Part shown: positions 1 to 64,000 of the stretch, one piece after another | Position numbering within the stretch: the stretch's first letter is position 1 | Layout of the letters: every line of letters starts with the position of its first letter | Origin: Bacteroidota bacterium | GTDB taxonomy: Bacteria > Bacteroidota > Bacteroidia > UKL13-3 | NCBI GenBank assembly: GCA_947460345.1 | Contig: CANHGM010000009.1 | Coordinates: 1 to 64,000, forward strand | Direction: 5' to 3' | DNA: 64,000 bases | Translations under genes and position numbers: made by a program | Notes under the pieces: model-generated | Told to the model about the DNA's origin: nothing | The model's database searches: none | What the model saw: only the letters and a program-made list of their open reading frames with translations

Positions 1-108
1 ATAATATCTAGGGTTAGAAATAGATGTTCTTTGCACCCAATTGTTTTGTGCAAAAGAGATTAAGTTTGATGCTAATAAAGCAAAAAATAGTATGGTTATT
101 TTTTTCAT
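1..108 (-). CDS. Secreted protein, N-terminal fragment (cut by window edge)
   Basis: An ATG at 108 on the minus strand opens a frame that runs off the left edge, giving 36 residues. It starts with MKK, then a hydrophobic stretch ending SFAQ, a typical Sec signal peptide with cleavage near residue 21. The mature start, NNWVQRTSISNPRYY, resembles the first blade of Bacteroidota Kelch-type secreted proteins, which is only a suggestion from 15 residues. It lies 45 nt downstream of the large outer-membrane protein gene in the same direction, so the two may be co-transcribed. Function cannot be assigned. Confidence 0.55.
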   Translation of the reverse strand, partial: MKKITILFFALLASNLISFAQNNWVQRTSISNPRYY

Positions 109-153
109 GTTTAGTAAATTTATGGCAAATATATGAATATTAAAAATATTAAT

Positions 154-3100
154 TTAAAAAATGTATCTGGCTTCAACTCTAGCAATATGTACAGCTTTAG
201 AAGTCTCATTTTTACGACCATCATAACTTAAATTTAACTGAATATTTTTGCTTACTCTTTGTTGCCAATTGAGGTTCCATAATGAATTGTTGCCGTTTTG
301 TAACGAATTTAACATTTCGAAAGCGATGGGTGAATTAATATCACCAATAAAGTTTATATGGTTAAAACTAATCTTAGAACTGATGCTGCCATTCTCTTTA
401 AAGTTATATTTTAATTCAATACCACCTTCATTGTTTTTAGTACTTTCTGTACCGTAATCAACATTGTTTTTAGCTTGATAATAGTTGTAATAAAAGGTAA
501 CCCTAAAAAAAGTTTTCCATTGCCAATTGATTTTAGGGTTAATTAAAATAAAGTTAAACCAATAATTTCTGTTGTTGAAAAATTGAGAGATATAACTTTT
601 ATTTCCTTGCGTATATGTTGTATTAAATGAAAATTCGCGTTTTGTGTTTATTCTTAAATTGGAAGTATATTCAGTTTTTGATCTACCATCAATCCCATTC
701 GTAAGTAGTTGTTTGTTTTTATTGTCAATATAATTAAAATCAATTCCCCAAATTGGATTACTTCTATTAAAAAAAAGTGAAGAACGGGTGAATGAATTTA
801 GCGAAACTAATGTAGTATCGTCTGATGGTTTATATTCTGGATTGTATACTTGCAATTGATTGTTGTTAAAATACAATTTTCTATCTAGTTTTAAGGTATT
901 GGTCCAAAACCATTTTTTTAACCATTTTATTTTAGTATTAGTAGCTGCAGGATTTATGGTTAAAGTTTGGTTTAATTGTAATGCATTGGTTTGTATATAC
1001 TCTGTTGTAGGTTGGTAAATTTTTATGAATTTAGCTTTGTCTTTAAAAATAGCTAATTCAAATTCATTCAATTGTTGAATTCCATCATTATTATAATCGT
1101 TCCATTGGTATATTCCATTTCCTGGTTGCACTTCAATAAAGCTATACTGCCTTTTCAATTCTTGGCCTGTACCAGCTTGGTAATAAGTATTTGAGGAAAT
1201 TAATTTATGTAAAAAATTCCAATCAGCTTCCAACCTTAAAAGTAAAGTGTTTTCAGGTTTTAAATCAAAGTTTGATGAATCTGCTTTGAATATTCTGTAT
1301 GTTGTATTTAGATAAATTCTTTGACCAGGTTTTTTATTGTATTCAAACTTTAAAGCATAGTTTTCTCCAATGGAAGATTGAATAAATTGGTTTAACAACG
1401 GTAAAAAATCTGTGCGTTTATTATATTCAAAACCATATATAATTTTTGAAGTGTCAGTGTTAGTTATTGAAAAGATGTTGTTTTTAAAATGATAGCTTCC
1501 CGTTAACACAGTGTCAATATCTTTTATACTATTGACTACTTTTTCTTCTTCATATATACCTTTTAATATTGCTTTAGAAAACAATTGTGTAATACTTAGT
1601 TTATATAGTTTAATTTTATTTAAATTCTTAACACTATTTGTTGAATTAATATCTGTTTTTTCAAACCCTCCCTCAAGTATAGTATTTTTTATTTTATATT
1701 TTATATCAGATTTGTTTTGAAGACCATTAAATGCAAACTGTCGGTTATAAAAGGCTGCTTGGTGGTTAAGTTTTAGATTTTCAGACTTTGTAATTTCTAT
1801 TTTAGATATCCCGATTTTTTCAGCAAAACCACTATCTTTTCTATCGGTGTTTTGTAAGTTGCGGTTCCAAATTCTATCAAACTCCACTGGTCTATACCTT
1901 TCTATATATCTGAAGTTTTTATCAACTTGTTCGTAGTTCAGTTGTACGCCAATTTTTAGTTTATTGATTGCTAAAGTTGGGTTAATTGCTTTCTTAAAAT
2001 TACCTCTAAACCCCCACCCCATATCATTTTGTTTGTCTATGCTAGAAAAAGTATTTCTATTGTAATTAGAATTAGCAATATCAAAATCAATATTAGTTAA
2101 TTCATTTATTTTATATGAACTACCCATTGTTATCATTTGCATTCTTTTGGGAGAAATTAATTTTATTTCTGGTTCGTAGCTACCCATAAGTTTGCCATTA
2201 TTTGGAGCTATCCATTCAAATACTCTTCCATTGGCAGCATTTTTTTGAATATTATAATGCCCAAAACCAGCACCAACATTGTTAAAACTAACAGTATAAT
2301 AAGCTGTGTCATTAGTTTCTATTGGTGCAAACACATATATTGTATATGATTTACCATCATATATTGTATCTTTTTTTATATAGAGTAGTTGTGATTTATC
2401 AAATGTGTTTGTTTTATATTCTGTAGGTATAACAGCTAAATTTAAGTTGTCACCAATTTTGCTCAACAATGAAATTTCACTGTCATTCAATTCTCTTTGA
2501 AATGGTTGGTTTTTATGGTCTTGTTCTGAAAAAAAATGACCTTTAATTATAAGATTTTTATTTAAAGTTGCAGATTGCGAAAAAGTAAAAACACTTCTAG
2601 CATAGTTTCTATCTGCATATTGAAATTCAGCTACTATTCTAGTATATCTATTGATAAGTTTCTTGGGCATAAAAGTTAGTTCGCCGGTGTTGTAATCAAT
2701 AGTATAATCATTTTGTTCTCCTCTTTCTAGTTTAATTCCATCTATATAGATAGCTTCTGTTCCTGAAATGATAATAATAAATTGTTCTCCATTGTTTCCT
2801 ACAAGTCTGTAAGGGCCTTGATTTCCTTCTATTGCTTGTATAATATTTCTAGCAAAACGACCTCTGCTAACAGCACCTTCAGCAGTTGTACTCAATTCCC
2901 ATTTTTTGTTTTTGTTATAGATAGTTGCATATTGAAGTCCTCTTGATTTTTTATAATATTTCATAAAATAATTGTCAGATGGTTTTATCATTTCAAAGTC
3001 GCCTAAAGTGACATAACTTTTATTTTTAGAAAGTTTAATATATACTTTGTCAAAATCTTGTAATTGTTGGGTATTCCCTTCTGGTTGAATTGGATTGTTG

Positions 3101-3660
3101 TCATCACTAACCACTGCCGATATATCAATATCATCATTCAATTTACCATTAATTTGTAAATTTAAATTTGAGTTAACGACTAAGTTTTGAGAGTTTCCAA
3201 AACCTAGTCCTCTACTAATACTTCCTCTCATATCTAAACCTTGTTTGTCTATAAGTTCATTGTTTAATGAGTTATTTGGTTTGTATGCAAATGGATTTAT
3301 ATAACCTAAATTTTCAGGTTGGATTAAATTTGAAGATTTGTTTTTTTGAGGCTTAAAAATAACTTCACCTATGTATTGATATGAAATAGTTATTTCTTTT
3401 AATTCTTTGTTTTTTCTTACTATATAACCAAGCAATGGTGATACTATATAAAATGAAGTATCTATTTTTTGGTTTTTAGCATTGGTGATTTTAAGCGTAG
3501 AAATGTTTATGGGTATGGTGTCAAAAACAAGGGTGTCACTAGAATAGAATTGAAGGGTTTTTGATTTGTTGAAATAGGTTGGTTGTTGAGCGATTGTGTT
3601 ATTTACAAACCCTACAAAGAGTAAACATATAATATATAAAATTAGTTTTTTTACAGACAC
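154..3660 (-). CDS. Large predicted outer-membrane beta-barrel protein (1168 aa)
   Basis: No family name recognised with certainty. The start codon is GTG at 3660, followed by a Sec signal peptide (VKKLILYIICLLFVGF, cleavage near NTIAQ). After about 140 residues comes a conserved-looking block, MRGSISRGLGFGN, and near residue 305 the segment YIDGIKLERG followed by a tyrosine-rich strand pattern. The rest is alternating aromatic/polar strands with many N, K, Y and W, and the protein ends in a terminal Phe (RYIF), as outer-membrane barrels do. Asn-rich composition and length point to a surface-located barrel. There is no TonB plug or carboxypeptidase-like domain at the N-terminus, so it is not an ordinary SusC/TonB receptor. 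Substrate and partner are unknown. Confidence 0.75.
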   Translation of the reverse strand: MSVKKLILYIICLLFVGFVNNTIAQQPTYFNKSKTLQFYSSDTLVFDTIPINISTLKITNAKNQKIDTSFYIVSPLLGYIVRKNKELKEITISYQYIGEVIFKPQKNKSSNLIQPENLGYINPFAYKPNNSLNNELIDKQGLDMRGSISRGLGFGNSQNLVVNSNLNLQINGKLNDDIDISAVVSDDNNPIQPEGNTQQLQDFDKVYIKLSKNKSYVTLGDFEMIKPSDNYFMKYYKKSRGLQYATIYNKNKKWELSTTAEGAVSRGRFARNIIQAIEGNQGPYRLVGNNGEQFIIIISGTEAIYIDGIKLERGEQNDYTIDYNTGELTFMPKKLINRYTRIVAEFQYADRNYARSVFTFSQSATLNKNLIIKGHFFSEQDHKNQPFQRELNDSEISLLSKIGDNLNLAVIPTEYKTNTFDKSQLLYIKKDTIYDGKSYTIYVFAPIETNDTAYYTVSFNNVGAGFGHYNIQKNAANGRVFEWIAPNNGKLMGSYEPEIKLISPKRMQMITMGSSYKINELTNIDFDIANSNYNRNTFSSIDKQNDMGWGFRGNFKKAINPTLAINKLKIGVQLNYEQVDKNFRYIERYRPVEFDRIWNRNLQNTDRKDSGFAEKIGISKIEITKSENLKLNHQAAFYNRQFAFNGLQNKSDIKYKIKNTILEGGFEKTDINSTNSVKNLNKIKLYKLSITQLFSKAILKGIYEEEKVVNSIKDIDTVLTGSYHFKNNIFSITNTDTSKIIYGFEYNKRTDFLPLLNQFIQSSIGENYALKFEYNKKPGQRIYLNTTYRIFKADSSNFDLKPENTLLLRLEADWNFLHKLISSNTYYQAGTGQELKRQYSFIEVQPGNGIYQWNDYNNDGIQQLNEFELAIFKDKAKFIKIYQPTTEYIQTNALQLNQTLTINPAATNTKIKWLKKWFWTNTLKLDRKLYFNNNQLQVYNPEYKPSDDTTLVSLNSFTRSSLFFNRSNPIWGIDFNYIDNKNKQLLTNGIDGRSKTEYTSNLRINTKREFSFNTTYTQGNKSYISQFFNNRNYWFNFILINPKINWQWKTFFRVTFYYNYYQAKNNVDYGTESTKNNEGGIELKYNFKENGSISSKISFNHINFIGDINSPIAFEMLNSLQNGNNSLWNLNWQQRVSKNIQLNLSYDGRKNETSKAVHIARVEARYIF

Positions 3661-3721
3661 AATTTATAGTATAACGTCTAATTTATTTTTATATGTAAAT
3701 ATATACAGAATATTTTTTTAA

Positions 3722-4213
3722 CTAGCTTTTCATATTTACATATTGCAACGGAACTCCAAAATCTTCAGTTCTGCATAATGAAATTACTCCTTGTAAATCA
3801 TCTATTTTTTTAGCCGTAACTCTAATTATATCATCCATAATAGAGGCTTGTACTTTTAAACCACTGTCTTTTATTTTTTTTATAATTTTTTTAGCTGTTT
3901 CTTTATCAATCCCTTCTTTAATTTTAATGGTTTTGATGACTGTCTTTCCACTAGGATAAGGCTTTTCGGTTAAATCAAATGATTTAGCATCCACATTTTG
4001 TTTGATGCATCTTGAAATTAAAATATCTACGATACTTTCAGCATGCATATCAATATCACTTGTAATTTTTATAGTTTTATTTTTGCTGTCATATTCAATA
4101 TTGCTTCCACTATCTTTTAAATCATAACGGGTTAGTAATTCTTTTTTAGCAGTATTAATTCCATTGTCTAAATGTTGAGATTCGATTTTGTTAGTAATAT
4201 CAAAGCTTGCCAT
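3722..4213 (-). CDS. yajQ: YajQ family (DUF520) nucleotide-binding protein
   Basis: At 163 residues this is the standard length for YajQ. It begins MASFDITNKIESQHLDN and contains the family segments LTRYDLKDS near residue 28 and VQASIMDDIIRVTAKKIDDLQ near residue 120, ending in a short LQYVN tail. Family members bind cyclic di-GMP or nucleic acid and act in the cytoplasm; which ligand applies here is unknown. A TATATTTG -7 element sits on the minus strand at 4246-4253, giving a leader of about 27 nt. The gene is monocistronic, separated from the larger gene downstream by 61 nt. Confidence 0.93.
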   Translation of the reverse strand: MASFDITNKIESQHLDNGINTAKKELLTRYDLKDSGSNIEYDSKNKTIKITSDIDMHAESIVDILISRCIKQNVDAKSFDLTEKPYPSGKTVIKTIKIKEGIDKETAKKIIKKIKDSGLKVQASIMDDIIRVTAKKIDDLQGVISLCRTEDFGVPLQYVNMKS

Positions 4214-4463
4214 ATTTATGTAAATTTGTTTTATTGAGTTATCAGCAAATATAGAATAAAAAATAAGTATTTATTTAACTGACATTTTTTTGAGAAGACA
4301 CACCAATGTTTTTTTGATTTTTTTTAATATGATGCATATTAAATGATTATAAGTTTTTTATGAATATGTTTGTAAACAAATTAAACCATTATATAGATTG
4401 ATGGTCTGTGTATTAAAGTTTATAAAACTTAAAAATATAATTTAACAATTAATAATTACAACA

Positions 4464-4907
4464 ATGAAAAAATTAATGATGATGATTGCAGCATGTAGTA
4501 TTGTTGCTTTCAGTTTTGCACAAGTTTCAAAACCAGCAAAAGGAAAGCCTGAAATGAAGGCTAAAAAGCACACTGAATGGATGAAAAAAGAGTTGAATTT
4601 AAGTGCTGAACAAGAAACTAAAATATATGATATTAACTTGTCAACTATTACTAAAGCTAAAGCTATTAAAAATGATGCATCTTTAGATTCTGCTTCAAGA
4701 AAAACTAAATTAAAAGAGATTCATAAAGCAAGATTGGTTGAATATAAAAAAGTGTTAAATGCTGATCAATTAGCTTTATTAAAACAGAAAGCAAAAGAAC
4801 ATAGAGCAACTAAAAAAGAAAAAGTTGGAAAGAAAATGCCTGTAGAAAAAAACAAGGTGTTTCAAAAAGAGCTCTCTGATGAAGACATAGAAGAAATAAT
4901 TGAATAA
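4464..4907 (+). CDS. Spy/CpxP-like secreted helical protein
   Basis: A 147-residue protein with a signal peptide (MKKLMMMIAACSIVAFSFAQ) and a Lys/Glu-rich all-helical mature part. Two short motifs of the LTxxQ type appear, LNLSAEQETKIYDIN near residue 45 and LNADQLALLKQ near residue 98, which is the signature of the Spy/CpxP fold. Related proteins are periplasmic chaperones or stress-induced metal responders; that role here is inference. The acidic C-terminus (SDEDIEEIIE) is unusual beside the otherwise basic chain. A TATGTTTG -7 element at 4365-4372 would give a leader of about 85 nt. A strong terminator follows directly. Confidence 0.7.
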   Translation: MKKLMMMIAACSIVAFSFAQVSKPAKGKPEMKAKKHTEWMKKELNLSAEQETKIYDINLSTITKAKAIKNDASLDSASRKTKLKEIHKARLVEYKKVLNADQLALLKQKAKEHRATKKEKVGKKMPVEKNKVFQKELSDEDIEEIIE

Positions 4908-4920
4908 ATTTAATTTTATA

Positions 4921-4950
4921 AAAAAAGCCTATCTCACGATAGGCTTTTTT
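4921..4950. terminator. Bidirectional intrinsic terminator shared by convergent genes
   Basis: AAAAAAGCCTATC, a 4-nt loop (TCAC), then GATAGGCTTTTTT form a perfect 13-bp stem with an A-run on the left and T-run on the right, so it can stop transcription on both strands. The minus-strand acyltransferase stop codon (4934-4936) lies in the loop, so the right arm is also coding sequence. Confidence 0.9.
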
Positions 4951-5803
4951 TATGCTTCCATCTTTTATGGCTCCATAGCCAATTATAAGGTGTTTCTCTT
5001 ATGCATTTATCTAAAGTTTTCACATATATCTCGGTGAGTTCATTTGTTTGCATTTTTGATGCGTTGTCAGTTATAGGAGTAATTTTTAAAATATATTTTC
5101 CATTTAAAGAAGGTATCATGTTTACAAAAACTACTGCAGCTTCAATTTTTATGGCAAGCTTTTCTACACCTCCAAAAAACAAGGTTTCTTGATTTAGAAA
5201 AGGCATCCAAGTATCATTTGTATTTGAAGGTGTTTGGTCTGCTAAAATGCCAGTGATACAAGGTTGTTTCTCTGCTATTAAAGTTCTAGGCATCATATTC
5301 ATTGGTAAAGTAATATTGCCAAATTTACCTCTGATGTTGTTGTAATATTTTTCGAAATATGGATCACTAATCGGTTTGTAGGTCGAATATAATTTGTAAT
5401 TAGAGTGTAATCCTAAAACTACTGATGCCCATTCCCAATTTCCAAAATGAGCTGATAGAATGATAACTTTTTTTCCATTATTTAAATGTTGATTAATGAT
5501 TTCAAATCCTTCTACTTTAATTTGTTTCATTAAATATTCTTTTGTTATATACTTAGATTTTAATATTTCAGGGAATAGTCTACTTATATGATGGTAATAT
5601 TGTTTTTCGATTTTTTTTATATCTTCTGCTTTCTTATCTGGGAATGAGTTTTGAAGGTTTTTTAAAACAACTTTTCTCCTGTATTTAAATATGTAGTATA
5701 AAAAAATATAGATTAAAAATGAAAGAAATTTGTTGACAATATTAGGTGCGTGAGCAACTAACCAATTTGCAATTTCAAAAAGTTTATATACTATTGTTTT
5801 CAT
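4934..5803 (-). CDS. LpxL/HtrB-type lysophospholipid (lipid A) acyltransferase
   Basis: The protein has an N-terminal membrane anchor (SFLIYIFLYYIFKY, residues 28-41) and the catalytic HxxxxE motif in AHFGNWEW (H119, E124), characteristic of the late lipid A acyltransferases LpxL/LpxM. Length (289 aa) fits the family. It would transfer an acyl chain to a Kdo-lipid A or lysophospholipid acceptor at the inner membrane. I chose ATG 5803, four nt past the bshC stop; a GTG at 5815 would overlap bshC by 8 nt and add four residues. Either way it is translationally linked to bshC. The last codons, encoding KKSLS, form the right arm of the terminator. Confidence 0.88.
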   Translation of the reverse strand: MKTIVYKLFEIANWLVAHAPNIVNKFLSFLIYIFLYYIFKYRRKVVLKNLQNSFPDKKAEDIKKIEKQYYHHISRLFPEILKSKYITKEYLMKQIKVEGFEIINQHLNNGKKVIILSAHFGNWEWASVVLGLHSNYKLYSTYKPISDPYFEKYYNNIRGKFGNITLPMNMMPRTLIAEKQPCITGILADQTPSNTNDTWMPFLNQETLFFGGVEKLAIKIEAAVVFVNMIPSLNGKYILKITPITDNASKMQTNELTEIYVKTLDKCIRETPYNWLWSHKRWKHKKSLS

Positions 5804-5807
5804 TTTT

Positions 5808-7343
5808 TTATTCACTAATTACTATGCAATAATTTTTATTTTCTGTTAATTCATTTATTATTTCATCAAAATTTATAGTTTCATAATATTGCAATAAGTT
5901 AAAATATCTGTCTTGAGGAGCATTTTTGGGGAATATTTCTTGATAGAGTTTTTCAATTTTTATTAGTTCAGTTTCAAATTTTTGTTTTTGAGATTTTTCA
6001 AGTTTTTTATCAATATTCTTTAGTTGTTCAATTGCTTTCGAAATGCATTGTTCTATACTAGCCAATAAGGTTATATCAATAGCTGAGACTTTGTTGTTCA
6101 AGTGTTCTTTGAGTTCTAAAATATTTTTTTGTTCTGCTTCAATATTAATAATGACAGCATTTTTGTTTATATATTTATTTTTTAATTCTTCAAGTGTTTT
6201 AAATATATCAGAAACTTCTAAGCCAAGTTGCATCCATTTTTTTGTAAAATTTTGATTAAGAATAAATATTGAAGCTCTAGGAATGAGAATTGGGAAAGGG
6301 ACATTGTTTTTTTCGAACATAGATTTAAGTTGAAGCCAATAACTAATTTCACCAGGTCCTCCTATATAAGCAATATTTGGTAAAACTACTTCTTGGTAAA
6401 GTGGTCTTAAGCATACATTGGGTGAAAATTCTTCTATATGCTTAGTTATATATTCTTCATTAAAATGGTGTCCTCCTTCTGATATTGATTTTATTCTTGT
6501 TCTTTCTCCATTTGTTAAATGAAAAAAGTTAATATGTCTTGGGTTAACTTGAGTCTTATATTGGCTTTTGAGTTCATTAGTTTGGTTATTGATTGATTCA
6601 AAATTTGATTCGTTTATCACATCATTTACTATATAATCTTTAAATAGTTTTTTTAATTCTTTATGGTCAGGATTTAAAACTAAAAGCCCTGTATAGCCAA
6701 GTAATTCATGGAAAATATGTTGAGTAGCATCGGCAAGATTTTCTTTTGTATAAGCTGTATCAAAAAGTTCAATAAGTTGTTGGGTTTTTGTTGAGTTTTT
6801 AAAAAGTGGTTTAATTTGTTCTACTAAATTATTTATCAAATCAGTTTTCATTCTACCAACAGCTCCTGTTTGGTTATTATCCCAAGTATATGTTTTATTA
6901 AACAAATCGAAATGGTTAATTTCTAATAAGTCATGGTCTTCTGATGCTAGCCAAAAAATGGGTATATATTTTTTACTTGGATCTTTTTGATTTAGGTTTT
7001 TTGCAGTAGCAATGGTTTGTAAAACTTTGTATATGGTATAAAGTGGCCCAGTAAATAATCCTAGTTGATGACCAGTGCAAACGGTGAATGTGTTTTCAGA
7101 TAAAAGACTTTGAATGTTTTCAGTGCTTATTTTTTGTAGTGGTAATTTTCTATATTGCTCTTCTAGAATATTTACTAAAGTTTCTCTGTTTGTTTTTGAG
7201 AAACTTCTGTGATGAGCTGCTTTAATTAGGTTTGTTTCATTAATCTCTGCTGAAGTGTATTTGCCTAATTTGTTTAAAATATAGTCTTTAACAATTGGCT
7301 GATAGATATTTAAGTTTGTAATATCAAATGATTGAAATGTCAT
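5808..7343 (-). CDS. bshC: Bacillithiol biosynthesis cysteine-adding enzyme BshC
   Basis: BshC adds cysteine to glucosaminyl-malate (GlcN-Mal) in the last step of bacillithiol synthesis. Diagnostic segments are VCTGHQLGLFTGPLYTIYK near residue 87, FWLASEDHDLLEIN near residue 130 and IGGPGEISYWLQLK near residue 330. A C-terminal coiled coil (roughly 390-460) is typical of the family. ATG at 7343 (MTFQSFDIT) is preferred over the upstream in-frame ATG at 7364, because family members start at this point. bshA and bshB are not in the window. It heads a two-gene unit with the acyltransferase. Confidence 0.94.
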   Translation of the reverse strand: MTFQSFDITNLNIYQPIVKDYILNKLGKYTSAEINETNLIKAAHHRSFSKTNRETLVNILEEQYRKLPLQKISTENIQSLLSENTFTVCTGHQLGLFTGPLYTIYKVLQTIATAKNLNQKDPSKKYIPIFWLASEDHDLLEINHFDLFNKTYTWDNNQTGAVGRMKTDLINNLVEQIKPLFKNSTKTQQLIELFDTAYTKENLADATQHIFHELLGYTGLLVLNPDHKELKKLFKDYIVNDVINESNFESINNQTNELKSQYKTQVNPRHINFFHLTNGERTRIKSISEGGHHFNEEYITKHIEEFSPNVCLRPLYQEVVLPNIAYIGGPGEISYWLQLKSMFEKNNVPFPILIPRASIFILNQNFTKKWMQLGLEVSDIFKTLEELKNKYINKNAVIINIEAEQKNILELKEHLNNKVSAIDITLLASIEQCISKAIEQLKNIDKKLEKSQKQKFETELIKIEKLYQEIFPKNAPQDRYFNLLQYYETINFDEIINELTENKNYCIVISE

Positions 7344-7419
7344 TTTGTGGATTTTAAACAGCAAAATAAAGGAACAATGTTAAAGCTAAGTGTTTTTTTT
7401 ATAGTTTTGCACCTTAAAT

Positions 7420-8166
7420 ATGGGAATTATAGAGATTTTTTCGAAAGCTGAAAATTGGATTAGCTTGTTAACACTTACAGGTATGGAGATCATACTTGGT
7501 GTAGATAATGTCATTTTCATTTCACTAGTTACAAGCAGGCTTGAATTAAAAGAGCAACCAAAAGCTAGAGCAATTGGTTTAAGTATGGCTTTAATTATTA
7601 GAATTTCATTGCTTGCATTTATAAGTTATTTGGCTAGTATGACAAGTACTATTTTATCTGTTGCTAGTTTTAGTTTTTCGGCTAGAGATTTAATTATGTT
7701 AGGTGGAGGTATTTTTCTAATATATAAAACCACCATGGAAATATATAACAAATTAGAAGGTGAAAACGAACATCATGAAAACAAACCTAAAGGCCAATTT
7801 ATGAATATTGTTTTGCAAGTGATAGTAATCGATATCGTTTTTTCGTTTGACTCAATTATTACAGCTATAGGTTTAAGTAGAGAAGTAATTATAATGATTT
7901 TTGCAGTTATTATTTCTATGCTTATTATGTTGGCTTTTTCAGGTACTGTAAGTAGATTTATTAATAGACATCCTAGTATGAAAATGTTAGCCTTGTCATT
8001 TTTATTAATGATAGGTTTGATGTTGGTAGGAGAGGGCTTTAAACAAGAAATAAATAAAGGATATATATATTTTGCTATGGCTTTTTCGTTAGCTGTTGAA
8101 AGTTTAAATATATGGATGAGGAAGAAAACTAAACCCGTAAAACTTAAAGATAATATTAATCCTTAA
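7420..8166 (+). CDS. TerC family integral membrane protein
   Basis: A 248-residue protein with about seven membrane helices. The two conserved TerC half-motifs with paired acidic residues are present: GMEIILGVDNVIF (D29) in the first half and VIDIVFSFDSIITAIG near residue 135 in the second. TerC/Alx proteins are metal (mostly manganese) exporters or pH/tellurite-related proteins, and the substrate here is not defined. A TAGTTTTG -7 element at 7402-7409 lies 10 nt before the ATG, so the leader is very short. It ends 3 nt from the convergent TonB receptor with no visible terminator between. Confidence 0.9.
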   Translation: MGIIEIFSKAENWISLLTLTGMEIILGVDNVIFISLVTSRLELKEQPKARAIGLSMALIIRISLLAFISYLASMTSTILSVASFSFSARDLIMLGGGIFLIYKTTMEIYNKLEGENEHHENKPKGQFMNIVLQVIVIDIVFSFDSIITAIGLSREVIIMIFAVIISMLIMLAFSGTVSRFINRHPSMKMLALSFLLMIGLMLVGEGFKQEINKGYIYFAMAFSLAVESLNIWMRKKTKPVKLKDNINP

Positions 8167-8168
8167 GC

Positions 8169-10490
8169 TTAGAAAGTGAAGTTGGCAGCTAAAGCGGGCA
8201 AAATAGGTAACTGATTTATTCTAACATATTTTACTCTATCAAAATAGAAAATATTCTGCCTATTATATACGTTCGAAATACTTAAAATAACATTGAATTG
8301 TGTATTGTTTTTTAAAGTTTTTCTTCTTTCAACACTGATGTCTAGTCTATGATAATAGGGTAGTCTGCCTGTATTTAAATCAGCATAATTTATACCCAAT
8401 GAGCCATTTGCTTTGGTATAATCAGTAGAGATACCATTTTGAAAATTTAAGTTTTCATAAAACCCTTGAGTTTTAGTAAAAGGAAATCCTGATCCAAAGT
8501 TCCATCTACCATTAAAGTAATATTGAGTTTTAGGTCTTTTCCAGAGATATGACAATAAGAAATTGAGGTTATGTCTTCTGTCAAAATGTGGGAAATAGGT
8601 ACGAGTGCCATCAAATCTATTTACATAAGTAAGAGAATATACAAACCAAGCATACCAACCTTTTTTCTCGTAAGTGTATTTTAAATCAACTCCTTTAGCA
8701 ATACCAGTTTCTATGATAAAGTCTTTTTTAAGTGCATCAGGTTTGCTCAAATTTGATTCGTCATCTTCATATATTTTATCTCTATTTATGTTGGTGAGTT
8801 GTGTAAAATCTTTTATATATGACTCGACAGTTAATTTACTAAAACTACTCATATCCCACTCTAAACCAAATATAGCATGACGTGCTTTTTGTAGTCTGTG
8901 TCTAACCGCATTCCCATTAAATGAATCTTGAAGATTTTCAGGGCCAGATAAAAAGCCATAAAACAGATTTACAACATCTCTGTCACTTACGGCGCTTAGT
9001 AAATTCTGTGAATACCATCCGCCCGCAAATGTGCCTCTTAAATAGCTTGTGAAATCATATTTTGCTGACAATCTAGGTTCAAAAGATTTGTTGCCTAATG
9101 ATGGGTAAAATTGAGTTCTAAATCCAGGGTCTAATACAAGTCTATGTAATCTCCATCTGTATTTTATATATGCACAAAGTTCGGTAGTATAATCTTCTTG
9201 TTGTGTTAGTCTGTTTGCAGAATTATATGTTTTAAAATCTGTTTTAAAAGCGTTGATTTCTATTCCATATTTTAGTTCATCTGTTTTTAAAAAGTAAGTA
9301 AAATTGATAGCCGAATTCAACCCGGAAATCTCACTATACCTAGGTTTTTGGTCTTGTTCTAATTGTTCCATTTTGTAATCACTAAAAGCAACTACTCCAC
9401 TTATAATAGAAGAAGTTCCTTCTGGTAAAAAATTGAACGAAGTACCAAACCCAAAGCTATTCCAACCATATTGAGTTGAATTCGGGTATTTTACTTTGTC
9501 GTTAAAGTTAAAACCAAATATGTTTGCTTTGCTACCAGTTGCTGAGGTAAATGTAACTTTGGCATACAAGTCATTAAAACTAAAAGGCAACCCGCCTTGG
9601 TCTTTGGCTGCATATGGATAAAATATTTTACTGCTTCTGTCTAAATATGAGTTTTTAAAATTAATTAAATAAGTAATATTTCCTTCACCTTCTTTATAAG
9701 GCTTTAACGGACCTTCTGCCATTGCCTTTGAGGCAAATGGACTTGAGGAAATTTTTCCGTGGTGCACTTTTTTATCTCCATCTTTTGTTTGTACATCCAT
9801 AACTGCTGATACCCTTCCTCCATATTGTGCATTAAAACCACCTGTATATACATTTACAGTTTTAGTTAAATCTGCATCAAACACAGAAAATAATCCAATG
9901 GAATGAAAAGGATTATATATAGTCATACCATCTAGTAATACTTTGTTCATTACTGGCGAACCACCTCGTATATATAATTGTCCTCCTTGGTCACCTGAGG
10001 ATACAACGCCTGGTATTATTTGAAGGTATTGCATAATCTCTGGTTCGCCACCAATTGATGGAAGCCTTGGTAAATCTGTTTTAATATTGATTTGAAATTG
10101 ACTTATAAAAACTTTGTTTGAATCTGATTTAGATTTGCGTTCTCCTTGTTTTTCAAACTTGTCCATTTCTATAGCTTCTGCTTGCTTCAATCTGAAAGTT
10201 ATATTATTTGCTTTTTCTGCTTCTATAGAAATATTAGTAATTAAAGTATCATAGCCAAAAAACGTTATAATAATTTTATAAACGCCAATTTCAACTTTTC
10301 CGAATGCATAAAATCCATTATTATCTGTAGTAGATTTTTGCTTTAGGTCAGGTATGTGTAAGGTGGCACCTTCAATAACGGCACCATTTTCTTTGTTGAA
10401 AACAAATCCTCTTAAGTCAGCTTTTTGAGCAAAAATTGATGGTGAAAAATGTAATAATATAAATAACAGTATGAGATTCCTTAGATGCAT
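8169..10490 (-). CDS. TonB-dependent receptor with carboxypeptidase-like regulatory domain
   Basis: The order is: signal peptide (MHLRNLILLFILLHFSPSIFAQ), a carboxypeptidase-regulatory-like domain (about residues 25-110, with FVFNKENGAVIEGATLHIP), a plug domain with LPSIGGEPEIMQYLQIIPGV and GGQLYIRGGSP, then a C-terminal 22-strand barrel ending in NFTF. It imports an unknown ligand across the outer membrane using TonB/ExbBD energy. ATG 10490 is chosen because the signal peptide begins there; the longer in-frame start at 10523 adds a polar leader. No SusD partner is adjacent, so it is not a typical SusCD pair. Confidence 0.93.
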   Translation of the reverse strand: MHLRNLILLFILLHFSPSIFAQKADLRGFVFNKENGAVIEGATLHIPDLKQKSTTDNNGFYAFGKVEIGVYKIIITFFGYDTLITNISIEAEKANNITFRLKQAEAIEMDKFEKQGERKSKSDSNKVFISQFQINIKTDLPRLPSIGGEPEIMQYLQIIPGVVSSGDQGGQLYIRGGSPVMNKVLLDGMTIYNPFHSIGLFSVFDADLTKTVNVYTGGFNAQYGGRVSAVMDVQTKDGDKKVHHGKISSSPFASKAMAEGPLKPYKEGEGNITYLINFKNSYLDRSSKIFYPYAAKDQGGLPFSFNDLYAKVTFTSATGSKANIFGFNFNDKVKYPNSTQYGWNSFGFGTSFNFLPEGTSSIISGVVAFSDYKMEQLEQDQKPRYSEISGLNSAINFTYFLKTDELKYGIEINAFKTDFKTYNSANRLTQQEDYTTELCAYIKYRWRLHRLVLDPGFRTQFYPSLGNKSFEPRLSAKYDFTSYLRGTFAGGWYSQNLLSAVSDRDVVNLFYGFLSGPENLQDSFNGNAVRHRLQKARHAIFGLEWDMSSFSKLTVESYIKDFTQLTNINRDKIYEDDESNLSKPDALKKDFIIETGIAKGVDLKYTYEKKGWYAWFVYSLTYVNRFDGTRTYFPHFDRRHNLNFLLSYLWKRPKTQYYFNGRWNFGSGFPFTKTQGFYENLNFQNGISTDYTKANGSLGINYADLNTGRLPYYHRLDISVERRKTLKNNTQFNVILSISNVYNRQNIFYFDRVKYVRINQLPILPALAANFTF

Positions 10491-10872
10491 ATATGTTTTT
10501 TTTGGCTTCGCAAGTAACAGCAAAAATTTGATATAATTAAAAGTGATTTGTCAAAACTTGATGTTTTCACTTTTGTTTATAAAGTAATGCCTTTTAATTA
10601 TTAAATGCTTTTTGATAGAAATAGGTTGCATGAATAATTTATTCAACAATAAATTTCTCAATAAAAGTGGAGTTGTTTGAAGAAAGTTTAAGTATGAAAT
10701 AACCTTTACTTACGTTCAGCATTTGCGTCACTCAGAAAAAAGCTTTACCCCTGATAAAAATACTACAAGCAATAAAAATCGTTTACGTATATTCATATTT
10801 CAAAAGCAATAATTTAGATTGATAAAATATGGATACTTTGTTTTATCTATTTGTAATTAATATTGCAGTGAT
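10491..10872. other. 382-bp intergenic region with no intact gene
   Basis: The gap separates the divergent TonB receptor and radical SAM gene. It holds a 93-bp minus-strand open segment resembling the end of a type IX secretion tail (described separately). The remainder is AT-rich with frequent stops on both strands, and I see no RNA gene. A perfect TAnnTTTG -7 box is not present upstream of either gene; ATACTTTG near 10832 is the closest, one register off consensus. Confidence 0.6.
10639..10731 (-). pseudogene. Relic of a type IX secretion C-terminal sorting domain
   Basis: A 30-codon minus-strand segment translates to LNVSKGYFILKLSSNN, then FIEKFIVE and a stop. This matches the last strands of the Por secretion-system (T9SS type A) sorting domain, whose usual ending is of the form L-S-x-G-x-Y-x-L-x-L, then x-K-x-x-V-x. 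No start codon or gene body precedes it: an in-frame TGA lies at 10732-10734, and upstream sequence is closed in all frames. It looks like the surviving 3' end of a deleted secreted-protein gene. Chance resemblance is possible because the segment is short. Confidence 0.5.
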
Positions 10873-11868
10873 ATGATGTTAAGAAACAAACCTGTTTTAT
10901 GTAATTACTATCTTACTTATAGATGTAATGCTAAATGTGGTTTTTGTGATATATGGGAAAAACCAAGTCCGTATGCCACTCTAGAAAATGTAACCCAAAA
11001 TATTATAGATTTAAAGAAAATGGGTGTAAAGGTAATTGATTTTACAGGGGGAGAACCTTTATTGCATCAAAAGCTAGCACAGTTTCTAACCATAGCCAAA
11101 GAACATCATTTAATTACAACTGTTACAACCAATACATTGTTATATCCTAAGTATGCCAAGCAGCTTAAAGGATTAATTGATATGTTGCATTTTTCATTAG
11201 ATTCTCCAATCGAAGAAGAACATAATTTGAGTAGAGGTGTAAAATGTTTTGATAAGGTAATTGAATCTATTGATATAGCCAAGTCGCTTGGAGAAAGACC
11301 AGATATTTTGTTTACTGTTCATGCTAATAATATCAATCAAATTGAACAAGTATATCAAGAGTTTTGTATCAAAAATGATTTAATGTTGATTTTAAATCCA
11401 ATATTTGAGTATAATGAAGTAGGAAGTTCGCTTTCTGAGACAGATTTGAAAACGTTAGAAGGGTGGGGGAGGAAAAAGAACGTGTATATAAATAAAGGTT
11501 TCATTACACTTAGAAGAAATGGTGGGAATCAGATTGAAAAACCTGTTTGTAAGGCGGCAACTACAACGGTTGTTATTTCACCAGAGAATAAGTTGATTTT
11601 ACCATGTTACCATCTTTCAACTAAAGAAATTGAAATTGATAACAAACTTGAAGAAATATATAAAAAAGAAGAAGTAAAGAGTTTAATAAAACTTGAAGGT
11701 AAGTTGCCTGCATGTCAAGGGTGTGTCATCAATTGTTATATGCAGCCATCATTTGCAGTGAATATGAATAAGTATTGGTTTGATGCTTTACCAAGTACTA
11801 TAAAATATAATATTGAAAAAGGCACTTGGAAAAAACTATCCTTCTTTAATAAGGCTTCAGTGTTGTAA
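10873..11868 (+). CDS. Radical SAM protein with SPASM-like C-terminus
   Basis: The radical SAM signature CxxxCxxC is at C18, C22 and C25 (YRCNAKCGFC), followed by an aromatic residue pair (DIW) and the GGEPLL motif near residue 57. The C-terminal third carries more cysteines (PVCKAAT, LPCYHLS, ACQGCVINC), arranged like the auxiliary cluster of SPASM/twitch proteins such as MoaA, PqqE or HpnH relatives. It should cleave SAM to make a 5'-deoxyadenosyl radical; the substrate is unknown. No precursor peptide or partner enzyme is adjacent. It converges with the glycosyltransferase gene, 2 nt away. Confidence 0.88.
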   Translation: MMLRNKPVLCNYYLTYRCNAKCGFCDIWEKPSPYATLENVTQNIIDLKKMGVKVIDFTGGEPLLHQKLAQFLTIAKEHHLITTVTTNTLLYPKYAKQLKGLIDMLHFSLDSPIEEEHNLSRGVKCFDKVIESIDIAKSLGERPDILFTVHANNINQIEQVYQEFCIKNDLMLILNPIFEYNEVGSSLSETDLKTLEGWGRKKNVYINKGFITLRRNGGNQIEKPVCKAATTTVVISPENKLILPCYHLSTKEIEIDNKLEEIYKKEEVKSLIKLEGKLPACQGCVINCYMQPSFAVNMNKYWFDALPSTIKYNIEKGTWKKLSFFNKASVL

Positions 11869-11870
11869 AT

Positions 11871-13826
11871 TTATTTTCCTAAGTCTTTAAATCCTCTCAA
11901 AATTATTTGTATATCTTTTTCTATACTATAATCTTTGGCATAAAGTAAGTTTAACTTAAAAGAGGTGTGGCCATTATTTTCTAAATTTATTCCACTGGTA
12001 GGATTTAACACGCCATCTTTGATAGAAGGTAGTTCGTTTTTTTGTTCGCAAGGGGCATATCCTACCCAACTTTTTTTCCCTTTAAGTACGTTAAATATAT
12101 TTGAATATAAGTGAGAATTGTTTTTACTAATTAATAATAAATAAGGAGCTACTATAAAAATTATTATAGACATTGAAATATCAAAAGATCGTTTAATAAA
12201 TCTATTTTGTTGGCTTTTAATGTCCATATTTACATTAACTGAATAGAAATCACCAGCATGGTCTTTGCTGCTGCTGCCAATGATAAATAAGCTATCTTCA
12301 GGCACCATTTTAAACTCAATTTGTTTGTTTTGCAGTTTACTCATGATGTTCATGATTTCGCCAGCATCTATATCTTTAGAGCAAAAGATAATTTCGTTTA
12401 TATCAAATATATCAACTATTTCAGCAATTTCAGATGGTTTGCCAAGAAACAAGTTGTTTTTATTTTCGATGTTTTCATTTGAAACAAACCCTGTAATTTT
12501 ACAAGGCACTGCTGTTTTATTTAATAAATCTTGAACCCTTAATGCTTCTTCTAAATTACCAATAATGATACTGTTTCTAAGCACACTTTGGTTTAACGAC
12601 CAACTCTTATACCTAATAAAATGCCATATAAGTCTGTTAAACATAAAAACAAATAAAGCACTTAAAGCACCTGCTAAAATGATGGCTCTACTGTTTCTAT
12701 AATTCTCATTAATAAATGCATAAAATATAGAAATAAAAATAGTTCCCATTACTACAGAACGTATAATATTGATAAGACTTACTTGTCTGTCATAAGCTCT
12801 ATTGAGATAGCCTGCAAAAATCCAACACAATATATATATAGGTATATTGACATAAAATATACTTTCTTGTAAATGTAATTCCCCTTTTTTTATATAAGAT
12901 TCAAAGAAATATTTAAATACATATATACATATAAATATCAAAGTTGAATCGCATAAAGGGAGAATAATTGTACTTATAAATCTATAGATAATAGCTATAA
13001 ATGCCCTAAGCCAAATGGCAAAGTTGATTAATAGATTAAAAGTTTTGGCGTTCGATTGTGAAAAGTTTTTCTCGACAAATTGGGCCATGGCTTTGTAAAA
13101 CATATACACATAGTTTACCGAGCCTTTTTTAGTACTTTCACCTTTGTAGTGTATAATAGTTGTCTCAGGATAGTAGTAGTTTTTATATCCAGCTTTAGTA
13201 ATTTGATATGATAAATCTACATCCTCAGCATACATAAAATAGTCTTCATCTAACAGCCCTGTTTTTACTAAAATATTTGACCTAAGTAGCATAAATGCAC
13301 CAGAAAGTACATCAACACAATTGGTTTCAAATTCAGGTAAAAAACCCATGTGGTATACCCCAAATATTTTTGATTTAGGGAATAATTTAGAAAGCCCAAA
13401 CATTTTATAAAATGCGGCTGAAGGAGATGGTAAACCTCTTTTGCTTTCTGGTAAAAAATTACCTTTACCATCAATCATTCTTACTCCAAGTCCTCCTGCG
13501 TCAGGATGTGAATCCATAAAATTACAAACTTTTACAAAAGTATCTTCCTCTACAATAGTATCAGGATTTAATAACAGTATATATTCAGCTTTTGATTGAA
13601 TAATAGCTTGATTATTTGCTTTTGCAAAACCTACATTAATTGAATTGGCAATTAATTTTACTTCAGGAAATTTTTCCTTGACCATTTCAACTGACTTGTC
13701 AACCGAATGATTATCTACTACCCATATATCACATTCGATATGAGCGGCTGCTTTTTTTACAGAAGCTAGGCATTGTTCTAAAAAATATTGAACATTATAA
13801 TTAACTATGATGACACTTAATTTCAA
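11871..13826 (-). CDS. GT2 glycosyltransferase fused to a degenerate polyprenyl-phosphate sugar transferase
   Basis: Residues 1-240 are a rhamnosyltransferase-like GT2 domain (LSVIIVNYNVQYFLE start, NPDTIVEE as the DxD region). Residues about 260-410 hold several membrane helices, then a CoA-binding-3-like Rossmann segment (SIIIGNLEEALRVQDLL, IIFCSKDIDAGEI), as in WbaP/WcaJ enzymes. The C-terminal part starts like a bacterial sugar transferase (RFIKRSFDISMSIII) but jumps to NVLKGKKSWVGYAP, skipping the stretch that should carry the KFRTM and DELPQ catalytic motifs; it ends YSIEKDIQIILRGF like the family C-terminus. The GT2 half looks active. The phosphotransferase half should be inactive. Confidence 0.8.
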   Translation of the reverse strand: MKLSVIIVNYNVQYFLEQCLASVKKAAAHIECDIWVVDNHSVDKSVEMVKEKFPEVKLIANSINVGFAKANNQAIIQSKAEYILLLNPDTIVEEDTFVKVCNFMDSHPDAGGLGVRMIDGKGNFLPESKRGLPSPSAAFYKMFGLSKLFPKSKIFGVYHMGFLPEFETNCVDVLSGAFMLLRSNILVKTGLLDEDYFMYAEDVDLSYQITKAGYKNYYYPETTIIHYKGESTKKGSVNYVYMFYKAMAQFVEKNFSQSNAKTFNLLINFAIWLRAFIAIIYRFISTIILPLCDSTLIFICIYVFKYFFESYIKKGELHLQESIFYVNIPIYILCWIFAGYLNRAYDRQVSLINIIRSVVMGTIFISIFYAFINENYRNSRAIILAGALSALFVFMFNRLIWHFIRYKSWSLNQSVLRNSIIIGNLEEALRVQDLLNKTAVPCKITGFVSNENIENKNNLFLGKPSEIAEIVDIFDINEIIFCSKDIDAGEIMNIMSKLQNKQIEFKMVPEDSLFIIGSSSKDHAGDFYSVNVNMDIKSQQNRFIKRSFDISMSIIIFIVAPYLLLISKNNSHLYSNIFNVLKGKKSWVGYAPCEQKNELPSIKDGVLNPTSGINLENNGHTSFKLNLLYAKDYSIEKDIQIILRGFKDLGK

Positions 13827-13857
13827 AGTAGAGAATATATGTATTTTTATTTTTTAA

Positions 13858-14370
13858 TTATATCTGCTCTTCATTAGGGTCTACCCATAAATCTTCTAAG
13901 AAAAGTTCCCAATACCATATTTCACAATCACTAGAGTTCTTTTCAATTTCTACCATAATAGCATCTGCAATTGGTTCAGGAATTGGATTGACTCTAAAGT
14001 CTTCAGGAGTTTCTCTTCCTTCTGTTAATTTGCTTAAAATCTCTATATATCTTTTATATAAAGTAAAATTATTGGCAATTTTATAAACTGTCCAAATACC
14101 ATCTTCTTTACTACCTGTATATAAAAATCCTGAGTTTCTATCAATAAAAATGGGTGTACCTATTTCATCAGTGGCTATTGCAGTCCATTCTTTTTTCCAC
14201 TCACCTTCTTTACCATTTACTAAACTAATTCCGCTATAGTTTTGGATATATAATAATTGTTCGTCTTCTAAATCTTCTGGTTTAAAAAAATTGATTTGGC
14301 GATAACCCAAAATTAATTTTTCTACGGGGAGTTTATATAATTCTAATTTTAAATCTTCAATTGAAATCAT
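13858..14370 (-). CDS. SMI1/KNR4-like (SUKH) domain protein, tentative
   Basis: A 170-residue cytoplasmic protein, acidic, with no signal peptide. The central part WTAIATDEIGTPIFIDR, then GFLYTG and IWTVYKIANNFTLYKRYI, follows the usual SUKH order (W-x-x-I-A-D, G-D-x-x-x-x-D, A-x-x-F-x-x-F). SUKH proteins are often immunity proteins to secreted toxins or stand-alone cell-wall and stress proteins. No toxin gene is adjacent. A TATATTTG element lies only 4 nt before the ATG. The assignment is by motif resemblance only. Confidence 0.55.
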   Translation of the reverse strand: MISIEDLKLELYKLPVEKLILGYRQINFFKPEDLEDEQLLYIQNYSGISLVNGKEGEWKKEWTAIATDEIGTPIFIDRNSGFLYTGSKEDGIWTVYKIANNFTLYKRYIEILSKLTEGRETPEDFRVNPIPEPIADAIMVEIEKNSSDCEIWYWELFLEDLWVDPNEEQI

Positions 14371-14374
14371 AGAG

Positions 14375-14382
14375 CAAATATA
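14375..14382 (-). promoter_or_regulatory. -7 element TATATTTG for the SUKH-like gene
   Basis: Perfect match to the Bacteroidota -7 consensus TAnnTTTG, 4 nt before the ATG at 14370. Initiation 5-7 nt after the element would fall on the start codon, so the message may be leaderless. No good TTTG is seen at the -33 position. Confidence 0.55.
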
Positions 14383-14416
14383 ACATACATCAATAAAATC
14401 ATTTGATATAATATTA

Positions 14417-15424
14417 TTAATTTAGTTTAGCAGTGAGCCTCTGCATCTCCATACCCACATTTGCATGGTTATATAATATTTGATATACTGCATCAAGAAT
14501 TGGTAAGTCAATATTGAAATTTTTATTAAGTTCAAACATGCACTTTGCTGCAAAATATCCTTCAGCAACCATATTCATTTCTGCTTGAGCTGCTTTAACC
14601 GAATAACCTTTGCCTATATAATTCCCAAAAGTACGATTTCTGCTATGTACAGAGTAGCAAGTAACCAAAAGATCGCCTAAGTATGCAGAGTCTTCAATAT
14701 CTCTTTTTATAGGAGCTGCATTGTTTACAAATTTCTTTAATTCTTTTATAGCATTGGTCATAAAAAATGCATGAAAATTATCTCCATATCCAAGACCATG
14801 ATATATACCTGCTGCAATGGCAAAAACGTTTTTTAAAATGGACGCATATTCTGCACCTTTTAAATCTGTAGATAAAATGGTTTTTATATAATCATTGCTG
14901 AGTAATTTGGCCAATGATGCTGATAGCATTTCGTTACTCGAAGCTATGGTTAAATATGTTAATTTTTCTAGTGCTATTTCCTCTGCATGGCTAGGACCAG
15001 TAATCATGGCTATACTATTGTCATCAATACTAAATGAGTTTTTTAGATAGTCAGCAACTATTTCGTTTGTTTCAGGAATAACACCTTTTATAACTGTTGT
15101 TATAGTCTTATCTTTAAATGTATTTTTGTCGCAATTCTTTAATATGTTATATATATATGCTGATGGTATACCTAAAATTATATGTTCTGAATTTTGTATA
15201 CATTTATTTATATCAGTATATATTTCAATATTTTCTAAATGCAACTCGACAGAACTTAAGTAATTTGGATTGTGTTTATGATTTAAAATATAGTCTTTAG
15301 TCTCACTTTTACGAACAAACCAACATATATGAATATCTTGTGAATATCTTTTTATGTTTTCAGATATAATTTTTATTAAAGAAGTACAATAGCTGCCAGA
15401 CCCAATAATTCCAATTGTTTTCAT
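14417..15424 (-). CDS. gpsA: NAD(P)-dependent glycerol-3-phosphate dehydrogenase
   Basis: GpsA reduces dihydroxyacetone phosphate to sn-glycerol-3-phosphate for phospholipid synthesis. The N-terminal Rossmann motif is GIIGSGSYCTSLI; TGPSHAEEIA follows near residue 140, and the active-site helix GAEYASILKNVFAIAAGI near residue 190 carries the catalytic Lys. The end of the protein (NVGMEMQRLTAKLN) is shorter than in some homologues. Length (335) is normal. A TATATTTG element at 15429-15436 lies 4 nt before the ATG. Confidence 0.93.
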   Translation of the reverse strand: MKTIGIIGSGSYCTSLIKIISENIKRYSQDIHICWFVRKSETKDYILNHKHNPNYLSSVELHLENIEIYTDINKCIQNSEHIILGIPSAYIYNILKNCDKNTFKDKTITTVIKGVIPETNEIVADYLKNSFSIDDNSIAMITGPSHAEEIALEKLTYLTIASSNEMLSASLAKLLSNDYIKTILSTDLKGAEYASILKNVFAIAAGIYHGLGYGDNFHAFFMTNAIKELKKFVNNAAPIKRDIEDSAYLGDLLVTCYSVHSRNRTFGNYIGKGYSVKAAQAEMNMVAEGYFAAKCMFELNKNFNIDLPILDAVYQILYNHANVGMEMQRLTAKLN

Positions 15425-15428
15425 ACTA

Positions 15429-15436
15429 CAAATATA
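15429..15436 (-). promoter_or_regulatory. -7 element TATATTTG for gpsA
   Basis: Exact TAnnTTTG match on the minus strand, separated from the gpsA ATG by only TAGT. The predicted start of transcription coincides with the ATG, implying a leaderless message. No convincing -33 TTTG is visible. Confidence 0.55.
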
Positions 15437-15508
15437 TAATTAGATTGATAAAAAAATTGTATATGATGAAAAAAAAACAGAAAATTATGTAAAATATAAA
15501 AAAAATAT

Positions 15509-15538
15509 TTTGTATATAAAAAATTATATATATAATTG
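15509..15538 (+). promoter_or_regulatory. Promoter of the histone H1-like gene
   Basis: TTTG (15509-15512), an 18-nt spacer, and TATAATTG (15531-15538), one mismatch from TAnnTTTG. Initiation near 15544 would lie downstream of the first in-frame ATG (15536), which supports the ATG at 15581 as the real start with a leader of about 37 nt. Confidence 0.55.
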
Positions 15539-15580
15539 CACCAACATTATATAATCACTAACCTAAATTATTATTTAAAA

Positions 15581-16315
15581 ATGGCTAAAAAACCAACACC
15601 AAAAAAAACAGCTCCAAAAGCTGCAGCAAAACCAGTTGCTAAAAAACCATTAGCAAAAGAAGAAACCAAAGGAGCTAAAATGCTTCAAGCTGTTAAAGCT
15701 TCTGCAAAAGGATTGACTTCAGGAGACATTGCGAATGTGATGGCAAAACTTGAACCTAAAAAAGATTTCGCGAAAGTGAAAAATTATGTAAACTTAACTC
15801 TTAATAATTATAAGAAAAAAGGTTTGCTTAAAGTTGAAACTAGAGACAAGAAAAACTATTATTTAGTTGGCGATGGAAAACCTGTAGCTACTTCTAAAAA
15901 AGCAGCAGCAAAACCAGCAGCTAAAAAAGCAGCCCCAGCTAAAAAAGCAGCTCCTGCAAAGAAAGCGGCAGCTAAGAAAGCAGCTCCTGCTAAGAAAGCA
16001 GCTCCTGCTAAGAAAGCAGCTCCTGCTAAGAAAGTAGCAGCTAAAAAAGCAGCTCCAGCTAAAAAAGCAGCAGCAAAACCAGCAGCTAAAAAAGCAGCTC
16101 CAGCTAAAAAAGCAGCAGCAAAACCAGCAGCTAAGAAAGCAGCTCCAGCTAAAAAAGCGGTAGCAAAACCAGCAGCTAAGAAAGCAGCTCCAGCTAAAAA
16201 AGCAGTAGCAAAACCAGCAGCTAAGAAAGCAGCTCCAGCTAAAAAAGCGGTAGCAAAACCAGCAGCTAAGAAAGCAGCTCCAGCTAAAAAAGTTGTTGCT
16301 AAAAAGAAAAAGTAG
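15581..16315 (+). CDS. Histone H1-like Lys/Ala-rich DNA-binding protein
   Basis: A 244-residue basic protein. Residues about 1-30 are Lys/Pro/Ala-rich. Residues about 30-105 form a small folded part (GAKMLQAVKASAKGLTSGDI, then KNYVNLTLNNYKKKGLLKVE and KNYYLVGDG), which reads like a winged-helix or HTH unit. The remaining 140 residues are AKKAAPAKK-type repeats, similar to eukaryotic H1 tails and to HctB/AlgP-type bacterial proteins. It probably binds and compacts DNA through charge. ATG 15581 is chosen over 15536 because the upstream codons (HQHYIITNLNYYLK) do not fit the basic tail and the promoter overlaps them. A strong terminator follows. Confidence 0.88.
   Translation: MAKKPTPKKTAPKAAAKPVAKKPLAKEETKGAKMLQAVKASAKGLTSGDIANVMAKLEPKKDFAKVKNYVNLTLNNYKKKGLLKVETRDKKNYYLVGDGKPVATSKKAAAKPAAKKAAPAKKAAPAKKAAAKKAAPAKKAAPAKKAAPAKKVAAKKAAPAKKAAAKPAAKKAAPAKKAAAKPAAKKAAPAKKAVAKPAAKKAAPAKKAVAKPAAKKAAPAKKAVAKPAAKKAAPAKKVVAKKKK
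16067..16291 (+). repeat. Five tandem 45-bp coding repeats in the H1-like gene
   Basis: Five head-to-tail 45-bp units encode A-(A/V)-A-K-P-A-A-K-K-A-A-P-A-K-K: copies 1-2 with AAAKP and copies 3-5 with AVAKP. Units start at 16067, 16112, 16157, 16202 and 16247. The near-identity of DNA as well as protein suggests recent expansion; copy number is likely to vary between strains. A less regular KKAAPAKKAA region precedes it (about 15900-16066). Confidence 0.9.
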
Positions 16316-16334
16316 TTTTAAACTAAATATATTT

Positions 16335-16370
16335 AAAGCCGGATGTAATATTATTACATCCGGCTTTTTA
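16335..16370. terminator. Bidirectional intrinsic terminator
   Basis: AAAGCCGGATGTAATA (16335-16350) pairs perfectly with TATTACATCCGGCTTT (16352-16367), followed by T residues. It is GC-rich for this genome. It serves the H1-like gene and the convergent NFACT gene, whose stop codon is at its right edge. Confidence 0.92.
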
Positions 16371-17762
16371 TTTGTTAGGTATTATAGGTTCCACATCAAT
16401 ACTCAAATACTTATTTAACTGTACTTGACCTATGGCACCTTTCTTTATTCTTGATACATGTTTTTTGTATGTATAATCAACATTTATAAGGCTGCTATTT
16501 TTGCCTTTTGAATAAAATGCAGCTATATGTGCTGCATGTTTTATTATATGCATTGGTATTGAATGCTGACCAATGTTTTTTATAACTACATGTGAACCAC
16601 TGAAACCTCTTGCATGCAGCCATAAATCATTTTTTGACGCAAATCCAAATGTTAATTCTTCATTGTTTTTAGCATTTTTTCCAACATATATTTTCCACTC
16701 TTCTATTTCAAAGAATTTAAATTTATCTTCTTTGTTTTCTGAATTCGTTTTTTCCTTTTTATGTATATCTAATTCTTTAAAATGAGAAGAATTTTCTATA
16801 TACTCTATTGTTTTAAGAGCTTTTGAAAGTTGTTTTTCTAAACCTTCTATTTGCTTATGTAAATATTCAATTTGAATATTTTTATTTTTGTGTTTTTGGT
16901 ATAACTGATTACAAAATTGTGTGGCTGTAATGTCTTTTTTTAACACTATAGTTATTTGCTGGTCATTATAAAAATCATATACTTCGGCCTCTCTTTTGTT
17001 CTCAAATTGTATTAAATTAGCTAATATAATATTGGCTATTTCATCTTTAGGCCTTTCACTGTGTATATAATTAAGTTTATTTTTTACCTGACTTATTTTT
17101 ATTTTTGCTTTATTGACTATTTGGTTTTGAATTGCTAGTAAATTAGTTTTTAGTTCTTGCGTTTTTAATTCACCTAAATATATTTTTGAAAACGCACTCA
17201 ATCCTTCTAATGTTGAATTATAACTTTTAATAAGTTCTCCATTGTTATAATAATTTAAACTGTTGTTTTCTATAAGCATATAAGAACCCATATTCGTTTC
17301 TTTTTTATTGCTTATATATGGTTCACTTTTGCTTATTTTATTCAAATCAAAAGACAAATCATTCAATATATTTTTTCTAAAAATATCTTTTACAATATTG
17401 TTGTGATAATATATAATATTGGCTTGAGCACCGAAGCATTTAAATAGTAAACCTTTTTCATGGGTCAGTTTTAAATAAAAACATCTTTCATAATTAAATG
17501 TAATAACTTCCGTGATAATTTCACCTACGATTTCTTGAAATTGTTTGATGTCTTTGGTAAGTTTATAACTGGTTTGTTCTTCTATAAAAAAAAGACCTTT
17601 GCTATTAAAAATGTTTTTTAAACCAATAATTGTTTTACCATTATACATTTCGATATAATATTCATCCTTAGATTTACTAAAACTTGCTTTAATCTCATAT
17701 CCAGAGATTTTTTCATTTAGTTCTTTGCCTAGTTTTTCTATAGTTTGCCAATGATTGAACAC
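16368..17762 (-). CDS. NFACT-domain ribosome quality-control protein (RqcH/NEMF-like)
   Basis: RqcH-like proteins bind obstructed 50S subunits and direct C-terminal alanine tailing. The NFACT-N region occupies about residues 1-200, a coiled coil lies at 205-330 (many E/K heptads, LEKQLSKALKTIEYIE), and the NFACT-R domain follows from about 355 with the signature DLWLHARGFSGSHVVIKN. At 464 residues it is shorter than Bacillus RqcH (about 570), as expected if the helix-hairpin part is reduced. The start is GTG at 17762; no in-frame ATG lies near the N-terminus. It is not confirmed that alanine tailing occurs in this organism. Confidence 0.85.
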   Translation of the reverse strand: MFNHWQTIEKLGKELNEKISGYEIKASFSKSKDEYYIEMYNGKTIIGLKNIFNSKGLFFIEEQTSYKLTKDIKQFQEIVGEIITEVITFNYERCFYLKLTHEKGLLFKCFGAQANIIYYHNNIVKDIFRKNILNDLSFDLNKISKSEPYISNKKETNMGSYMLIENNSLNYYNNGELIKSYNSTLEGLSAFSKIYLGELKTQELKTNLLAIQNQIVNKAKIKISQVKNKLNYIHSERPKDEIANIILANLIQFENKREAEVYDFYNDQQITIVLKKDITATQFCNQLYQKHKNKNIQIEYLHKQIEGLEKQLSKALKTIEYIENSSHFKELDIHKKEKTNSENKEDKFKFFEIEEWKIYVGKNAKNNEELTFGFASKNDLWLHARGFSGSHVVIKNIGQHSIPMHIIKHAAHIAAFYSKGKNSSLINVDYTYKKHVSRIKKGAIGQVQLNKYLSIDVEPIIPNK

Positions 17763-17828
17763 TTTGCGAAGTTATTATATATAGTGTAAATGAAAACATT
17801 TAAATTTGCAGCCTTAATTTATAAATTT

Positions 17829-19358
17829 ATGAATATCTCAGAAATATTAAAAGCATTGAATATACAGCCTGTAAATGAATCAGCTTCAACAGGTAGTAAT
17901 TGGTTTTCAAACAGCTCAAGTGAACTTAGAGTTGTTTCGTCGCCGGTTGATGGAAAAGAAATTGCACAAGTAAAAATGGCTACAGAGGCTGAATATGAAA
18001 AAGTAGTTATACAAGCTCAAACTGCCTTTAATCATTGGAGGTTGTTACCTGCTCCACATAGAGGAGAAATAGTTAGACAATATGGAAATAAACTTAGAGA
18101 ATATAAAGAACCTTTGGGGAAGTTGGTAAGTTATGAAATGGGTAAAATACTTCAAGAAGGCTTAGGTGAAGTTCAAGAAATGATAGATATATGTGATTTT
18201 GCTGTCGGACTAAGCAGACAATTATATGGTCTTACTATGCATTCAGAGAGACCACAGCATCGCATGTATGAACAATGGCATCCACTAGGAGTTGTTGGGG
18301 TTATATCGGCATTTAATTTCCCAGTAGCTGTGTGGAGTTGGAACGCTATGTTAGCAGCTGTTTGTGGTGATGTGTGTATATGGAAACCAAGTGAAAAAAC
18401 ACCATTGACTGCTATTGCTTGTCAACATTTATTACAATCTGTTTTAAAAGAAAATAATATTCCTGAAGGTGTTTTTAATTTAATTATAGGTGATTATAAA
18501 ATTGGTGAATTGATGAGTCATGATATTAGAGTGCCATTGGTATCAGCAACTGGAAGTACCAGAATGGGTAAAAAAGTAGGAGCTGCTGTAGGTGAAAGGT
18601 TGGGAAGGTCATTGTTAGAATTAGGAGGAAATAATGCTATAATACTATCGCCAAATGCTAATATAGATATGGCACTAAGGGGTGTTGTGTTTGGAGCAGT
18701 GGGCACATGCGGACAAAGATGTACCACTACCAGAAGATTGATTATACATGAAAGCATTTATGATACTTTTAAAGAAAAATTAGTAAAAGCCTATAGTCAA
18801 ATTACAATTGGAAGTCCACTTGAAGATGGTAAATTAGTAGGGCCATTGATTGATAAAGATGCTGTTAATGCATTTTTGTCTGCAGTTGCTGAAGTTAAAA
18901 ATTTGGGTGGAACTATTGTTACAGGAGGTACCGTTCATGAAGGTTTTGAAAGTGGTTGTTATGTGTATCCATGTATAGCTGAAGTGGAAAATGATTGGTC
19001 AATAGTGCAACATGAAACTTTTGCACCCATTTTATATATTATGAAATATAAAACAATAGAAGAGGCTATATATATGCAAAACAATGTAAAGCAAGGGTTG
19101 AGTTCATCTATATTCACTTTAAACATGCAAGAGGCTGAACAGTTTTTGAGTACTGCAGGAAGTGATTGCGGTATTGCAAATGTAAATATAGGAACAAGTG
19201 GAGCTGAAATTGGCGGTGCTTTTGGTGGGGAAAAAGAAACAGGTGGCGGCAGAGAGTCTGGTTCTGATTCTTGGAAAGCATATATGAGAAGACAAACCAA
19301 TACCATCAATTATAGTAATAATTTACCATTAGCACAAGGCATACATTTCGATATATAA
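17829..19358 (+). CDS. ALDH7-type aldehyde dehydrogenase (aminoadipate-semialdehyde dehydrogenase family)
   Basis: It oxidises an aldehyde with NAD(P)+. Family features: NAD-binding WKPSEKTPLTA, the LLELGGNNAI segment with the general-base Glu near residue 260, and the catalytic Cys in GQRCTTTRR (C298). The MYEQWHPLGVVGVISAFNFP segment and overall length (509 aa) place it in ALDH7 (antiquitin/AmaB), whose usual substrate is alpha-aminoadipate semialdehyde from lysine breakdown. No other lysine catabolic genes are nearby. ATG 17829 is preferred to 17790 because a TAAATTTG -7 element at 17801-17808 lies between them. It overlaps miaA by 1 nt (TAATG). Confidence 0.9.
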   Translation: MNISEILKALNIQPVNESASTGSNWFSNSSSELRVVSSPVDGKEIAQVKMATEAEYEKVVIQAQTAFNHWRLLPAPHRGEIVRQYGNKLREYKEPLGKLVSYEMGKILQEGLGEVQEMIDICDFAVGLSRQLYGLTMHSERPQHRMYEQWHPLGVVGVISAFNFPVAVWSWNAMLAAVCGDVCIWKPSEKTPLTAIACQHLLQSVLKENNIPEGVFNLIIGDYKIGELMSHDIRVPLVSATGSTRMGKKVGAAVGERLGRSLLELGGNNAIILSPNANIDMALRGVVFGAVGTCGQRCTTTRRLIIHESIYDTFKEKLVKAYSQITIGSPLEDGKLVGPLIDKDAVNAFLSAVAEVKNLGGTIVTGGTVHEGFESGCYVYPCIAEVENDWSIVQHETFAPILYIMKYKTIEEAIYMQNNVKQGLSSSIFTLNMQEAEQFLSTAGSDCGIANVNIGTSGAEIGGAFGGEKETGGGRESGSDSWKAYMRRQTNTINYSNNLPLAQGIHFDI

Positions 19359-20257
19359 TGTCTTTTACGTTAATAGTAATTGCTGGCCCCACAGCTTCTG
19401 GCAAATCAGCCTTAGCTGAAAAATTAAGTGAACAATTCCATATCCCAATCATATCTGCAGATTCTAGACAGTTTTATAAAGAACTAAAGATTGGAACTGC
19501 CAGACCTGATTTAGAGAATCTCTCACATATTCCTTATTTTTTTTGTGGAAATAAGAGTATTCTTGAAACATATAATGCAGGCGATTATGAAAAAGATGTC
19601 TTGGCATTTATTAATCAAATTAAAAACGATTATCCATGTGCCATTTTATGTGGCGGGTCAGGTTTATATATTGACGCTGTTTGCAAAGGTTTTTCAGAAT
19701 TGCCCAAAGCAGATCAAAATTTAAGAAACGAATTAAATTTACTTTATAAAAATAATGGTATTCATGCATTGGTCTCTTTGTTGCCTGTGTCTATTTATAA
19801 TAACTTAAACAACAGTGATAGGAATAACCCACAACGATTGATGCGTCATATAGAAATAGATAAAAACGGAGGTAAAGTACATGCAGAGTTTAAAGAAAAT
19901 TTACAAGAAAGAAATTTCGATATAAAGTATTTTCAAGTTGATTTAGAAAGAGACATTTTATATAAACGAATAGATAATCGGGTAGTTGAAATGATGGAAG
20001 AAGGTTTGTTAGAAGAAGTTAGATCGGTTGAAAAATATAGACATATTAATGCTTTGCAAACTGTTGGTTATAATGAGTTGTTTGAGTATATAGACGGAAT
20101 GTATACATTAACATTTGCCATAGATAAAATAAAACAACACACCCGAAACTATGCTAAAAGACAGTTGACATGGTTCAATAAAGGGAATTATGTCAAAGCT
20201 TCTCCAAGTGAATTGTATATAAAGTTATCAGAAGAAATTAAGAAATTATATAAGTAG
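19358..20257 (+). CDS. miaA: tRNA dimethylallyltransferase
   Basis: MiaA transfers a dimethylallyl group to N6 of A37 in tRNAs reading UNN codons. The P-loop is GPTASGKS (residues 10-17), followed by the DMAPP/tRNA segments ISADSRQFYKELKIGTARP near residue 33 and CGGSGLYIDAV near residue 95. TVGYNELFEYIDG near residue 230 and NYAKRQLTWF near residue 265 are also typical. Length (299) is standard. The start codon overlaps the aldehyde dehydrogenase stop, so translation should be coupled. Confidence 0.95.
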   Translation: MSFTLIVIAGPTASGKSALAEKLSEQFHIPIISADSRQFYKELKIGTARPDLENLSHIPYFFCGNKSILETYNAGDYEKDVLAFINQIKNDYPCAILCGGSGLYIDAVCKGFSELPKADQNLRNELNLLYKNNGIHALVSLLPVSIYNNLNNSDRNNPQRLMRHIEIDKNGGKVHAEFKENLQERNFDIKYFQVDLERDILYKRIDNRVVEMMEEGLLEEVRSVEKYRHINALQTVGYNELFEYIDGMYTLTFAIDKIKQHTRNYAKRQLTWFNKGNYVKASPSELYIKLSEEIKKLYK

Positions 20258-20275
20258 TTTTTGAGAATATAATAA

Positions 20276-20296
20276 ATGCTGAAGCAAGTTCAGCAT
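20276..20296. other. Small hairpin between convergent genes
   Basis: ATGCTGAA, a 5-nt loop, TTCAGCAT form an 8-bp perfect stem between miaA and the DUF6029 gene. There is no T-run on either side, so it is not a convincing intrinsic terminator; it could protect 3' ends. Confidence 0.4.
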
Positions 20297-20320
20297 GGCC
20301 TATAAGAGGGGTTGTATATA

Positions 20321-21949
20321 TTAAAAACTAGTAGAACAAGTAAACCTAATACCACTAAATGCTGGTTCAACTCTACACACACCTCCAGTGCAATTTACAC
20401 CAGCTAATTGTTTTACAAATGATAGCGTAAATCTAGTAGCTTTTTCAGTATAAGCAGCAAAGAATTGATAGTAGTGAAGTTTCTCAGCAGCAATAGTCTT
20501 GTCAAATCTTACCGGGTCTATGTTTACCATGTCTCCTGCAGCAAAAGACCAATGAGGAGCTATACTGTATTCAACCAATACATTGATAAAACTACCTTGG
20601 TCTTGCTTGGTTTTTAAATATTGCCACTCAGTTCTAATAGTTTTAGTTTTAGTAATTTTATAATTGAATTCTCCAAATGGTGTTAATGCATGAACAAATG
20701 GATAATAATCAGGTTTAGATTCATAAACCCTTTGGTTATATTGGATATTTTGTAAACCAAGAATTACCTTAAACTTTTTAGAAAATTCTTTAGAAACATC
20801 TGCATATATCTCTTCAAATAACAATACATTTTGTAACGAAATAACTTTAGAGTAGTTTAGATTTACTTGTGTTTTTAATTTCTTAGGGCTTTTATACGTA
20901 TACACTAAATCTGCTTGAAAAGAATGTTCTCCTAATTCTTGAACTACTGCATTATATCTGGCTAACAATCTATAAGTATTTTGTCTGGTGATGGAAGGTA
21001 AATAATTCATCACGCCATCTAAGGTTATTTCATTTGGCGATGTTCTTACCGGAAATCTTTCTATTCTTTTATATTGAGCATTTATTCCTAAACCTTTAGT
21101 TGAATATGTAGCAGAAACATAATATACATTACCATCTTTTAACTCAAGAGGTCCATTTTCTTTAACTGTATTTTTTATTGCTTCTGGCGTTTTGTGAGCT
21201 ACTTCAGCATATAGTCTAAACTTTTTATATATAAAACTACTATATAAGTTACTAACATATAAATTGTATTTAGGATAAAACTGTTCTCCTGCCGGTTGGT
21301 TATTTATAGTATTAACAACAAGCTCCATAGAATGAGCATCCATTGTTCTATTAAAAATACTCGCTCCTGATTCTATTTTTAAGTCTTTAATATTCCAAGT
21401 ATATTCGGCATTGAAACCTTTAAGAATAGGCTCTCTCAGTCCGAAACGAAATTTTTGTTTCCCTGTAAAAGCTTTTAGACTTAGATTGTCGGTAACTTTA
21501 TATTTAACCCTAACCCCTTGAACTGCATAATCAAGCCCCAAGTTTCTGTCTTCAAAAGCTCTGAAAATAGTACCTGTGGCAAACTGCTCATAAAAATATC
21601 CTGCTGTAATATTTATATTGTCTATATCTTTGGTTATTTGCCAGAAACCAACGCCACTGTTAGAGTATGCTTGACTTGGATTGAATAAATTTGAATTATT
21701 AAAAACATCAAACCTGGCATTAAAATTAAATCCTTTATATCCATAATTTAAATTTAACCATGATTCCGTTCCAGAAAGATATCTAGTATACAGTTCTGTG
21801 TTTGCACCTATTTTATCGTCTCTTAAAAAGAACTGGTTATTGGCTGTTAAATTTCCAGATAAGGTTCCTTTTTCTTCTTTCACTTCTTCTTGAGCATTAG
21901 TGAAAGTATAGCTAAATAATAAGCTTGTTAATAGTAAAATTTTTTTCAT
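20321..21949 (-). CDS. DUF6029-type outer-membrane beta-barrel protein
   Basis: A 542-residue secreted protein. The signal peptide is MKKILLLTSLLFSYTFTNAQ, then a short acidic linker (EEVKEEKG). The rest is strand-rich barrel sequence with frequent Y/F/N, such as LSGNLTANNQFFLRDD near the start, and ends TCSTSF. The layout matches Bacteroidota DUF6029 proteins of unknown function. ATG 21949 is chosen since the upstream in-frame codons (from 22003) are not signal-like. Two cysteines near the C-terminus (NCTGGVCR) could form a disulfide. Confidence 0.75.
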   Translation of the reverse strand: MKKILLLTSLLFSYTFTNAQEEVKEEKGTLSGNLTANNQFFLRDDKIGANTELYTRYLSGTESWLNLNYGYKGFNFNARFDVFNNSNLFNPSQAYSNSGVGFWQITKDIDNINITAGYFYEQFATGTIFRAFEDRNLGLDYAVQGVRVKYKVTDNLSLKAFTGKQKFRFGLREPILKGFNAEYTWNIKDLKIESGASIFNRTMDAHSMELVVNTINNQPAGEQFYPKYNLYVSNLYSSFIYKKFRLYAEVAHKTPEAIKNTVKENGPLELKDGNVYYVSATYSTKGLGINAQYKRIERFPVRTSPNEITLDGVMNYLPSITRQNTYRLLARYNAVVQELGEHSFQADLVYTYKSPKKLKTQVNLNYSKVISLQNVLLFEEIYADVSKEFSKKFKVILGLQNIQYNQRVYESKPDYYPFVHALTPFGEFNYKITKTKTIRTEWQYLKTKQDQGSFINVLVEYSIAPHWSFAAGDMVNIDPVRFDKTIAAEKLHYYQFFAAYTEKATRFTLSFVKQLAGVNCTGGVCRVEPAFSGIRFTCSTSF

Positions 21950-21982
21950 TGAGTGTTGCAAAAGTATTGACAGAACATTTAC

Positions 21983-22015
21983 TTGACAAATGAAAACTTT
22001 CAACCCTTAGTTTTG
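21983..22015 (+). promoter_or_regulatory. Promoter of the amidohydrolase gene
   Basis: TTG (21983-21985), a 22-nt spacer and TAGTTTTG (22008-22015), the latter an exact TAnnTTTG match. Initiation near 22021 gives a leader of about 12 nt. Confidence 0.5.
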
Positions 22016-22032
22016 TATCAAAATTTTATCAA

Positions 22033-23667
22033 ATGAAACTCATATTTTGTATTGCATCTTTAATACTTGGGATTAGTTTTTCTCAATCTCAAACTATTTA
22101 TCATCATGCCAAAATTTATACTGTCGATGAAGCTTTCAATATTGCTGAATCATTTGCAGTTAAAGATGGAAAAATTGAAGGAGTAGGTAGTCTTACTCAA
22201 CTTAAGGCTCAATTTCCAAGTTATTCTTTAATTGACCTAAAGGGTAAATATATATATCCTGGATTTATTGATGCACATTGCCATTTTTTAGGATTAGGTC
22301 TTTCTAAACAAATGGTTGATTTAAAAGGAACTAAGTCTATGGATGAAGTTATTCAACGTTGTGTTGCGTTTGATAAAAAATTTCCTTCTTCTATTTTATT
22401 TGGAAGAGGTTGGGATCAAAATGATTGGGTTGATAAAAGTTTCCCAACTAACGAGCAACTTAATAAATTGTTTCCCAATAAAATTGTAATTCTAAAACGT
22501 ATTGATGGACATGCAGCCTTGTGTAATGATTTTGTATTAAATCTTGCCAAAATCACTTGTAGTTTAAAAGTTGATGGAGGAGAAATCATTTGTAGAAACA
22601 ATAAACCTTCAGGTGTTTTAATTGATAACGCTGTTGACTTAGTCATGACAAACGTGACAGCTTTAGATGAAAATTATATATATCAATCTTTAAAACTTGC
22701 ACAAACTGAATGTCTTTCATATGGTTTGACAACTGTGGTTGATGCTGGATTAGAGCTTGATACGCTTCAAAAAATACAACATATATACGACCAAAATTTG
22801 CTTAAAATTAGATTTAGTGGAATGTATGCTGCTTCTGAAAAGTGTTTAAAATATATTAAACAAAATTCAAATAGTTTAAGTAAAACAAACAATCAATTAT
22901 TTTCTGTAAACGGAATCAAAATATATGCTGATGGAGCTTTAGGTTCTAGAGGAGCATGTCTGAAACAACCCTATTCAGACAGAGAAAATCACTATGGGTT
23001 TTTATTAACTCCATTAAAACAAATAAATGAAATTGCAGCTTTGGCTATGCAAAAAAATCTTCAAATGAATGTACATTGTATAGGTGATTCTGCATCTTTT
23101 ATTGTGATGAATGTTATGGGAAAATATTTAAAAGGTATAAATGATAAACGATGGAGGATAGAGCATGCACAAGTGATTGGTTCTTCAGATTTTGATATGT
23201 TTAAGAAGTTTTCTATTCTTCCATCTGTTCAGCCAACTCATGCTACAAGTGATATGCCTTGGGCTGAAAACAGACTTGGAAGCAAACGTATTTCTAATGC
23301 ATATGCATATAAAAAATTGTTGAATCAAAATGGATATATAGCCTTAGGTACTGATTTCCCGGTTGAAGATGTTAGTACTTTTAAAACATTTTATGCGTCT
23401 TGTATTCGCAAAGATTCAGATGGTAACCCCAATGATGGTTTTCAAATAGAAAATGCACTCACCAGAGAAGAAACGATTAAAGGCATGACCATTTGGGCGG
23501 CTAAAAGCATATTTGAAGAGTATAGCAGAGGGAGTATAGAAAAGGGTAAAAGTGCTGATTTTATTGTTCTTGATCAAGATTTGATGCAAGTGAAAGAATC
23601 AAAAATACTATCTACGCAGGTTTTAGCTACTTATATAAATGGTGAAAAGGTTTTCGAAAAGAAATAA
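22033..23667 (+). CDS. Secreted amidohydrolase family 3 (YtcJ-like) metal hydrolase
   Basis: After a signal peptide (MKLIFCIASLILGISFSQSQ) the chain begins TIYHHAKIYTVDEAF, the usual start of YtcJ-type amidohydrolases. Metal ligands are visible in DAHCHFLGLG near residue 82, the KIYADGALGSRGA segment near residue 296, HCIGD near residue 350, and WRIEHAQVI near residue 376. TDFPVED near residue 440 carries the catalytic Asp. It should hydrolyse an N-acyl or similar bond; the substrate is unknown. There is no Cys lipobox, so it is probably periplasmic. Confidence 0.88.
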   Translation: MKLIFCIASLILGISFSQSQTIYHHAKIYTVDEAFNIAESFAVKDGKIEGVGSLTQLKAQFPSYSLIDLKGKYIYPGFIDAHCHFLGLGLSKQMVDLKGTKSMDEVIQRCVAFDKKFPSSILFGRGWDQNDWVDKSFPTNEQLNKLFPNKIVILKRIDGHAALCNDFVLNLAKITCSLKVDGGEIICRNNKPSGVLIDNAVDLVMTNVTALDENYIYQSLKLAQTECLSYGLTTVVDAGLELDTLQKIQHIYDQNLLKIRFSGMYAASEKCLKYIKQNSNSLSKTNNQLFSVNGIKIYADGALGSRGACLKQPYSDRENHYGFLLTPLKQINEIAALAMQKNLQMNVHCIGDSASFIVMNVMGKYLKGINDKRWRIEHAQVIGSSDFDMFKKFSILPSVQPTHATSDMPWAENRLGSKRISNAYAYKKLLNQNGYIALGTDFPVEDVSTFKTFYASCIRKDSDGNPNDGFQIENALTREETIKGMTIWAAKSIFEEYSRGSIEKGKSADFIVLDQDLMQVKESKILSTQVLATYINGEKVFEKK

Positions 23668-23669
23668 AC

Positions 23670-24266
23670 TTAATTTCTATTAACTTCGAGCTGTTCAACA
23701 ATCTCAGCTATTTGTTCCCAGTCGCTGTATCCAGCCTTCAACTCATCTGTTCCAGATAGGTCTATATTTTTATTTGACAAGTCAGAAATTTTTGTTAATG
23801 ATTCAGGGTCTGAAACATGAATATAAAACTCAAATTTTGATTGAATCAATTGAATCTGTGCAATATCATCTGTATATAGTGACAATATAATATTTTTATC
23901 GCCAGCCATATGTTCTATTGCTTGTATTCTAGGAAGAATGGTTAATATGTTTTCTTTGGTTATTTCTATATTTAAAAAAACGGTATTCACTATTTCAAAT
24001 AGCGATTCATCATAACATTCTATTGGTATTTCTACTGCTTCTAATGATAAAATAGCAGCGATCCCTCTAATTTCTGACAGATTTTTACCATTAAACTTCC
24101 CAAAATAAGTAGGCCCTGAAAGCCAGCCTTTTATCTCTTTGGCTTTAAGTGAATTTATCACATGAGGAGTATCTACTATAAAATTAAATCCAATCCAATC
24201 AAAACCTTCAGCTGCTGCATATCTAGCATCCGTAAGATTGGTAATATCGCTAAGCCTTAGTTTCAT
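23670..24266 (-). CDS. TrpF-like (phosphoribosylanthranilate isomerase fold) protein lacking catalytic residues
   Basis: The N-terminus MKLRLSDITNLTDARYAAAEGFDWIGFNF aligns with the TrpF start (K-x-C-G-I-T, D-A, G-x-D-x-x-G-F-x-F), but the catalytic Cys and following Gly are S6 and D7. The middle LLD...GGTG stretch, which carries the general acid and phosphate loop, is not visible; ILSLYTDD stands in its place. The C-terminal NIDLSGTDELKAGYSDW keeps the shape of the TrpF end (D-x-S-S-G-x-E). The fold is therefore probably kept and the isomerase activity lost. It overlaps iscX by 4 nt and shares an operon with ferredoxin, with no trp genes nearby. Confidence 0.72.
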   Translation of the reverse strand: MKLRLSDITNLTDARYAAAEGFDWIGFNFIVDTPHVINSLKAKEIKGWLSGPTYFGKFNGKNLSEIRGIAAILSLEAVEIPIECYDESLFEIVNTVFLNIEITKENILTILPRIQAIEHMAGDKNIILSLYTDDIAQIQLIQSKFEFYIHVSDPESLTKISDLSNKNIDLSGTDELKAGYSDWEQIAEIVEQLEVNRN

Positions 24267-24502
24267 TTTTTCTGATTATCTCTCCATTCATAAACCCATG
24301 AACTTTGAATCATTTCTAAATGCCCTTCGTTGCATTCTTCTCTTGTGCCTTTAAAGTTTGGGATTTCTAAAACCCATTCTATTAGTTCAGTAAACCTGAT
24401 TCTGTAAATCTTGCTTTCACCAAATTCTTCGCCAAATTTTTCATACAATGCCATAGCAATGTCTTCGTAATCGTTCCAATGTATTGGGAGTGTAAATGAC
24501 AT
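24263..24502 (-). CDS. iscX: IscX (YfhJ) Fe-S cluster assembly protein
   Basis: A 79-residue acidic protein matching IscX: LPIHWNDYEDIAMALYE at the N-terminus, then the IRFTELIEWVLEIPNF segment and a C-terminal SWVYEWRD. IscX binds IscS and iron and modulates cluster assembly in the cytoplasm. Here it follows ferredoxin by 15 nt, the same order as the end of the proteobacterial isc operon (fdx-iscX), but iscS, iscU and hscBA are absent. It overlaps the TrpF-like gene by 4 nt. Confidence 0.92.
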   Translation of the reverse strand: MSFTLPIHWNDYEDIAMALYEKFGEEFGESKIYRIRFTELIEWVLEIPNFKGTREECNEGHLEMIQSSWVYEWRDNQKK

Positions 24503-24517
24503 ATTTTTTTTTTGTTT

Positions 24518-24847
24518 TTAATGACCTAAGTATTGTGATTGGTCAGGTATAGTTATGGTTACATCTCCATGTAATATATCGCATTGGCAGGCAAGTCTTG
24601 AGTGAAGCTTAGGGTTCATGGCTCTATCAATAAAGTCTTCTTCTCTATCACTCAACTCTTTTAAATGTTCCATTCCTTGGTTTACATAAATATGACAAGT
24701 AGTACATGCACATACACCTCCACAATTGTGATGAAGTTCAATGTCATTCTCCATGGCTACTTCTAAAATTGTTTCACCTGTTTCTGCTTCAAATGTTTTT
24801 GTTTCTTCGTTTGGATTTTCAAACTGAAAAGTTATTTTATGGGTCAT
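24518..24847 (-). CDS. fdx: ISC-type [2Fe-2S] ferredoxin
   Basis: At 109 residues it has the vertebrate/ISC-type ligand pattern C-x5-C-x2-C (NCGGVCACTTC) and a fourth ligand in RLACQCD near residue 87. The N-terminus HKITFQFENPNEETKTF is the usual beta-grasp start. It supplies electrons for Fe-S assembly or other reactions in the cytoplasm. A TAATTTTG -7 element at 24859-24866 precedes the ATG by 11 nt, so it heads the fdx-iscX-TrpF-like operon. Confidence 0.95.
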   Translation of the reverse strand: MTHKITFQFENPNEETKTFEAETGETILEVAMENDIELHHNCGGVCACTTCHIYVNQGMEHLKELSDREEDFIDRAMNPKLHSRLACQCDILHGDVTITIPDQSQYLGH

Positions 24848-24950
24848 TTTCTTTGCTGCAAAATTAAGTATATAAGTCTAACGTATAAAATCTATTTCTT
24901 TAAAATTACAATTTTAAAGGCTTTTTGTTTGACTATATTTGCAGAAGTAT

Positions 24951-25841
24951 ATGACAATTCAAAAATTAAATAACAAAATTAAATTAATACTTGGAAGTTT
25001 TATTCTTGTTACTCTTTCGTTTGTAGTGAGTTGTAAACAAAAAGTAACTGTACCTGCTTATATATTGATAGATAGTTTAAAAATAAAATCAATATATATA
25101 AAACAAGGAAGCACTGCTGCAAGTATCACTGATGTTTGGGTATATGTTGATGGTACTTTAAATGGAATCTATCCTTTGCCTTGTAAATTTCCTGTTGCTT
25201 TAACTGGCGAACATAAAATTTCTATACAACCAGGTATTAAAGAAAACGGACTTTCAAGCACACGCATCAACTATCCTTTTTATGGAACTTTTGATACCAC
25301 ATTGACAATAGAGCCAGAAAAAGAATATCAAGTGAATCCAATAGTTCCTTACAGAGATGCAACTAAAATGGAATATTTTGAGGATTTTGAAAATGGAGGG
25401 TATCGATTAAAAACTAGTACACTAAATAATTCTGATAGTTTTTATTTGACTGATGATGTAAATGAGGTATTTGAAGGAAAAAAATCTGCTAAAGCAGTTC
25501 TTAAACCAAATAAATTTATGGAATATGCTACTACTGATTCGTATGCGTTGCCAGGAAATGGTATAGAAACATATATAGAGCTTAATTATAAAACGGAAAT
25601 AGATATTGAAGTTGGTTTTTACCAAAGTGCCGGTAGCCAAGTAGTCAGATATCCAATTGTGAGTTTATATAAATCTGATAAATGGAAAAAAGTATATGCT
25701 AAAATAACGTCTGAAGTCTCTACACAGATTATAAAATATACGGGCCAAATTTCAAATTTCTCTGTTTATGTGAAAGCAGAAAATGCCGAAAGTGTTAATA
25801 AAACTGTGCTTTTTGATAATATTAAACTGGTAAGATTTTGA
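24951..25841 (+). CDS. Predicted lipoprotein coupled to a glycosylphosphotransferase gene
   Basis: No known family recognised. A hydrophobic segment (KLILGSFILVTLSFVV) ends in the lipobox VVSC, so the mature protein should be anchored at the envelope by Cys. The early part (VWVYVDGTLNGIYPLPCKFPV) reads like a beta-sandwich; the second half (EDFENGGYRL to VLFDNIKLVRF) resembles jelly-roll carbohydrate-binding modules. ATG 24951 is used: an upstream TTG lies inside the TATATTTG -7 element (24934-24941). The stop codon overlaps the next gene's TTG start, so the two products are probably made together. Confidence 0.72.
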   Translation: MTIQKLNNKIKLILGSFILVTLSFVVSCKQKVTVPAYILIDSLKIKSIYIKQGSTAASITDVWVYVDGTLNGIYPLPCKFPVALTGEHKISIQPGIKENGLSSTRINYPFYGTFDTTLTIEPEKEYQVNPIVPYRDATKMEYFEDFENGGYRLKTSTLNNSDSFYLTDDVNEVFEGKKSAKAVLKPNKFMEYATTDSYALPGNGIETYIELNYKTEIDIEVGFYQSAGSQVVRYPIVSLYKSDKWKKVYAKITSEVSTQIIKYTGQISNFSVYVKAENAESVNKTVLFDNIKLVRF

Positions 25842-27250
25842 ACAAAACTTATAGAACTTTTTTATATGTAATAACTGACTGGGCAACAGCTTTGTTTGGT
25901 TGGATTCTCTTTTTTGTATATAGAAAATATGTGATAGAACCCGAAAAATTTGGTTATCAAATTTCAATAGAAATTGATAAGAATTTTATAGCCGGAGCTT
26001 TGGTTGTACCTGTTTTGTGGCTTGTTTTATATGCTATGAGTGGTGCGTATCATGAAGTGTTTAGAAAATCAAGAATAAGAGAATTGATTAGAACATTTAA
26101 TACTTCTTTGTTAGGTGTATTGGTTTTGTTTTTTAGTTTACTTTTAGATGATGAAGTTAATTCCTATAAATCTTATTACAATTCAATTATAGCTCTCTTT
26201 ACCATTCATTTTTCCATTACCTATGTTGCTAGATATATATTAGTATACCAACAAAGAAAGCAGTTTTCTGAACGTAAAATAGGTTTTAATACTTTAATCA
26301 TTGGTAACAGCACCAAAGCTTCAAATCTATATAAAGAATTAGAGAATGGCGAATCGCAAGGTTATTTTATCAGAGGTTTTATGCATACCGATGAAACTCA
26401 TGATAAAGATTTAATCGAACTACTGCCAGATCTAGGTCATTGGAATGAAGTTTCTAAAATAGTTAAAGAAAAAAATATTGAAGAAGTAATAGTAGCAATT
26501 GAAAGCTCTCAACATATTCAACTAAATAAAATTTTAAATTTATTGGAGGGTGAGCCTGTGAAAATTAAAGTATTGCCTGATATGTATGACATACTTTCTG
26601 GTTCAGTAAAAATGAATCAATTGTTTGGTACTCCTTTAATAGAAGTAAATACCCAAATAATGCCTGATTGGCAACAAGCTTTAAAGAGGTTGATTGATGT
26701 TATGGTTTCCATTTTTGTTATCTTAGTTTTTTGGCCTATATATTTAGTTCTAGCAATTTTAGTTAAACTTGATAGTAAGGGTCCTGTATTTTATAACCAA
26801 GAAAGAATTGGATTTAGAGGTAAACCCTTCAAAATACATAAGTTTAGAACAATGAAAGTGAATGCTGAGAACAGTACACCTCAACTCTCAAGCAACTCTG
26901 ACGATAGAAGAACTAAAATTGGTGTTTCACTCAGGAAATTTAGATTAGATGAATTGCCACAAGTGTGGAATGTATTAATAGGAGAGATGAGTTTAGTAGG
27001 TCCTCGCCCTGAAAGACAATTTTTCATCAATCAAATTATAGAAAAAGCTCCTCATTACAACCATTTGCTAAAAGTTAGACCAGGTATTACTAGTTGGGGG
27101 CAAGTTAAATATGGCTATGCAGAAAATGTAGATGAGATGGTAGAAAGACTCAAGTTTGATATTATATATATTGAAAATATGAGTCTATCGCTAGATTTAA
27201 GAATTATGTTTTATACCTTTTGGGTAGTATTGAAAGGCCGAGGCAAATAA
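25838..27250 (+). CDS. Polyprenyl glycosylphosphotransferase (WbaP/WcaJ type)
   Basis: It transfers a sugar-phosphate from a UDP-sugar to undecaprenyl phosphate, starting exopolysaccharide or O-antigen units. Four N-terminal membrane helices (about residues 10-135) are followed by a Rossmann-like domain (FNTLIIGNSTKASNLY). The C-terminal catalytic domain starts LKRLIDVMVSIFVILVF, with KIHKFRTM, LDELPQVWNVLIGEMSLVGPRPE and KVRPGITSWGQV all intact. The start is TTG at 25838; there is no in-frame ATG before the first helix, and the TTG overlaps the TGA of the lipoprotein gene (TTTGA). It ends exactly against the convergent 74-aa gene. Confidence 0.92.
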   Translation: MNKTYRTFLYVITDWATALFGWILFFVYRKYVIEPEKFGYQISIEIDKNFIAGALVVPVLWLVLYAMSGAYHEVFRKSRIRELIRTFNTSLLGVLVLFFSLLLDDEVNSYKSYYNSIIALFTIHFSITYVARYILVYQQRKQFSERKIGFNTLIIGNSTKASNLYKELENGESQGYFIRGFMHTDETHDKDLIELLPDLGHWNEVSKIVKEKNIEEVIVAIESSQHIQLNKILNLLEGEPVKIKVLPDMYDILSGSVKMNQLFGTPLIEVNTQIMPDWQQALKRLIDVMVSIFVILVFWPIYLVLAILVKLDSKGPVFYNQERIGFRGKPFKIHKFRTMKVNAENSTPQLSSNSDDRRTKIGVSLRKFRLDELPQVWNVLIGEMSLVGPRPERQFFINQIIEKAPHYNHLLKVRPGITSWGQVKYGYAENVDEMVERLKFDIIYIENMSLSLDLRIMFYTFWVVLKGRGK

Positions 27251-27475
27251 CTATAAACTGTCTTTGGTTTTTTGTTCTTGCCTTTCTCTTTTTATTGCTT
27301 CATCTAACATAGTTGTATCGCCTTCAGCTCCATCTAATGCTTTTATAATTTCTTTCCTGTTCTGAATGGCATGGTCCTCTTCTTTTGTCGAAAGCTTTTC
27401 AGGAGTTAAAAAAATACCTGCAACACCTAAGGCTGCAACCACCAATATGATCAACAATATGTCTTTAAATTTCAT
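27251..27475 (-). CDS. Small single-pass membrane protein (74 aa)
   Basis: Not recognised. One N-terminal membrane helix (ILLIILVVAALGVAGIFL, residues 6-23) is followed by a charged, probably cytoplasmic or periplasmic, helical tail rich in E, K and D. It lies 13 nt after maeB in the same direction and could be co-transcribed with it. It converges on the glycosylphosphotransferase with no gap. Confidence 0.65.
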   Translation of the reverse strand: MKFKDILLIILVVAALGVAGIFLTPEKLSTKEEDHAIQNRKEIIKALDGAEGDTTMLDEAIKRERQEQKTKDSL

Positions 27476-27488
27476 TTATATATATAAG

Positions 27489-29756
27489 TTAAATCTCTCT
27501 TGATTGAGCATCTATAACTGCGATAGTTATCATGTTTACAATTTCTCTTACTGAACTACCAAGTTGAACTATATGTACTGGTTTTTTCATTCCCAATAAT
27601 ACTGGACCTATAGCCTCAGCACTTTCCATTTCTTGCAAAAGTTTATAACAGATATTTCCTGCTGATAAACTCGGGAAAATTAAGGTATTAGCAGCACCTC
27701 CAACCAATTCGCTAAAAGGGAAATTCTCTTCTAATAAAATTGGATTTAATGCAAAGTTTGCTTGCAAATCTCCATCACATATAAGTTCTGGATTTTTTTC
27801 TTTAACAATGGCTCTAGCTTTCTGAACCCTATTAGGTGTATCGCCTTTGGTTGATCCATAATTGGTATAACTAAGCATGGCTACTCTAGGAGTGATATTC
27901 ATGCTTTTAACCGCTTTAGCTGTTAGTAAAGTAATATCAGCTAAGTCTTCTGCAGTGGGTCTGGTGTTCACAGTAGTATCAGCAAAGAATAGGACTCCTT
28001 TTGAAGTTATCATAATATACATTCCTGCTACTTTATTTACCCTTTCATCTTTACCTATAATTTGTAAAGCTGGTCTAATGGTATTTGGATAATTTCTAGT
28101 CAATCCTGAAATCATTGCATCCGCTTTGTTGTGAAGCAACATCATCGAACCAAAGTAATTTCTTTCACGCATAATTTTTCGAGCATCATGAAGTGTCACT
28201 CCTTTTCTTTGACGCTTTTCAAAGTAAGCTTGTGCAAACTCTTCCCTCATAGCCTCCTCAGCCATTTGGTCAATAATTTCTACACCTGCTAGTTTTAAAT
28301 GGTTTTCTGTAATCAGTTGGTTTATTCTTTCTTTGTTGCCTAGCAAAACCGGAATGGCAATTCCATCTTCTCTGGCTATCTCAGCCGATTTTAAAATTTT
28401 ATAATTATCTGCTTCAGCAAATAATACTCGTTTAGGATTGGCTTTAGCTTTGGTAGTAATGACTCTTACAAATGAATTGTTTTTGCCAAGTCTACCTAGC
28501 AATTCATCGTTATAAGCATCCCAATCAGTGATATGTTTTTTGGCAACGCCACTTTCCATAGCGGCTTTAGCTACTGCTGGCGATACTGTAGTAATTAATC
28601 TAGGGTCTATTGGTTTTGGTATGATATATTCTTTCCCAAATGATATATTTTTTTGATTATAGGCCATATTCACAATATCAGGAACAGGCTCTAAAGCCAA
28701 GTTTGCAATAGCATATACTGCAGCAAGCTTCATTTCTTCGTTTATTTTAGTAGCTCTAACGTCTAGAGCACCTCTAAATATAAAAGGAAATCCAAGCACA
28801 TTGTTCACTTGGTTAGGATGGTCGCTGCGGCCAGTAGCCATTACTATATCAGGTCTTGAGGCAATTGCCAAATCGTAAGCAATTTCTGGGTTAGGGTTAG
28901 CCATAGCAAATACTATGGGGTCATTAGCCATACTTTGAACCATTTCAGTAGTTACAACATCTGCTTTTGAGAGCCCAACAAAAACATCAGCATCTTTCAT
29001 AGCTTCTGCTAAAGTGGTGATAGTCCTCTCTGAAATAAATTCTTTTTTGGTGTCATCCAAATCTTCTCTCGATGTATTGATGACTCCTTTGCTATCGAGC
29101 ATCACCAAGTTCTTTTTATCAATGCCTAGCTTGATAAATAATCGGGTACAACTAATTGCTGAAGCCCCAGCCCCATTTACAACTAAACGTACTTTAGATA
29201 TATCTTTTTTTACTACTTTTAATGCATTGATAAGCCCGGCTCCACTTATTATAGCAGTCCCATGTTGGTCGTCATGCATCAAAGGAATATTCATTTCTTC
29301 CTTCAATCTTCTTTCAATTTCAAAGCATTCAGGAGCTTTAATGTCTTCTAAGTTTATACCGCCAAACGTAGGTTCTAACGCTTTTACTGTATTTATAAAA
29401 TCATCTACATTTTTAGTGTTGAGCTCTAAGTCAAAACAATCTATGCCTGCAAAAATTTTAAACAAAATACCTTTTCCTTCCATCACGGGCTTACTTGCCT
29501 CTGGTCCAATATCACCCAAGCCTAGAACTGCCGTACCGTTAGATATAACTGCAACTAAGTTTCCTTTGGCAGTATATTTATATACGTCTTCTATATTTTC
29601 AGCAATTGCTAAACAAGGTTCAGCTACGCCTGGTGAATATGCTAAACTTAAATCTCTTTTACTGTTGGTTGGTTTGGTAGGTATTACTTCAATCTTTCCA
29701 GGCTTCCCTTCGCTATGGTATAACAACGCATCTGACAGTGTTTTTTTATCGCTCAT
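27489..29756 (-). CDS. maeB: NADP-dependent malic enzyme with phosphotransacetylase-like domain
   Basis: It decarboxylates malate to pyruvate with NADP+. Residues 1-430 are the malic enzyme part: LAYSPGVAEPCLAI near residue 36, then LMHDDQHGTAIISGAGL near residue 164 and the Rossmann VVNGAGASAISC near residue 190. From about 440 a phosphotransacetylase-like domain follows (RVLFAEADNYKILKSAEIA), a regulatory rather than catalytic part in MaeB. Length (755) is normal for the hybrid form. It is transcribed away from the DUF6922-like gene. Confidence 0.95.
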   Translation of the reverse strand: MSDKKTLSDALLYHSEGKPGKIEVIPTKPTNSKRDLSLAYSPGVAEPCLAIAENIEDVYKYTAKGNLVAVISNGTAVLGLGDIGPEASKPVMEGKGILFKIFAGIDCFDLELNTKNVDDFINTVKALEPTFGGINLEDIKAPECFEIERRLKEEMNIPLMHDDQHGTAIISGAGLINALKVVKKDISKVRLVVNGAGASAISCTRLFIKLGIDKKNLVMLDSKGVINTSREDLDDTKKEFISERTITTLAEAMKDADVFVGLSKADVVTTEMVQSMANDPIVFAMANPNPEIAYDLAIASRPDIVMATGRSDHPNQVNNVLGFPFIFRGALDVRATKINEEMKLAAVYAIANLALEPVPDIVNMAYNQKNISFGKEYIIPKPIDPRLITTVSPAVAKAAMESGVAKKHITDWDAYNDELLGRLGKNNSFVRVITTKAKANPKRVLFAEADNYKILKSAEIAREDGIAIPVLLGNKERINQLITENHLKLAGVEIIDQMAEEAMREEFAQAYFEKRQRKGVTLHDARKIMRERNYFGSMMLLHNKADAMISGLTRNYPNTIRPALQIIGKDERVNKVAGMYIMITSKGVLFFADTTVNTRPTAEDLADITLLTAKAVKSMNITPRVAMLSYTNYGSTKGDTPNRVQKARAIVKEKNPELICDGDLQANFALNPILLEENFPFSELVGGAANTLIFPSLSAGNICYKLLQEMESAEAIGPVLLGMKKPVHIVQLGSSVREIVNMITIAVIDAQSREI

Positions 29757-29812
29757 GTCTATTTAAAATGAGCAGCGAAGTTATATATATTTAGTTTAAA
29801 TTGATATATGTT

Positions 29813-29844
29813 TTTGCATTTTCATTAAACATTATTTATCTTTG
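29813..29844 (+). promoter_or_regulatory. Promoter of the DUF6922-like / AbiEii module
   Basis: TTTG (29813-29816), a 20-nt spacer and TATCTTTG (29837-29844), close to the full TTTG-N19-TAnnTTTG consensus. It gives a leader of a few nt before ATG 29855 and rules out the earlier TTG at 29849. Confidence 0.65.
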
Positions 29845-29854
29845 AACATTGAAT

Positions 29855-30106
29855 ATGAAATCTAATCCCAATATACCTTCCAGACTTTTATGGGAGTTTG
29901 ATGTATCTAAATTTAATTTCGATATTTCATATAAAGTTGTGATTGAACGAGTGCTTGAAAGGTGTGACATAGCTGATTGGAAAGAAATTGTAAGGTATTA
30001 TAGTTTAGAACAAATAAAAGAAACCATAGAATGGTCAGCTCAGTTATCAGATCGAGATAAAGATTTTGCACGATTTTTTATATACTCTGACATGTTACAT
30101 GTTTAA
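29855..30106 (+). CDS. Small DUF6922-like protein, upstream partner of a decayed AbiEii toxin
   Basis: An 83-residue cytoplasmic protein (MKSNPNIPSRLLWEFDVSK) with no signal or membrane segment. The LLWEFD start and VVIERVLERCDIADWKEIVRYY, then FFIYSDML, resemble DUF6922 proteins that precede AbiEii-type nucleotidyltransferase genes in Bacteroidota. It may be an antitoxin or regulator; that is inference from position. It is intact while its toxin partner is broken, and its stop codon overlaps the partner's start by 8 nt. Confidence 0.7.
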   Translation: MKSNPNIPSRLLWEFDVSKFNFDISYKVVIERVLERCDIADWKEIVRYYSLEQIKETIEWSAQLSDRDKDFARFFIYSDMLHV

Positions 30107-30730
30107 TCAAGATTCATTTATAATTTCACCAGAAACTTTTAAATTGATTCAGGAATTACAACAAATTCCAGAATAAAAAAATTTTCATTTAGTTGGAGGA
30201 ACTTCTCTTGCCTTACAAATAGGACATAGAAATTCAATTGATATTGATTTATATACTAACGAGAGTTTTTCATGTGAAAAAATTATTGATTCAGTTTCTT
30301 CAGTATTCAAATTTGAAGTTAGTAATTTCCAAAAGAATATGGTTATGGGTTTCATCAATCAAGTGAAAACAGACTTGTTTTGCACCAGTATCCATATATA
30401 AATAATCCGATTTCTGAAGAAGGAATTTCTTATTTATCAATGCAGGATATTTCTGCAATGAAGATCAATGCAATTTCTAGATCAGGTAAAAGGCTAAAAG
30501 ATTTTATTGATATATATTATTTGTTAGAACATTTTTCTATTGCTGAGATGGTTGGTTTCTTTTGTGAAAAATACCCGAATACCAACAGCTTGATTGCAGT
30601 TAAATCTTTAAATTGTTTTGATGATATTGATGAGACTATAGACCCTCCAATGTTAAAATCACCTTTGAGTTTTGATAAAATAAAAGATAGAATAAAAGAA
30701 GCTTTACTTAATACAGATAAAATATACTAG
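30099..30730 (+). pseudogene. AbiEii-family nucleotidyltransferase toxin, inactivated by a nonsense codon and a frameshift
   Basis: The ATG at 30099 starts MFNQDSFIISPETFKLI. After IPE a TAA at 30174-30176 interrupts, and the frame continues KNFHLVGGTSLALQIGHRNSIDIDLYT, the GG-x-D-x-D nucleotidyltransferase core of AbiEii. TTA (Leu) to TAA is the simplest lesion. A one-base loss in the T-run at 30378-30381 then shifts frame after VKTDLF, and the rest reads LHQYPYINNPI, YLSMQDISAMKINAIS and KRLKDFIDIYYLL, ending at 30730. Both breaks would have to be reversed for a full-length protein. Sequencing error at one site is possible, at both unlikely. Confidence 0.85.
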
Positions 30731-30790
30731 AAATAGATAGGAAATTGTGTTCTTTTATTTCAAATTTTATTTGAATAATTTTTCCAATTC

Positions 30791-32134
30791 CTACCTCTTC
30801 AAACCCTCCAAATCCAACCCGTCAAAACTTCCAGAACTCATCAGTAGCAAGCAAGTTTGCTGGTGTGGTTTTGATTGTATATAGGCTTCTAAACTCTTTG
30901 CATCATGAAGTATCAGCGTGTCGTTTCCAAAAAAAGCATATATATCTTCATCAGTCAATGGGCTCATTTTTTTAATCTCAAAGGTGTGTTGGTTAAAGAA
31001 TACTACTTTTATATCTGCAGTGTCTAGAACACCTTTATATTCACTCAAAAATTCTTTATTCAAACTGCTATATGTGTGCAACTCCACACAGGCTATTAGT
31101 GTTCTGTTAGGGAATTGTTTTTTTACAGCTTCTGTGGTTGCTAATACTTTAGACGGACTGTGTGCAAAATCTCTATAAACCACATAGTCTTCTTTCTCAT
31201 ATATTTTTTCTAGTCTGCGTGCTGTGCCCGTAAAACTAGAAACTGCCATATAAAAATCATCATCACTTATCCCTTGTTCATTGGCAAGAATTTTTACCCC
31301 ACTTAGGTTTTGTAAATTATGTTCTCCAAATATATGAACAGCTATTTTTTTATCATTGACCAATAAATAAGTTTGACCATTTTCTATCAGATGTGGATGG
31401 GTGTCATAAGGCTGTAGATTTAGGTTTGTATATTTTTGAGCTAAAGCAGCTAAGTGCTCGTCGTGTTTGAAATAAGCTAAGGTTGCACCATTAGGCAAAT
31501 GTGATAAAAATATATCGAATTGTTGAACATATATATCAAATGTTGGAAATACATTAATATGGTCCCAAGCAATTCCTGTGAGCATGGCTAAATGAGGCTT
31601 GTATATATGAAATTTAGGAACAGGATTTAAAGCAGAAGTAAGGTACTCATCTCCTTCAAGTATAATTTCTTTGGCACTGTCAGTAAGCTTAACCATGGTA
31701 TCAAAACCATCTATTTGCGAGCCTACCATGTAGTCAAAATCTCTGCCTAGTGTTTTATATATATGCATCAACATGGCTGTGGATGTAGTTTTGCCATGAC
31801 TACCACCAATAACTATTCTTTGTTTGTTAATTGATTCTTTATATATAAATTCAGGAAAAGAATATACAGGGATATTTAAAGATTTTGCTTTAAGCAATTC
31901 AGGATTGTCAGCTCTGGCATGCATACCTAATATTATTCCATCTAAATCTGTTGTGATATGTTCTTCAAACCATCCAAACTTTTCTGGTAAGAGTCCTGCT
32001 TTTTGTAATCTGGATTTAGCAGGTTCAAAAATATCATCATCACTCCCAGTAATTATATATCCCTTTTTTTGCATATCTAATGCCATGTTATGCATTACTG
32101 CACCACCTATAGATATAAAATGAAAACGTTGCAT
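30791..32134 (-). CDS. mpl: UDP-N-acetylmuramate:tripeptide ligase (Mpl-type Mur ligase)
   Basis: Mpl attaches recycled murein tripeptide to UDP-MurNAc. The N-terminal Rossmann part starts FHFISIGGAVMHNMA, where MurC has G-I-G-G-x-G-M; the ATP P-loop is GGSHGKTTSTAM near residue 110. Further features are ILEGDEYLTSAL near residue 155 and the C-terminal DFAHSPSKVLAT near residue 317. Length (447) and the GMHARADNPELLKAK segment fit Mpl rather than MurC. It acts in the cytoplasm in peptidoglycan recycling. Confidence 0.87.
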   Translation of the reverse strand: MQRFHFISIGGAVMHNMALDMQKKGYIITGSDDDIFEPAKSRLQKAGLLPEKFGWFEEHITTDLDGIILGMHARADNPELLKAKSLNIPVYSFPEFIYKESINKQRIVIGGSHGKTTSTAMLMHIYKTLGRDFDYMVGSQIDGFDTMVKLTDSAKEIILEGDEYLTSALNPVPKFHIYKPHLAMLTGIAWDHINVFPTFDIYVQQFDIFLSHLPNGATLAYFKHDEHLAALAQKYTNLNLQPYDTHPHLIENGQTYLLVNDKKIAVHIFGEHNLQNLSGVKILANEQGISDDDFYMAVSSFTGTARRLEKIYEKEDYVVYRDFAHSPSKVLATTEAVKKQFPNRTLIACVELHTYSSLNKEFLSEYKGVLDTADIKVVFFNQHTFEIKKMSPLTDEDIYAFFGNDTLILHDAKSLEAYIQSKPHQQTCLLLMSSGSFDGLDLEGLKR

Positions 32135-32271
32135 ATGTGTTATAATTTAATGCAAATAACGTAGCCAATTATCATCAGATAAAAACATATAGTTAACATT
32201 GTAAATTATATTTGTTAGATTAGTAACAAACCAATTATTTTTGACGTTCAGAAGTAAATAAAAATATTAAT

Positions 32272-33069
32272 ATGGCTATAAATAATCACGAAATAGATTA
32301 CCGCATTATCGGTGAAGAAATGCAATGTGTAGAAATTGAATTAGACCCTCAAGAAACGGTAATAGGGGAGAGTGGCAGTTTTATGATGATGGAAGACCAA
32401 GTTAAAATGGAAACAATTTTTGGTGATGGCTCTAGCCAAAATAATGGTTTTATGAATAAAGTTTTTTCTGCTGGTAAAAGATTACTTACAGGTGAAAGTT
32501 TGTTTATGACTGCCTTTACTAATGTGGGCGACAGAAAAAGAAAAGTGACTTTTGCTTCTCCATATCCAGGTAAAATTATAGATATGGATTTAGAGAAAAT
32601 GAATGGCAAAATTATTTGTCAAAAAGATGCTTTTTTATGTGCTGCCAAAGGAGTTTCAGTTGGTATTGAATTTCAAAAGAAATTAGGTGCTGGTTTGTTT
32701 GGCGGCGAAGGTTTTATTATGCAAAAATTAGAGGGTGATGGGATGGCTTTTGTGCATGCCGGTGGAACCATCATTGAAAAAGTATTACAACCTTATGAAA
32801 TGTTAAGAATAGATACTGGTTGCTTAGTAGCTTTTACCCATGATATTGACTATGATATTGAATTTGTAGGTGGAATTAAAAACACTGTATTTGGCGGTGA
32901 AGGTTTGTTTTTTGCTACACTAAAAGGACCGGGTAAAGTTTGGATACAGTCGTTGCCTATTAGTAGGTTAGCTAGCCGAATTCTTCAATATGGAAGTGTA
33001 GGAAACAGAAGAGAAGAAGGAGGAATATTAGGAGGGTTGGGTAATTTGTTAGATGGTGATGGCAGATAG
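32272..33069 (+). CDS. TIGR00266 / AIM24 family protein
   Basis: A 265-residue cytoplasmic protein of the double beta-helix TIGR00266 family: [21 protein letters not shown] near residue 20, [12 protein letters not shown] near residue 75, [14 protein letters not shown] near residue 118 and [21 protein letters not shown] near residue 205. The C-terminus is Gly-rich. Function is unknown; bacterial homologues occur beside tellurium-resistance or stress genes. A TATATTTG -7 element at 32207-32214 gives a leader of about 50 nt. Confidence 0.88.
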
Positions 33070-33072
33070 TTT

Positions 33073-34467
33073 TTAGATTATTTTATCTTCGTCGTTTTCT
33101 GTACCATTGATATCAATCCAAAGTTGATTAAATGAACGTTCAGAATGGTTTGGAAATTCTCTTTGGTCTCCCCAATATCTTTTATACATCGTTTTAAGCA
33201 TAAAACCTTTTAACGAATTATTTTGATTCATTCGTTTACGTTTTAGCATCATTTTTTTCCATGAGATCCAACCATATTTTTCTTGAATGGAAGCATCTTG
33301 CATATTATTTAGGTTTCTAACAGAAGGCAACAAACTTTTTAAATCAATATTTACAGGGCACACTTCATTGCATTTGCCACAAAGTGGACTTGAAAATGCT
33401 TGAGATTTCAAATCTTTATTTTTAGTATCTAACAAACTATTTGAAATGATACCAATTGGGCCAGTCTTTACAGTATCATACGCTTGACCGCCTATCATAT
33501 TAAAAACAGGACATACTTGATGGCAAGCACCACAATTGATACAATGCAAGGCTTGTCTTTGCTCTGGTAAAGAAAGCATATAACTTCTTCCATTGTCAAC
33601 TAATACTAAATAAATCTCATTAGGTCCTTCTTCGGCAGTGCCTGCTGGGCCTGAGATTAATGTTTGATAAGAAGTTGAGTTTTTGCCTTTGCTATGCCCA
33701 GATAATATTGGCCAAAGAATATCCAAATCATTTAAATTAGAAAGTACTTTATCAATACCTGCCACTACTATTAATACCTGACTGTTAGTTGAAATAAAAT
33801 TAATATTTCCTTCATCTTCTGTAAATGCAATAGAGCCAGAATCAGCTATCAAAAAGTTGGCACCTGTTATAGCTATTCTAGCATTTGATGAAAAATCTCT
33901 GATATGTTCTGCAAAAGTATCTGTTAAAACTGTGTGTTGAGCTCTGAGTGGTGAGGAAAGTTTATTGTTAAATAGTCTTCCTATATATTCTTTGCTTTGA
34001 TGCATAGATGCATGAATAGGATGGAAGTTTTTTTCATGGCTAATATGCTGTATATAGTTTCCTATTTCACTTTCTTCAAATATATGTTTTTTTTCGGTTA
34101 GAAATTCATTGAGTTCAATCTCATCGCATATACTACTTTTACTTTTTATAATTGAAGATTGTTCGTATTTATTGAGTATATATTCAATTTCTTTTAATGC
34201 ATCTTCGGCCTCTGGAGCCCAAATAACCCTCCCACCTTGTTTCTGAAAATTACTTTCAAATTCAATGAGTAATTTATCTGCATTTTCTATACTTTTCCAT
34301 CTGTAATAGGCCGCTCTTTGTTTTGCAAGTGTGTGATTAGAGAATTGCTCAATTCCATTCTTATATTCTACTTTCCAATTTTCTGTCGACCGCTCTACAA
34401 TAACTCTTTGTTCAATGCTTTCAAGAGCTTTGTCAATATTTTTTATGAATTGTTCTGTTTTAAACAA
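33073..34467 (-). CDS. lutB: LutB-type lactate utilisation iron-sulfur protein
   Basis: LutB works with LutA and LutC to oxidise L-lactate. The N-terminal and central part is the LUD domain (AITGANFLIADSGSIAF near residue 200, SGPAGTAEEGPNEIYLVL near residue 270). Two ferredoxin-like clusters follow: CINCGACHQVCPV near residue 305 and CGKCNEVCPVNIDL near residue 355. The start is TTG at 34467; no ATG is available in frame near the N-terminus, and a TATATTTG element lies 19 nt upstream (34487-34494). LutA and LutC genes are not adjacent. Confidence 0.88.
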   Translation of the reverse strand: MFKTEQFIKNIDKALESIEQRVIVERSTENWKVEYKNGIEQFSNHTLAKQRAAYYRWKSIENADKLLIEFESNFQKQGGRVIWAPEAEDALKEIEYILNKYEQSSIIKSKSSICDEIELNEFLTEKKHIFEESEIGNYIQHISHEKNFHPIHASMHQSKEYIGRLFNNKLSSPLRAQHTVLTDTFAEHIRDFSSNARIAITGANFLIADSGSIAFTEDEGNINFISTNSQVLIVVAGIDKVLSNLNDLDILWPILSGHSKGKNSTSYQTLISGPAGTAEEGPNEIYLVLVDNGRSYMLSLPEQRQALHCINCGACHQVCPVFNMIGGQAYDTVKTGPIGIISNSLLDTKNKDLKSQAFSSPLCGKCNEVCPVNIDLKSLLPSVRNLNNMQDASIQEKYGWISWKKMMLKRKRMNQNNSLKGFMLKTMYKRYWGDQREFPNHSERSFNQLWIDINGTENDEDKII

Positions 34468-34524
34468 GATGATTGATTAGTTTATGCAAATATATATATA
34501 TTATACTAATTGAAAAATATATAA

Positions 34525-34971
34525 TTAAATGATCGTCCATGGCTTTGCATCACCTCCGTTTCTTATAATATCTCTGATGATAGTACTACTTATATGGGCA
34601 TGTTCTGGTTTGCACATTAAAAAAAATGTTTCAGGACCATTGCCTAATGATGAATTCATTTGAGCAATAGATTGTTCATATTCAAAATCAATAACTGAAC
34701 GTAAACCTCTGATAATAGTGGTTATTTCATTTTCTTTACAAAAATCTGCGGTCAAACCATCATATGTTATAACGCTAATTTTAATTTCGTTTTTAAAATA
34801 ATTGCTAATAGATTTTATTCTCTCATCAACTGAAAATAAATATTGCTTTGAACTGTTGTTGCCTATAGCTATGATGATTTTATCGAAATAAGGTAGAGCT
34901 CTATTTACAATATCAGCATGTCCAATGGTAAATGGGTCGAAGCTTCCAGGGAAAATAGCAGATTTACTCAT
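34525..34971 (-). CDS. coaD: Pantetheine-phosphate adenylyltransferase
   Basis: CoaD makes dephospho-CoA from 4'-phosphopantetheine and ATP. The nucleotidyltransferase motif FPGSFDPFTIGHADI (residues 7-21) and the RGLRSVIDFEYE segment near residue 88 are both intact, as is ISSTIIRDI near the end. At 148 residues it is slightly short at the C-terminus. It lies between gbsR-like and lutB, with gaps of about 60 nt either side. Confidence 0.95.
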   Translation of the reverse strand: MSKSAIFPGSFDPFTIGHADIVNRALPYFDKIIIAIGNNSSKQYLFSVDERIKSISNYFKNEIKISVITYDGLTADFCKENEITTIIRGLRSVIDFEYEQSIAQMNSSLGNGPETFFLMCKPEHAHISSTIIRDIIRNGGDAKPWTII

Positions 34972-35032
34972 GTTGCTTTTTTTAATATTTTAAGTTGAAT
35001 ATAATTTATGTTTTCAAATATAATTGAAACGG

Positions 35033-35539
35033 CTATTTAAACACTTTTAAAAGTTGAGACCAAAACCAATTTTCTTCAGCTTTAATCATGGTGTTTAAAG
35101 TCTTATCTGTGTTTTTTGCTACTTCTTGAATATCTTCTAACACATTTTTAAATGCTTTGATTTTTTTGTCTTTCCCGGGGCCTTCTAAGGCACTTAGTTT
35201 TTCAAGAGCTTTAATCATGGGGTCAAGTTCTCTTTTTTTTCTCTCTTTAGCTACTTGTGTAGCCACCTTCCATATATCTTTTTCTGCTTGAAAATATTCC
35301 TTTCTTTCTCCTTGTTTCAATACTTTGTGTACCAAACCCCAATCCATTAAATCTCTCACATTCATATTGGTATTCCCTCTGCTTATACTTAGTTCATTCA
35401 TTATATCTTCTGTAGTTAAAGCATCCGGACTTATTAATAGCAAAGCATGTATCTGACTCATAGTTCTATTGGTGCCCCAATGGTTGCCTAAGGTTCCCCA
35501 AGTTTGAATAAACTCTTTTTTGGCTTCAACATAATTCAT
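35033..35539 (-). CDS. GbsR/MarR-family transcriptional regulator
   Basis: A 168-residue regulator. The winged-helix part is at about residues 25-90 (MSQIHALLLISPDALTTEDI, then SISRGNTNMNVRDLMDWGLV and the wing KQGERKEYFQAE), as in GbsR. The C-terminal half is helical and Lys-rich (KERKKRELDPMIKALEKL) and probably dimerises. In other species GbsR controls choline/betaine uptake; no such genes are near, so the target is unknown. Confidence 0.88.
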   Translation of the reverse strand: MNYVEAKKEFIQTWGTLGNHWGTNRTMSQIHALLLISPDALTTEDIMNELSISRGNTNMNVRDLMDWGLVHKVLKQGERKEYFQAEKDIWKVATQVAKERKKRELDPMIKALEKLSALEGPGKDKKIKAFKNVLEDIQEVAKNTDKTLNTMIKAEENWFWSQLLKVFK

Positions 35540-35598
35540 TTGGCAAACATAATATCTAATACCAAACTTTCAATTTCAATTGAAAAATAAAAACTATT

Positions 35599-38214
35599 TT
35601 AATTAACTTTCTCCATCAATTGTTTTAAGTAATTCAGTTTCATTAATGCTTCAACAGGAGTTAAAGTGTTAACATCAATTTTTCTGAGCTCTTCATTTAT
35701 CCTAATCATTAATGGGTCGTCAAGAGAAAACATACTCAACTGCATTTTATTTTGTGATACTGTTTTCATCGTTTGCGAAACATCCATATCTCCACGTTGT
35801 TCTTCAAGTTGAAGCAATATTTCATTCGATCTTTCAATAACTTCTTTTGGTATTCCAGCCATCTTAGCTACATGTATTCCAAAGCTGTGTTCACTACCTC
35901 CAGGCAATAGTTTTCTTAAAAATATAATTTTGTTTCCAATCTCTTTTAATGAAATATGGTAATTAGCAATTCCTTTGCATTGAGCTTCTAATTCATTAAG
36001 TTCATGATAATGCGTAGCAAACAATGTCTTAGGTTTTGTTTTGTGGTGGTTTAAATATTCAGCGATACTCCAAGCTAACGAAACTCCATCATAGGTGCTC
36101 GTTCCTCTTCCTATTTCGTCTAAAAGGATAAGACTTCTATCACTCAAATTGTTTAGAATACTAGCAGTTTCAAGCATTTCAACCATAAATGTACTTTCGC
36201 CTCCACTTAAATTATCGCTAGCTCCAACACGTGTATATAGTTTGTCAACAATCCCAATTTCAGCAGCATCACAAGCCACAAAACTTCCAATTTGAGCCAT
36301 CAATACCGCTAGTGCAGTTTGTCTTAACAAAGCTGATTTACCTGACATGTTAGGCCCGGTTAATATCATCACTTGCGTGTGTTCTTTGTTTAAGCTTAAA
36401 TCATTGGCTATATAATGTTCGCCTGGTGGCAACATTTGTTCTATCACCGGATGTCTACAGGCTTTCAATTTTAATTCATAACCTTCGTTAAGTTCAGGTT
36501 TATGGTATTGATATTTTACAGCTACTCTTGCAAAAGAAAGTAAACAATCTATTTGGGCTATAATTTGAGAGTTTTGTTGCACAGCTTGTATATATTCGGC
36601 AGCTGCAAAAACCAATTCATTATATATCTGTTCTTCTAGTTTGAAAATTTTTTCTTCAGCCCCTAGTATTTTTTCTTCATATACTTTTAGTTCTTCTGTT
36701 ATATATCTTTCTGCATTAGTTAGTGTTTGTTTTCTAATCCAATCTGAAGGTACTTTGTTTTTATGGGCATGAGTAACTTCTATATAATAACCAAATACAT
36801 TGTTATATGAAATTTTTAGAGAAGTAATACCTGTAGCTATTGCTTCTCTTTGTTGCATTTGTAAAAGATAATCTTTCCCACCAAATGCAATGGCTCTTAA
36901 TTCATCTAATTCATAAGAGATACCTTCGGCTATAACATTTCCTTTGTTTAAAGTCATTGGTGGGTCATTGGTAAGTGAACGACCAATTTTTTCGACCAAC
37001 ACTAAACATGGATTTAAAACATCAGCAAATCTTATGAGCTGCGGTTGGTTACTTTCGGCTAATAATGATTTTATTGGTGCAATTATTTTTAATGAACGAT
37101 GTAATTGATAAAGTTCTCTGGGATTAATTCTACTTAATGCAATTTTAGAAACCAGCCTTTCAATATCACCAATTTGGCGTAACATTTCATCAATTTGGTT
37201 GCTTATATTTTCATCTGTATATAAATAATCAACAACATTTAGTCTCTCATTTATTGCTTTTATTTCTTTGAGTGGAAGCACCATCCATCTTTTGATTAAA
37301 CGCCCTCCCATTGGAGTTAATGTTTGATCAAGTATATCAATTAAACAAACACCTTTTTCATGAGGTGAAGATATTATTTCTAAATTTCTAATTGTAAACC
37401 TATCTAGCCATACAAATTTGCTTTCTTCTAACCTGCTAATGCTACCAATATGAGAAAGGTTGTTATGTTGGTTGTCATTTATATATTGTAAAGCAGCACC
37501 AGAAGCAATAATAGATTCATTTAACGAATCAATTCCAAAACCTTTAAGCGATTGGGTTTGAAAATGTTTTAGTAATTTTTCGTAGCCAAAATCATATGTA
37601 TATACCCAGTCTTCTAAAGTATTTATGTACCAATCATCACCAAAATGTTGTGTAACTAATTTTTTTTGAGGTTTGGCTACAATTATTTCAGCAGGTTTAA
37701 GTCCTTGTAATAACTTATCTATATATTCAATAGTTCCTTGTGCAGCCAAAAATTCGCCTGTTGATATATCTAAAAAAGAAATACCAATTTCTTTGTCACC
37801 TATATGTATAGAAGCTAAATAATTGCTGCTTTTATGGTCAAGTATTTTATCGTTATAGGCTACCCCTGGTGATACCAATTCTGTTACACCACGTTTTACA
37901 ATTGTTTTAGTTAATTTGGGGTCTTCAAGTTGATCGCATATAGCTACTCTTTGGCCTGCTCTAACCAATTTCGGCAAGTAACTATCTAATGAATGGTGGG
38001 GAAATCCAGCCAATTCGATATGGCTAGCTGATCCATTGGCCCTTTTAGTTAAAACGATGCCCAAAATTTGTGATGTAAGTATGGCGTCTTGTCCAAATGT
38101 TTCATAAAAATCGCCTACTCTAAACAATACAAGTGCATTGGGATATTTAGCTTTCACCCCATTGTATTGCCTCATGAGAGGAGTTTCTTTTATAGAATCG
38201 TCTTTTTTTGCCAC
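35599..38214 (-). CDS. mutS: DNA mismatch repair protein MutS
   Basis: MutS binds mismatches and starts repair with MutL. The mismatch-recognition motif is FRVGDFYETFGQDA (residues 31-44; Phe and Glu contact DNA). The ATPase domain has Walker A GPNMSGKSALLRQTA near residue 620, LDEIGRGTSTYDG (Walker B/signature) and FATHYHEL. At 871 aa it is normal length. It is the first gene of a minus-strand run mutS-gbsR-coaD-lutB. Confidence 0.97.
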   Translation of the reverse strand: MAKKDDSIKETPLMRQYNGVKAKYPNALVLFRVGDFYETFGQDAILTSQILGIVLTKRANGSASHIELAGFPHHSLDSYLPKLVRAGQRVAICDQLEDPKLTKTIVKRGVTELVSPGVAYNDKILDHKSSNYLASIHIGDKEIGISFLDISTGEFLAAQGTIEYIDKLLQGLKPAEIIVAKPQKKLVTQHFGDDWYINTLEDWVYTYDFGYEKLLKHFQTQSLKGFGIDSLNESIIASGAALQYINDNQHNNLSHIGSISRLEESKFVWLDRFTIRNLEIISSPHEKGVCLIDILDQTLTPMGGRLIKRWMVLPLKEIKAINERLNVVDYLYTDENISNQIDEMLRQIGDIERLVSKIALSRINPRELYQLHRSLKIIAPIKSLLAESNQPQLIRFADVLNPCLVLVEKIGRSLTNDPPMTLNKGNVIAEGISYELDELRAIAFGGKDYLLQMQQREAIATGITSLKISYNNVFGYYIEVTHAHKNKVPSDWIRKQTLTNAERYITEELKVYEEKILGAEEKIFKLEEQIYNELVFAAAEYIQAVQQNSQIIAQIDCLLSFARVAVKYQYHKPELNEGYELKLKACRHPVIEQMLPPGEHYIANDLSLNKEHTQVMILTGPNMSGKSALLRQTALAVLMAQIGSFVACDAAEIGIVDKLYTRVGASDNLSGGESTFMVEMLETASILNNLSDRSLILLDEIGRGTSTYDGVSLAWSIAEYLNHHKTKPKTLFATHYHELNELEAQCKGIANYHISLKEIGNKIIFLRKLLPGGSEHSFGIHVAKMAGIPKEVIERSNEILLQLEEQRGDMDVSQTMKTVSQNKMQLSMFSLDDPLMIRINEELRKIDVNTLTPVEALMKLNYLKQLMEKVN

Positions 38215-38281
38215 TGTTTAAACAGCGAAATTACAATTCATGCCATAGCATATATCCCGAAATTATTAACAATTTTTTAGA

Positions 38282-39545
38282 CTATTGATATATGGGCATT
38301 TTTATCAATACTTCAGTACCTATATTTTGGGCGCTTTTTATGATAATCTCAAAGTTATGTAAGTCATAAATATACTTCACTGTAGACATACCTAAACCAA
38401 CAGAAGATTCTACTGAAGTTCCTTTACTAGATACATTTGAAAAAGGTTCAAAAATTTTACTTAATTCATTTTCAATCATACCTATACCTTCATCTTTTAT
38501 GGTTAAATATATAATGCTAGATATTACTTCTACTTTTATATCTATTTCTTGATTTTCGTGGCTACATTTTATTGCATTATTTATGATATTGTCAAAAACC
38601 CTTTTAATCATATTAGGTTCTGCTTATATATATACATACGCTAAATCTGAATAGATATTTATTTTAATTTTTTTAGATTCTTGAATATAAGCAAGAGATT
38701 GGCAAGCTTCACTAATATAAGCTAAAATTTCTATTTTATCAGAATATATGCTTGATGTGTTTTCAAGTTTAGAAAGATATAAAATATCATTAATTAAAGT
38801 AATAGACAGTGTTGCCGAATCACCTAATAATTTCAATAGTTCCTCTTTTAGCTCCTCATCTGTTTCTTGGCCAACAAGTTTGGCTAGTTTTTCAATATTG
38901 GAAATGGGTGATCTTAAATCATGGGCTAATAAATTGTTAAGTGAGGTTTTATATAAAATGTCTTTTTTGTATTTTTAAATAAAGATGTCTCTTATCTAGT
39001 TCAATTGGTAAGTTTCATATATAGTTTAAATTAAACATAAAACTAATTTTATATATTGGGAAATAAACAAATAATCTTTTTGTGAATCAATAACACTTGA
39101 ATAATAAAGATTGTAGTGAAATCCTTTTAACACTTCTTTAATTAGAAATATGCTAGAAACAAATATAAGAAATATAACTCTATGTACTCTTTGTTAAAAA
39201 AAAGAAACAATAAAATAGAAGTTGGCATTAAAAAAAAGCTGTTAAATATGTCTTATTTTAATAAAACACTAACTACGATAAACTTCAAACTTATATTTAA
39301 AATAATAACATACTATTATAAAAGTTTGTTATACTACTTTAATAAATGAATCCATAAATAAACCAAACTTAACAGTGCTATAATAGCAGACATTAAATAC
39401 CAACCAATATATATATATATATATATATATATGGAATGATGCTTAAAAATGAAGTAACAAATGCATAAAAGCTTACTTGTCTTAATACTTCAGAAGAATA
39501 GTTATTGATAAGTAATTCAATATTTTTTTCAGGTTTAAGAAACAT
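38282..39545 (-). pseudogene. Sensor histidine kinase, broken by several frameshifts and stops
   Basis: The start is ATG 39545, overlapping the response regulator stop (TAATG). The first 38 codons (MFLKPEKNIELLINNY) lead into a hydrophobic stretch holding an (AT)13 run; the frame then stops at 39393. The hydrophobic continuation GWYLMSAIIALLSLVYLWIH lies in another frame. The middle (about 39020-39330) is only short open pieces. LDKRHLYLK and KYKKDILYKTSLNNLLAHDLRSPIS are split by a one-base loss in the A-run at 38972-38976; an in-frame TAA at 38624 separates the HisKA part from the ATPase part (NIINNAIKCS, IKDEGIGMIE, VGLGMS). The H-box His and N-box are still readable. The protein cannot be made whole. 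Confidence 0.85.
39407..39432. repeat. (AT)13 dinucleotide tract inside the broken kinase gene
   Basis: Thirteen AT repeats lie in the predicted membrane region of the kinase gene. On the minus strand it encodes alternating Tyr-Ile. With 13 repeats the frame runs into TAA at 39393-39395; 12 or 15 repeats would join to the hydrophobic frame that continues to about 39330. Confidence 0.95.
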
Positions 39546-39907
39546 TATATAAGCTCAATGTGGTTTGTGATGTCATCGAAAGAGGCAAATCTATCAACAT
39601 ACTTAGCTTCTTTTATTTTTTTTGCTTCTTGTATTTGAGCTGGATCTATGGATGCACTCAGAAAAATAATTTTAAGTGCTGTGTTCATTTTTAATAATTC
39701 TTGTGCTAGAGATATTCCACTTTCATTTCCAATATTTAGATCAACAATAGCTATTTCAGGTTGTTCTGTTTTGAAAATTTGGATTGCTTGTGACGAATGT
39801 TCTGCAAAAAGCAAATTTACATAGCCTTTGTCCATTAAATTTTTTTTAATTATAAATGAAGCTATAGCATCATCATCAATCACAATTATTTTTGCAGCAC
39901 TTTCCAT
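39545..39907 (-). CDS. Single-domain response regulator (CheY-like)
   Basis: A 120-residue receiver domain with no output domain. The acidic pocket is D11-D13 (VIDDDAIA), the phosphorylation site D56 (IVDLNIG), and the Ser/Thr switch is in FLSAS near residue 86. The conserved Lys of the usual K-P-F motif is missing: the corresponding place reads YVDRFASFDD. The partner kinase, whose start overlaps this stop, is a pseudogene. A TATTTTTG -7 element at 39918-39925 precedes it. Any remaining role would need a different kinase. Confidence 0.88.
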   Translation of the reverse strand: MESAAKIIVIDDDAIASFIIKKNLMDKGYVNLLFAEHSSQAIQIFKTEQPEIAIVDLNIGNESGISLAQELLKMNTALKIIFLSASIDPAQIQEAKKIKEAKYVDRFASFDDITNHIELI

Positions 39908-39967
39908 AAATAGAATGCAAAAATATATCTATTTTCGCAAATTGTTTATAAATAATTGTAAAAATAT

Positions 39968-41932
39968 ATGAAAAGAAAAATAATTGTTGCCATATTGTTG
40001 TTAATAACATTGGCAATTGGCTATCTAGCTTATATAAAGTTTTTTAAAGAGTCAGTCAATGTCAATTCATTAAATATAATCCCATCTGATGCTATTTTTA
40101 TCATCGAAAGCAAAGAGCCTATAAAAGCATGGAAAAATATAAGTAAATCTCCTATTTGGAATTATTTGATAGGGCATCCAACATTTAAAGAAATTGGTGA
40201 ATCTGCTAAAAGCATTGATTCATTGGTTGTAAATAATAGCCAAATTTTCGAATATTTTGGAGCGCGTGAAGTATATATATCAGCTCATAAAACCAAACCT
40301 AAAGATTATGATTTTTTATATATTGTTGACTTGGAAGGTGCTGCTAAAATAGATTTTTTACAACCAATTTTAGATCAAGTTTTTAGTTTGTCAGGCTGGC
40401 TTAAAAATAGCCACCAACATAGCAAAAATATTGTAAGTGATATGTTAGACAAAGAAACAGGAGAAGTATTGCATTATACTTTAATAGGTAACCAATTGGT
40501 ATTAAGTTATACTCAAAAATTAGTAGAAAATGCAATTGAAACCTCTGAAAATCCGGTTTGGATGAATAATGAAAAATTTAAAAATATTTTAGACAGAACG
40601 CCTGAATCTGGTTTGTTTAAATTGTTTATTAATTCAAACTATTTTGACGATTGGATGAGATGTTATCAAGAACCTTTAGATCCTTTTTCTAAGGATATAA
40701 GTGACATAACCCGCTTTATTGGTTCCACTTTTAAAATAGAAGATGATGGGTTTGTTATCAATGGATATATGAATATAAATGATAGTTTGAATAGCTATTT
40801 AAAAGCTATGTTATCTAACGGAACGGGTTCTATTCAAGCAGCTAAAGTTATAAGTTCAGATGTGTCTATGTATACAAGCTTAGGCTTTAATAATTTCTTG
40901 AAATTTTATGATGATTTTGAATTGATGATGAAGGCAGATTCTGCAAAATATATAGCCTTCCAAAAAAATTATAAGTTAGTCGAAAAGTTATTAAAAATAG
41001 ATATTCGTGACCATTTGTTAAGCTGGATTGGTGATGAAGTAGCCTATGTAATGCTTCAACCTCACGACTCAGTTTCAGTGAAAGATTATGCCATGTTTAT
41101 TAAAACCAGAGATTTAGAATTGTGTAAATCTAAATTGAAATATATTCAGAAAAAACTGAAAAGAAGGACTCCATTTAAAATTAGACAACAAGAGTATAAA
41201 GAATATCAAATAAGCGGTCTTGTGACCAAAGGGTTGTTCGATATATTGTTTGGTAAGCTTTTTGGTAAATTTGAAAAACCTTATTATACATTTATAGATG
41301 ATTATATAGTTTTTTCGAATCAAGAACTCACACTTCATAAACTTATAGATGATTTCGAAGATAAAAAGACTTTAGAAGAATTCGAACCTTATACTAAATT
41401 AAGCAAACAATTTAGCAAAGATGCAAATGTTTATACTTATATAAATACCCATTCACTTATTCCATTGACAAGAGAAAATGTATCACCTGCAAGTTTTCAA
41501 TCTTTGAATAACAACAAAGTATTTTTCGAAGCTTTTGATTACAATGCTTTTCAACTTAAAGGCTTAGGTAATTACTTTGAAATTACCATGAACAGTCATT
41601 TTAATAATCCGAATAATTCTGATACTACTAATAAAGATGAAACTATAAGCCAATTGGCAACGGCTATAGATAGTCTTGCTCAAACTGATTCTATATTGCC
41701 TGAAGTTGATATCGAAAATCATATGGAAAAGTCATATACTGCTGATAAAAAATTGATATATTCAAAAGAAATTGATGATGATAAATTAGCTCATGGTAAA
41801 TTTATAGAGTATTGGCCAAATGGAGAGTTAAAAACCAAAGGCCAATACGAGCATGGAGAAAAAAAGGGTATATGGAAATATTACGATGAACAAGGTAAAT
41901 TTCTAAAAAAAGAAGAAATGGATAATCTATAA
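39968..41932 (+). CDS. DUF3352-like membrane-anchored protein with MORN-type C-terminus
   Basis: An N-terminal membrane anchor (KIIVAILLLITLAIGYLAYI, residues 4-23) leads into a large extracytoplasmic part starting IIPSDAIFIIESKEPIKAW, which resembles the start of DUF3352 proteins. The last 60 residues (HGKFIEYWPNGELKTKGQYE, then GEKKGIWKYYDEQGKF) are MORN/YwqK-type repeats, which are usually surface-exposed. The domain combination is my reading and not a named family. It is 29 nt upstream of the TerB/DnaJ gene and probably co-transcribed. Confidence 0.65.
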   Translation: MKRKIIVAILLLITLAIGYLAYIKFFKESVNVNSLNIIPSDAIFIIESKEPIKAWKNISKSPIWNYLIGHPTFKEIGESAKSIDSLVVNNSQIFEYFGAREVYISAHKTKPKDYDFLYIVDLEGAAKIDFLQPILDQVFSLSGWLKNSHQHSKNIVSDMLDKETGEVLHYTLIGNQLVLSYTQKLVENAIETSENPVWMNNEKFKNILDRTPESGLFKLFINSNYFDDWMRCYQEPLDPFSKDISDITRFIGSTFKIEDDGFVINGYMNINDSLNSYLKAMLSNGTGSIQAAKVISSDVSMYTSLGFNNFLKFYDDFELMMKADSAKYIAFQKNYKLVEKLLKIDIRDHLLSWIGDEVAYVMLQPHDSVSVKDYAMFIKTRDLELCKSKLKYIQKKLKRRTPFKIRQQEYKEYQISGLVTKGLFDILFGKLFGKFEKPYYTFIDDYIVFSNQELTLHKLIDDFEDKKTLEEFEPYTKLSKQFSKDANVYTYINTHSLIPLTRENVSPASFQSLNNNKVFFEAFDYNAFQLKGLGNYFEITMNSHFNNPNNSDTTNKDETISQLATAIDSLAQTDSILPEVDIENHMEKSYTADKKLIYSKEIDDDKLAHGKFIEYWPNGELKTKGQYEHGEKKGIWKYYDEQGKFLKKEEMDNL

Positions 41933-41961
41933 CAAACAATAAAATTAATATATATATATAA

Positions 41962-42714
41962 ATGAGTAAAATAAAGTATTTAAAATATTTAGGAGGTGCA
42001 TTGGGTTGGGCTTTTGGCGGGCCTATAGGTGGCATATTAGGGTTTATCATGGGGTCTGTTGCAGATGCAGGTAAAGAAGGTTTAGAAGACCCCAATAATT
42101 CTACGAATATCAACAACCATTCAAGCAATGATTTTTCAGTTAGTCTGTTGGTGTTGTGTGCAGCTGTAATGAAAGCAGATGGCAAAGTAGTGGTTGGAGA
42201 GCTTGATTTTGTCAGAGATTTTTTTAAAAGAAATTTTGGTGAAAAAAAGGCTGAAGAAAGAATATTGTTGTTACGTGATATACTTAAACAAAACATTCCG
42301 GTAAGGGATGTTTGTATTCAAATAAAAGCACATATAGATCATGCTTCTAGATTAGAAATGTTGCATTTGTTATTTGGAATAGCTACAGCCGATGGGAGTG
42401 TAGCTAATGAAGAAGATGAATTAATTAAAAGTATTGCTTATTGGTTAGGTATATCATCTTATGATTATGAAAGTATCAAAGCAATGTTTTTAAAAGGTTC
42501 TCGGTCTGATATAACATGGGCTTATAAAGTTTTAGAAACAAATGAAGAGGCATCAACTGAAGATTTAAAAAAGGCCTATCGTAAAATGGCTGTAAAGTTT
42601 CATCCTGATAAGGTTTCACATTTAGGCGTAGAATATCAAAAAGATGCAACTGAAAAATTCAAGAAAGTTCAAGAGGCTTGGGAGTTGATCAAGAAAAAAC
42701 ATAAAATAATTTAA
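41962..42714 (+). CDS. TerB-like plus J-domain protein (DjlA-like)
   Basis: Gly-rich hydrophobic N-terminus (YLGGALGWAFGGPIGGILGF, residues 9-28) reads as one membrane or hairpin segment. Residues about 50-170 are a TerB-type helical domain (VLCAAVMKADGKVVVGELDFV, HLLFGIATADGSVANEEDELI). The C-terminal J-domain (AYKVLETNEEASTEDLKKAYRKMA) includes the HPDK motif needed to stimulate DnaK. The order TM-TerB-DnaJ is that of DjlA, a membrane co-chaperone. A 12-nt TA run lies just before the start. Confidence 0.88.
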   Translation: MSKIKYLKYLGGALGWAFGGPIGGILGFIMGSVADAGKEGLEDPNNSTNINNHSSNDFSVSLLVLCAAVMKADGKVVVGELDFVRDFFKRNFGEKKAEERILLLRDILKQNIPVRDVCIQIKAHIDHASRLEMLHLLFGIATADGSVANEEDELIKSIAYWLGISSYDYESIKAMFLKGSRSDITWAYKVLETNEEASTEDLKKAYRKMAVKFHPDKVSHLGVEYQKDATEKFKKVQEAWELIKKKHKII

Positions 42715-42766
42715 TGGCAGGTTCAGCTAAAAAAGGGCAGTTGTGAATATGTTGTTTTTGCGAAGG

Positions 42767-42797
42767 TTTGATTAATAAATTATATTGGTTATATTTG
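42767..42797 (+). promoter_or_regulatory. Promoter of mltD
   Basis: TTTG (42767-42770), exactly 19 nt, then TATATTTG (42790-42797): a full match to the Bacteroidota housekeeping consensus. The leader before ATG 42874 is about 70 nt. Confidence 0.75.
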
Positions 42798-42873
42798 CAC
42801 ACCTTAAAAAAAAGAGGGCAATATTTTTCTTATAACAAACGTTTAAATAGTAACATTATTGAATAAAAAACAA

Positions 42874-44199
42874 ATGAAAAAACTCAGTATCCTGACAGTA
42901 GGCCTATTAAGCTCATTTTTTGTATTCACTGTCAACGCACAGGCACCATTAAAATCAACAGATCCTGAAGCCGAATCAAAATTACAAAGATTAGATAGTA
43001 TGATGAATGTTTTTCATGACAAATTCTACTCTTTTAAAGATGATATTGAGAAAGTAAACATTTATGGTTTTGATTCAAATACAGTACCTTCATATTCAGA
43101 TGAGGTAATCAAACACCGATTGTCTTTGTTAGAATCACCTATACCTTTAGAATACAATCAATATGTTAAAGGGTTTATAGATTTATATGCAGTACGAAAA
43201 AAGAAATTAACTCAACATATACTTACTTGGTCTGATTATTATTTCCCTATGTTCGAACAAATTCTAGATGAACAAGGAATGCCACTTGAGTTTAAATATC
43301 TTGCAGTTATTGAATCGGCATTAAATCCTAATGCACAATCTTGGTGTGGTGCTACAGGACTATGGCAATTTATGTATGGCACAGGGTTGATGTATGGTTT
43401 GAAAATTAACAACTATGTTGATGAAAGAAAAGATCCAATAAAAGCTACCTACGCAGCATGTCAGTATTTTAAAGATATGTATGCTTTGTATCACGATTGG
43501 TTACTCGTTATAGCAGCATACAACTGTGGACCTGGTAATGTGAATAGAGCGATCAGAATGAGCGGCGGCCATTACAATTTTTGGAAAATAATGCCTTATT
43601 TGCCAACCGAAACTAGAGGGTATGTTCCTGCATTTATAGCAGCTACTTATGTGTTAAACTATCATGAAGAACATAATATTGTTAAGTTTAGTGAAACTCC
43701 TGTTAAGTATGTTACAGATACCGTTCACGTGGATGGTAAACTTACTTTTGCTCAATTATCTCAATCGTTGCAAATTGACGAAGATCAACTTCGCATGTTA
43801 AATCCATCTTACAAACTAGGTGTTTTACCTCATCCAAGTGAAAGTGGTAAATCTTATGTGTTACGTTTGCCTTATCACAAAGCAATATCATTTGCTGATA
43901 TGAAAGATGATTTATATGCTTCAAACTACCCTAAATACTTAAAGTCTTCAAATTTTGACGCTAGCCAAGTGAATGCTAATATTCAACAAGGTGATGAATC
44001 TTTATCAAGTATCAAAAAAGGAATTCCTAAAAAAACAAACAACAAAAATAAAGTTGCTTATTACAGAGTAAGAAGGGGAGATGGTTTATATATAATTGCA
44101 AACAAATATGGTTGTAGTGTATATGATATTAAAAAGTGGAATAATTTGCATTCAAACGCAATTAAACCAGGACAGGTTTTAGCTATTCACAGAGGATAA
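42874..44199 (+). CDS. mltD: Membrane-bound lytic murein transglycosylase D with LysM
   Basis: A signal peptide (MKKLSILTVGLLSSFFVFTVNAQ) is followed by an N-terminal helical part. The GH23 transglycosylase domain starts about residue 120: LAVIESALNP has the catalytic Glu (E147), then GATGLWQFM and AAYNCGPGNVNRAI. A C-terminal LysM domain (RVRRGDGLYIIANKYGC, then KPGQVLAIHRG) binds peptidoglycan. It cleaves glycan strands to 1,6-anhydro ends in the periplasm. ATG 42874 is preferred over a TTG at 42859. A terminator follows. Confidence 0.92.
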   Translation: MKKLSILTVGLLSSFFVFTVNAQAPLKSTDPEAESKLQRLDSMMNVFHDKFYSFKDDIEKVNIYGFDSNTVPSYSDEVIKHRLSLLESPIPLEYNQYVKGFIDLYAVRKKKLTQHILTWSDYYFPMFEQILDEQGMPLEFKYLAVIESALNPNAQSWCGATGLWQFMYGTGLMYGLKINNYVDERKDPIKATYAACQYFKDMYALYHDWLLVIAAYNCGPGNVNRAIRMSGGHYNFWKIMPYLPTETRGYVPAFIAATYVLNYHEEHNIVKFSETPVKYVTDTVHVDGKLTFAQLSQSLQIDEDQLRMLNPSYKLGVLPHPSESGKSYVLRLPYHKAISFADMKDDLYASNYPKYLKSSNFDASQVNANIQQGDESLSSIKKGIPKKTNNKNKVAYYRVRRGDGLYIIANKYGCSVYDIKKWNNLHSNAIKPGQVLAIHRG

Positions 44200-44221
44200 T
44201 TTTCAAAGAATTTTATAGATT

Positions 44222-44251
44222 AAAAGCTACTATTTTTAGTAGCTTTTTTTT
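44222..44251. terminator. Intrinsic terminator after mltD
   Basis: AAAAGCTACTA (44222-44232), a TTTT loop, TAGTAGCTTTT (44237-44247), then a T-run to 44251. It lies between convergent mltD and the GT4 gene and may also stop the latter. Confidence 0.9.
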
Positions 44252-44253
44252 AT

Positions 44254-45438
44254 TTATTTTGCATATTTAAACAAAATATTTTCAAGCATTTGGGCACATG
44301 TATCATTAGAAAAATGGAGTTTTATTTTGCCTGTAGCTTTATTTGCTTTGTCGTTATATAGTTCATAAAAAGTATATCTATTTATAATTTCATTAATTAA
44401 TAAATCTACATTTTCAGCAGGTATTAATTTTAAATATTCATCAGAAATATATTTAGAAATATCACTAACATCAGTTGCTATCACAGGTATACACAAAGCC
44501 ATATATTCAGCTAGTTTTGAAGGAAAACCATAGTTGGCATATTCAGAATTTATTCTGTTACAAATAAGTAAATCGCAAGCTGAAAGTAATTCTGGTACTT
44601 CATTAAAATATACCCTTCCTGTAAGTTCAACACTGTCTTTAATTTCTAGTTCTTCAATTATTTTTAGGATATTTAAATGTTCGTCATAGTTGCCTATAAG
44701 CCTTAGTTTTAATTGTGGTAATTTTAATTTGACTTTTGCAAATGCTCTGAGCAAATCTGGTATCCCATCTTTAATACCAAATGACCCTATATAGCCTATT
44801 TTATATGAATCTATTTTTTCTGAAATAGGTTTAAATCTTTCCAAATCAACAAGTGCTGGTATTTTATATATATTGTTATTTGGAAATTGATTTTGATAGT
44901 GTGAAAATAATTTGTCAGAAATAACTATAGCTGCGTCACAAAAATGATGGATATATTTTTCGCTGGTTTTTTTTAAAAAATAAAAAATATTTTTTTTAAC
45001 ACCTACTTGATTGTATATAGATGATTGTAGTTCTGTTTGTTCAATTACTAATGGGATTTTAAATAGTTTAGATAGTAATAGAATATTCCAACCATATATA
45101 AATTCGGGGTTGTAAAAATATATAATATTTATTTCTTTTCTGTTTTTAAGTATATATATGCTCGAATTTAAAAAAGCTTTAAATGAATCAACAAGTTTAA
45201 AGAACATTGATTGAGGTCGGCATATATTATGGTTATGAAATTTAAATGGTATTCCTTCCCAATTTCCTTCTGTTTTATCGTTTATTTTTGTTTGACTAAA
45301 GCTGTCTTGCCATAGTATATTAATAGTAAAACGATGTTTGTTTTTTAATGGTTGTAAATAACCTTTAATTCTACTCACGGTAGCTCCACCTTCAGGAAAA
45401 TCGCCAATAAAAAAAACAGCAACATTAAGCTTTTTCAT
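44254..45438 (-). CDS. GT4-family glycosyltransferase
   Basis: A 394-residue GT-B fold enzyme. The N-terminus KLNVAVFFIGDFPEGGATVSRIKGY and the C-terminal segment IGYIGSFGIKDGIPDLLRAF, then SACDLLICNRINSEYANYGFPSKLAEYMA with the E-x7-E-type motif, are typical GT4. It probably adds a sugar to a lipid-linked oligosaccharide. It is the last gene of the 49276-44254 glycan operon, 8 nt after the dehydratase gene. Confidence 0.88.
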   Translation of the reverse strand: MKKLNVAVFFIGDFPEGGATVSRIKGYLQPLKNKHRFTINILWQDSFSQTKINDKTEGNWEGIPFKFHNHNICRPQSMFFKLVDSFKAFLNSSIYILKNRKEINIIYFYNPEFIYGWNILLLSKLFKIPLVIEQTELQSSIYNQVGVKKNIFYFLKKTSEKYIHHFCDAAIVISDKLFSHYQNQFPNNNIYKIPALVDLERFKPISEKIDSYKIGYIGSFGIKDGIPDLLRAFAKVKLKLPQLKLRLIGNYDEHLNILKIIEELEIKDSVELTGRVYFNEVPELLSACDLLICNRINSEYANYGFPSKLAEYMALCIPVIATDVSDISKYISDEYLKLIPAENVDLLINEIINRYTFYELYNDKANKATGKIKLHFSNDTCAQMLENILFKYAK

Positions 45439-45445
45439 CTAGCTC

Positions 45446-47401
45446 TTATTTCTGAATGTATGCTAATTCTTTATCTAAAATTTCATATTCTGAATTGTTA
45501 CTCTTAAACTCAGGAACTATCATTTTCATATGTCTAACAATATTCATATTGTCTTCATTTCCGGCTGATATAATTAAGTTATTTATAGCATCAGAAACTT
45601 CGTTGTAATCATATTCTAAAACCTTTCCTATAGTAATTTGAGGGTGATGTGTAGGTAAGGTGTTTTCATCGTTGTTTAACAGTTCTTCATAAATTTTTTC
45701 ACCAGGTCTTAAACCAGTGAATTTTATTTCAATATCTTTACCTTCTTCTAAACCTGAAAGTTTAATCATTTTACGGGCTAGGTCAATTATTTTTACTGAT
45801 TGGCCCATATCAAATAAAAATATCTCACCACCTTTTCCCATAGCTCCTGCTTCAAGAACTAATTGACAAGCCTCTGGAATGGTCATAAAATATCTTGTAA
45901 TATCTGGATGTGTTACTGTTATTGGGCCCCCATTTTCAATTTGTTTTCTAAATACGGGAATTACTGAACCATTTGAACCAAGTACATTTCCAAATCTAGT
46001 AGTGATAAATTTGGTGTAATTTGTGTCTCCTTTTAATGCATATAAGTTGTTTAATGATTGTACATATATTTCAGCAATACGTTTGCTTGCACCCATCACA
46101 TTGGTAGGATTTACAGCTTTATCTGTAGACACCATCACAAATTTACTTATATTAAATTCAACAGCTAAGTCAGCAATAATTTTAGTGCCTAGAACGTTGT
46201 TTTCTATAGCTCTAGAAGGATGGTTTTCCATTAAAGGAACATGTTTGTATGCAGCAGCATGAAAAACCTTATCTGGTTTAAACTGCATAAATATATTACG
46301 CATCACATGCTCGTTTTTAATGTCTGCTATTACAAACTCAAATCTGTTAAATGATATAAATGATGAATCATTTTTTAACTCAAATTGTAATTCGTAAAGT
46401 GGAGTTTCTGCTGAATCAATTAATATAATTCTATCAGGATTTAATTGAATAATTTGTCTTGCAATTTCTGAACCTATAGAGCCTGCGGCACCCGTAACCA
46501 TTATCACTTTATTTGAATACTGCCTAGTTACATTTTCATTGTCTAATTCAATTGGTTCTCTGCCTAAAAGATCTTCTATTTTTACAGTTTTAATTTGATT
46601 GACGGCCAACTCTCCATTAATCCATTTGGCAACAGGTGGGATTGTTGATACTTTAACTCCATATTGCAGACAAGTTTCAATGATCAATTTTTTCTTTTTT
46701 TGAGATATATCTTGAATGGCTATAATTACTTGATCAATATTCTTTCCTTCAATAAGAGAATCAAGTTCTTCGTCTCCTTTAATAATTTTAACTCCTTCTA
46801 GTGTCTTATCAACCTTTGATGGGTCGTTATCCAAAAATGCAATTATTTTAAATCTAGCACTGGTGTCGTGATCTAACGCTCTTTTAGTAATAAGCCCCAT
46901 TTGTCCAGCTCCATATATTAATACCCTGCTTTTTTCAATAGATGCATTTTTTACTTGACGATATAACAGTTTATAACCAAGTCTGATGCTAGTCATTAAC
47001 ATCAGAGTGATTAAGAAATCAATAATGACTACTGCAATGGGTAATAAAGATAATCCTACTCCTCTTTTAAAAAAATAGTAATGTGAAATATCAAAAAGGT
47101 AAATTGTTAATGAACTAGCAAAAACTGCCACAAATATTCTCACAGCATCTTGACTTCCTGTGTATCTGATAATTCCAGAATATGTTTTGGTAATTAAAAA
47201 CGCTGTTATTCTTAAAAATATTACTACAGATATACTATATTCTAACCTATATGAATGTAATATTTCGTTTATGTTAAAATTAAATCTTAACATAAAAGCA
47301 AAGCAAATAGAAAACAGACAAATGCCAATATCTATACTAAATATAACCCACCTTGGAATACTTTTCTTTTGGTTAATTATAATTGTTTCCCAATTTATCA
47401 T
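45446..47401 (-). CDS. Membrane-bound nucleotide-sugar 4,6-dehydratase (PglF/WbpM/CapD type)
   Basis: Four N-terminal membrane helices (about residues 15-145) are followed by a Rossmann segment YGAGQMGLITKRAL and the dehydratase domain with NAD motif VTGAAGSIGSEIARQI near residue 302. The catalytic region STDKAVNPTNVMGASKRIAE near residue 430 has the Asp-Lys of the family, where Met/Lys replaces the usual Tyr-Lys pair. PglF and WbpM convert UDP-GlcNAc to the 4-keto-6-deoxy sugar, the first step of bacillosamine or related sugars. It lies between the PGT and the GT4. Confidence 0.9.
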   Translation of the reverse strand: MINWETIIINQKKSIPRWVIFSIDIGICLFSICFAFMLRFNFNINEILHSYRLEYSISVVIFLRITAFLITKTYSGIIRYTGSQDAVRIFVAVFASSLTIYLFDISHYYFFKRGVGLSLLPIAVVIIDFLITLMLMTSIRLGYKLLYRQVKNASIEKSRVLIYGAGQMGLITKRALDHDTSARFKIIAFLDNDPSKVDKTLEGVKIIKGDEELDSLIEGKNIDQVIIAIQDISQKKKKLIIETCLQYGVKVSTIPPVAKWINGELAVNQIKTVKIEDLLGREPIELDNENVTRQYSNKVIMVTGAAGSIGSEIARQIIQLNPDRIILIDSAETPLYELQFELKNDSSFISFNRFEFVIADIKNEHVMRNIFMQFKPDKVFHAAAYKHVPLMENHPSRAIENNVLGTKIIADLAVEFNISKFVMVSTDKAVNPTNVMGASKRIAEIYVQSLNNLYALKGDTNYTKFITTRFGNVLGSNGSVIPVFRKQIENGGPITVTHPDITRYFMTIPEACQLVLEAGAMGKGGEIFLFDMGQSVKIIDLARKMIKLSGLEEGKDIEIKFTGLRPGEKIYEELLNNDENTLPTHHPQITIGKVLEYDYNEVSDAINNLIISAGNEDNMNIVRHMKMIVPEFKSNNSEYEILDKELAYIQK

Positions 47402-47416
47402 GGCTGTGGTTTTATA

Positions 47417-48007
47417 TTATCTGAAAATTTTCACTACGGTTTTAAAAATGATTTGCAAATCTATTAAAAAACTTTGATTTTCTACATATGCTAAATATAT
47501 CTTAGTTTTTAAAGGAATTAGCTCTTTTATATAATACTCTTCAGGGTCTTCAGCTTTTGATAGCAATTCGTTTTCATCAATAAATTCAATACTGGCATTG
47601 TCAGTCATCCCTGGTTTTACAGTTAAAACTTTCATTTGTTCAGCTGTATAGAAATCAACATATTTTCTAACTTCTGGTCTAGGGCCAACAAGGCTCATAT
47701 CGCCTATTAAAACATTGATTAGTTGTGGCAACTCATCAATTTTATATTTTCGCAAATAGTATCCGATAGGAGTTACTCTTGGGTCACGTCCACCAACAGT
47801 TAGCAATCCTCTTTTGTCTGCATCCATATACATCGACCTAAATTTAAAAACCCTAAATTCAGAATTATTTAAACCAACTCTCCATTGTCTATAAAATACA
47901 GGGCCTTTTGAGTTCGTTTTTATAATGATTGCAATAATTAAAAATATGGGTAGTAGAATTATTAAACCAATTATAGAAGCAATTAAATCAAATAGTCTTT
48001 TCAGCAT
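47417..48007 (-). CDS. PglC-like monotopic phosphoglycosyltransferase
   Basis: A 196-residue small PGT. One N-terminal re-entrant helix (LKRLFDLIASIIGLIILLPIF, residues 2-22) is followed by FRVFKFRSMY near residue 52 and the catalytic Asp-Glu in YKIDELPQLINVLIGDMSLVGPRPEV near residues 85-110. It should transfer a sugar-1-phosphate to a polyprenyl phosphate at the inner face. It follows the aminotransferase gene with no gap (48008 to 48007), so translation is coupled. Confidence 0.92.
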   Translation of the reverse strand: MLKRLFDLIASIIGLIILLPIFLIIAIIIKTNSKGPVFYRQWRVGLNNSEFRVFKFRSMYMDADKRGLLTVGGRDPRVTPIGYYLRKYKIDELPQLINVLIGDMSLVGPRPEVRKYVDFYTAEQMKVLTVKPGMTDNASIEFIDENELLSKAEDPEEYYIKELIPLKTKIYLAYVENQSFLIDLQIIFKTVVKIFR

Positions 48008-49276
48008 TTAGGCAATAAGGTCTTTAATATTTTCTTGGTTTACTAAACCATATTTATTTAAAACTTCTTCTACACTCGAAACTACAGCATTTATAACAGT
48101 ATGCAAATCTTCGTCGTTTAAATTATAAAAGATAGGCAATGAAATTTCTCTGCTATAATGATAGTATGTATTAGGGTAGTTATGTATATCGTAGCCCATT
48201 TGCGTGTAAAAACTCATAATAGGCACCGGTATAAAATGGACATTCACCGAAACACCTTTAGGGAATATCAGTGACATGATTTCGTCTCTCATTTGCTCAG
48301 TTACATTTTTAATTCTTAAAGCATATAAGTGATAAGAAGAAACCCTGTTTTCATCAGTAATCACAGGTAGTTCTGCCCAACTATATTTTTTAAAGGCATT
48401 GTTATATTGATCAACAATTGCTTTTCTTACTGGCAATGTTTCAGATTCATATCTTGCTAACTCTACTAAACCAATGGCAGCCATGATATCTGTCATGTTC
48501 CATTTGTAACCAGCTTCTACAATATCATATCTCCAATTACCTGGAATGGTCTTAGCTAAAGCATCTTTATTTTGTCCGTGTAGCGATTTTACGCATAAAT
48601 ATTTATATATCTCTTCGTTATCAAATGGCTCAGGGAAATTTAAATTCACACAGCCACCTTCAGCAGTGGTGAGGTTTTTTACTGCATGAAATGAAATCAC
48701 TGAAACATCTGTTAAACTCCCCACGTTTTTACCTTGATATTTTCCGCCTATTGAATGGGCTGCATCACTCAAAATCATAATTCTTCCGAGTGTTTTTTGC
48801 ACTTCATTTTTAGGAGTAAATTGATCCTTTATTGAAGCTTCTCTAACTAGATTATTTAATTGCTCATAATTACAAGGCAGTCCTCCAAAATCAACAGGCA
48901 TAATTACTTTGGTTTTAGATGTTATGGCTGCTCTCACTTTTTTAGGGTCAATATTGAAATCATCAAGTACATCAACAAAAACGGGTTTAGCACCACAATG
49001 TATAATAACATTTGCAGTGGCACTATAAGTATAAGCAGGCACTATTACTTCATCGCCTTCCTCAACACCAAACCAACGGAGCATCAATTCTAGCCCAGCT
49101 GTGGCACTGTTCAAACATAGCGTGGCTTTGCACCCGGTATATTCACTTAATTTCTTTTCAAAAAGCTTTGTTTTTGGACCTGTAGTAATCCAACCACTTT
49201 TTAAAGTATCTACAACTTCATCAATTATTTTTTGATCAATACGTGGAGGCGAAAAAGGAATCATTTTATTCGTCAT
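48008..49276 (-). CDS. DegT/DnrJ/EryC1/StrS sugar aminotransferase (PglE type)
   Basis: A PLP enzyme that would convert the 4-keto-6-deoxy sugar to its 4-amino derivative. Features: SGWITTGPKTKLFEKKLSEY near residue 28, SDAAHSIGGKY near residue 164, and the PLP Lys in ISFHAVKNLTTAEGG near residue 200. Length (422) is at the upper end of the family. A TATATTTG -7 element at 49306-49313 heads the operon. A PglD-type acetyltransferase is not in the operon. Confidence 0.9.
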   Translation of the reverse strand: MTNKMIPFSPPRIDQKIIDEVVDTLKSGWITTGPKTKLFEKKLSEYTGCKATLCLNSATAGLELMLRWFGVEEGDEVIVPAYTYSATANVIIHCGAKPVFVDVLDDFNIDPKKVRAAITSKTKVIMPVDFGGLPCNYEQLNNLVREASIKDQFTPKNEVQKTLGRIMILSDAAHSIGGKYQGKNVGSLTDVSVISFHAVKNLTTAEGGCVNLNFPEPFDNEEIYKYLCVKSLHGQNKDALAKTIPGNWRYDIVEAGYKWNMTDIMAAIGLVELARYESETLPVRKAIVDQYNNAFKKYSWAELPVITDENRVSSYHLYALRIKNVTEQMRDEIMSLIFPKGVSVNVHFIPVPIMSFYTQMGYDIHNYPNTYYHYSREISLPIFYNLNDEDLHTVINAVVSSVEEVLNKYGLVNQENIKDLIA

Positions 49277-49374
49277 ACTTGATTTTTAATTTTTCTTTTA
49301 GCACACAAATATAAAGCTTTTTTTTTGGAAGGATATTTACTTAAATTAAATTTATTGTAATTTAAAAAAATATA

Positions 49375-49395
49375 TGTACATACAATAAATGTACA
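49375..49395. promoter_or_regulatory. Inverted repeat TGTACAT-N7-ATGTACA, possible operator
   Basis: Perfect 7-bp arms (49375-49381 and 49389-49395) with a 7-nt spacer lie 19 nt before the DUF6069 gene, in the divergent gap with the glycan operon. The symmetry and placement suit a dimeric repressor. No T-run follows, so it is not a terminator. Confidence 0.45.
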
Positions 49396-49414
49396 AACAA
49401 ATAAATACATATTT

Positions 49415-49825
49415 ATGAACACCAAATTAAATTTCAAACAAACCATGAAAGCAGCAGCTTTCTCAGCATTAACAGCAGCCATCATCAATGCTATTTTATT
49501 CTTTATTTTCAAAGCTTTAGGTTTTTTTACTGATGATGTTTTTATTCAGCCTAACCAACCATTAACTATTGTACCTATTCTTTTCTCTAGTATACTTCCG
49601 ACTTTAATAGGCGGATTGTTGTTTTTTGTATTAGAAAAGTATACTGCAAAAGGCTTTATGATTTTTAGCATCATATCTTTTGCACTCTTATTGTTTTCAT
49701 TTAGCAGCCCGTTTATGCAAATCCCTAATATTACTATGGCATATGGTATTGCACTTAATGTGTTACATGTGGTTGTTGCAGTTGCTCTGTTGTATTTTAT
49801 AAACAAAGCCATTAAAAATAAATAA
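49415..49825 (+). CDS. DUF6069-like four-helix membrane protein
   Basis: A 136-residue protein with about four membrane helices. The pattern KQTMKAAAFSALTAAIINAILFF, then FIQPNQPLTIVPILFSSILPTLIG, matches DUF6069 of Bacteroidota, with the IQPNQPL loop as the best marker. Function unknown. The inverted repeat upstream suggests regulated expression. An intrinsic terminator follows. Confidence 0.72.
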   Translation: MNTKLNFKQTMKAAAFSALTAAIINAILFFIFKALGFFTDDVFIQPNQPLTIVPILFSSILPTLIGGLLFFVLEKYTAKGFMIFSIISFALLLFSFSSPFMQIPNITMAYGIALNVLHVVVAVALLYFINKAIKNK

Positions 49826-49847
49826 ACACACCATACAAACTTTAATT

Positions 49848-49880
49848 TCCCATTCTTTGAAAAAAGGATGGGATTTTTTT
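49848..49880 (+). terminator. Intrinsic terminator after the DUF6069-like gene
   Basis: TCCCATTCTTT (49848-49858) pairs with AAAGGATGGGA (49863-49873, one G-T pair), followed by seven T residues (49874-49880). Confidence 0.85.
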
Positions 49881-49893
49881 GTTTATTAAACAT

Positions 49894-50799
49894 TTAAGCC
49901 CTCGGATGAAATTGTATCAGTGTATCTCTTAAAAAATCTCTATCTAAATGGGTATATATTTCAGTGGTAGTGATGCTTTCATGACCCAACATTTGTTGTA
50001 CCGCTCTAAGGTCTGCACCGCCCTCTATCAGTGAGGTTGCAAAAGAATGCCTAAGGGTATGTGGGCTTACATCTTTAGCTATTCCTGCTTTCTGAACATT
50101 GTCTTTCAACATCAAAAAAATCATTTGTCGGCTCAAGCCTTTGCCTTTGTTATTTAAAAACAAAATATCAGTTGATTTTGGGTCGATATGCATATGGTTT
50201 CTATATCCTGTAACATAATAATCTATTGCTTTTAATGCTGGTGTCCCTATAGGCACAATTCTTTGCTTATTGCCTTTCCCGGTTACTTTTACAAAATTTT
50301 CGTTTGTATATATATCTGAAATTTTTAATAAAATAGTTTCAGTCACTCTGAGTCCGCAACTAAACATGGTTTCTATAATGGCTTTGTTTCGATGTCCTTC
50401 TGTTTTAGTCAAATCTATGGCTGCCAAAATTTGTTCAATCTCTGAAATATTTAACACATCAGGCAATTTTCTTTCTAACCTGGGCAGTTCAAGTAGCTCA
50501 GCCGGATTGTGTTTTACTAAATCTTCAATCATCAAAAACTTATAAAAAGCCCTGATGCCTGAAACCAATCTAGATTGTGAAGATGGCGTCATTCCTAATT
50601 CACTCACCCATTTCACATATTGCTGCAAAAATTCAATATCAACTTCATTAATTTGTAAGTATAAATTCTTGAAATCTATAAATTGTATCAACTTCTCTAT
50701 ATCGTGTATATATGCTTCTATGGTGTTCTCAGACATAGATTTTTCAAGCCTTAAGAACACTTTAAATTGTTGTATATAGGGTTGCCAACTTTGATGCAT
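49894..50799 (-). CDS. xerD: Site-specific tyrosine recombinase XerD
   Basis: XerD resolves chromosome dimers at dif with XerC. The SAM-like N-terminal domain (YIQQFKVFLRLEKSMSENTIEAY) precedes the catalytic domain with the R-K-H-R-H-Y set: Arg in SCGLRVTE, Lys in VTGKGNKQR, His and Arg in HTLRHSFAT, His in LGHES, and Tyr in TEIYTHLD. ATG 50799 is preferred, as family members start at this position, over 50811. No dif-like site or mobile-element context was seen, so it is the housekeeping enzyme. Confidence 0.92.
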   Translation of the reverse strand: MHQSWQPYIQQFKVFLRLEKSMSENTIEAYIHDIEKLIQFIDFKNLYLQINEVDIEFLQQYVKWVSELGMTPSSQSRLVSGIRAFYKFLMIEDLVKHNPAELLELPRLERKLPDVLNISEIEQILAAIDLTKTEGHRNKAIIETMFSCGLRVTETILLKISDIYTNENFVKVTGKGNKQRIVPIGTPALKAIDYYVTGYRNHMHIDPKSTDILFLNNKGKGLSRQMIFLMLKDNVQKAGIAKDVSPHTLRHSFATSLIEGGADLRAVQQMLGHESITTTEIYTHLDRDFLRDTLIQFHPRA

Positions 50800-50863
50800 T
50801 TGTTTGTGCAAAATAAGATTAAAATATCACTATTTAGAATATATTTAAATTTATAACTTTAAT

Positions 50864-50891
50864 TTTGAAATTAGTTTCTAACCTACTTTTG
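50864..50891 (+). promoter_or_regulatory. Promoter of the fatty acid hydroxylase gene
   Basis: TTTG (50864-50867), a short 16-nt spacer, and TACTTTTG (50884-50891), an exact TAnnTTTG. The element ends 5 nt before ATG 50897, so the message should be leaderless or nearly so. Confidence 0.5.
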
Positions 50892-50896
50892 CAAGC

Positions 50897-51808
50897 ATGG
50901 ATTATTCAAGAGAAACAATACTCCTTTGGACCTCATTGCCCATTTATGTTTTGGTGATAGGAGGGGAGATGATTTATAGCCATTTCGGAAATAAAAAATT
51001 ATACTCAGTTAAAGGTTTTTTTACCAATTTATATTTAACCATACTAAACTTTAGTCTTGATGCTTTGATGCGATTTGTAGGTGTGTGGTTAATGTTAAAT
51101 TATTTTTGCGACTTAGGAGGATTTAAATTATATGAAAATCTAAACCCCATAGTGTATTGGGTTTCATTAACCATTTTAGAAGATTTTATGTATTATTTAG
51201 AACATTTGTTAGACCATACTTCAAGGTTTTTTTGGGCAATACATGTTACGCATCACAGCAGCGAAGAGTATAATTTGTCAGTAGGTTTTAGGTCTTCAGT
51301 TTTTCAACCGTTATATAGATTTATTTTCTTTTTACCGTTAGCATTTATTGGTTTTAGGGCCGAAGATATTATGTTTACCTACGCTTGGACCCAGATATGG
51401 GGCGTATTGGTGCATACACAAAGTGTTAAAAAACTATGGTGGCCTATCGAAAATATTTTTACAACACCTAGTCACCACAGAGTTCATCATGCCAGTAATG
51501 TGAGATACTTAGACAGAAATATGGGAATGTTTTTAATTGTTTGGGACAAGATGTTTGGAACCTATGCAGACGAAGATTCAAATTATCAACCTATAAAATA
51601 TGGCCTTACATCTAACCTTTCTAAAGTTGACCCGGTAAACGTTGTATTTCATGAGTGGAAAAACATCTTTCACGATATGAAAAAATCTCCTAAGTTGAAA
51701 GTTAAATTGATGTATATATTTGGCCCTCCAGGTTGGAGTCATGATGGGAGTACCCATACCAGCGATGAGCTTAGAGCTTTAGAGGCTTCAGGTAATTTAA
51801 ATAAATAA
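50897..51808 (+). CDS. Sterol desaturase / fatty acid hydroxylase family protein
   Basis: An integral membrane di-iron enzyme with three His boxes: HLLDH (H103-H107), HVTHH (H116-H120) and HRVHH near residue 195. Four hydrophobic segments surround them. Family members hydroxylate or desaturate sterols, fatty acids or carotenoids; the substrate here is unknown, and sterols are unlikely in this phylum. The C-terminal part (PPGWSHDGSTHTSDELR) is typical of the bacterial sub-group. Confidence 0.9.
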   Translation: MDYSRETILLWTSLPIYVLVIGGEMIYSHFGNKKLYSVKGFFTNLYLTILNFSLDALMRFVGVWLMLNYFCDLGGFKLYENLNPIVYWVSLTILEDFMYYLEHLLDHTSRFFWAIHVTHHSSEEYNLSVGFRSSVFQPLYRFIFFLPLAFIGFRAEDIMFTYAWTQIWGVLVHTQSVKKLWWPIENIFTTPSHHRVHHASNVRYLDRNMGMFLIVWDKMFGTYADEDSNYQPIKYGLTSNLSKVDPVNVVFHEWKNIFHDMKKSPKLKVKLMYIFGPPGWSHDGSTHTSDELRALEASGNLNK

Positions 51809-52031
51809 AATTCTTTATTAAAATAGTTGATAGCTTAAGTTTTTTTAGACAATACTATTTGCTATCGCTATGATTAATATTAAGTTCCAAAAGGGTTGTT
51901 TTTGCTCAAGTTTTTATTTAATTAGATTGTATAATTACATTAAAAATATTTTAAAAAACTTTGTTTAAATTCAGTTTAAAATTATGCTTTAAAAATTACA
52001 ATTATCACTATGTAAATTGACGATTATCGCT

Positions 52032-52039
52032 TATGTTTG
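52032..52039 (+). promoter_or_regulatory. -7 element TATGTTTG before the DUF4290 gene
   Basis: Exact TAnnTTTG match. The first in-frame ATG (52033) lies inside it, so translation should start at ATG 52048, 8 nt downstream of the element. No -33 TTTG at the right spacing is visible. Confidence 0.5.
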
Positions 52040-52047
52040 CATCACTT

Positions 52048-52755
52048 ATGTTAAAAAAATTAACAAAACCAGTTAGAATATTAGACGAGCTAGATTACAA
52101 TACTCAAAAAGAGCATATTGTTATAGGTGAATATGGTAGAATTTTTCAAGATACGATTAAGCATATACTTACCATAGAAAGCAAAGAAAAGCGAAATCAA
52201 ATGGCTCATGCACTTATCAATAGCATGTCTATACTTAATACCCAAGCAAAGGACACTTATGATTATAAACAAAAGCTTTGGGACCATATGCACATCATTT
52301 CTGGATTTAAATTAGATATTGATTCACCGTTTCCAGTTCCAAGTCCTTTGGTATTAGAATCAAAGCCAGATAAAATTCCTTATCACGATAAAAGAATTAA
52401 ATATAGATATTATGGAAAATTGGTTGAAGGATATTTATTAAAAGTAAGCACCTTGCCAGATAGCGATGCAAAAAATGAATATATAAGAATGTTAGGTTCT
52501 TTTTTGAAAAGTTCATGCAAAGCATGGAACGATGAAAATGTCAGCGATCAAGCTATTATCGACCAAATGAATGAATTGTCAAATGGTCAACTTAATTTGG
52601 CTTACGACGGACAACAATTTTCTATTGACATGGCCAGAACTGGTAAGAGTGTGAATCCATTGAAAGATGAGAACAAACCAAATAATCGTTACGGGAACAG
52701 AAATAGAAATAACAATAGGCCTAATAACCGAAACAATAACCGTAGAAAATATTAA
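52048..52755 (+). CDS. DUF4290 domain protein
   Basis: A 235-residue cytoplasmic protein. VRILDELDYNTQKEHIVIGEYGR near the start and HALINSMSILN near residue 55 match DUF4290, a Bacteroidota-restricted family of unknown function. The C-terminus is a disordered, basic, Asn/Arg-rich tail (GNRNRNNNRPNNRNNNRRKY), which suggests RNA or nucleic acid contact. It is 19 nt ahead of murA and likely co-transcribed. Confidence 0.88.
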   Translation: MLKKLTKPVRILDELDYNTQKEHIVIGEYGRIFQDTIKHILTIESKEKRNQMAHALINSMSILNTQAKDTYDYKQKLWDHMHIISGFKLDIDSPFPVPSPLVLESKPDKIPYHDKRIKYRYYGKLVEGYLLKVSTLPDSDAKNEYIRMLGSFLKSSCKAWNDENVSDQAIIDQMNELSNGQLNLAYDGQQFSIDMARTGKSVNPLKDENKPNNRYGNRNRNNNRPNNRNNNRRKY

Positions 52756-52774
52756 ACTATAGGCTAACATATAT

Positions 52775-54082
52775 ATGGGAAGTTTTAAAATAGAAGGAGG
52801 AAGAAAATTAAAAGGCACATTAGTACCTCAAGGTGCTAAGAATGAAGCATTGCAAATAATTTCAGCAGTGTTATTGACTGATGAAAAAATCACTATACAT
52901 AATATTCCTGAAATTAGGGATGTGATGAAGTTAATTGAATTGTTGCAAGACTTTGGTGTGACTATAACCAAGTTGGCCAAAGGTTCGTATTCGTTTAGAG
53001 CCAAAGATATCAATTTAGAATATTTAATTTCACCTGAATTTAAACAAAAAGGTGCTGGTCTTAGAGGATCAGTTATGGTAGTTGGTCCTTTGTTAGCAAG
53101 ATTTGGCAAAGGATATATACCAACACCAGGTGGTGATAAAATAGGAAGAAGAAGATTAGATACACACTTTATAGGTTTTCAAAAATTAGGTGCTAAGTTT
53201 CATTATCATCAAGAAGAAAAATTTTATCAAGTTGATGCATCTGAGCTTAAAGGTTGCTATATGTTGTTAGACGAGCCATCGGTTACAGGTACTGCTAATA
53301 TTGTGATGGCAGCAGTGAGAGCAAAAGGTAAAACAACTATATATAATGCAGCTTGTGAACCATATTTACAGCAATTATGTAAAATGCTTAACCGTATGGG
53401 AGCAAAAATTAGTGGTGTGGGAACAAATAAATTAGAAATAGAAGGCGTAGATGCACTTTCAGGAACTGAACATACGATGTTGCCTGATATGATTGAAATT
53501 GGTTCATTTATTGGGTTAGCAGCCATGACACAAAGTGAAATTACCATTAAAAACCCGATGCGTGATGAGCTAGGCCCAATACCTGAAATGTTTGGTAGAT
53601 TAGGCATTCAAATGGAATGGAAATCTAATGGCGATTTATATATACCATCTCAAGAAAAATACGAAATTGATTCTTTTATCGATGGGTCCATTTTAACAAT
53701 ATATGATGCTCCTTGGCCAGGTTTTACTCCTGACTTATTGAGTATAGTTTTAGTGACTGCAACGCAAGCCACTGGAAGTATTTTGATACATCAAAAAATG
53801 TTTGAAAGCAGGTTGTTTTTTGTAGACAATTTGATTGATATGGGTGCTAAAATTATTTTGTGTGATCCACACAGAGCTGTTGTAATTGGATCTGAAAGAA
53901 AAACTTCTTTGCGAGGTATATCCATGACCTCACCTGATATAAGAGCTGGAGTATCGTTACTAATAGCTGCCTTGTCTGCAACAGGAACAAGTACCATACA
54001 CAATATTGAGCAAATTGATAGAGGTTATGAAGAAATTGATGTGAGACTTAACGCACTTGGTGCAAATATTACAAGAGTATAA
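52775..54082 (+). CDS. murA: UDP-N-acetylglucosamine 1-carboxyvinyltransferase with Asp at the Cys115 position
   Basis: MurA adds enolpyruvate from PEP to UDP-GlcNAc, the first committed step of peptidoglycan synthesis. The uridine-binding PQGAKNEALQI is at residues 18-28; the active-site loop is PTPGGDKIGRRRLDTHF. The usual catalytic Cys in this loop (E. coli Cys115) is Asp here, D121, GAT at 53135-53137. Asp at this position keeps activity and gives resistance to fosfomycin in other bacteria. Length (435) is normal. Confidence 0.96.
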   Translation: MGSFKIEGGRKLKGTLVPQGAKNEALQIISAVLLTDEKITIHNIPEIRDVMKLIELLQDFGVTITKLAKGSYSFRAKDINLEYLISPEFKQKGAGLRGSVMVVGPLLARFGKGYIPTPGGDKIGRRRLDTHFIGFQKLGAKFHYHQEEKFYQVDASELKGCYMLLDEPSVTGTANIVMAAVRAKGKTTIYNAACEPYLQQLCKMLNRMGAKISGVGTNKLEIEGVDALSGTEHTMLPDMIEIGSFIGLAAMTQSEITIKNPMRDELGPIPEMFGRLGIQMEWKSNGDLYIPSQEKYEIDSFIDGSILTIYDAPWPGFTPDLLSIVLVTATQATGSILIHQKMFESRLFFVDNLIDMGAKIILCDPHRAVVIGSERKTSLRGISMTSPDIRAGVSLLIAALSATGTSTIHNIEQIDRGYEEIDVRLNALGANITRV

Positions 54083-54098
54083 AATAAATTTATCGCAT

Positions 54099-56261
54099 TT
54101 GAAAAAATATATATACATATTTCTACTACTAATACTTACTGGTTTGGTAAGTATATGCCAAGCAGACGAGGGTATGTATCCACTATCCTCTATTAAAAAT
54201 ATCAATTTACAAAAAGCGGGGATGAAACTAACTCAAGAAGAGTTATATAACCCCAATGGTGTAAGTTTGATAGATGCTATAGTAAGATTGGGCGGTTGTA
54301 CGGGTTCATTTGTAAGTGCAGATGGATTAATCATCACCAATCATCATTGTGCATTTGGCTCTGTAGCAGCTATAAGTGATACAGTAAATGATTACATTAA
54401 AAAAGGTTATTTAGCAAAAAGTAAAAATCAAGAATCTCCAGCTCAGGGTTTAACAGTAAAAATTACAGTTGGGTATATAGATGTATCAAATGATGTGTTA
54501 GAAGAAGCAAACAAGATGTCAGATGCTGCAAGTCGTTTAAATATGATTAAGATTAGAATGGAAGAAATAGTCGAAGTAGAGAAAGCAAAAAATCCCAACC
54601 TTACTTATGAAATTTCAGAAATGTTTGCTGGTAAAACTTATGTTTTATTTAAATATCAAATAATAAAAGACGTTAGAATAGTATATGTACCTCAAAGAAA
54701 TATTGGTGAATATGGTGGAGAAAAAGACAATTGGGAGTGGCCTAGGCACTCAGGAGATTTTGCATTTGTAAGGGCTTATGTAGCTCCTGATGGAAGCCCA
54801 GCGGCATATAATAAAAACAATGTTCCATTTAAACCATCTAGGTATTTAAAAGTAAATCCTCAAGGAATTCAAGAAAATGATTTTGTGTTTATTTTAGGAT
54901 ATCCTGGAAGAACTTTCAGGAATCAACCATCACAGTTTTATCAATACCATGCTAAATATCAATTGCCCTTTATAACCAATATATATGATTGGAAAATAGC
55001 AAAGATGGAAGAGTTAGGAAAAAACAATTATGACTTGGCTATTAAATACAGTTCTCAAATCAAATCTTTAGCCAATACAACTAAAAACTATAAAGGGAAA
55101 TTACAAGGTTTTAATAGGGTTCCGCTAATACAAGAGAAACAAAAAGAAGAACAAGATTTACAAAAATATATATTATCAAGCCCTGAACTTTCTTCAAATT
55201 ACGGAACATTGTTAAATGATATACAAAAAGTATATGATGTAAAATTTAAGAATGCAGAATTATTTATGTGGCTGTCACAATTATTTAATTCAACAGGAAT
55301 AGTTAAATCAGCTCATACGATTAATAATTTTACTCAAGAGATGAAGATTACCTATCAGTTGAAATGGTATGATGTGTTTAACTCTACTGCAAAAATGTTG
55401 AAAAAGCAAGTAAGTGAGTCGTACGGAATGTTTGTACCAGACTTTGACAAAGCCTTTATTGCTAAAATGTTGATGGATGCATATAAAAATAAAAACTTAA
55501 GTCAAGTTTTTGTTGCATTAAATATACCACAGAGAAATGATTATTCAGATGAACTAATGATGGCATACTTTGAAAGATATGCTCAAAAATTAGTTGATCA
55601 GTCTTCTTTAAAAAATCCACATCAAATATTTGCGATGCTTGATAACAAGCCAGAGTCTGTATTTAAAATAAAAGACGACCTTACAAGTTTTGTTAAGAAG
55701 TTAAGCAAACTATATAATGAGCAAGAACTTCTTAGACAAAAACAAGATGCGGAATTAAATTTATTATTGGCTCAATTGGTAGAAGTAAAAATGCTTAAAA
55801 ACAATGCAGCCTTTATACCAGATGCTAACGCTACTCTGAGGTTCACATATGGATACGTAAGAGGTTATTGGCCCAATGATGGAATATATAACAAACCTTT
55901 TACTACCCTAACCGGACTAATAGAAAAAGCTGACAATACCGAGTATATTTTGCCTGAACAATACAGACAATATGAAAACGGAAAAGAATTTGAAGGCCTT
56001 GCACATAAAGGCCTAAATGATATCCCTGTTGATTTTTTATATAATTTAGATACCACAGGAGGTAATAGTGGAAGCCCCGTAATGAATGATAAAGGTGAAT
56101 TGGTAGGTGTTAATTTTGATAGAGCATATACTGCCACCATAAACGATTATGCATGGAACGAAAATTACAGTCGATCTGTGGCAGTAGATATTAGATACGT
56201 CTTATGGGTGACCAAAAAAGTGGCTGGAGCTGATTTCTTATTAAAAGAAATGGGTATATAA
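54099..56261 (+). CDS. S46 family dipeptidyl-peptidase (DPP7/DPP11 type)
   Basis: A periplasmic serine exopeptidase that releases dipeptides. TTG 54099 gives a clean signal peptide (KKYIYIFLLLILTGLVSICQA) and 720 aa, the family length; the first usable ATG is in the mature part, so a TTG start is needed. The catalytic His is H83 (NHHCAFG); the nucleophile is Ser in GGNSGSPVMND. Just after it, GVNFDRAYTA has Arg where DPP11 has its specificity Arg and DPP7 has Gly, so acidic P1 residues (Asp/Glu) are predicted. It lies 16 nt after murA. Confidence 0.9.
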   Translation: MKKYIYIFLLLILTGLVSICQADEGMYPLSSIKNINLQKAGMKLTQEELYNPNGVSLIDAIVRLGGCTGSFVSADGLIITNHHCAFGSVAAISDTVNDYIKKGYLAKSKNQESPAQGLTVKITVGYIDVSNDVLEEANKMSDAASRLNMIKIRMEEIVEVEKAKNPNLTYEISEMFAGKTYVLFKYQIIKDVRIVYVPQRNIGEYGGEKDNWEWPRHSGDFAFVRAYVAPDGSPAAYNKNNVPFKPSRYLKVNPQGIQENDFVFILGYPGRTFRNQPSQFYQYHAKYQLPFITNIYDWKIAKMEELGKNNYDLAIKYSSQIKSLANTTKNYKGKLQGFNRVPLIQEKQKEEQDLQKYILSSPELSSNYGTLLNDIQKVYDVKFKNAELFMWLSQLFNSTGIVKSAHTINNFTQEMKITYQLKWYDVFNSTAKMLKKQVSESYGMFVPDFDKAFIAKMLMDAYKNKNLSQVFVALNIPQRNDYSDELMMAYFERYAQKLVDQSSLKNPHQIFAMLDNKPESVFKIKDDLTSFVKKLSKLYNEQELLRQKQDAELNLLLAQLVEVKMLKNNAAFIPDANATLRFTYGYVRGYWPNDGIYNKPFTTLTGLIEKADNTEYILPEQYRQYENGKEFEGLAHKGLNDIPVDFLYNLDTTGGNSGSPVMNDKGELVGVNFDRAYTATINDYAWNENYSRSVAVDIRYVLWVTKKVAGADFLLKEMGI

Positions 56262-56266
56262 TTTTT

Positions 56267-56297
56267 TTTGTAGTTTTAGCGTTTGTATGTATGTTTG
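56267..56297 (+). promoter_or_regulatory. Promoter of the lipocalin-like lipoprotein gene
   Basis: TTTG (56267-56270), exactly 19 nt, then TATGTTTG (56290-56297): a full match to the Bacteroidota consensus. The leader before ATG 56326 is about 22 nt. Confidence 0.75.
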
Positions 56298-56325
56298 TAT
56301 TTCAAAAAAATAATTATAAAAAACA

Positions 56326-56748
56326 ATGAAAAAAATTTTAACTCTAACACTTTCTATTGCTATGATGGCAATTTTATTTACATCTTGTTCTAAAGAAAAA
56401 AAATTAGCTAACCGTTTAGAAGGCACTTGGAACATTGACAAATATGATATTTCTTTCACTCCATCTGGTGGTGGTGTTGCCACACCGCTCTCTTTTACAA
56501 ATGTTGGCACTTTCTCATTCAAAGATGATAAAACTGGTTCATATAGTATTGTAATTTTAGGTTCTACAGACAACGGAACTTATACTTGGTCTAACACTGC
56601 TACTACAGTTACCATGACAGAAAACGGTCAAACTCCAATCACATACACAGCTACTACAAATGAAAAAACTAAGCAAGTATGGACAGCTAACTATATAGAT
56701 AAAGATGGTGACCAAAATTCAGAAACTATTAGTCTTACTAAAAAATAA
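56326..56748 (+). CDS. Lipocalin-like lipoprotein
   Basis: A 140-residue lipoprotein with the lipobox LFTSC (residues 17-21) after MKKILTLTLSIAMMAI. The mature part begins with the lipocalin-like signature LEGTWNIDKYDISF and continues as beta strands (GTFSFKDDKTGSYSI, NGTYTWSN). It is rich in Thr/Ser and ends in a basic tail. Bacteroidota encode many such proteins with unknown ligand. A terminator follows. Confidence 0.78.
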   Translation: MKKILTLTLSIAMMAILFTSCSKEKKLANRLEGTWNIDKYDISFTPSGGGVATPLSFTNVGTFSFKDDKTGSYSIVILGSTDNGTYTWSNTATTVTMTENGQTPITYTATTNEKTKQVWTANYIDKDGDQNSETISLTKK

Positions 56749-56770
56749 TTGAACATTAATATCTCTATTC

Positions 56771-56801
56771 AAAAGCCTCAGAGTCATCTGGGGCTTTTTT
56801 T
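56771..56801 (+). terminator. Intrinsic terminator after the lipocalin-like gene
   Basis: AAAAGCCTCAGA (56771-56782), a GTCA loop, TCTGGGGCTTTT (56787-56798, one G-T pair), then a T-run to 56801. Confidence 0.88.
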
Positions 56802-56852
56802 GTTCATATAAACTTTTAAGAAGCATTAATCTACACTTATGTATATAAATGT

Positions 56853-57266
56853 TTATCTAAATTTTCTGTCTTTATCTTCTATTGGTAAATCGTTAATGCT
56901 TGCAAATCTTTTTGTCATATATCCATATTCATCAAACTCCCACATTTCGTTTCCATAAGAACGAAACCATTCGCCAGATTGGTTATGCCATTCATATTCA
57001 AACCTCACACCAATCTTATTGTCAGTATAGCACCAAAGTTCTTTTTTTAATTTGTAATTAAGTTCTTTTTCCCATTTCTGAGTTAAGAATGTTTTTACTT
57101 CATCTCTACCATGTATAAATAAATCTCTATTTCTCCATTCCGTATTTTCGGTATATGCCAAACAAGCTTTCTCTGGATCTTTTGTATTCCAAGCGTTCTC
57201 GGCCATTTGTACTTTTTCTTTGGCTGTTTCTTCAGTAAAAGGAGGTATTGGGAATCTTTTTCCCAT
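56853..57266 (-). CDS. DUF1348 / NTF2-like protein
   Basis: A 137-residue protein of the DUF1348 branch of the NTF2-like fold: [21 protein letters not shown] at the N-terminus, [18 protein letters not shown] near residue 46, and [14 protein letters not shown] near residue 100, ending [10 protein letters not shown]. Such proteins are small cytoplasmic barrels; no substrate is known. It is 12 nt after the small membrane protein gene. Confidence 0.85.
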
Positions 57267-57278
57267 TTTATTTTAGTA

Positions 57279-57689
57279 TTAATTTATATATGAAGATACA
57301 AAAAAAGCAGCTAAAAATATAATTAGGAGCAAACCAATTCCGATAATCAAAGGTTTCCAAATTTTCTTTTTAGGATAAATTGTTTCATCGGGGATGTGTT
57401 TTTTAAAAAACAGAGAAATTAAAATTTGACTACCAATTAAGTTAAAAACGAGTGATAAAGATGTAAATGATTTCTCTGGGATATTTATAATAAATGCAGC
57501 AATAACAGTATATATAATTGAGAATAATAACACCATATTGGCATCTCTTTTTCTGCCTATATCAATCAAATTTTGCATGAGCATGATGCCCCCAAAAATT
57601 GGAGCAAATAAAATTGCAAATCCTGATACAGCACTTTTGGTGTATATAGGTGGATAGGTTTCTATATTTTCATCAATAGGCTTTTCCAT
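57279..57689 (-). CDS. Small membrane protein (136 aa), about three to four helices
   Basis: Not recognised. Hydrophobic segments are GFAILFAPIFGGIMLMQNL, LLFSIIYTVIAAFII, SLSLVFNLIGSQILISLFF and LIIGIGLLLIIFLAAFFV. Polar N-terminus with EENIETYPPIYTK-like character. It lies 14 nt after purM in the same direction and 12 nt before the DUF1348 gene, so it is probably in the same operon. Confidence 0.7.
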   Translation of the reverse strand: MEKPIDENIETYPPIYTKSAVSGFAILFAPIFGGIMLMQNLIDIGRKRDANMVLLFSIIYTVIAAFIINIPEKSFTSLSLVFNLIGSQILISLFFKKHIPDETIYPKKKIWKPLIIGIGLLLIIFLAAFFVSSYIN

Positions 57690-57703
57690 GGTATGTTTTA
57701 TTT

Positions 57704-58879
57704 TTAATACACTATTGTTTTGTCACCTTTAAAAATACTGAGCTTTTTGCTATCACTAGCTTCAGTATAACCTATGATTTGTGATTCAATATGGTACGAC
57801 TGAGCAATTTCAATTAACGATTGAGCAGTTTCTTCATTCGTATATATTTCCATCATACAGCCCATATTAAATGTTTTGTACATCATTTCATCAGATATTC
57901 CCGATTCTGCTTGTATAAGTTTGAATAATGGTGGTACATCAAACAAATTATTTTTAACTATATGCACTTGGTCTACAAAATGAAGTATCTTAGTTTGACC
58001 TCCACCACTACAATGAACCATGCCATATATATGGTTGCGATGGTTGTTTAATATATCATGAATCAGAGGGCTAAAACAACGGGTAGGAGAGAGGACCAGT
58101 TGGCCTGCATTTATTGCACCATTAGGTGTTTCGATAGGAGTGGTTAGTAATTGTTTGCCTTGGTATATCAAACCCTTATCGATACTAGGGTCATAACTTT
58201 CAGTATAACTGTTTGCATATATATGGTTAAAAACATCGTGCCTGGCTGAGGTTAAACCATTAGAACCCATTCCACCATTATATGCATTTTCGTATATTGC
58301 TTGTCCGTATGAAGCCAATCCAACTATTATTTGATTGCTGTTTATATTAGCATTATTTATTACTTCATTTCTTGGCATTCGTACTGTAACAGTTGAATCT
58401 ACAATTACAGTACGAACTAAATCACCTACATCAGCTGTTTCGCCACCCGTGAGGTGCATTTTCACCCCTAAATTATTCATATTCTCAACAAACTCTTGAG
58501 TGCCTTCTATTATTGTTTTAATTACTTCTCCAGGTATTAAGTTTTTGTTTCTACCAATAGTGGATGAAATTAATATATCATTGACTGCTCCAACACATAA
58601 CAAATCATTTAAATTCATTACTAAAGAGTCTTGAGCTATGCCTTTCCAAACAGATAAATCTCCTGTTTCTTTCCAATATATATAAGCTAAAGAAGATTTA
58701 GTCCCTGCCCCATCTGCATGCATAATATTACAATACTCAGGGTTTGCAGCCAATATATCTGGAATGATTTTACAAAATGCTTTTGGATATATACCTTTAT
58801 CCATATTTTTTATGGCTTCATGTACATCTTCTTTTTGAGAAGAAACGCCACGTAACATGTATTTATCAACATTATTCAT
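57704..58879 (-). CDS. purM: Phosphoribosylformylglycinamidine cyclo-ligase
   Basis: PurM closes the imidazole ring to give AIR in purine synthesis. The long Bacteroidota form is present at 391 aa: MHADGAGTKSSLAYIYWKE near residue 53, MNLNDLLCVGA near residue 88, LTGGETADVGDLVRT near residue 144, and CSGGGQTKI near residue 294. No other pur genes are nearby. The operon continues into two small genes. Confidence 0.93.
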   Translation of the reverse strand: MNNVDKYMLRGVSSQKEDVHEAIKNMDKGIYPKAFCKIIPDILAANPEYCNIMHADGAGTKSSLAYIYWKETGDLSVWKGIAQDSLVMNLNDLLCVGAVNDILISSTIGRNKNLIPGEVIKTIIEGTQEFVENMNNLGVKMHLTGGETADVGDLVRTVIVDSTVTVRMPRNEVINNANINSNQIIVGLASYGQAIYENAYNGGMGSNGLTSARHDVFNHIYANSYTESYDPSIDKGLIYQGKQLLTTPIETPNGAINAGQLVLSPTRCFSPLIHDILNNHRNHIYGMVHCSGGGQTKILHFVDQVHIVKNNLFDVPPLFKLIQAESGISDEMMYKTFNMGCMMEIYTNEETAQSLIEIAQSYHIESQIIGYTEASDSKKLSIFKGDKTIVY

Positions 58880-59022
58880 TTTTAATATTTTGTTATGGTA
58901 CTGATAATTAGATTTTTGACAAACTATATATGTTTATAGTAATTCTGTGACATATATTTTACATATAATAAAGCAACCAAACATGCGTTTAGATAGTCAA
59001 ATAAACTAATAAATATACTGAT

Positions 59023-59208
59023 ATGAATCGTCCATTATTATTAATTGTTTGTGCTATGTTTTGCATTTGCTTTATAGTGTTAGCTGCAGGTATATCTTTA
59101 AAAGTAATTTTTACGTTGTTATTATTTTCAGGTTTTCTAGCTATTTCGTTAAAGTTGTTTAACCATCTCACACACCACAAATATGATGATGTGACAGATG
59201 AAGCTTAA
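59023..59208 (+). CDS. Small two-helix membrane protein (61 aa), uncertain
   Basis: An ATG-started 61-residue frame with two hydrophobic segments (LLIVCAMFCICFIVLAAGI and VIFTLLLFSGFLAISL) and a polar end (HHKYDDVTDEA). It fills a gap between purM and the lipoprotein gene. No family, promoter or RBS supports it, but an antisense frame on the same stretch looks less protein-like. It may be real. Confidence 0.45.
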   Translation: MNRPLLLIVCAMFCICFIVLAAGISLKVIFTLLLFSGFLAISLKLFNHLTHHKYDDVTDEA

Positions 59209-59681
59209 TTAATTCTTTCAAATCTATATACAAGTTCTTTTCTTTCTATAATCCCTTGGCTGTTTGTTTGTGCTTTATATAATTCAATAAATCTTGTTTT
59301 AACATATTCAAATGTATCCTGAATTGGATTGTTCTCATCTGTGTTTTTCATTAACAATATATAGCCTTTTTCATTCACTTTAGTAAACCTTAATTGCTTA
59401 TATAAGCTTGAATTTGTAATAACCCCATTTGAATCAATGCTCGTTTGTTTCAGTTTTTTAGAGGAAGCATTGTATACATTAAAATCACCAGTAAATAATG
59501 CTTGAATTTTTTTTACTTCTTCAAGCATACCTATTGTTTGATCATCGATGATATCTATTGAAGTATCAGGAGTGACAGCAGTTGTGTCTGTATTCAAATT
59601 TTTTTCTTCTGTAGTATTACTTTTACAAGAAGCTAGCAAACATATAATAATTGATGCTAGATATATTTTTTTGGTTTTCAT
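59205..59681 (-). CDS. Predicted lipoprotein of unknown function
   Basis: ATG 59681 gives a signal peptide MKTKKIYLASIIICLLASC with the lipobox LLASC; upstream codons (WWNGDVIIAF) overlap fabG and are unlikely to be used. The mature part starts with a Thr/Asp-rich linker (EEKNLNTDTTAVTPDTSIDI), then an alpha/beta part (VKKIQALFTGDFNVYN, FEYVKTRFIELYKAQ). No family recognised. It is 14 nt after fabG. Confidence 0.75.
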   Translation of the reverse strand: MKTKKIYLASIIICLLASCKSNTTEEKNLNTDTTAVTPDTSIDIIDDQTIGMLEEVKKIQALFTGDFNVYNASSKKLKQTSIDSNGVITNSSLYKQLRFTKVNEKGYILLMKNTDENNPIQDTFEYVKTRFIELYKAQTNSQGIIERKELVYRFERIN

Positions 59682-59695
59682 TTTAAAAGCTATTA

Positions 59696-60442
59696 TTACA
59701 TCACCATTCCACCACAAACATTGATAGTTTGACCAGTAATATATGTTGATTGGTCAGAAGCTAAAAACACACATAAATCAGCCACATCTTTAGTAGAGCC
59801 TGCTCTTTTTAAAGGAATTGTTTCCATCCATTTTGCTTTCACTTCATCATTTAAGTGGCCAGTCATTTCTGTTTCTATAAAACCTGGTGCAACTGCATTA
59901 CATCTGATATTTCTACTTCCTAATTCTTTGGCAATACTTTTTGTGAAACCAATCATACCAGCTTTGCTGGCTGCATAGTTTGCTTGGCCTGCATTGCCTG
60001 TTATACCTACTATAGAAGTCATATTTATGATACTTCCTTTTTTAGCTTTCATCATTGGTTTTATAGCAGCCTTTGTGATTAAAAATGCTGATTTTAGATT
60101 GGTATTCATCACTTCATCCCATTGTTCTTCATTCATTCTCATCAACAAAGTATCTCTTGTGATTCCGGCATTGTTTATTACTATGTCTAGTGCTCCAAAA
60201 TCTTTTATAACTTCATCTATAAGTTTATCTGCTTCTTCTGATTTTGATGCATCACTTTGATATCCTTTTGCTTTTACTCCTGCTGCTGCCAATTTAGCTT
60301 CAAAAGCTTTAGCCTTATCTACTGAACTTAAAAATGTAAACGCAATTGACGCACCTTGTGCAGCAAATACTTCTGCAATTCCTTTACCGATACCACGGCT
60401 TGCTCCTGTGATTAGGGCAGTTTTTCCTTCAAGTAATTTCAT
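59696..60442 (-). CDS. fabG: 3-oxoacyl-[acyl-carrier-protein] reductase
   Basis: FabG reduces 3-oxoacyl-ACP with NADPH in fatty acid synthesis. The NADP motif is TGASRGIG (residues 12-19), NNAG is at 90-93, and the catalytic set is S143, Y156 and K160 (SIVGITGNAGQANYAASK). The C-terminus (SDQSTYITGQTINVCGGMVM) is typical. A TATATTTG -7 element at 60460-60467 lies just upstream, so it can be transcribed apart from the GT2 gene. Confidence 0.94.
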   Translation of the reverse strand: MKLLEGKTALITGASRGIGKGIAEVFAAQGASIAFTFLSSVDKAKAFEAKLAAAGVKAKGYQSDASKSEEADKLIDEVIKDFGALDIVINNAGITRDTLLMRMNEEQWDEVMNTNLKSAFLITKAAIKPMMKAKKGSIINMTSIVGITGNAGQANYAASKAGMIGFTKSIAKELGSRNIRCNAVAPGFIETEMTGHLNDEVKAKWMETIPLKRAGSTKDVADLCVFLASDQSTYITGQTINVCGGMVM

Positions 60443-60472
60443 TTTATTAGATTTTTTTGCAAATATATGACT

Positions 60473-61573
60473 CTATTGATTGATTATTTTTCTTCCTTTC
60501 CATTCATACCCATAAAAATTTGAACGTATGGCTATATATGTAACTATAAATGGATAAACAAATTGAAAGAGCAACAAATATATAATGGATATTGGAAGCT
60601 GGTAAAATTGATGAATGTTATGAATGTATCTAAATTCAAAAAAGGTTTTAACTAGAAAAAAGAGTAACATATAAATTGTATAGTAACCTGAAAGCATTAA
60701 TACAATTGCCCCCATAGATACTAAATGGTTTATAGCTACTAGATATAAAGCTGTAATTTGATAATGTTTTTTGTATAGTTTGTGTTTGCTAGCCCATCTA
60801 ATTCTTTGTTCGAAATATTGTGTAAAAGTGGATACACTTTGAGTGGTTACAATGGCATCTTTATTTTGTGCAAAAACAATAGGTCCTTTGTTTGCAAGTT
60901 TATGCATCAAAAACTCGTCATCTCCACTGGCAATATTTTTATTGTCATGATAACCTCCTACTTCAAAAAATAAAGACCTCTTATAGGCCAGATTTGCACC
61001 ATTACAAGTAAAAGGTTGTTTGCGTTTGATATATGCCGCACTCATTTCTATTAACGAATGAAACTCAAATGTTTGTAGTTGATATAAAAATGCTGAATTT
61101 GTTTTGTTTTTTTTAAGCTTTACTGGTCCACAAACCATAGCTGCATTTTTTTGTATATATAAATCAACCAAAGTGGAAAGCCAATTAGGGCCCATTTCGC
61201 AATCAGCATCAGTTGTTACTATCAATTCAGCTTGACTGTGATTTAAAGCCGTAGTTATGGCATTTTTTTTACCTTCCCCTATGTTTTGGAGAACAACTAT
61301 TTCGTTATAGTTTTTGAGCTTAGAAATTGTGTTGTCTGTTGAGTGGTCGTCAACAAATATAATTTCAACTAAAGATGCCGGATAGTTTTGTTTAAATAAA
61401 ATATTTACTAGTGAATCTATTTGTGTTTCCTCATTTCTAACAGCTACTACAACTGAAATTAGCGTTGTGTAATTTAGCGTTTTTTCTTCTGCAATTTTTT
61501 TACACCATTCTATTCCTAAAATTTCAAGCCATACGATATATAACAGTGGAAATAGAAAAAATAAATACATCAA
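60473..61573 (-). CDS. Membrane-associated GT2 glycosyltransferase
   Basis: A 366-residue processive-type GT2. The domain starts ISVVVAVRNEETQIDSLVN near residue 40, with DDHS (D-x-D-like), then TTDADCEMGPNWL near residue 120 and the QRIRW motif (QxxRW) near residue 260. One N-terminal and several C-terminal helices anchor it. It overlaps the flippase-like gene by 4 nt (ATGA), pointing to a joint function in making a surface or lipid-linked glycan. Confidence 0.9.
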   Translation of the reverse strand: MMYLFFLFPLLYIVWLEILGIEWCKKIAEEKTLNYTTLISVVVAVRNEETQIDSLVNILFKQNYPASLVEIIFVDDHSTDNTISKLKNYNEIVVLQNIGEGKKNAITTALNHSQAELIVTTDADCEMGPNWLSTLVDLYIQKNAAMVCGPVKLKKNKTNSAFLYQLQTFEFHSLIEMSAAYIKRKQPFTCNGANLAYKRSLFFEVGGYHDNKNIASGDDEFLMHKLANKGPIVFAQNKDAIVTTQSVSTFTQYFEQRIRWASKHKLYKKHYQITALYLVAINHLVSMGAIVLMLSGYYTIYMLLFFLVKTFFEFRYIHNIHQFYQLPISIIYLLLFQFVYPFIVTYIAIRSNFYGYEWKGRKIINQ

Positions 61574-62565
61574 AGCTGTATACGGTCGTATTTAGAAAAC
61601 ATCAAAAAGAATAAACCTAATAATGCGGGTATAATTAAGTTTATTAACCACAATAAAATTGAAGCTATAATCACCATTGCTTCATTGGCTTCAAACAATG
61701 AAAAGATGCCTATGGCACCTGCACTTCTAATCCCTAATTCAAACAAAGCTACTGTTGGTACTGCCGTTTGTATAAAAAATACTGTAGAAGTAGCTATTAA
61801 GCAAATGATGATATTTAACTCAAAGCCTAAACCATAAAGGAGTAACACATATTGAATATTGAAAACACTATATCTAAGCAATGATAAGAAAAGACTTTTA
61901 TTAAGAATAACTTTCGATAAAACAGTTAATTTAATATTTGTCTTTTTTATTAAATGGTAAATAAATGTTTTCTTTACATAATGCCATAAAAATGTATAGT
62001 TGTAGTAAATACTTAAAAGGGCAAGTGATGCTAAAATAGAAATAGAAAATAGTGCAATAGTTATAATATCAGATAGTTGGGTACGGTCATATAATACATA
62101 AATAAATGATAACCCTCCTAAAATCATTGTTACTATAAGCTGACTAAAGCTTCCCATAACCGTAAAAACCCCGGCTTTAAATCTGTTTGTTTTACTTATA
62201 TATAAAACACGGCCTCCAAATTCCCCAATTCTATTAGGTGTGAACATTCCAACACTAATACCAGATAAGGTTGCTTTTATACTATCAATATATGAAATTT
62301 TTTCGATGGGTTCCATAAGCAATTTCCATTTATATGCTTCTATACCCCAGTTACCAAACATAAAAACTACTGATAGAATCAAGTATATATATTGTGTATA
62401 GGTGAGGTTTATAAATGAAAATGTTTGGAAAAAGTCAGAAGTAATAGATTCATCAATTCTTATGTATATATAAACAAAAGCAAATAGTCCAACCCCGTAT
62501 TTGAGTATGTTGCTATATTTGTGTTTATTTAAAGAAATTGATTTTAACATTTGTGCAAATTTCAC
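61570..62565 (-). CDS. UPF0104 / LPG-synthase-TM-like flippase-type membrane protein
   Basis: A 331-residue protein with about eight membrane helices, similar to the transmembrane half of lysylphosphatidylglycerol synthase (UPF0104). MFTPNRIGEFGGRVLYISK near residue 110 and ELGIRSAGAIGIFS near residue 275 are the family landmarks. Such proteins flip or synthesise lipids. The coupled GT2 suggests a glycolipid, which is inference. First gene of its run, with fabG downstream. Confidence 0.85.
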   Translation of the reverse strand: MKFAQMLKSISLNKHKYSNILKYGVGLFAFVYIYIRIDESITSDFFQTFSFINLTYTQYIYLILSVVFMFGNWGIEAYKWKLLMEPIEKISYIDSIKATLSGISVGMFTPNRIGEFGGRVLYISKTNRFKAGVFTVMGSFSQLIVTMILGGLSFIYVLYDRTQLSDIITIALFSISILASLALLSIYYNYTFLWHYVKKTFIYHLIKKTNIKLTVLSKVILNKSLFLSLLRYSVFNIQYVLLLYGLGFELNIIICLIATSTVFFIQTAVPTVALFELGIRSAGAIGIFSLFEANEAMVIIASILLWLINLIIPALLGLFFLMFSKYDRIQL

Positions 62566-62612
62566 TTAAAATTATGAAATAAGCCGAAAAGAAATTAAAA
62601 TTGCTGATAAGT

Positions 62613-64000
62613 ATGCGTTTTAAAAGTTTAACATTTTTGATTTTATTGTCTGTTTGGTCAATGATATCAGCACAGACCATACCTAAATCTTCTTTTAACT
62701 ACCATCATTTTTTTTGTAAGAAAGAGTCAGTAGGTTCTCATATTCAATTAAAAAAGAAATTAAAGTTTAAAGATTTTGATTTAATTAAATACTATGCAAC
62801 CAAACTAGATGAAGAAGGAACGGTTAGTTATAATGATACCATTTCAAATTGTTTGAACCATTGGTGCGACTCTCTTAAGAAAAATGATCCTATATTCAAT
62901 TTTCAAGTAGCATTGGTCAAAAAATCTGATATAGGATTTTTAAGTGTGAGTAAAGATTTGGTATACGTATATATGGGTAGTGTGTCACAACTTGAAAGTG
63001 ATAAGCAGCTCTTAAGTTTACTAATTCTTATAGCTAATAACCACGATATATATAAGAGTAAGCTATTATCTCATGTAAAATGTATTAGAAAAGAAAATAG
63101 AACAATAGACGAATTGGTGCTTTCAAATAAATTATCAGTAAATGAAATATTAAACCTTAACAGTCATCTAACTAGTGAATGTATAATAGACACTGGTTTT
63201 TTAACTGATAGTTATACTTTAGATTTTGAATTTTCTTTTTTGTATTTGGCATTAAATGGTGCAAGAGCGTTTAAATATCAAGATACAAATTTTAGAAAAG
63301 ATGTTTTAATAAATATAGCTAAACAAACAGAATGTATGTTGTTGTTAAATGAGGGTTTGTATGAAAAAAGTATAGCTCATGCAGTTTATACTATACCTAA
63401 TTCAATGTTAGATTTCAGGTATTTAGTTGTGGCAAAAAATTTATATATGTTAGGATATTATCACTTTTATAATCAGAACTATTATATTGATATGAAAAAT
63501 CCTTTTTTTTTAGAAGAAAAAATAGGTGACGGTATTCGTTTCTATAATTATGCTACTATATACGCTTGGCAAATGTATAAACTAAACCAGAAATCGACAG
63601 AAAGTGAAACATTGTTGTTAAATATGATTAAACTGAATGAGCAAGCACAAAACCAATCGGCTCAGTTGTTTAGTATTGACTTTTGGGAAAAATGTAGTGA
63701 TACTGTTTCATATCATGAGTTTATTTTTTTTTATAATGATATATATAAGTATCAAAAACTCAACAAAAGTCAAAAGTTAAATTCGATATTGTTTTTAAAT
63801 GAAATTTCAAAAGCATCGATAATGGATGCTAAAAACAATGTATATAAAAATAGTATTTTAATTATGCCCATTAAGGTAACTTATATGAAGTCTTTTGTTG
63901 ATTCAACACTTTTTATAGATTATTTTAAAGATGAAAAAAAGAAATATTTACATCATTATAAGAAAATTGAAATCCCACTTCAACAGTTTATTTTAAAATC
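62613..64000 (+). CDS. Degenerate M48-peptidase-like secreted protein, cut by window edge
   Basis: ATG 62613 opens a frame that runs off the right edge (462 codons). The signal peptide is MRFKSLTFLILLSVWSMISAQ. Near residues 105-150 the chain FLSVSKDLVYVYMGSVSQLE, then LLSLLILIANNHD, aligns with the M48 pattern in which a V-Y-x-G-L-L strand leads to H-E-x-x-H, but here the zinc motif is A-N-N-H-D: both His and the Glu are lost. The rest is helical with Tyr and Asn, like the TPR-type tail of such proteins. It is probably a non-catalytic homologue. The C-terminus is unknown. Confidence 0.7.
   Translation, partial: MRFKSLTFLILLSVWSMISAQTIPKSSFNYHHFFCKKESVGSHIQLKKKLKFKDFDLIKYYATKLDEEGTVSYNDTISNCLNHWCDSLKKNDPIFNFQVALVKKSDIGFLSVSKDLVYVYMGSVSQLESDKQLLSLLILIANNHDIYKSKLLSHVKCIRKENRTIDELVLSNKLSVNEILNLNSHLTSECIIDTGFLTDSYTLDFEFSFLYLALNGARAFKYQDTNFRKDVLINIAKQTECMLLLNEGLYEKSIAHAVYTIPNSMLDFRYLVVAKNLYMLGYYHFYNQNYYIDMKNPFFLEEKIGDGIRFYNYATIYAWQMYKLNQKSTESETLLLNMIKLNEQAQNQSAQLFSIDFWEKCSDTVSYHEFIFFYNDIYKYQKLNKSQKLNSILFLNEISKASIMDAKNNVYKNSILIMPIKVTYMKSFVDSTLFIDYFKDEKKKYLHHYKKIEIPLQQFILK

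Follow-up and report, generated by a model that had tools for sequence, protein, structure and literature searches.

A TrpF-like barrel protein conserved in Bacteroidota that appears to have lost PRA isomerase function and is probably kept for another role

The analysed stretch of DNA, called the window below, comprises 64,000 nucleotides from a Bacteroidota bacterium and carries three co-directional genes in the order fdx-iscX-TrpF-like (Table 1). The coordinates were re-read and agree on every point with a preliminary description of the locus: the gene order, the 15-nt gap between fdx and iscX (24503-24517) and the short overlap of iscX with the TrpF-like gene, which is consistent with translational coupling of these two genes in the window species. 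It had also been claimed that trp genes are absent nearby and that the locus lacks iscS and iscU. No trp genes were seen in the window, and the iscS-iscU-iscA genes of the same genome sit on another contig, C49. Scans for promoters and terminators around the operon gave nothing beyond chance, and an Rfam scan around it gave no match.

A convergent gene for an amidohydrolase (Amidohydro_3, 22033-23667) ends 2 bp from the stop of the TrpF-like gene. Its ortholog, with 50% identity, is found directly upstream of the TrpF-like gene in another genus (L062:4500-5954, L065), and the adjacency in two genera is a hint of an older TrpF-like neighbourhood that would predate the join to fdx-iscX. Elsewhere in the window, at 15536-16315, there is a gene for a Lys/Ala-rich histone H1-like protein with PAKKAA repeats.

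Table 1. Positions of the operon genes and of the features discussed in the text, numbered along the window.
Feature	Position	Strand	Basis
TrpF-like gene, 198 aa; (beta/alpha)8 barrel without the catalytic residues of PRA isomerase	23670..24266	-	ORF, fold, residue tables, family searches
Codon 6, Ser where T. maritima TrpF has the catalytic Cys7; codon 7, Asp in place of the conserved Gly	24249..24251 (codon 6)	-	Alignments; position counted from the ORF start at 24266
ATGA overlap of 4 nt, iscX stop and TrpF-like start	24263..24266	-	Sequence
iscX, 79 aa	24263..24502	-	Pfam PF04384, E 6.7e-24; NCBIfam TIGR03412 (iscX), over the cut-off
fdx, 2Fe-2S ferredoxin, ISC type by best match, 109 aa	24518..24847	-	Pfam PF00111; NCBIfam TIGR02007, E 2.5e-28, below the cut-off of that model

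A Pfam search with the TrpF-like protein of the window gave no match, and its matches to the NCBIfam TrpF models are all below threshold, the best having an E-value of 2.9e-5 over residues 2-78; the score is 23.8 bits as compared to a cut-off of 215. No HisA family was found among the Pfam and NCBIfam matches, so a HisA-type sequence was not detected there. Of 57 relatives of the protein, 38 match Pfam PRAI at E <= 0.001, and a profile built from its relatives matches solved TrpFs at E 1.8e-15. A structure model had been proposed as a check in the preliminary description, and the AlphaFold model of the window protein shows the TrpF barrel with its eight strands at a pLDDT of 94.2. Its 11 best matches in the PDB are TrpFs, with TM-scores of about 0.7-0.8. 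Since both the profile of the relatives and the model lead to TrpFs, the protein can be regarded as a TrpF homologue, and the N- and C-terminal TrpF signatures noticed earlier are indeed retained, together with the fold and the length.

The region of strands 5-7 varies among the TrpF-like proteins and is partly missing in some of them. The model of a member of only 155 aa (pLDDT 86.8) is a barrel with a part of the middle missing, which implies that the protein can do without some of the old active-site scaffold. Shortened forms were also observed at L095:5989-6453, with copies in G020-G024 (frames of 159-163 aa), where the loss affects part of the barrel middle and spares the N-terminal third as well as the C-terminal end.

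In the TrpF of T. maritima, Cys7 is the general base and Asp126 the general acid. We compared the residues of 96 sampled members of the TrpF-like family with those of 31 canonical TrpFs. The catalytic Cys is present in all 31 canonical proteins and in none of the 96, where the position is instead occupied by Ser (57), Gly (25), Asn (6), Arg (4), other residues (3) or a gap (1). The Cys-Gly of TrpF corresponds to Ser6-Asp7 in the window protein, exactly as the preliminary description had read it, and the loss of the Cys, which it left as a question, thus extends to every relative sampled. The general-acid Asp (in LLD) and the GG(T/S)G motif are found in 31 of 31 canonical TrpFs and are substituted or deleted in the TrpF-like family; both are absent from the window protein, in line with the missing GGTG/acid region described before. 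The window protein also lacks the SPR arginine, QLHG and LSGG, and across the 96 members none of these five elements is any longer a conserved motif. Eight residues are invariant in the TrpF-like family, namely Leu11, Ala14, Arg15, Phe27, Trp48, Gly51, Glu175 and Gly179. We considered Arg15, Trp48 and Gly51 as marks of a new function and dropped them, the same residues being found in Cys-bearing TrpFs outside Bacteroidia.

In the phylogenetic analysis the TrpF-like proteins make up one side of a branch with a support of 100/100, present in 100% of 200 bootstrap trees (99 in a quick tree), and they are separate from all Cys-bearing TrpFs sampled. Cys-bearing TrpFs beside trp genes, which had been named as a finding that would speak against a retired enzyme, do exist in the phylum, but they do not contradict it since they belong to a separate clade. 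Two kinds of them were observed, one with a DAR...W..G signature outside Bacteroidia (L161-L180) and another in the trp operons of Bacteroidia (L118-L124). A further TrpF homologue (L131, genome G468) has KICC replacing KICG and is cut by the contig end. Some of the TrpFs outside Bacteroidia carry the Arg15/Trp48/Gly51 signature, which suggests that the TrpF-like proteins may descend from a TrpF of this DAR...W..G type. The best tree supports this weakly: the grouping has a support of 69/85 and is found in 13% of 1000 bootstrap trees. The alternative, a grouping with the trp-operon TrpF, is not rejected (p-AU 0.43). The dN/dS values of 32 close pairs of relatives, which do not include the window copy, are 0.04-0.24 and show that the gene is under purifying selection in these relatives.

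A single-sequence search found the TrpF-like gene in 59 of 64 genomes of the host family. By profile search it is present in 57 of 62, and in 44 of the 45 of good quality, with one gene in each; the two profile matches in G023 are the two ends of the same reading frame, and one family genome, G006, has an in-frame TAA in the gene. Loss of the tryptophan pathway in the family was judged from searches for TrpC and canonical TrpF. TrpC (PF00218) was detected in none of the 62 genomes and in 14 of 14 controls, and every PF00697 match over the cut-off in the family sits at the TrpF-like gene itself, which means that the family keeps this gene despite having neither TrpC nor a canonical TrpF. The genome of the window has no PF00697 match over the cut-off, and for TrpA it has just a sub-cut-off match to a different protein. 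Judging from these searches, the relatives of the host bacterium seem to be unable to make tryptophan. Each family genome has two chorismate-binding proteins, which would, by inference only, be PabB and isochorismate synthase and not TrpE. Since the Cys is missing throughout the family and the searches of the host genome detected neither a canonical TrpF nor TrpC, the earlier idea of a retired isomerase is supported.

Outside the host family, a single-sequence scan of a wider contig collection found nothing, and an alignment query found relatives. The 80 named loci that were kept come from Bacteroidota or from bacteria without a phylum label and include Cytophaga aurantiaca and Cyclobacteriaceae MAGs; many of their titles are MAG labels with unreliable taxonomy. 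A further 15 loci, contributed by four other families of the class, likewise lack the Cys. Eight Cytophagales-like genomes have both a Cys-bearing TrpF and a TrpF-like gene, the former located between trpC and trpB in seven of them and the latter elsewhere. Profile counts over the whole phylum were not used, because the score fails to separate TrpF-like from canonical TrpF proteins. In several other families of the class (L149-L160) the TrpF-like gene was observed among trmB, a Mur-ligase-type (FolC-like) gene, an S8 peptidase gene, a lipoprotein-like gene, mnmA and a ribulose-phosphate-epimerase-like gene.

Taken together, we consider it probable that the TrpF-like protein is a conserved Bacteroidota descendant of PRA isomerase, predicted to be dead as an isomerase and kept for some other housekeeping role, most likely a non-catalytic one. 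The firmer parts of this explanation are that the protein, as judged from its residues, should not be a PRA isomerase, and that it is kept by selection in the relatives and is not tied to Fe-S genes. The isomerase chemistry would have been lost while the barrel fold stayed intact, and the barrel may now serve, without catalysis, to bind either another protein or a small ligand. Apart from one position at the end of strand 3, no new polar residues mark an active site throughout the family, and this suggests a non-catalytic role. Strict conservation of the N-terminal third and of the end of strand 8 points to these parts as the probable working or structural core, in contrast to the barrel middle, which is free to vary and has been lost in part from some relatives. 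A more specific scenario, which we put forward only tentatively, is that in a lineage that lost tryptophan synthesis the old TrpF was retained as a dedicated pseudoenzyme and took on a new role of importance, such as that of a scaffold, a regulator or a sensor, and that the tryptophan-making sisters carry it beside a distinct trp-operon TrpF. It is also known that the TrpF reaction can be carried out by a different protein, as in the HisA/PriA enzymes (PMC4732765), which counts against the explanation given here.

The main rival to a non-catalytic role is that the family has gained a new enzymatic activity, whose substrate would probably be a phosphorylated metabolite and whose rebuilt site would consist of a Glu located where strand 3 ends and a Gly-Gly-x-Glu loop after strand 8. 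This Glu is specific for the family and found in 86 of the 96 members, where canonical TrpF has Val, and it could mean that an active site has been rebuilt, which counts against a non-catalytic role. Such an activity would also fit with the intact barrel, with the purifying selection and with Glu175 and Gly179, which lie close to the former phosphate site and are retained. However, the window protein has Lys57 in place of this Glu, no further polar residue that is new to the family comes close to being invariant, and the strand 5-7 region is variable and in some members partly absent. We regard a new activity as rather unlikely, although it is the strongest of the alternatives.

It could also be argued that the copy in the window species is a decaying relic without function. 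It is strongly diverged, with a long end branch of 1.3-1.7 changes per column, and has lost some of the residues that most of the family shares (Cys28, Asp30, Glu57). This is improbable, as the reading frame is intact, the fold is predicted with high confidence, all eight of the invariant family residues are kept and the start codon overlaps iscX.

The preliminary description had further suggested a role for the protein in Fe-S or electron-transfer biology. This would mean that it acts with IscX and the ferredoxin in cluster assembly or in electron transfer, as the compact co-directional operon of the window might indicate. The relatives give another picture. Neither iscX nor fdx is found near the TrpF-like gene in any of the 80 named loci, thus in one of 81 when the window itself is counted, an absence of conserved linkage that had been named beforehand as speaking against such a role. 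Within the host family iscX is present in 10 of 62 genomes, as compared to 57 of 62 for the TrpF-like gene, so that most family genomes have the latter without the former, and the two are adjacent in the window only. In the other nine genomes with iscX, it is located beside fdx on a different contig from the TrpF-like gene. The fdx-iscX pair itself is conserved, 10 of 10, and the arrangement in the window is therefore best seen as a lineage-specific join of two separate units, which would give co-expression and not a shared pathway. In genus g7 (L143-L145) the fdx-iscX pair was observed to be followed by a coaD-like gene and not by the TrpF-like gene. The close same-strand neighbour of the TrpF-like gene changes with lineage; in the 81 loci it is an upstream DUF2480 gene in 21, an upstream FtsX-like permease gene in 12, other genes in some, and none in 25. 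Moreover, the only Cys of the window protein, Cys84, is not at a conserved position. IscX is reported to bind IscS and to compete with CyaY (PMC5801593), and no observation here ties the TrpF-like barrel to the IscX-IscS binding. With the linkage not conserved, the Fe-S role is unsupported and very improbable; of the earlier reading the retired TrpF is supported and the tie to Fe-S biology is not. The position beside Fe-S genes is peculiar to one species and says little about what the protein does.

That the protein still is a PRA isomerase with substitute residues, as its descent and fold might suggest, is the least credible explanation, given that the motifs for catalysis and substrate binding are both gone, that no TrpC was found in 62 genomes to use the product, and that the tryptophan-making relatives carry a separate canonical TrpF.

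The TrpF-like family clearly exemplifies how a metabolic enzyme can outlive its pathway under selection, and it is near-universal in one Bacteroidota family. In the library searched, no paper on a TrpF-like pseudoenzyme, DUF2480 or the iscX linkage was found. Because many members weakly match TrpF models, automatic annotation could credit the hosts with a step of the tryptophan pathway that is absent. The locus also illustrates that neat operon structure, even with overlapping start and stop codons, can be the peculiarity of one species.

Among known systems, the TrpF-like protein is most naturally compared with PRA isomerase TrpF (Pfam PF00697; T. maritima 1NSJ, 1LBM, 1DL3), which it resembles in fold, length and terminal signatures. 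It differs in lacking the catalytic Cys and all the motifs listed above (the SPR Arg, QLHG, LLD, GG(T/S)G and LSGG), in being located outside a trp operon and in scoring far below the curated NCBIfam TrpF cut-offs. The canonical DAR...W..G TrpFs outside Bacteroidia (L161-L164, L168-L180) share with it the Leu-x-x-Ala-Arg after strand 1 and the Trp48-Gly51 stretch, but none of the catalytic motifs is lost in them, and trp genes adjoin those for which enough flanking sequence was retrieved. The Bacteroidia trp-operon TrpF (K-[IV]-C-G-x-[RK]; L118-L124) is a distant homologue that co-occurs with a TrpF-like gene in some genomes; in contrast to the TrpF-like protein it is Cys-bearing, is located within trpC-trpF-trpB clusters and forms a clade apart with a support of 100/100. 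The fdx-iscX pair of the ISC system adjoins the TrpF-like gene co-directionally in the window, whereas in the other nine family genomes the pair stands without it.
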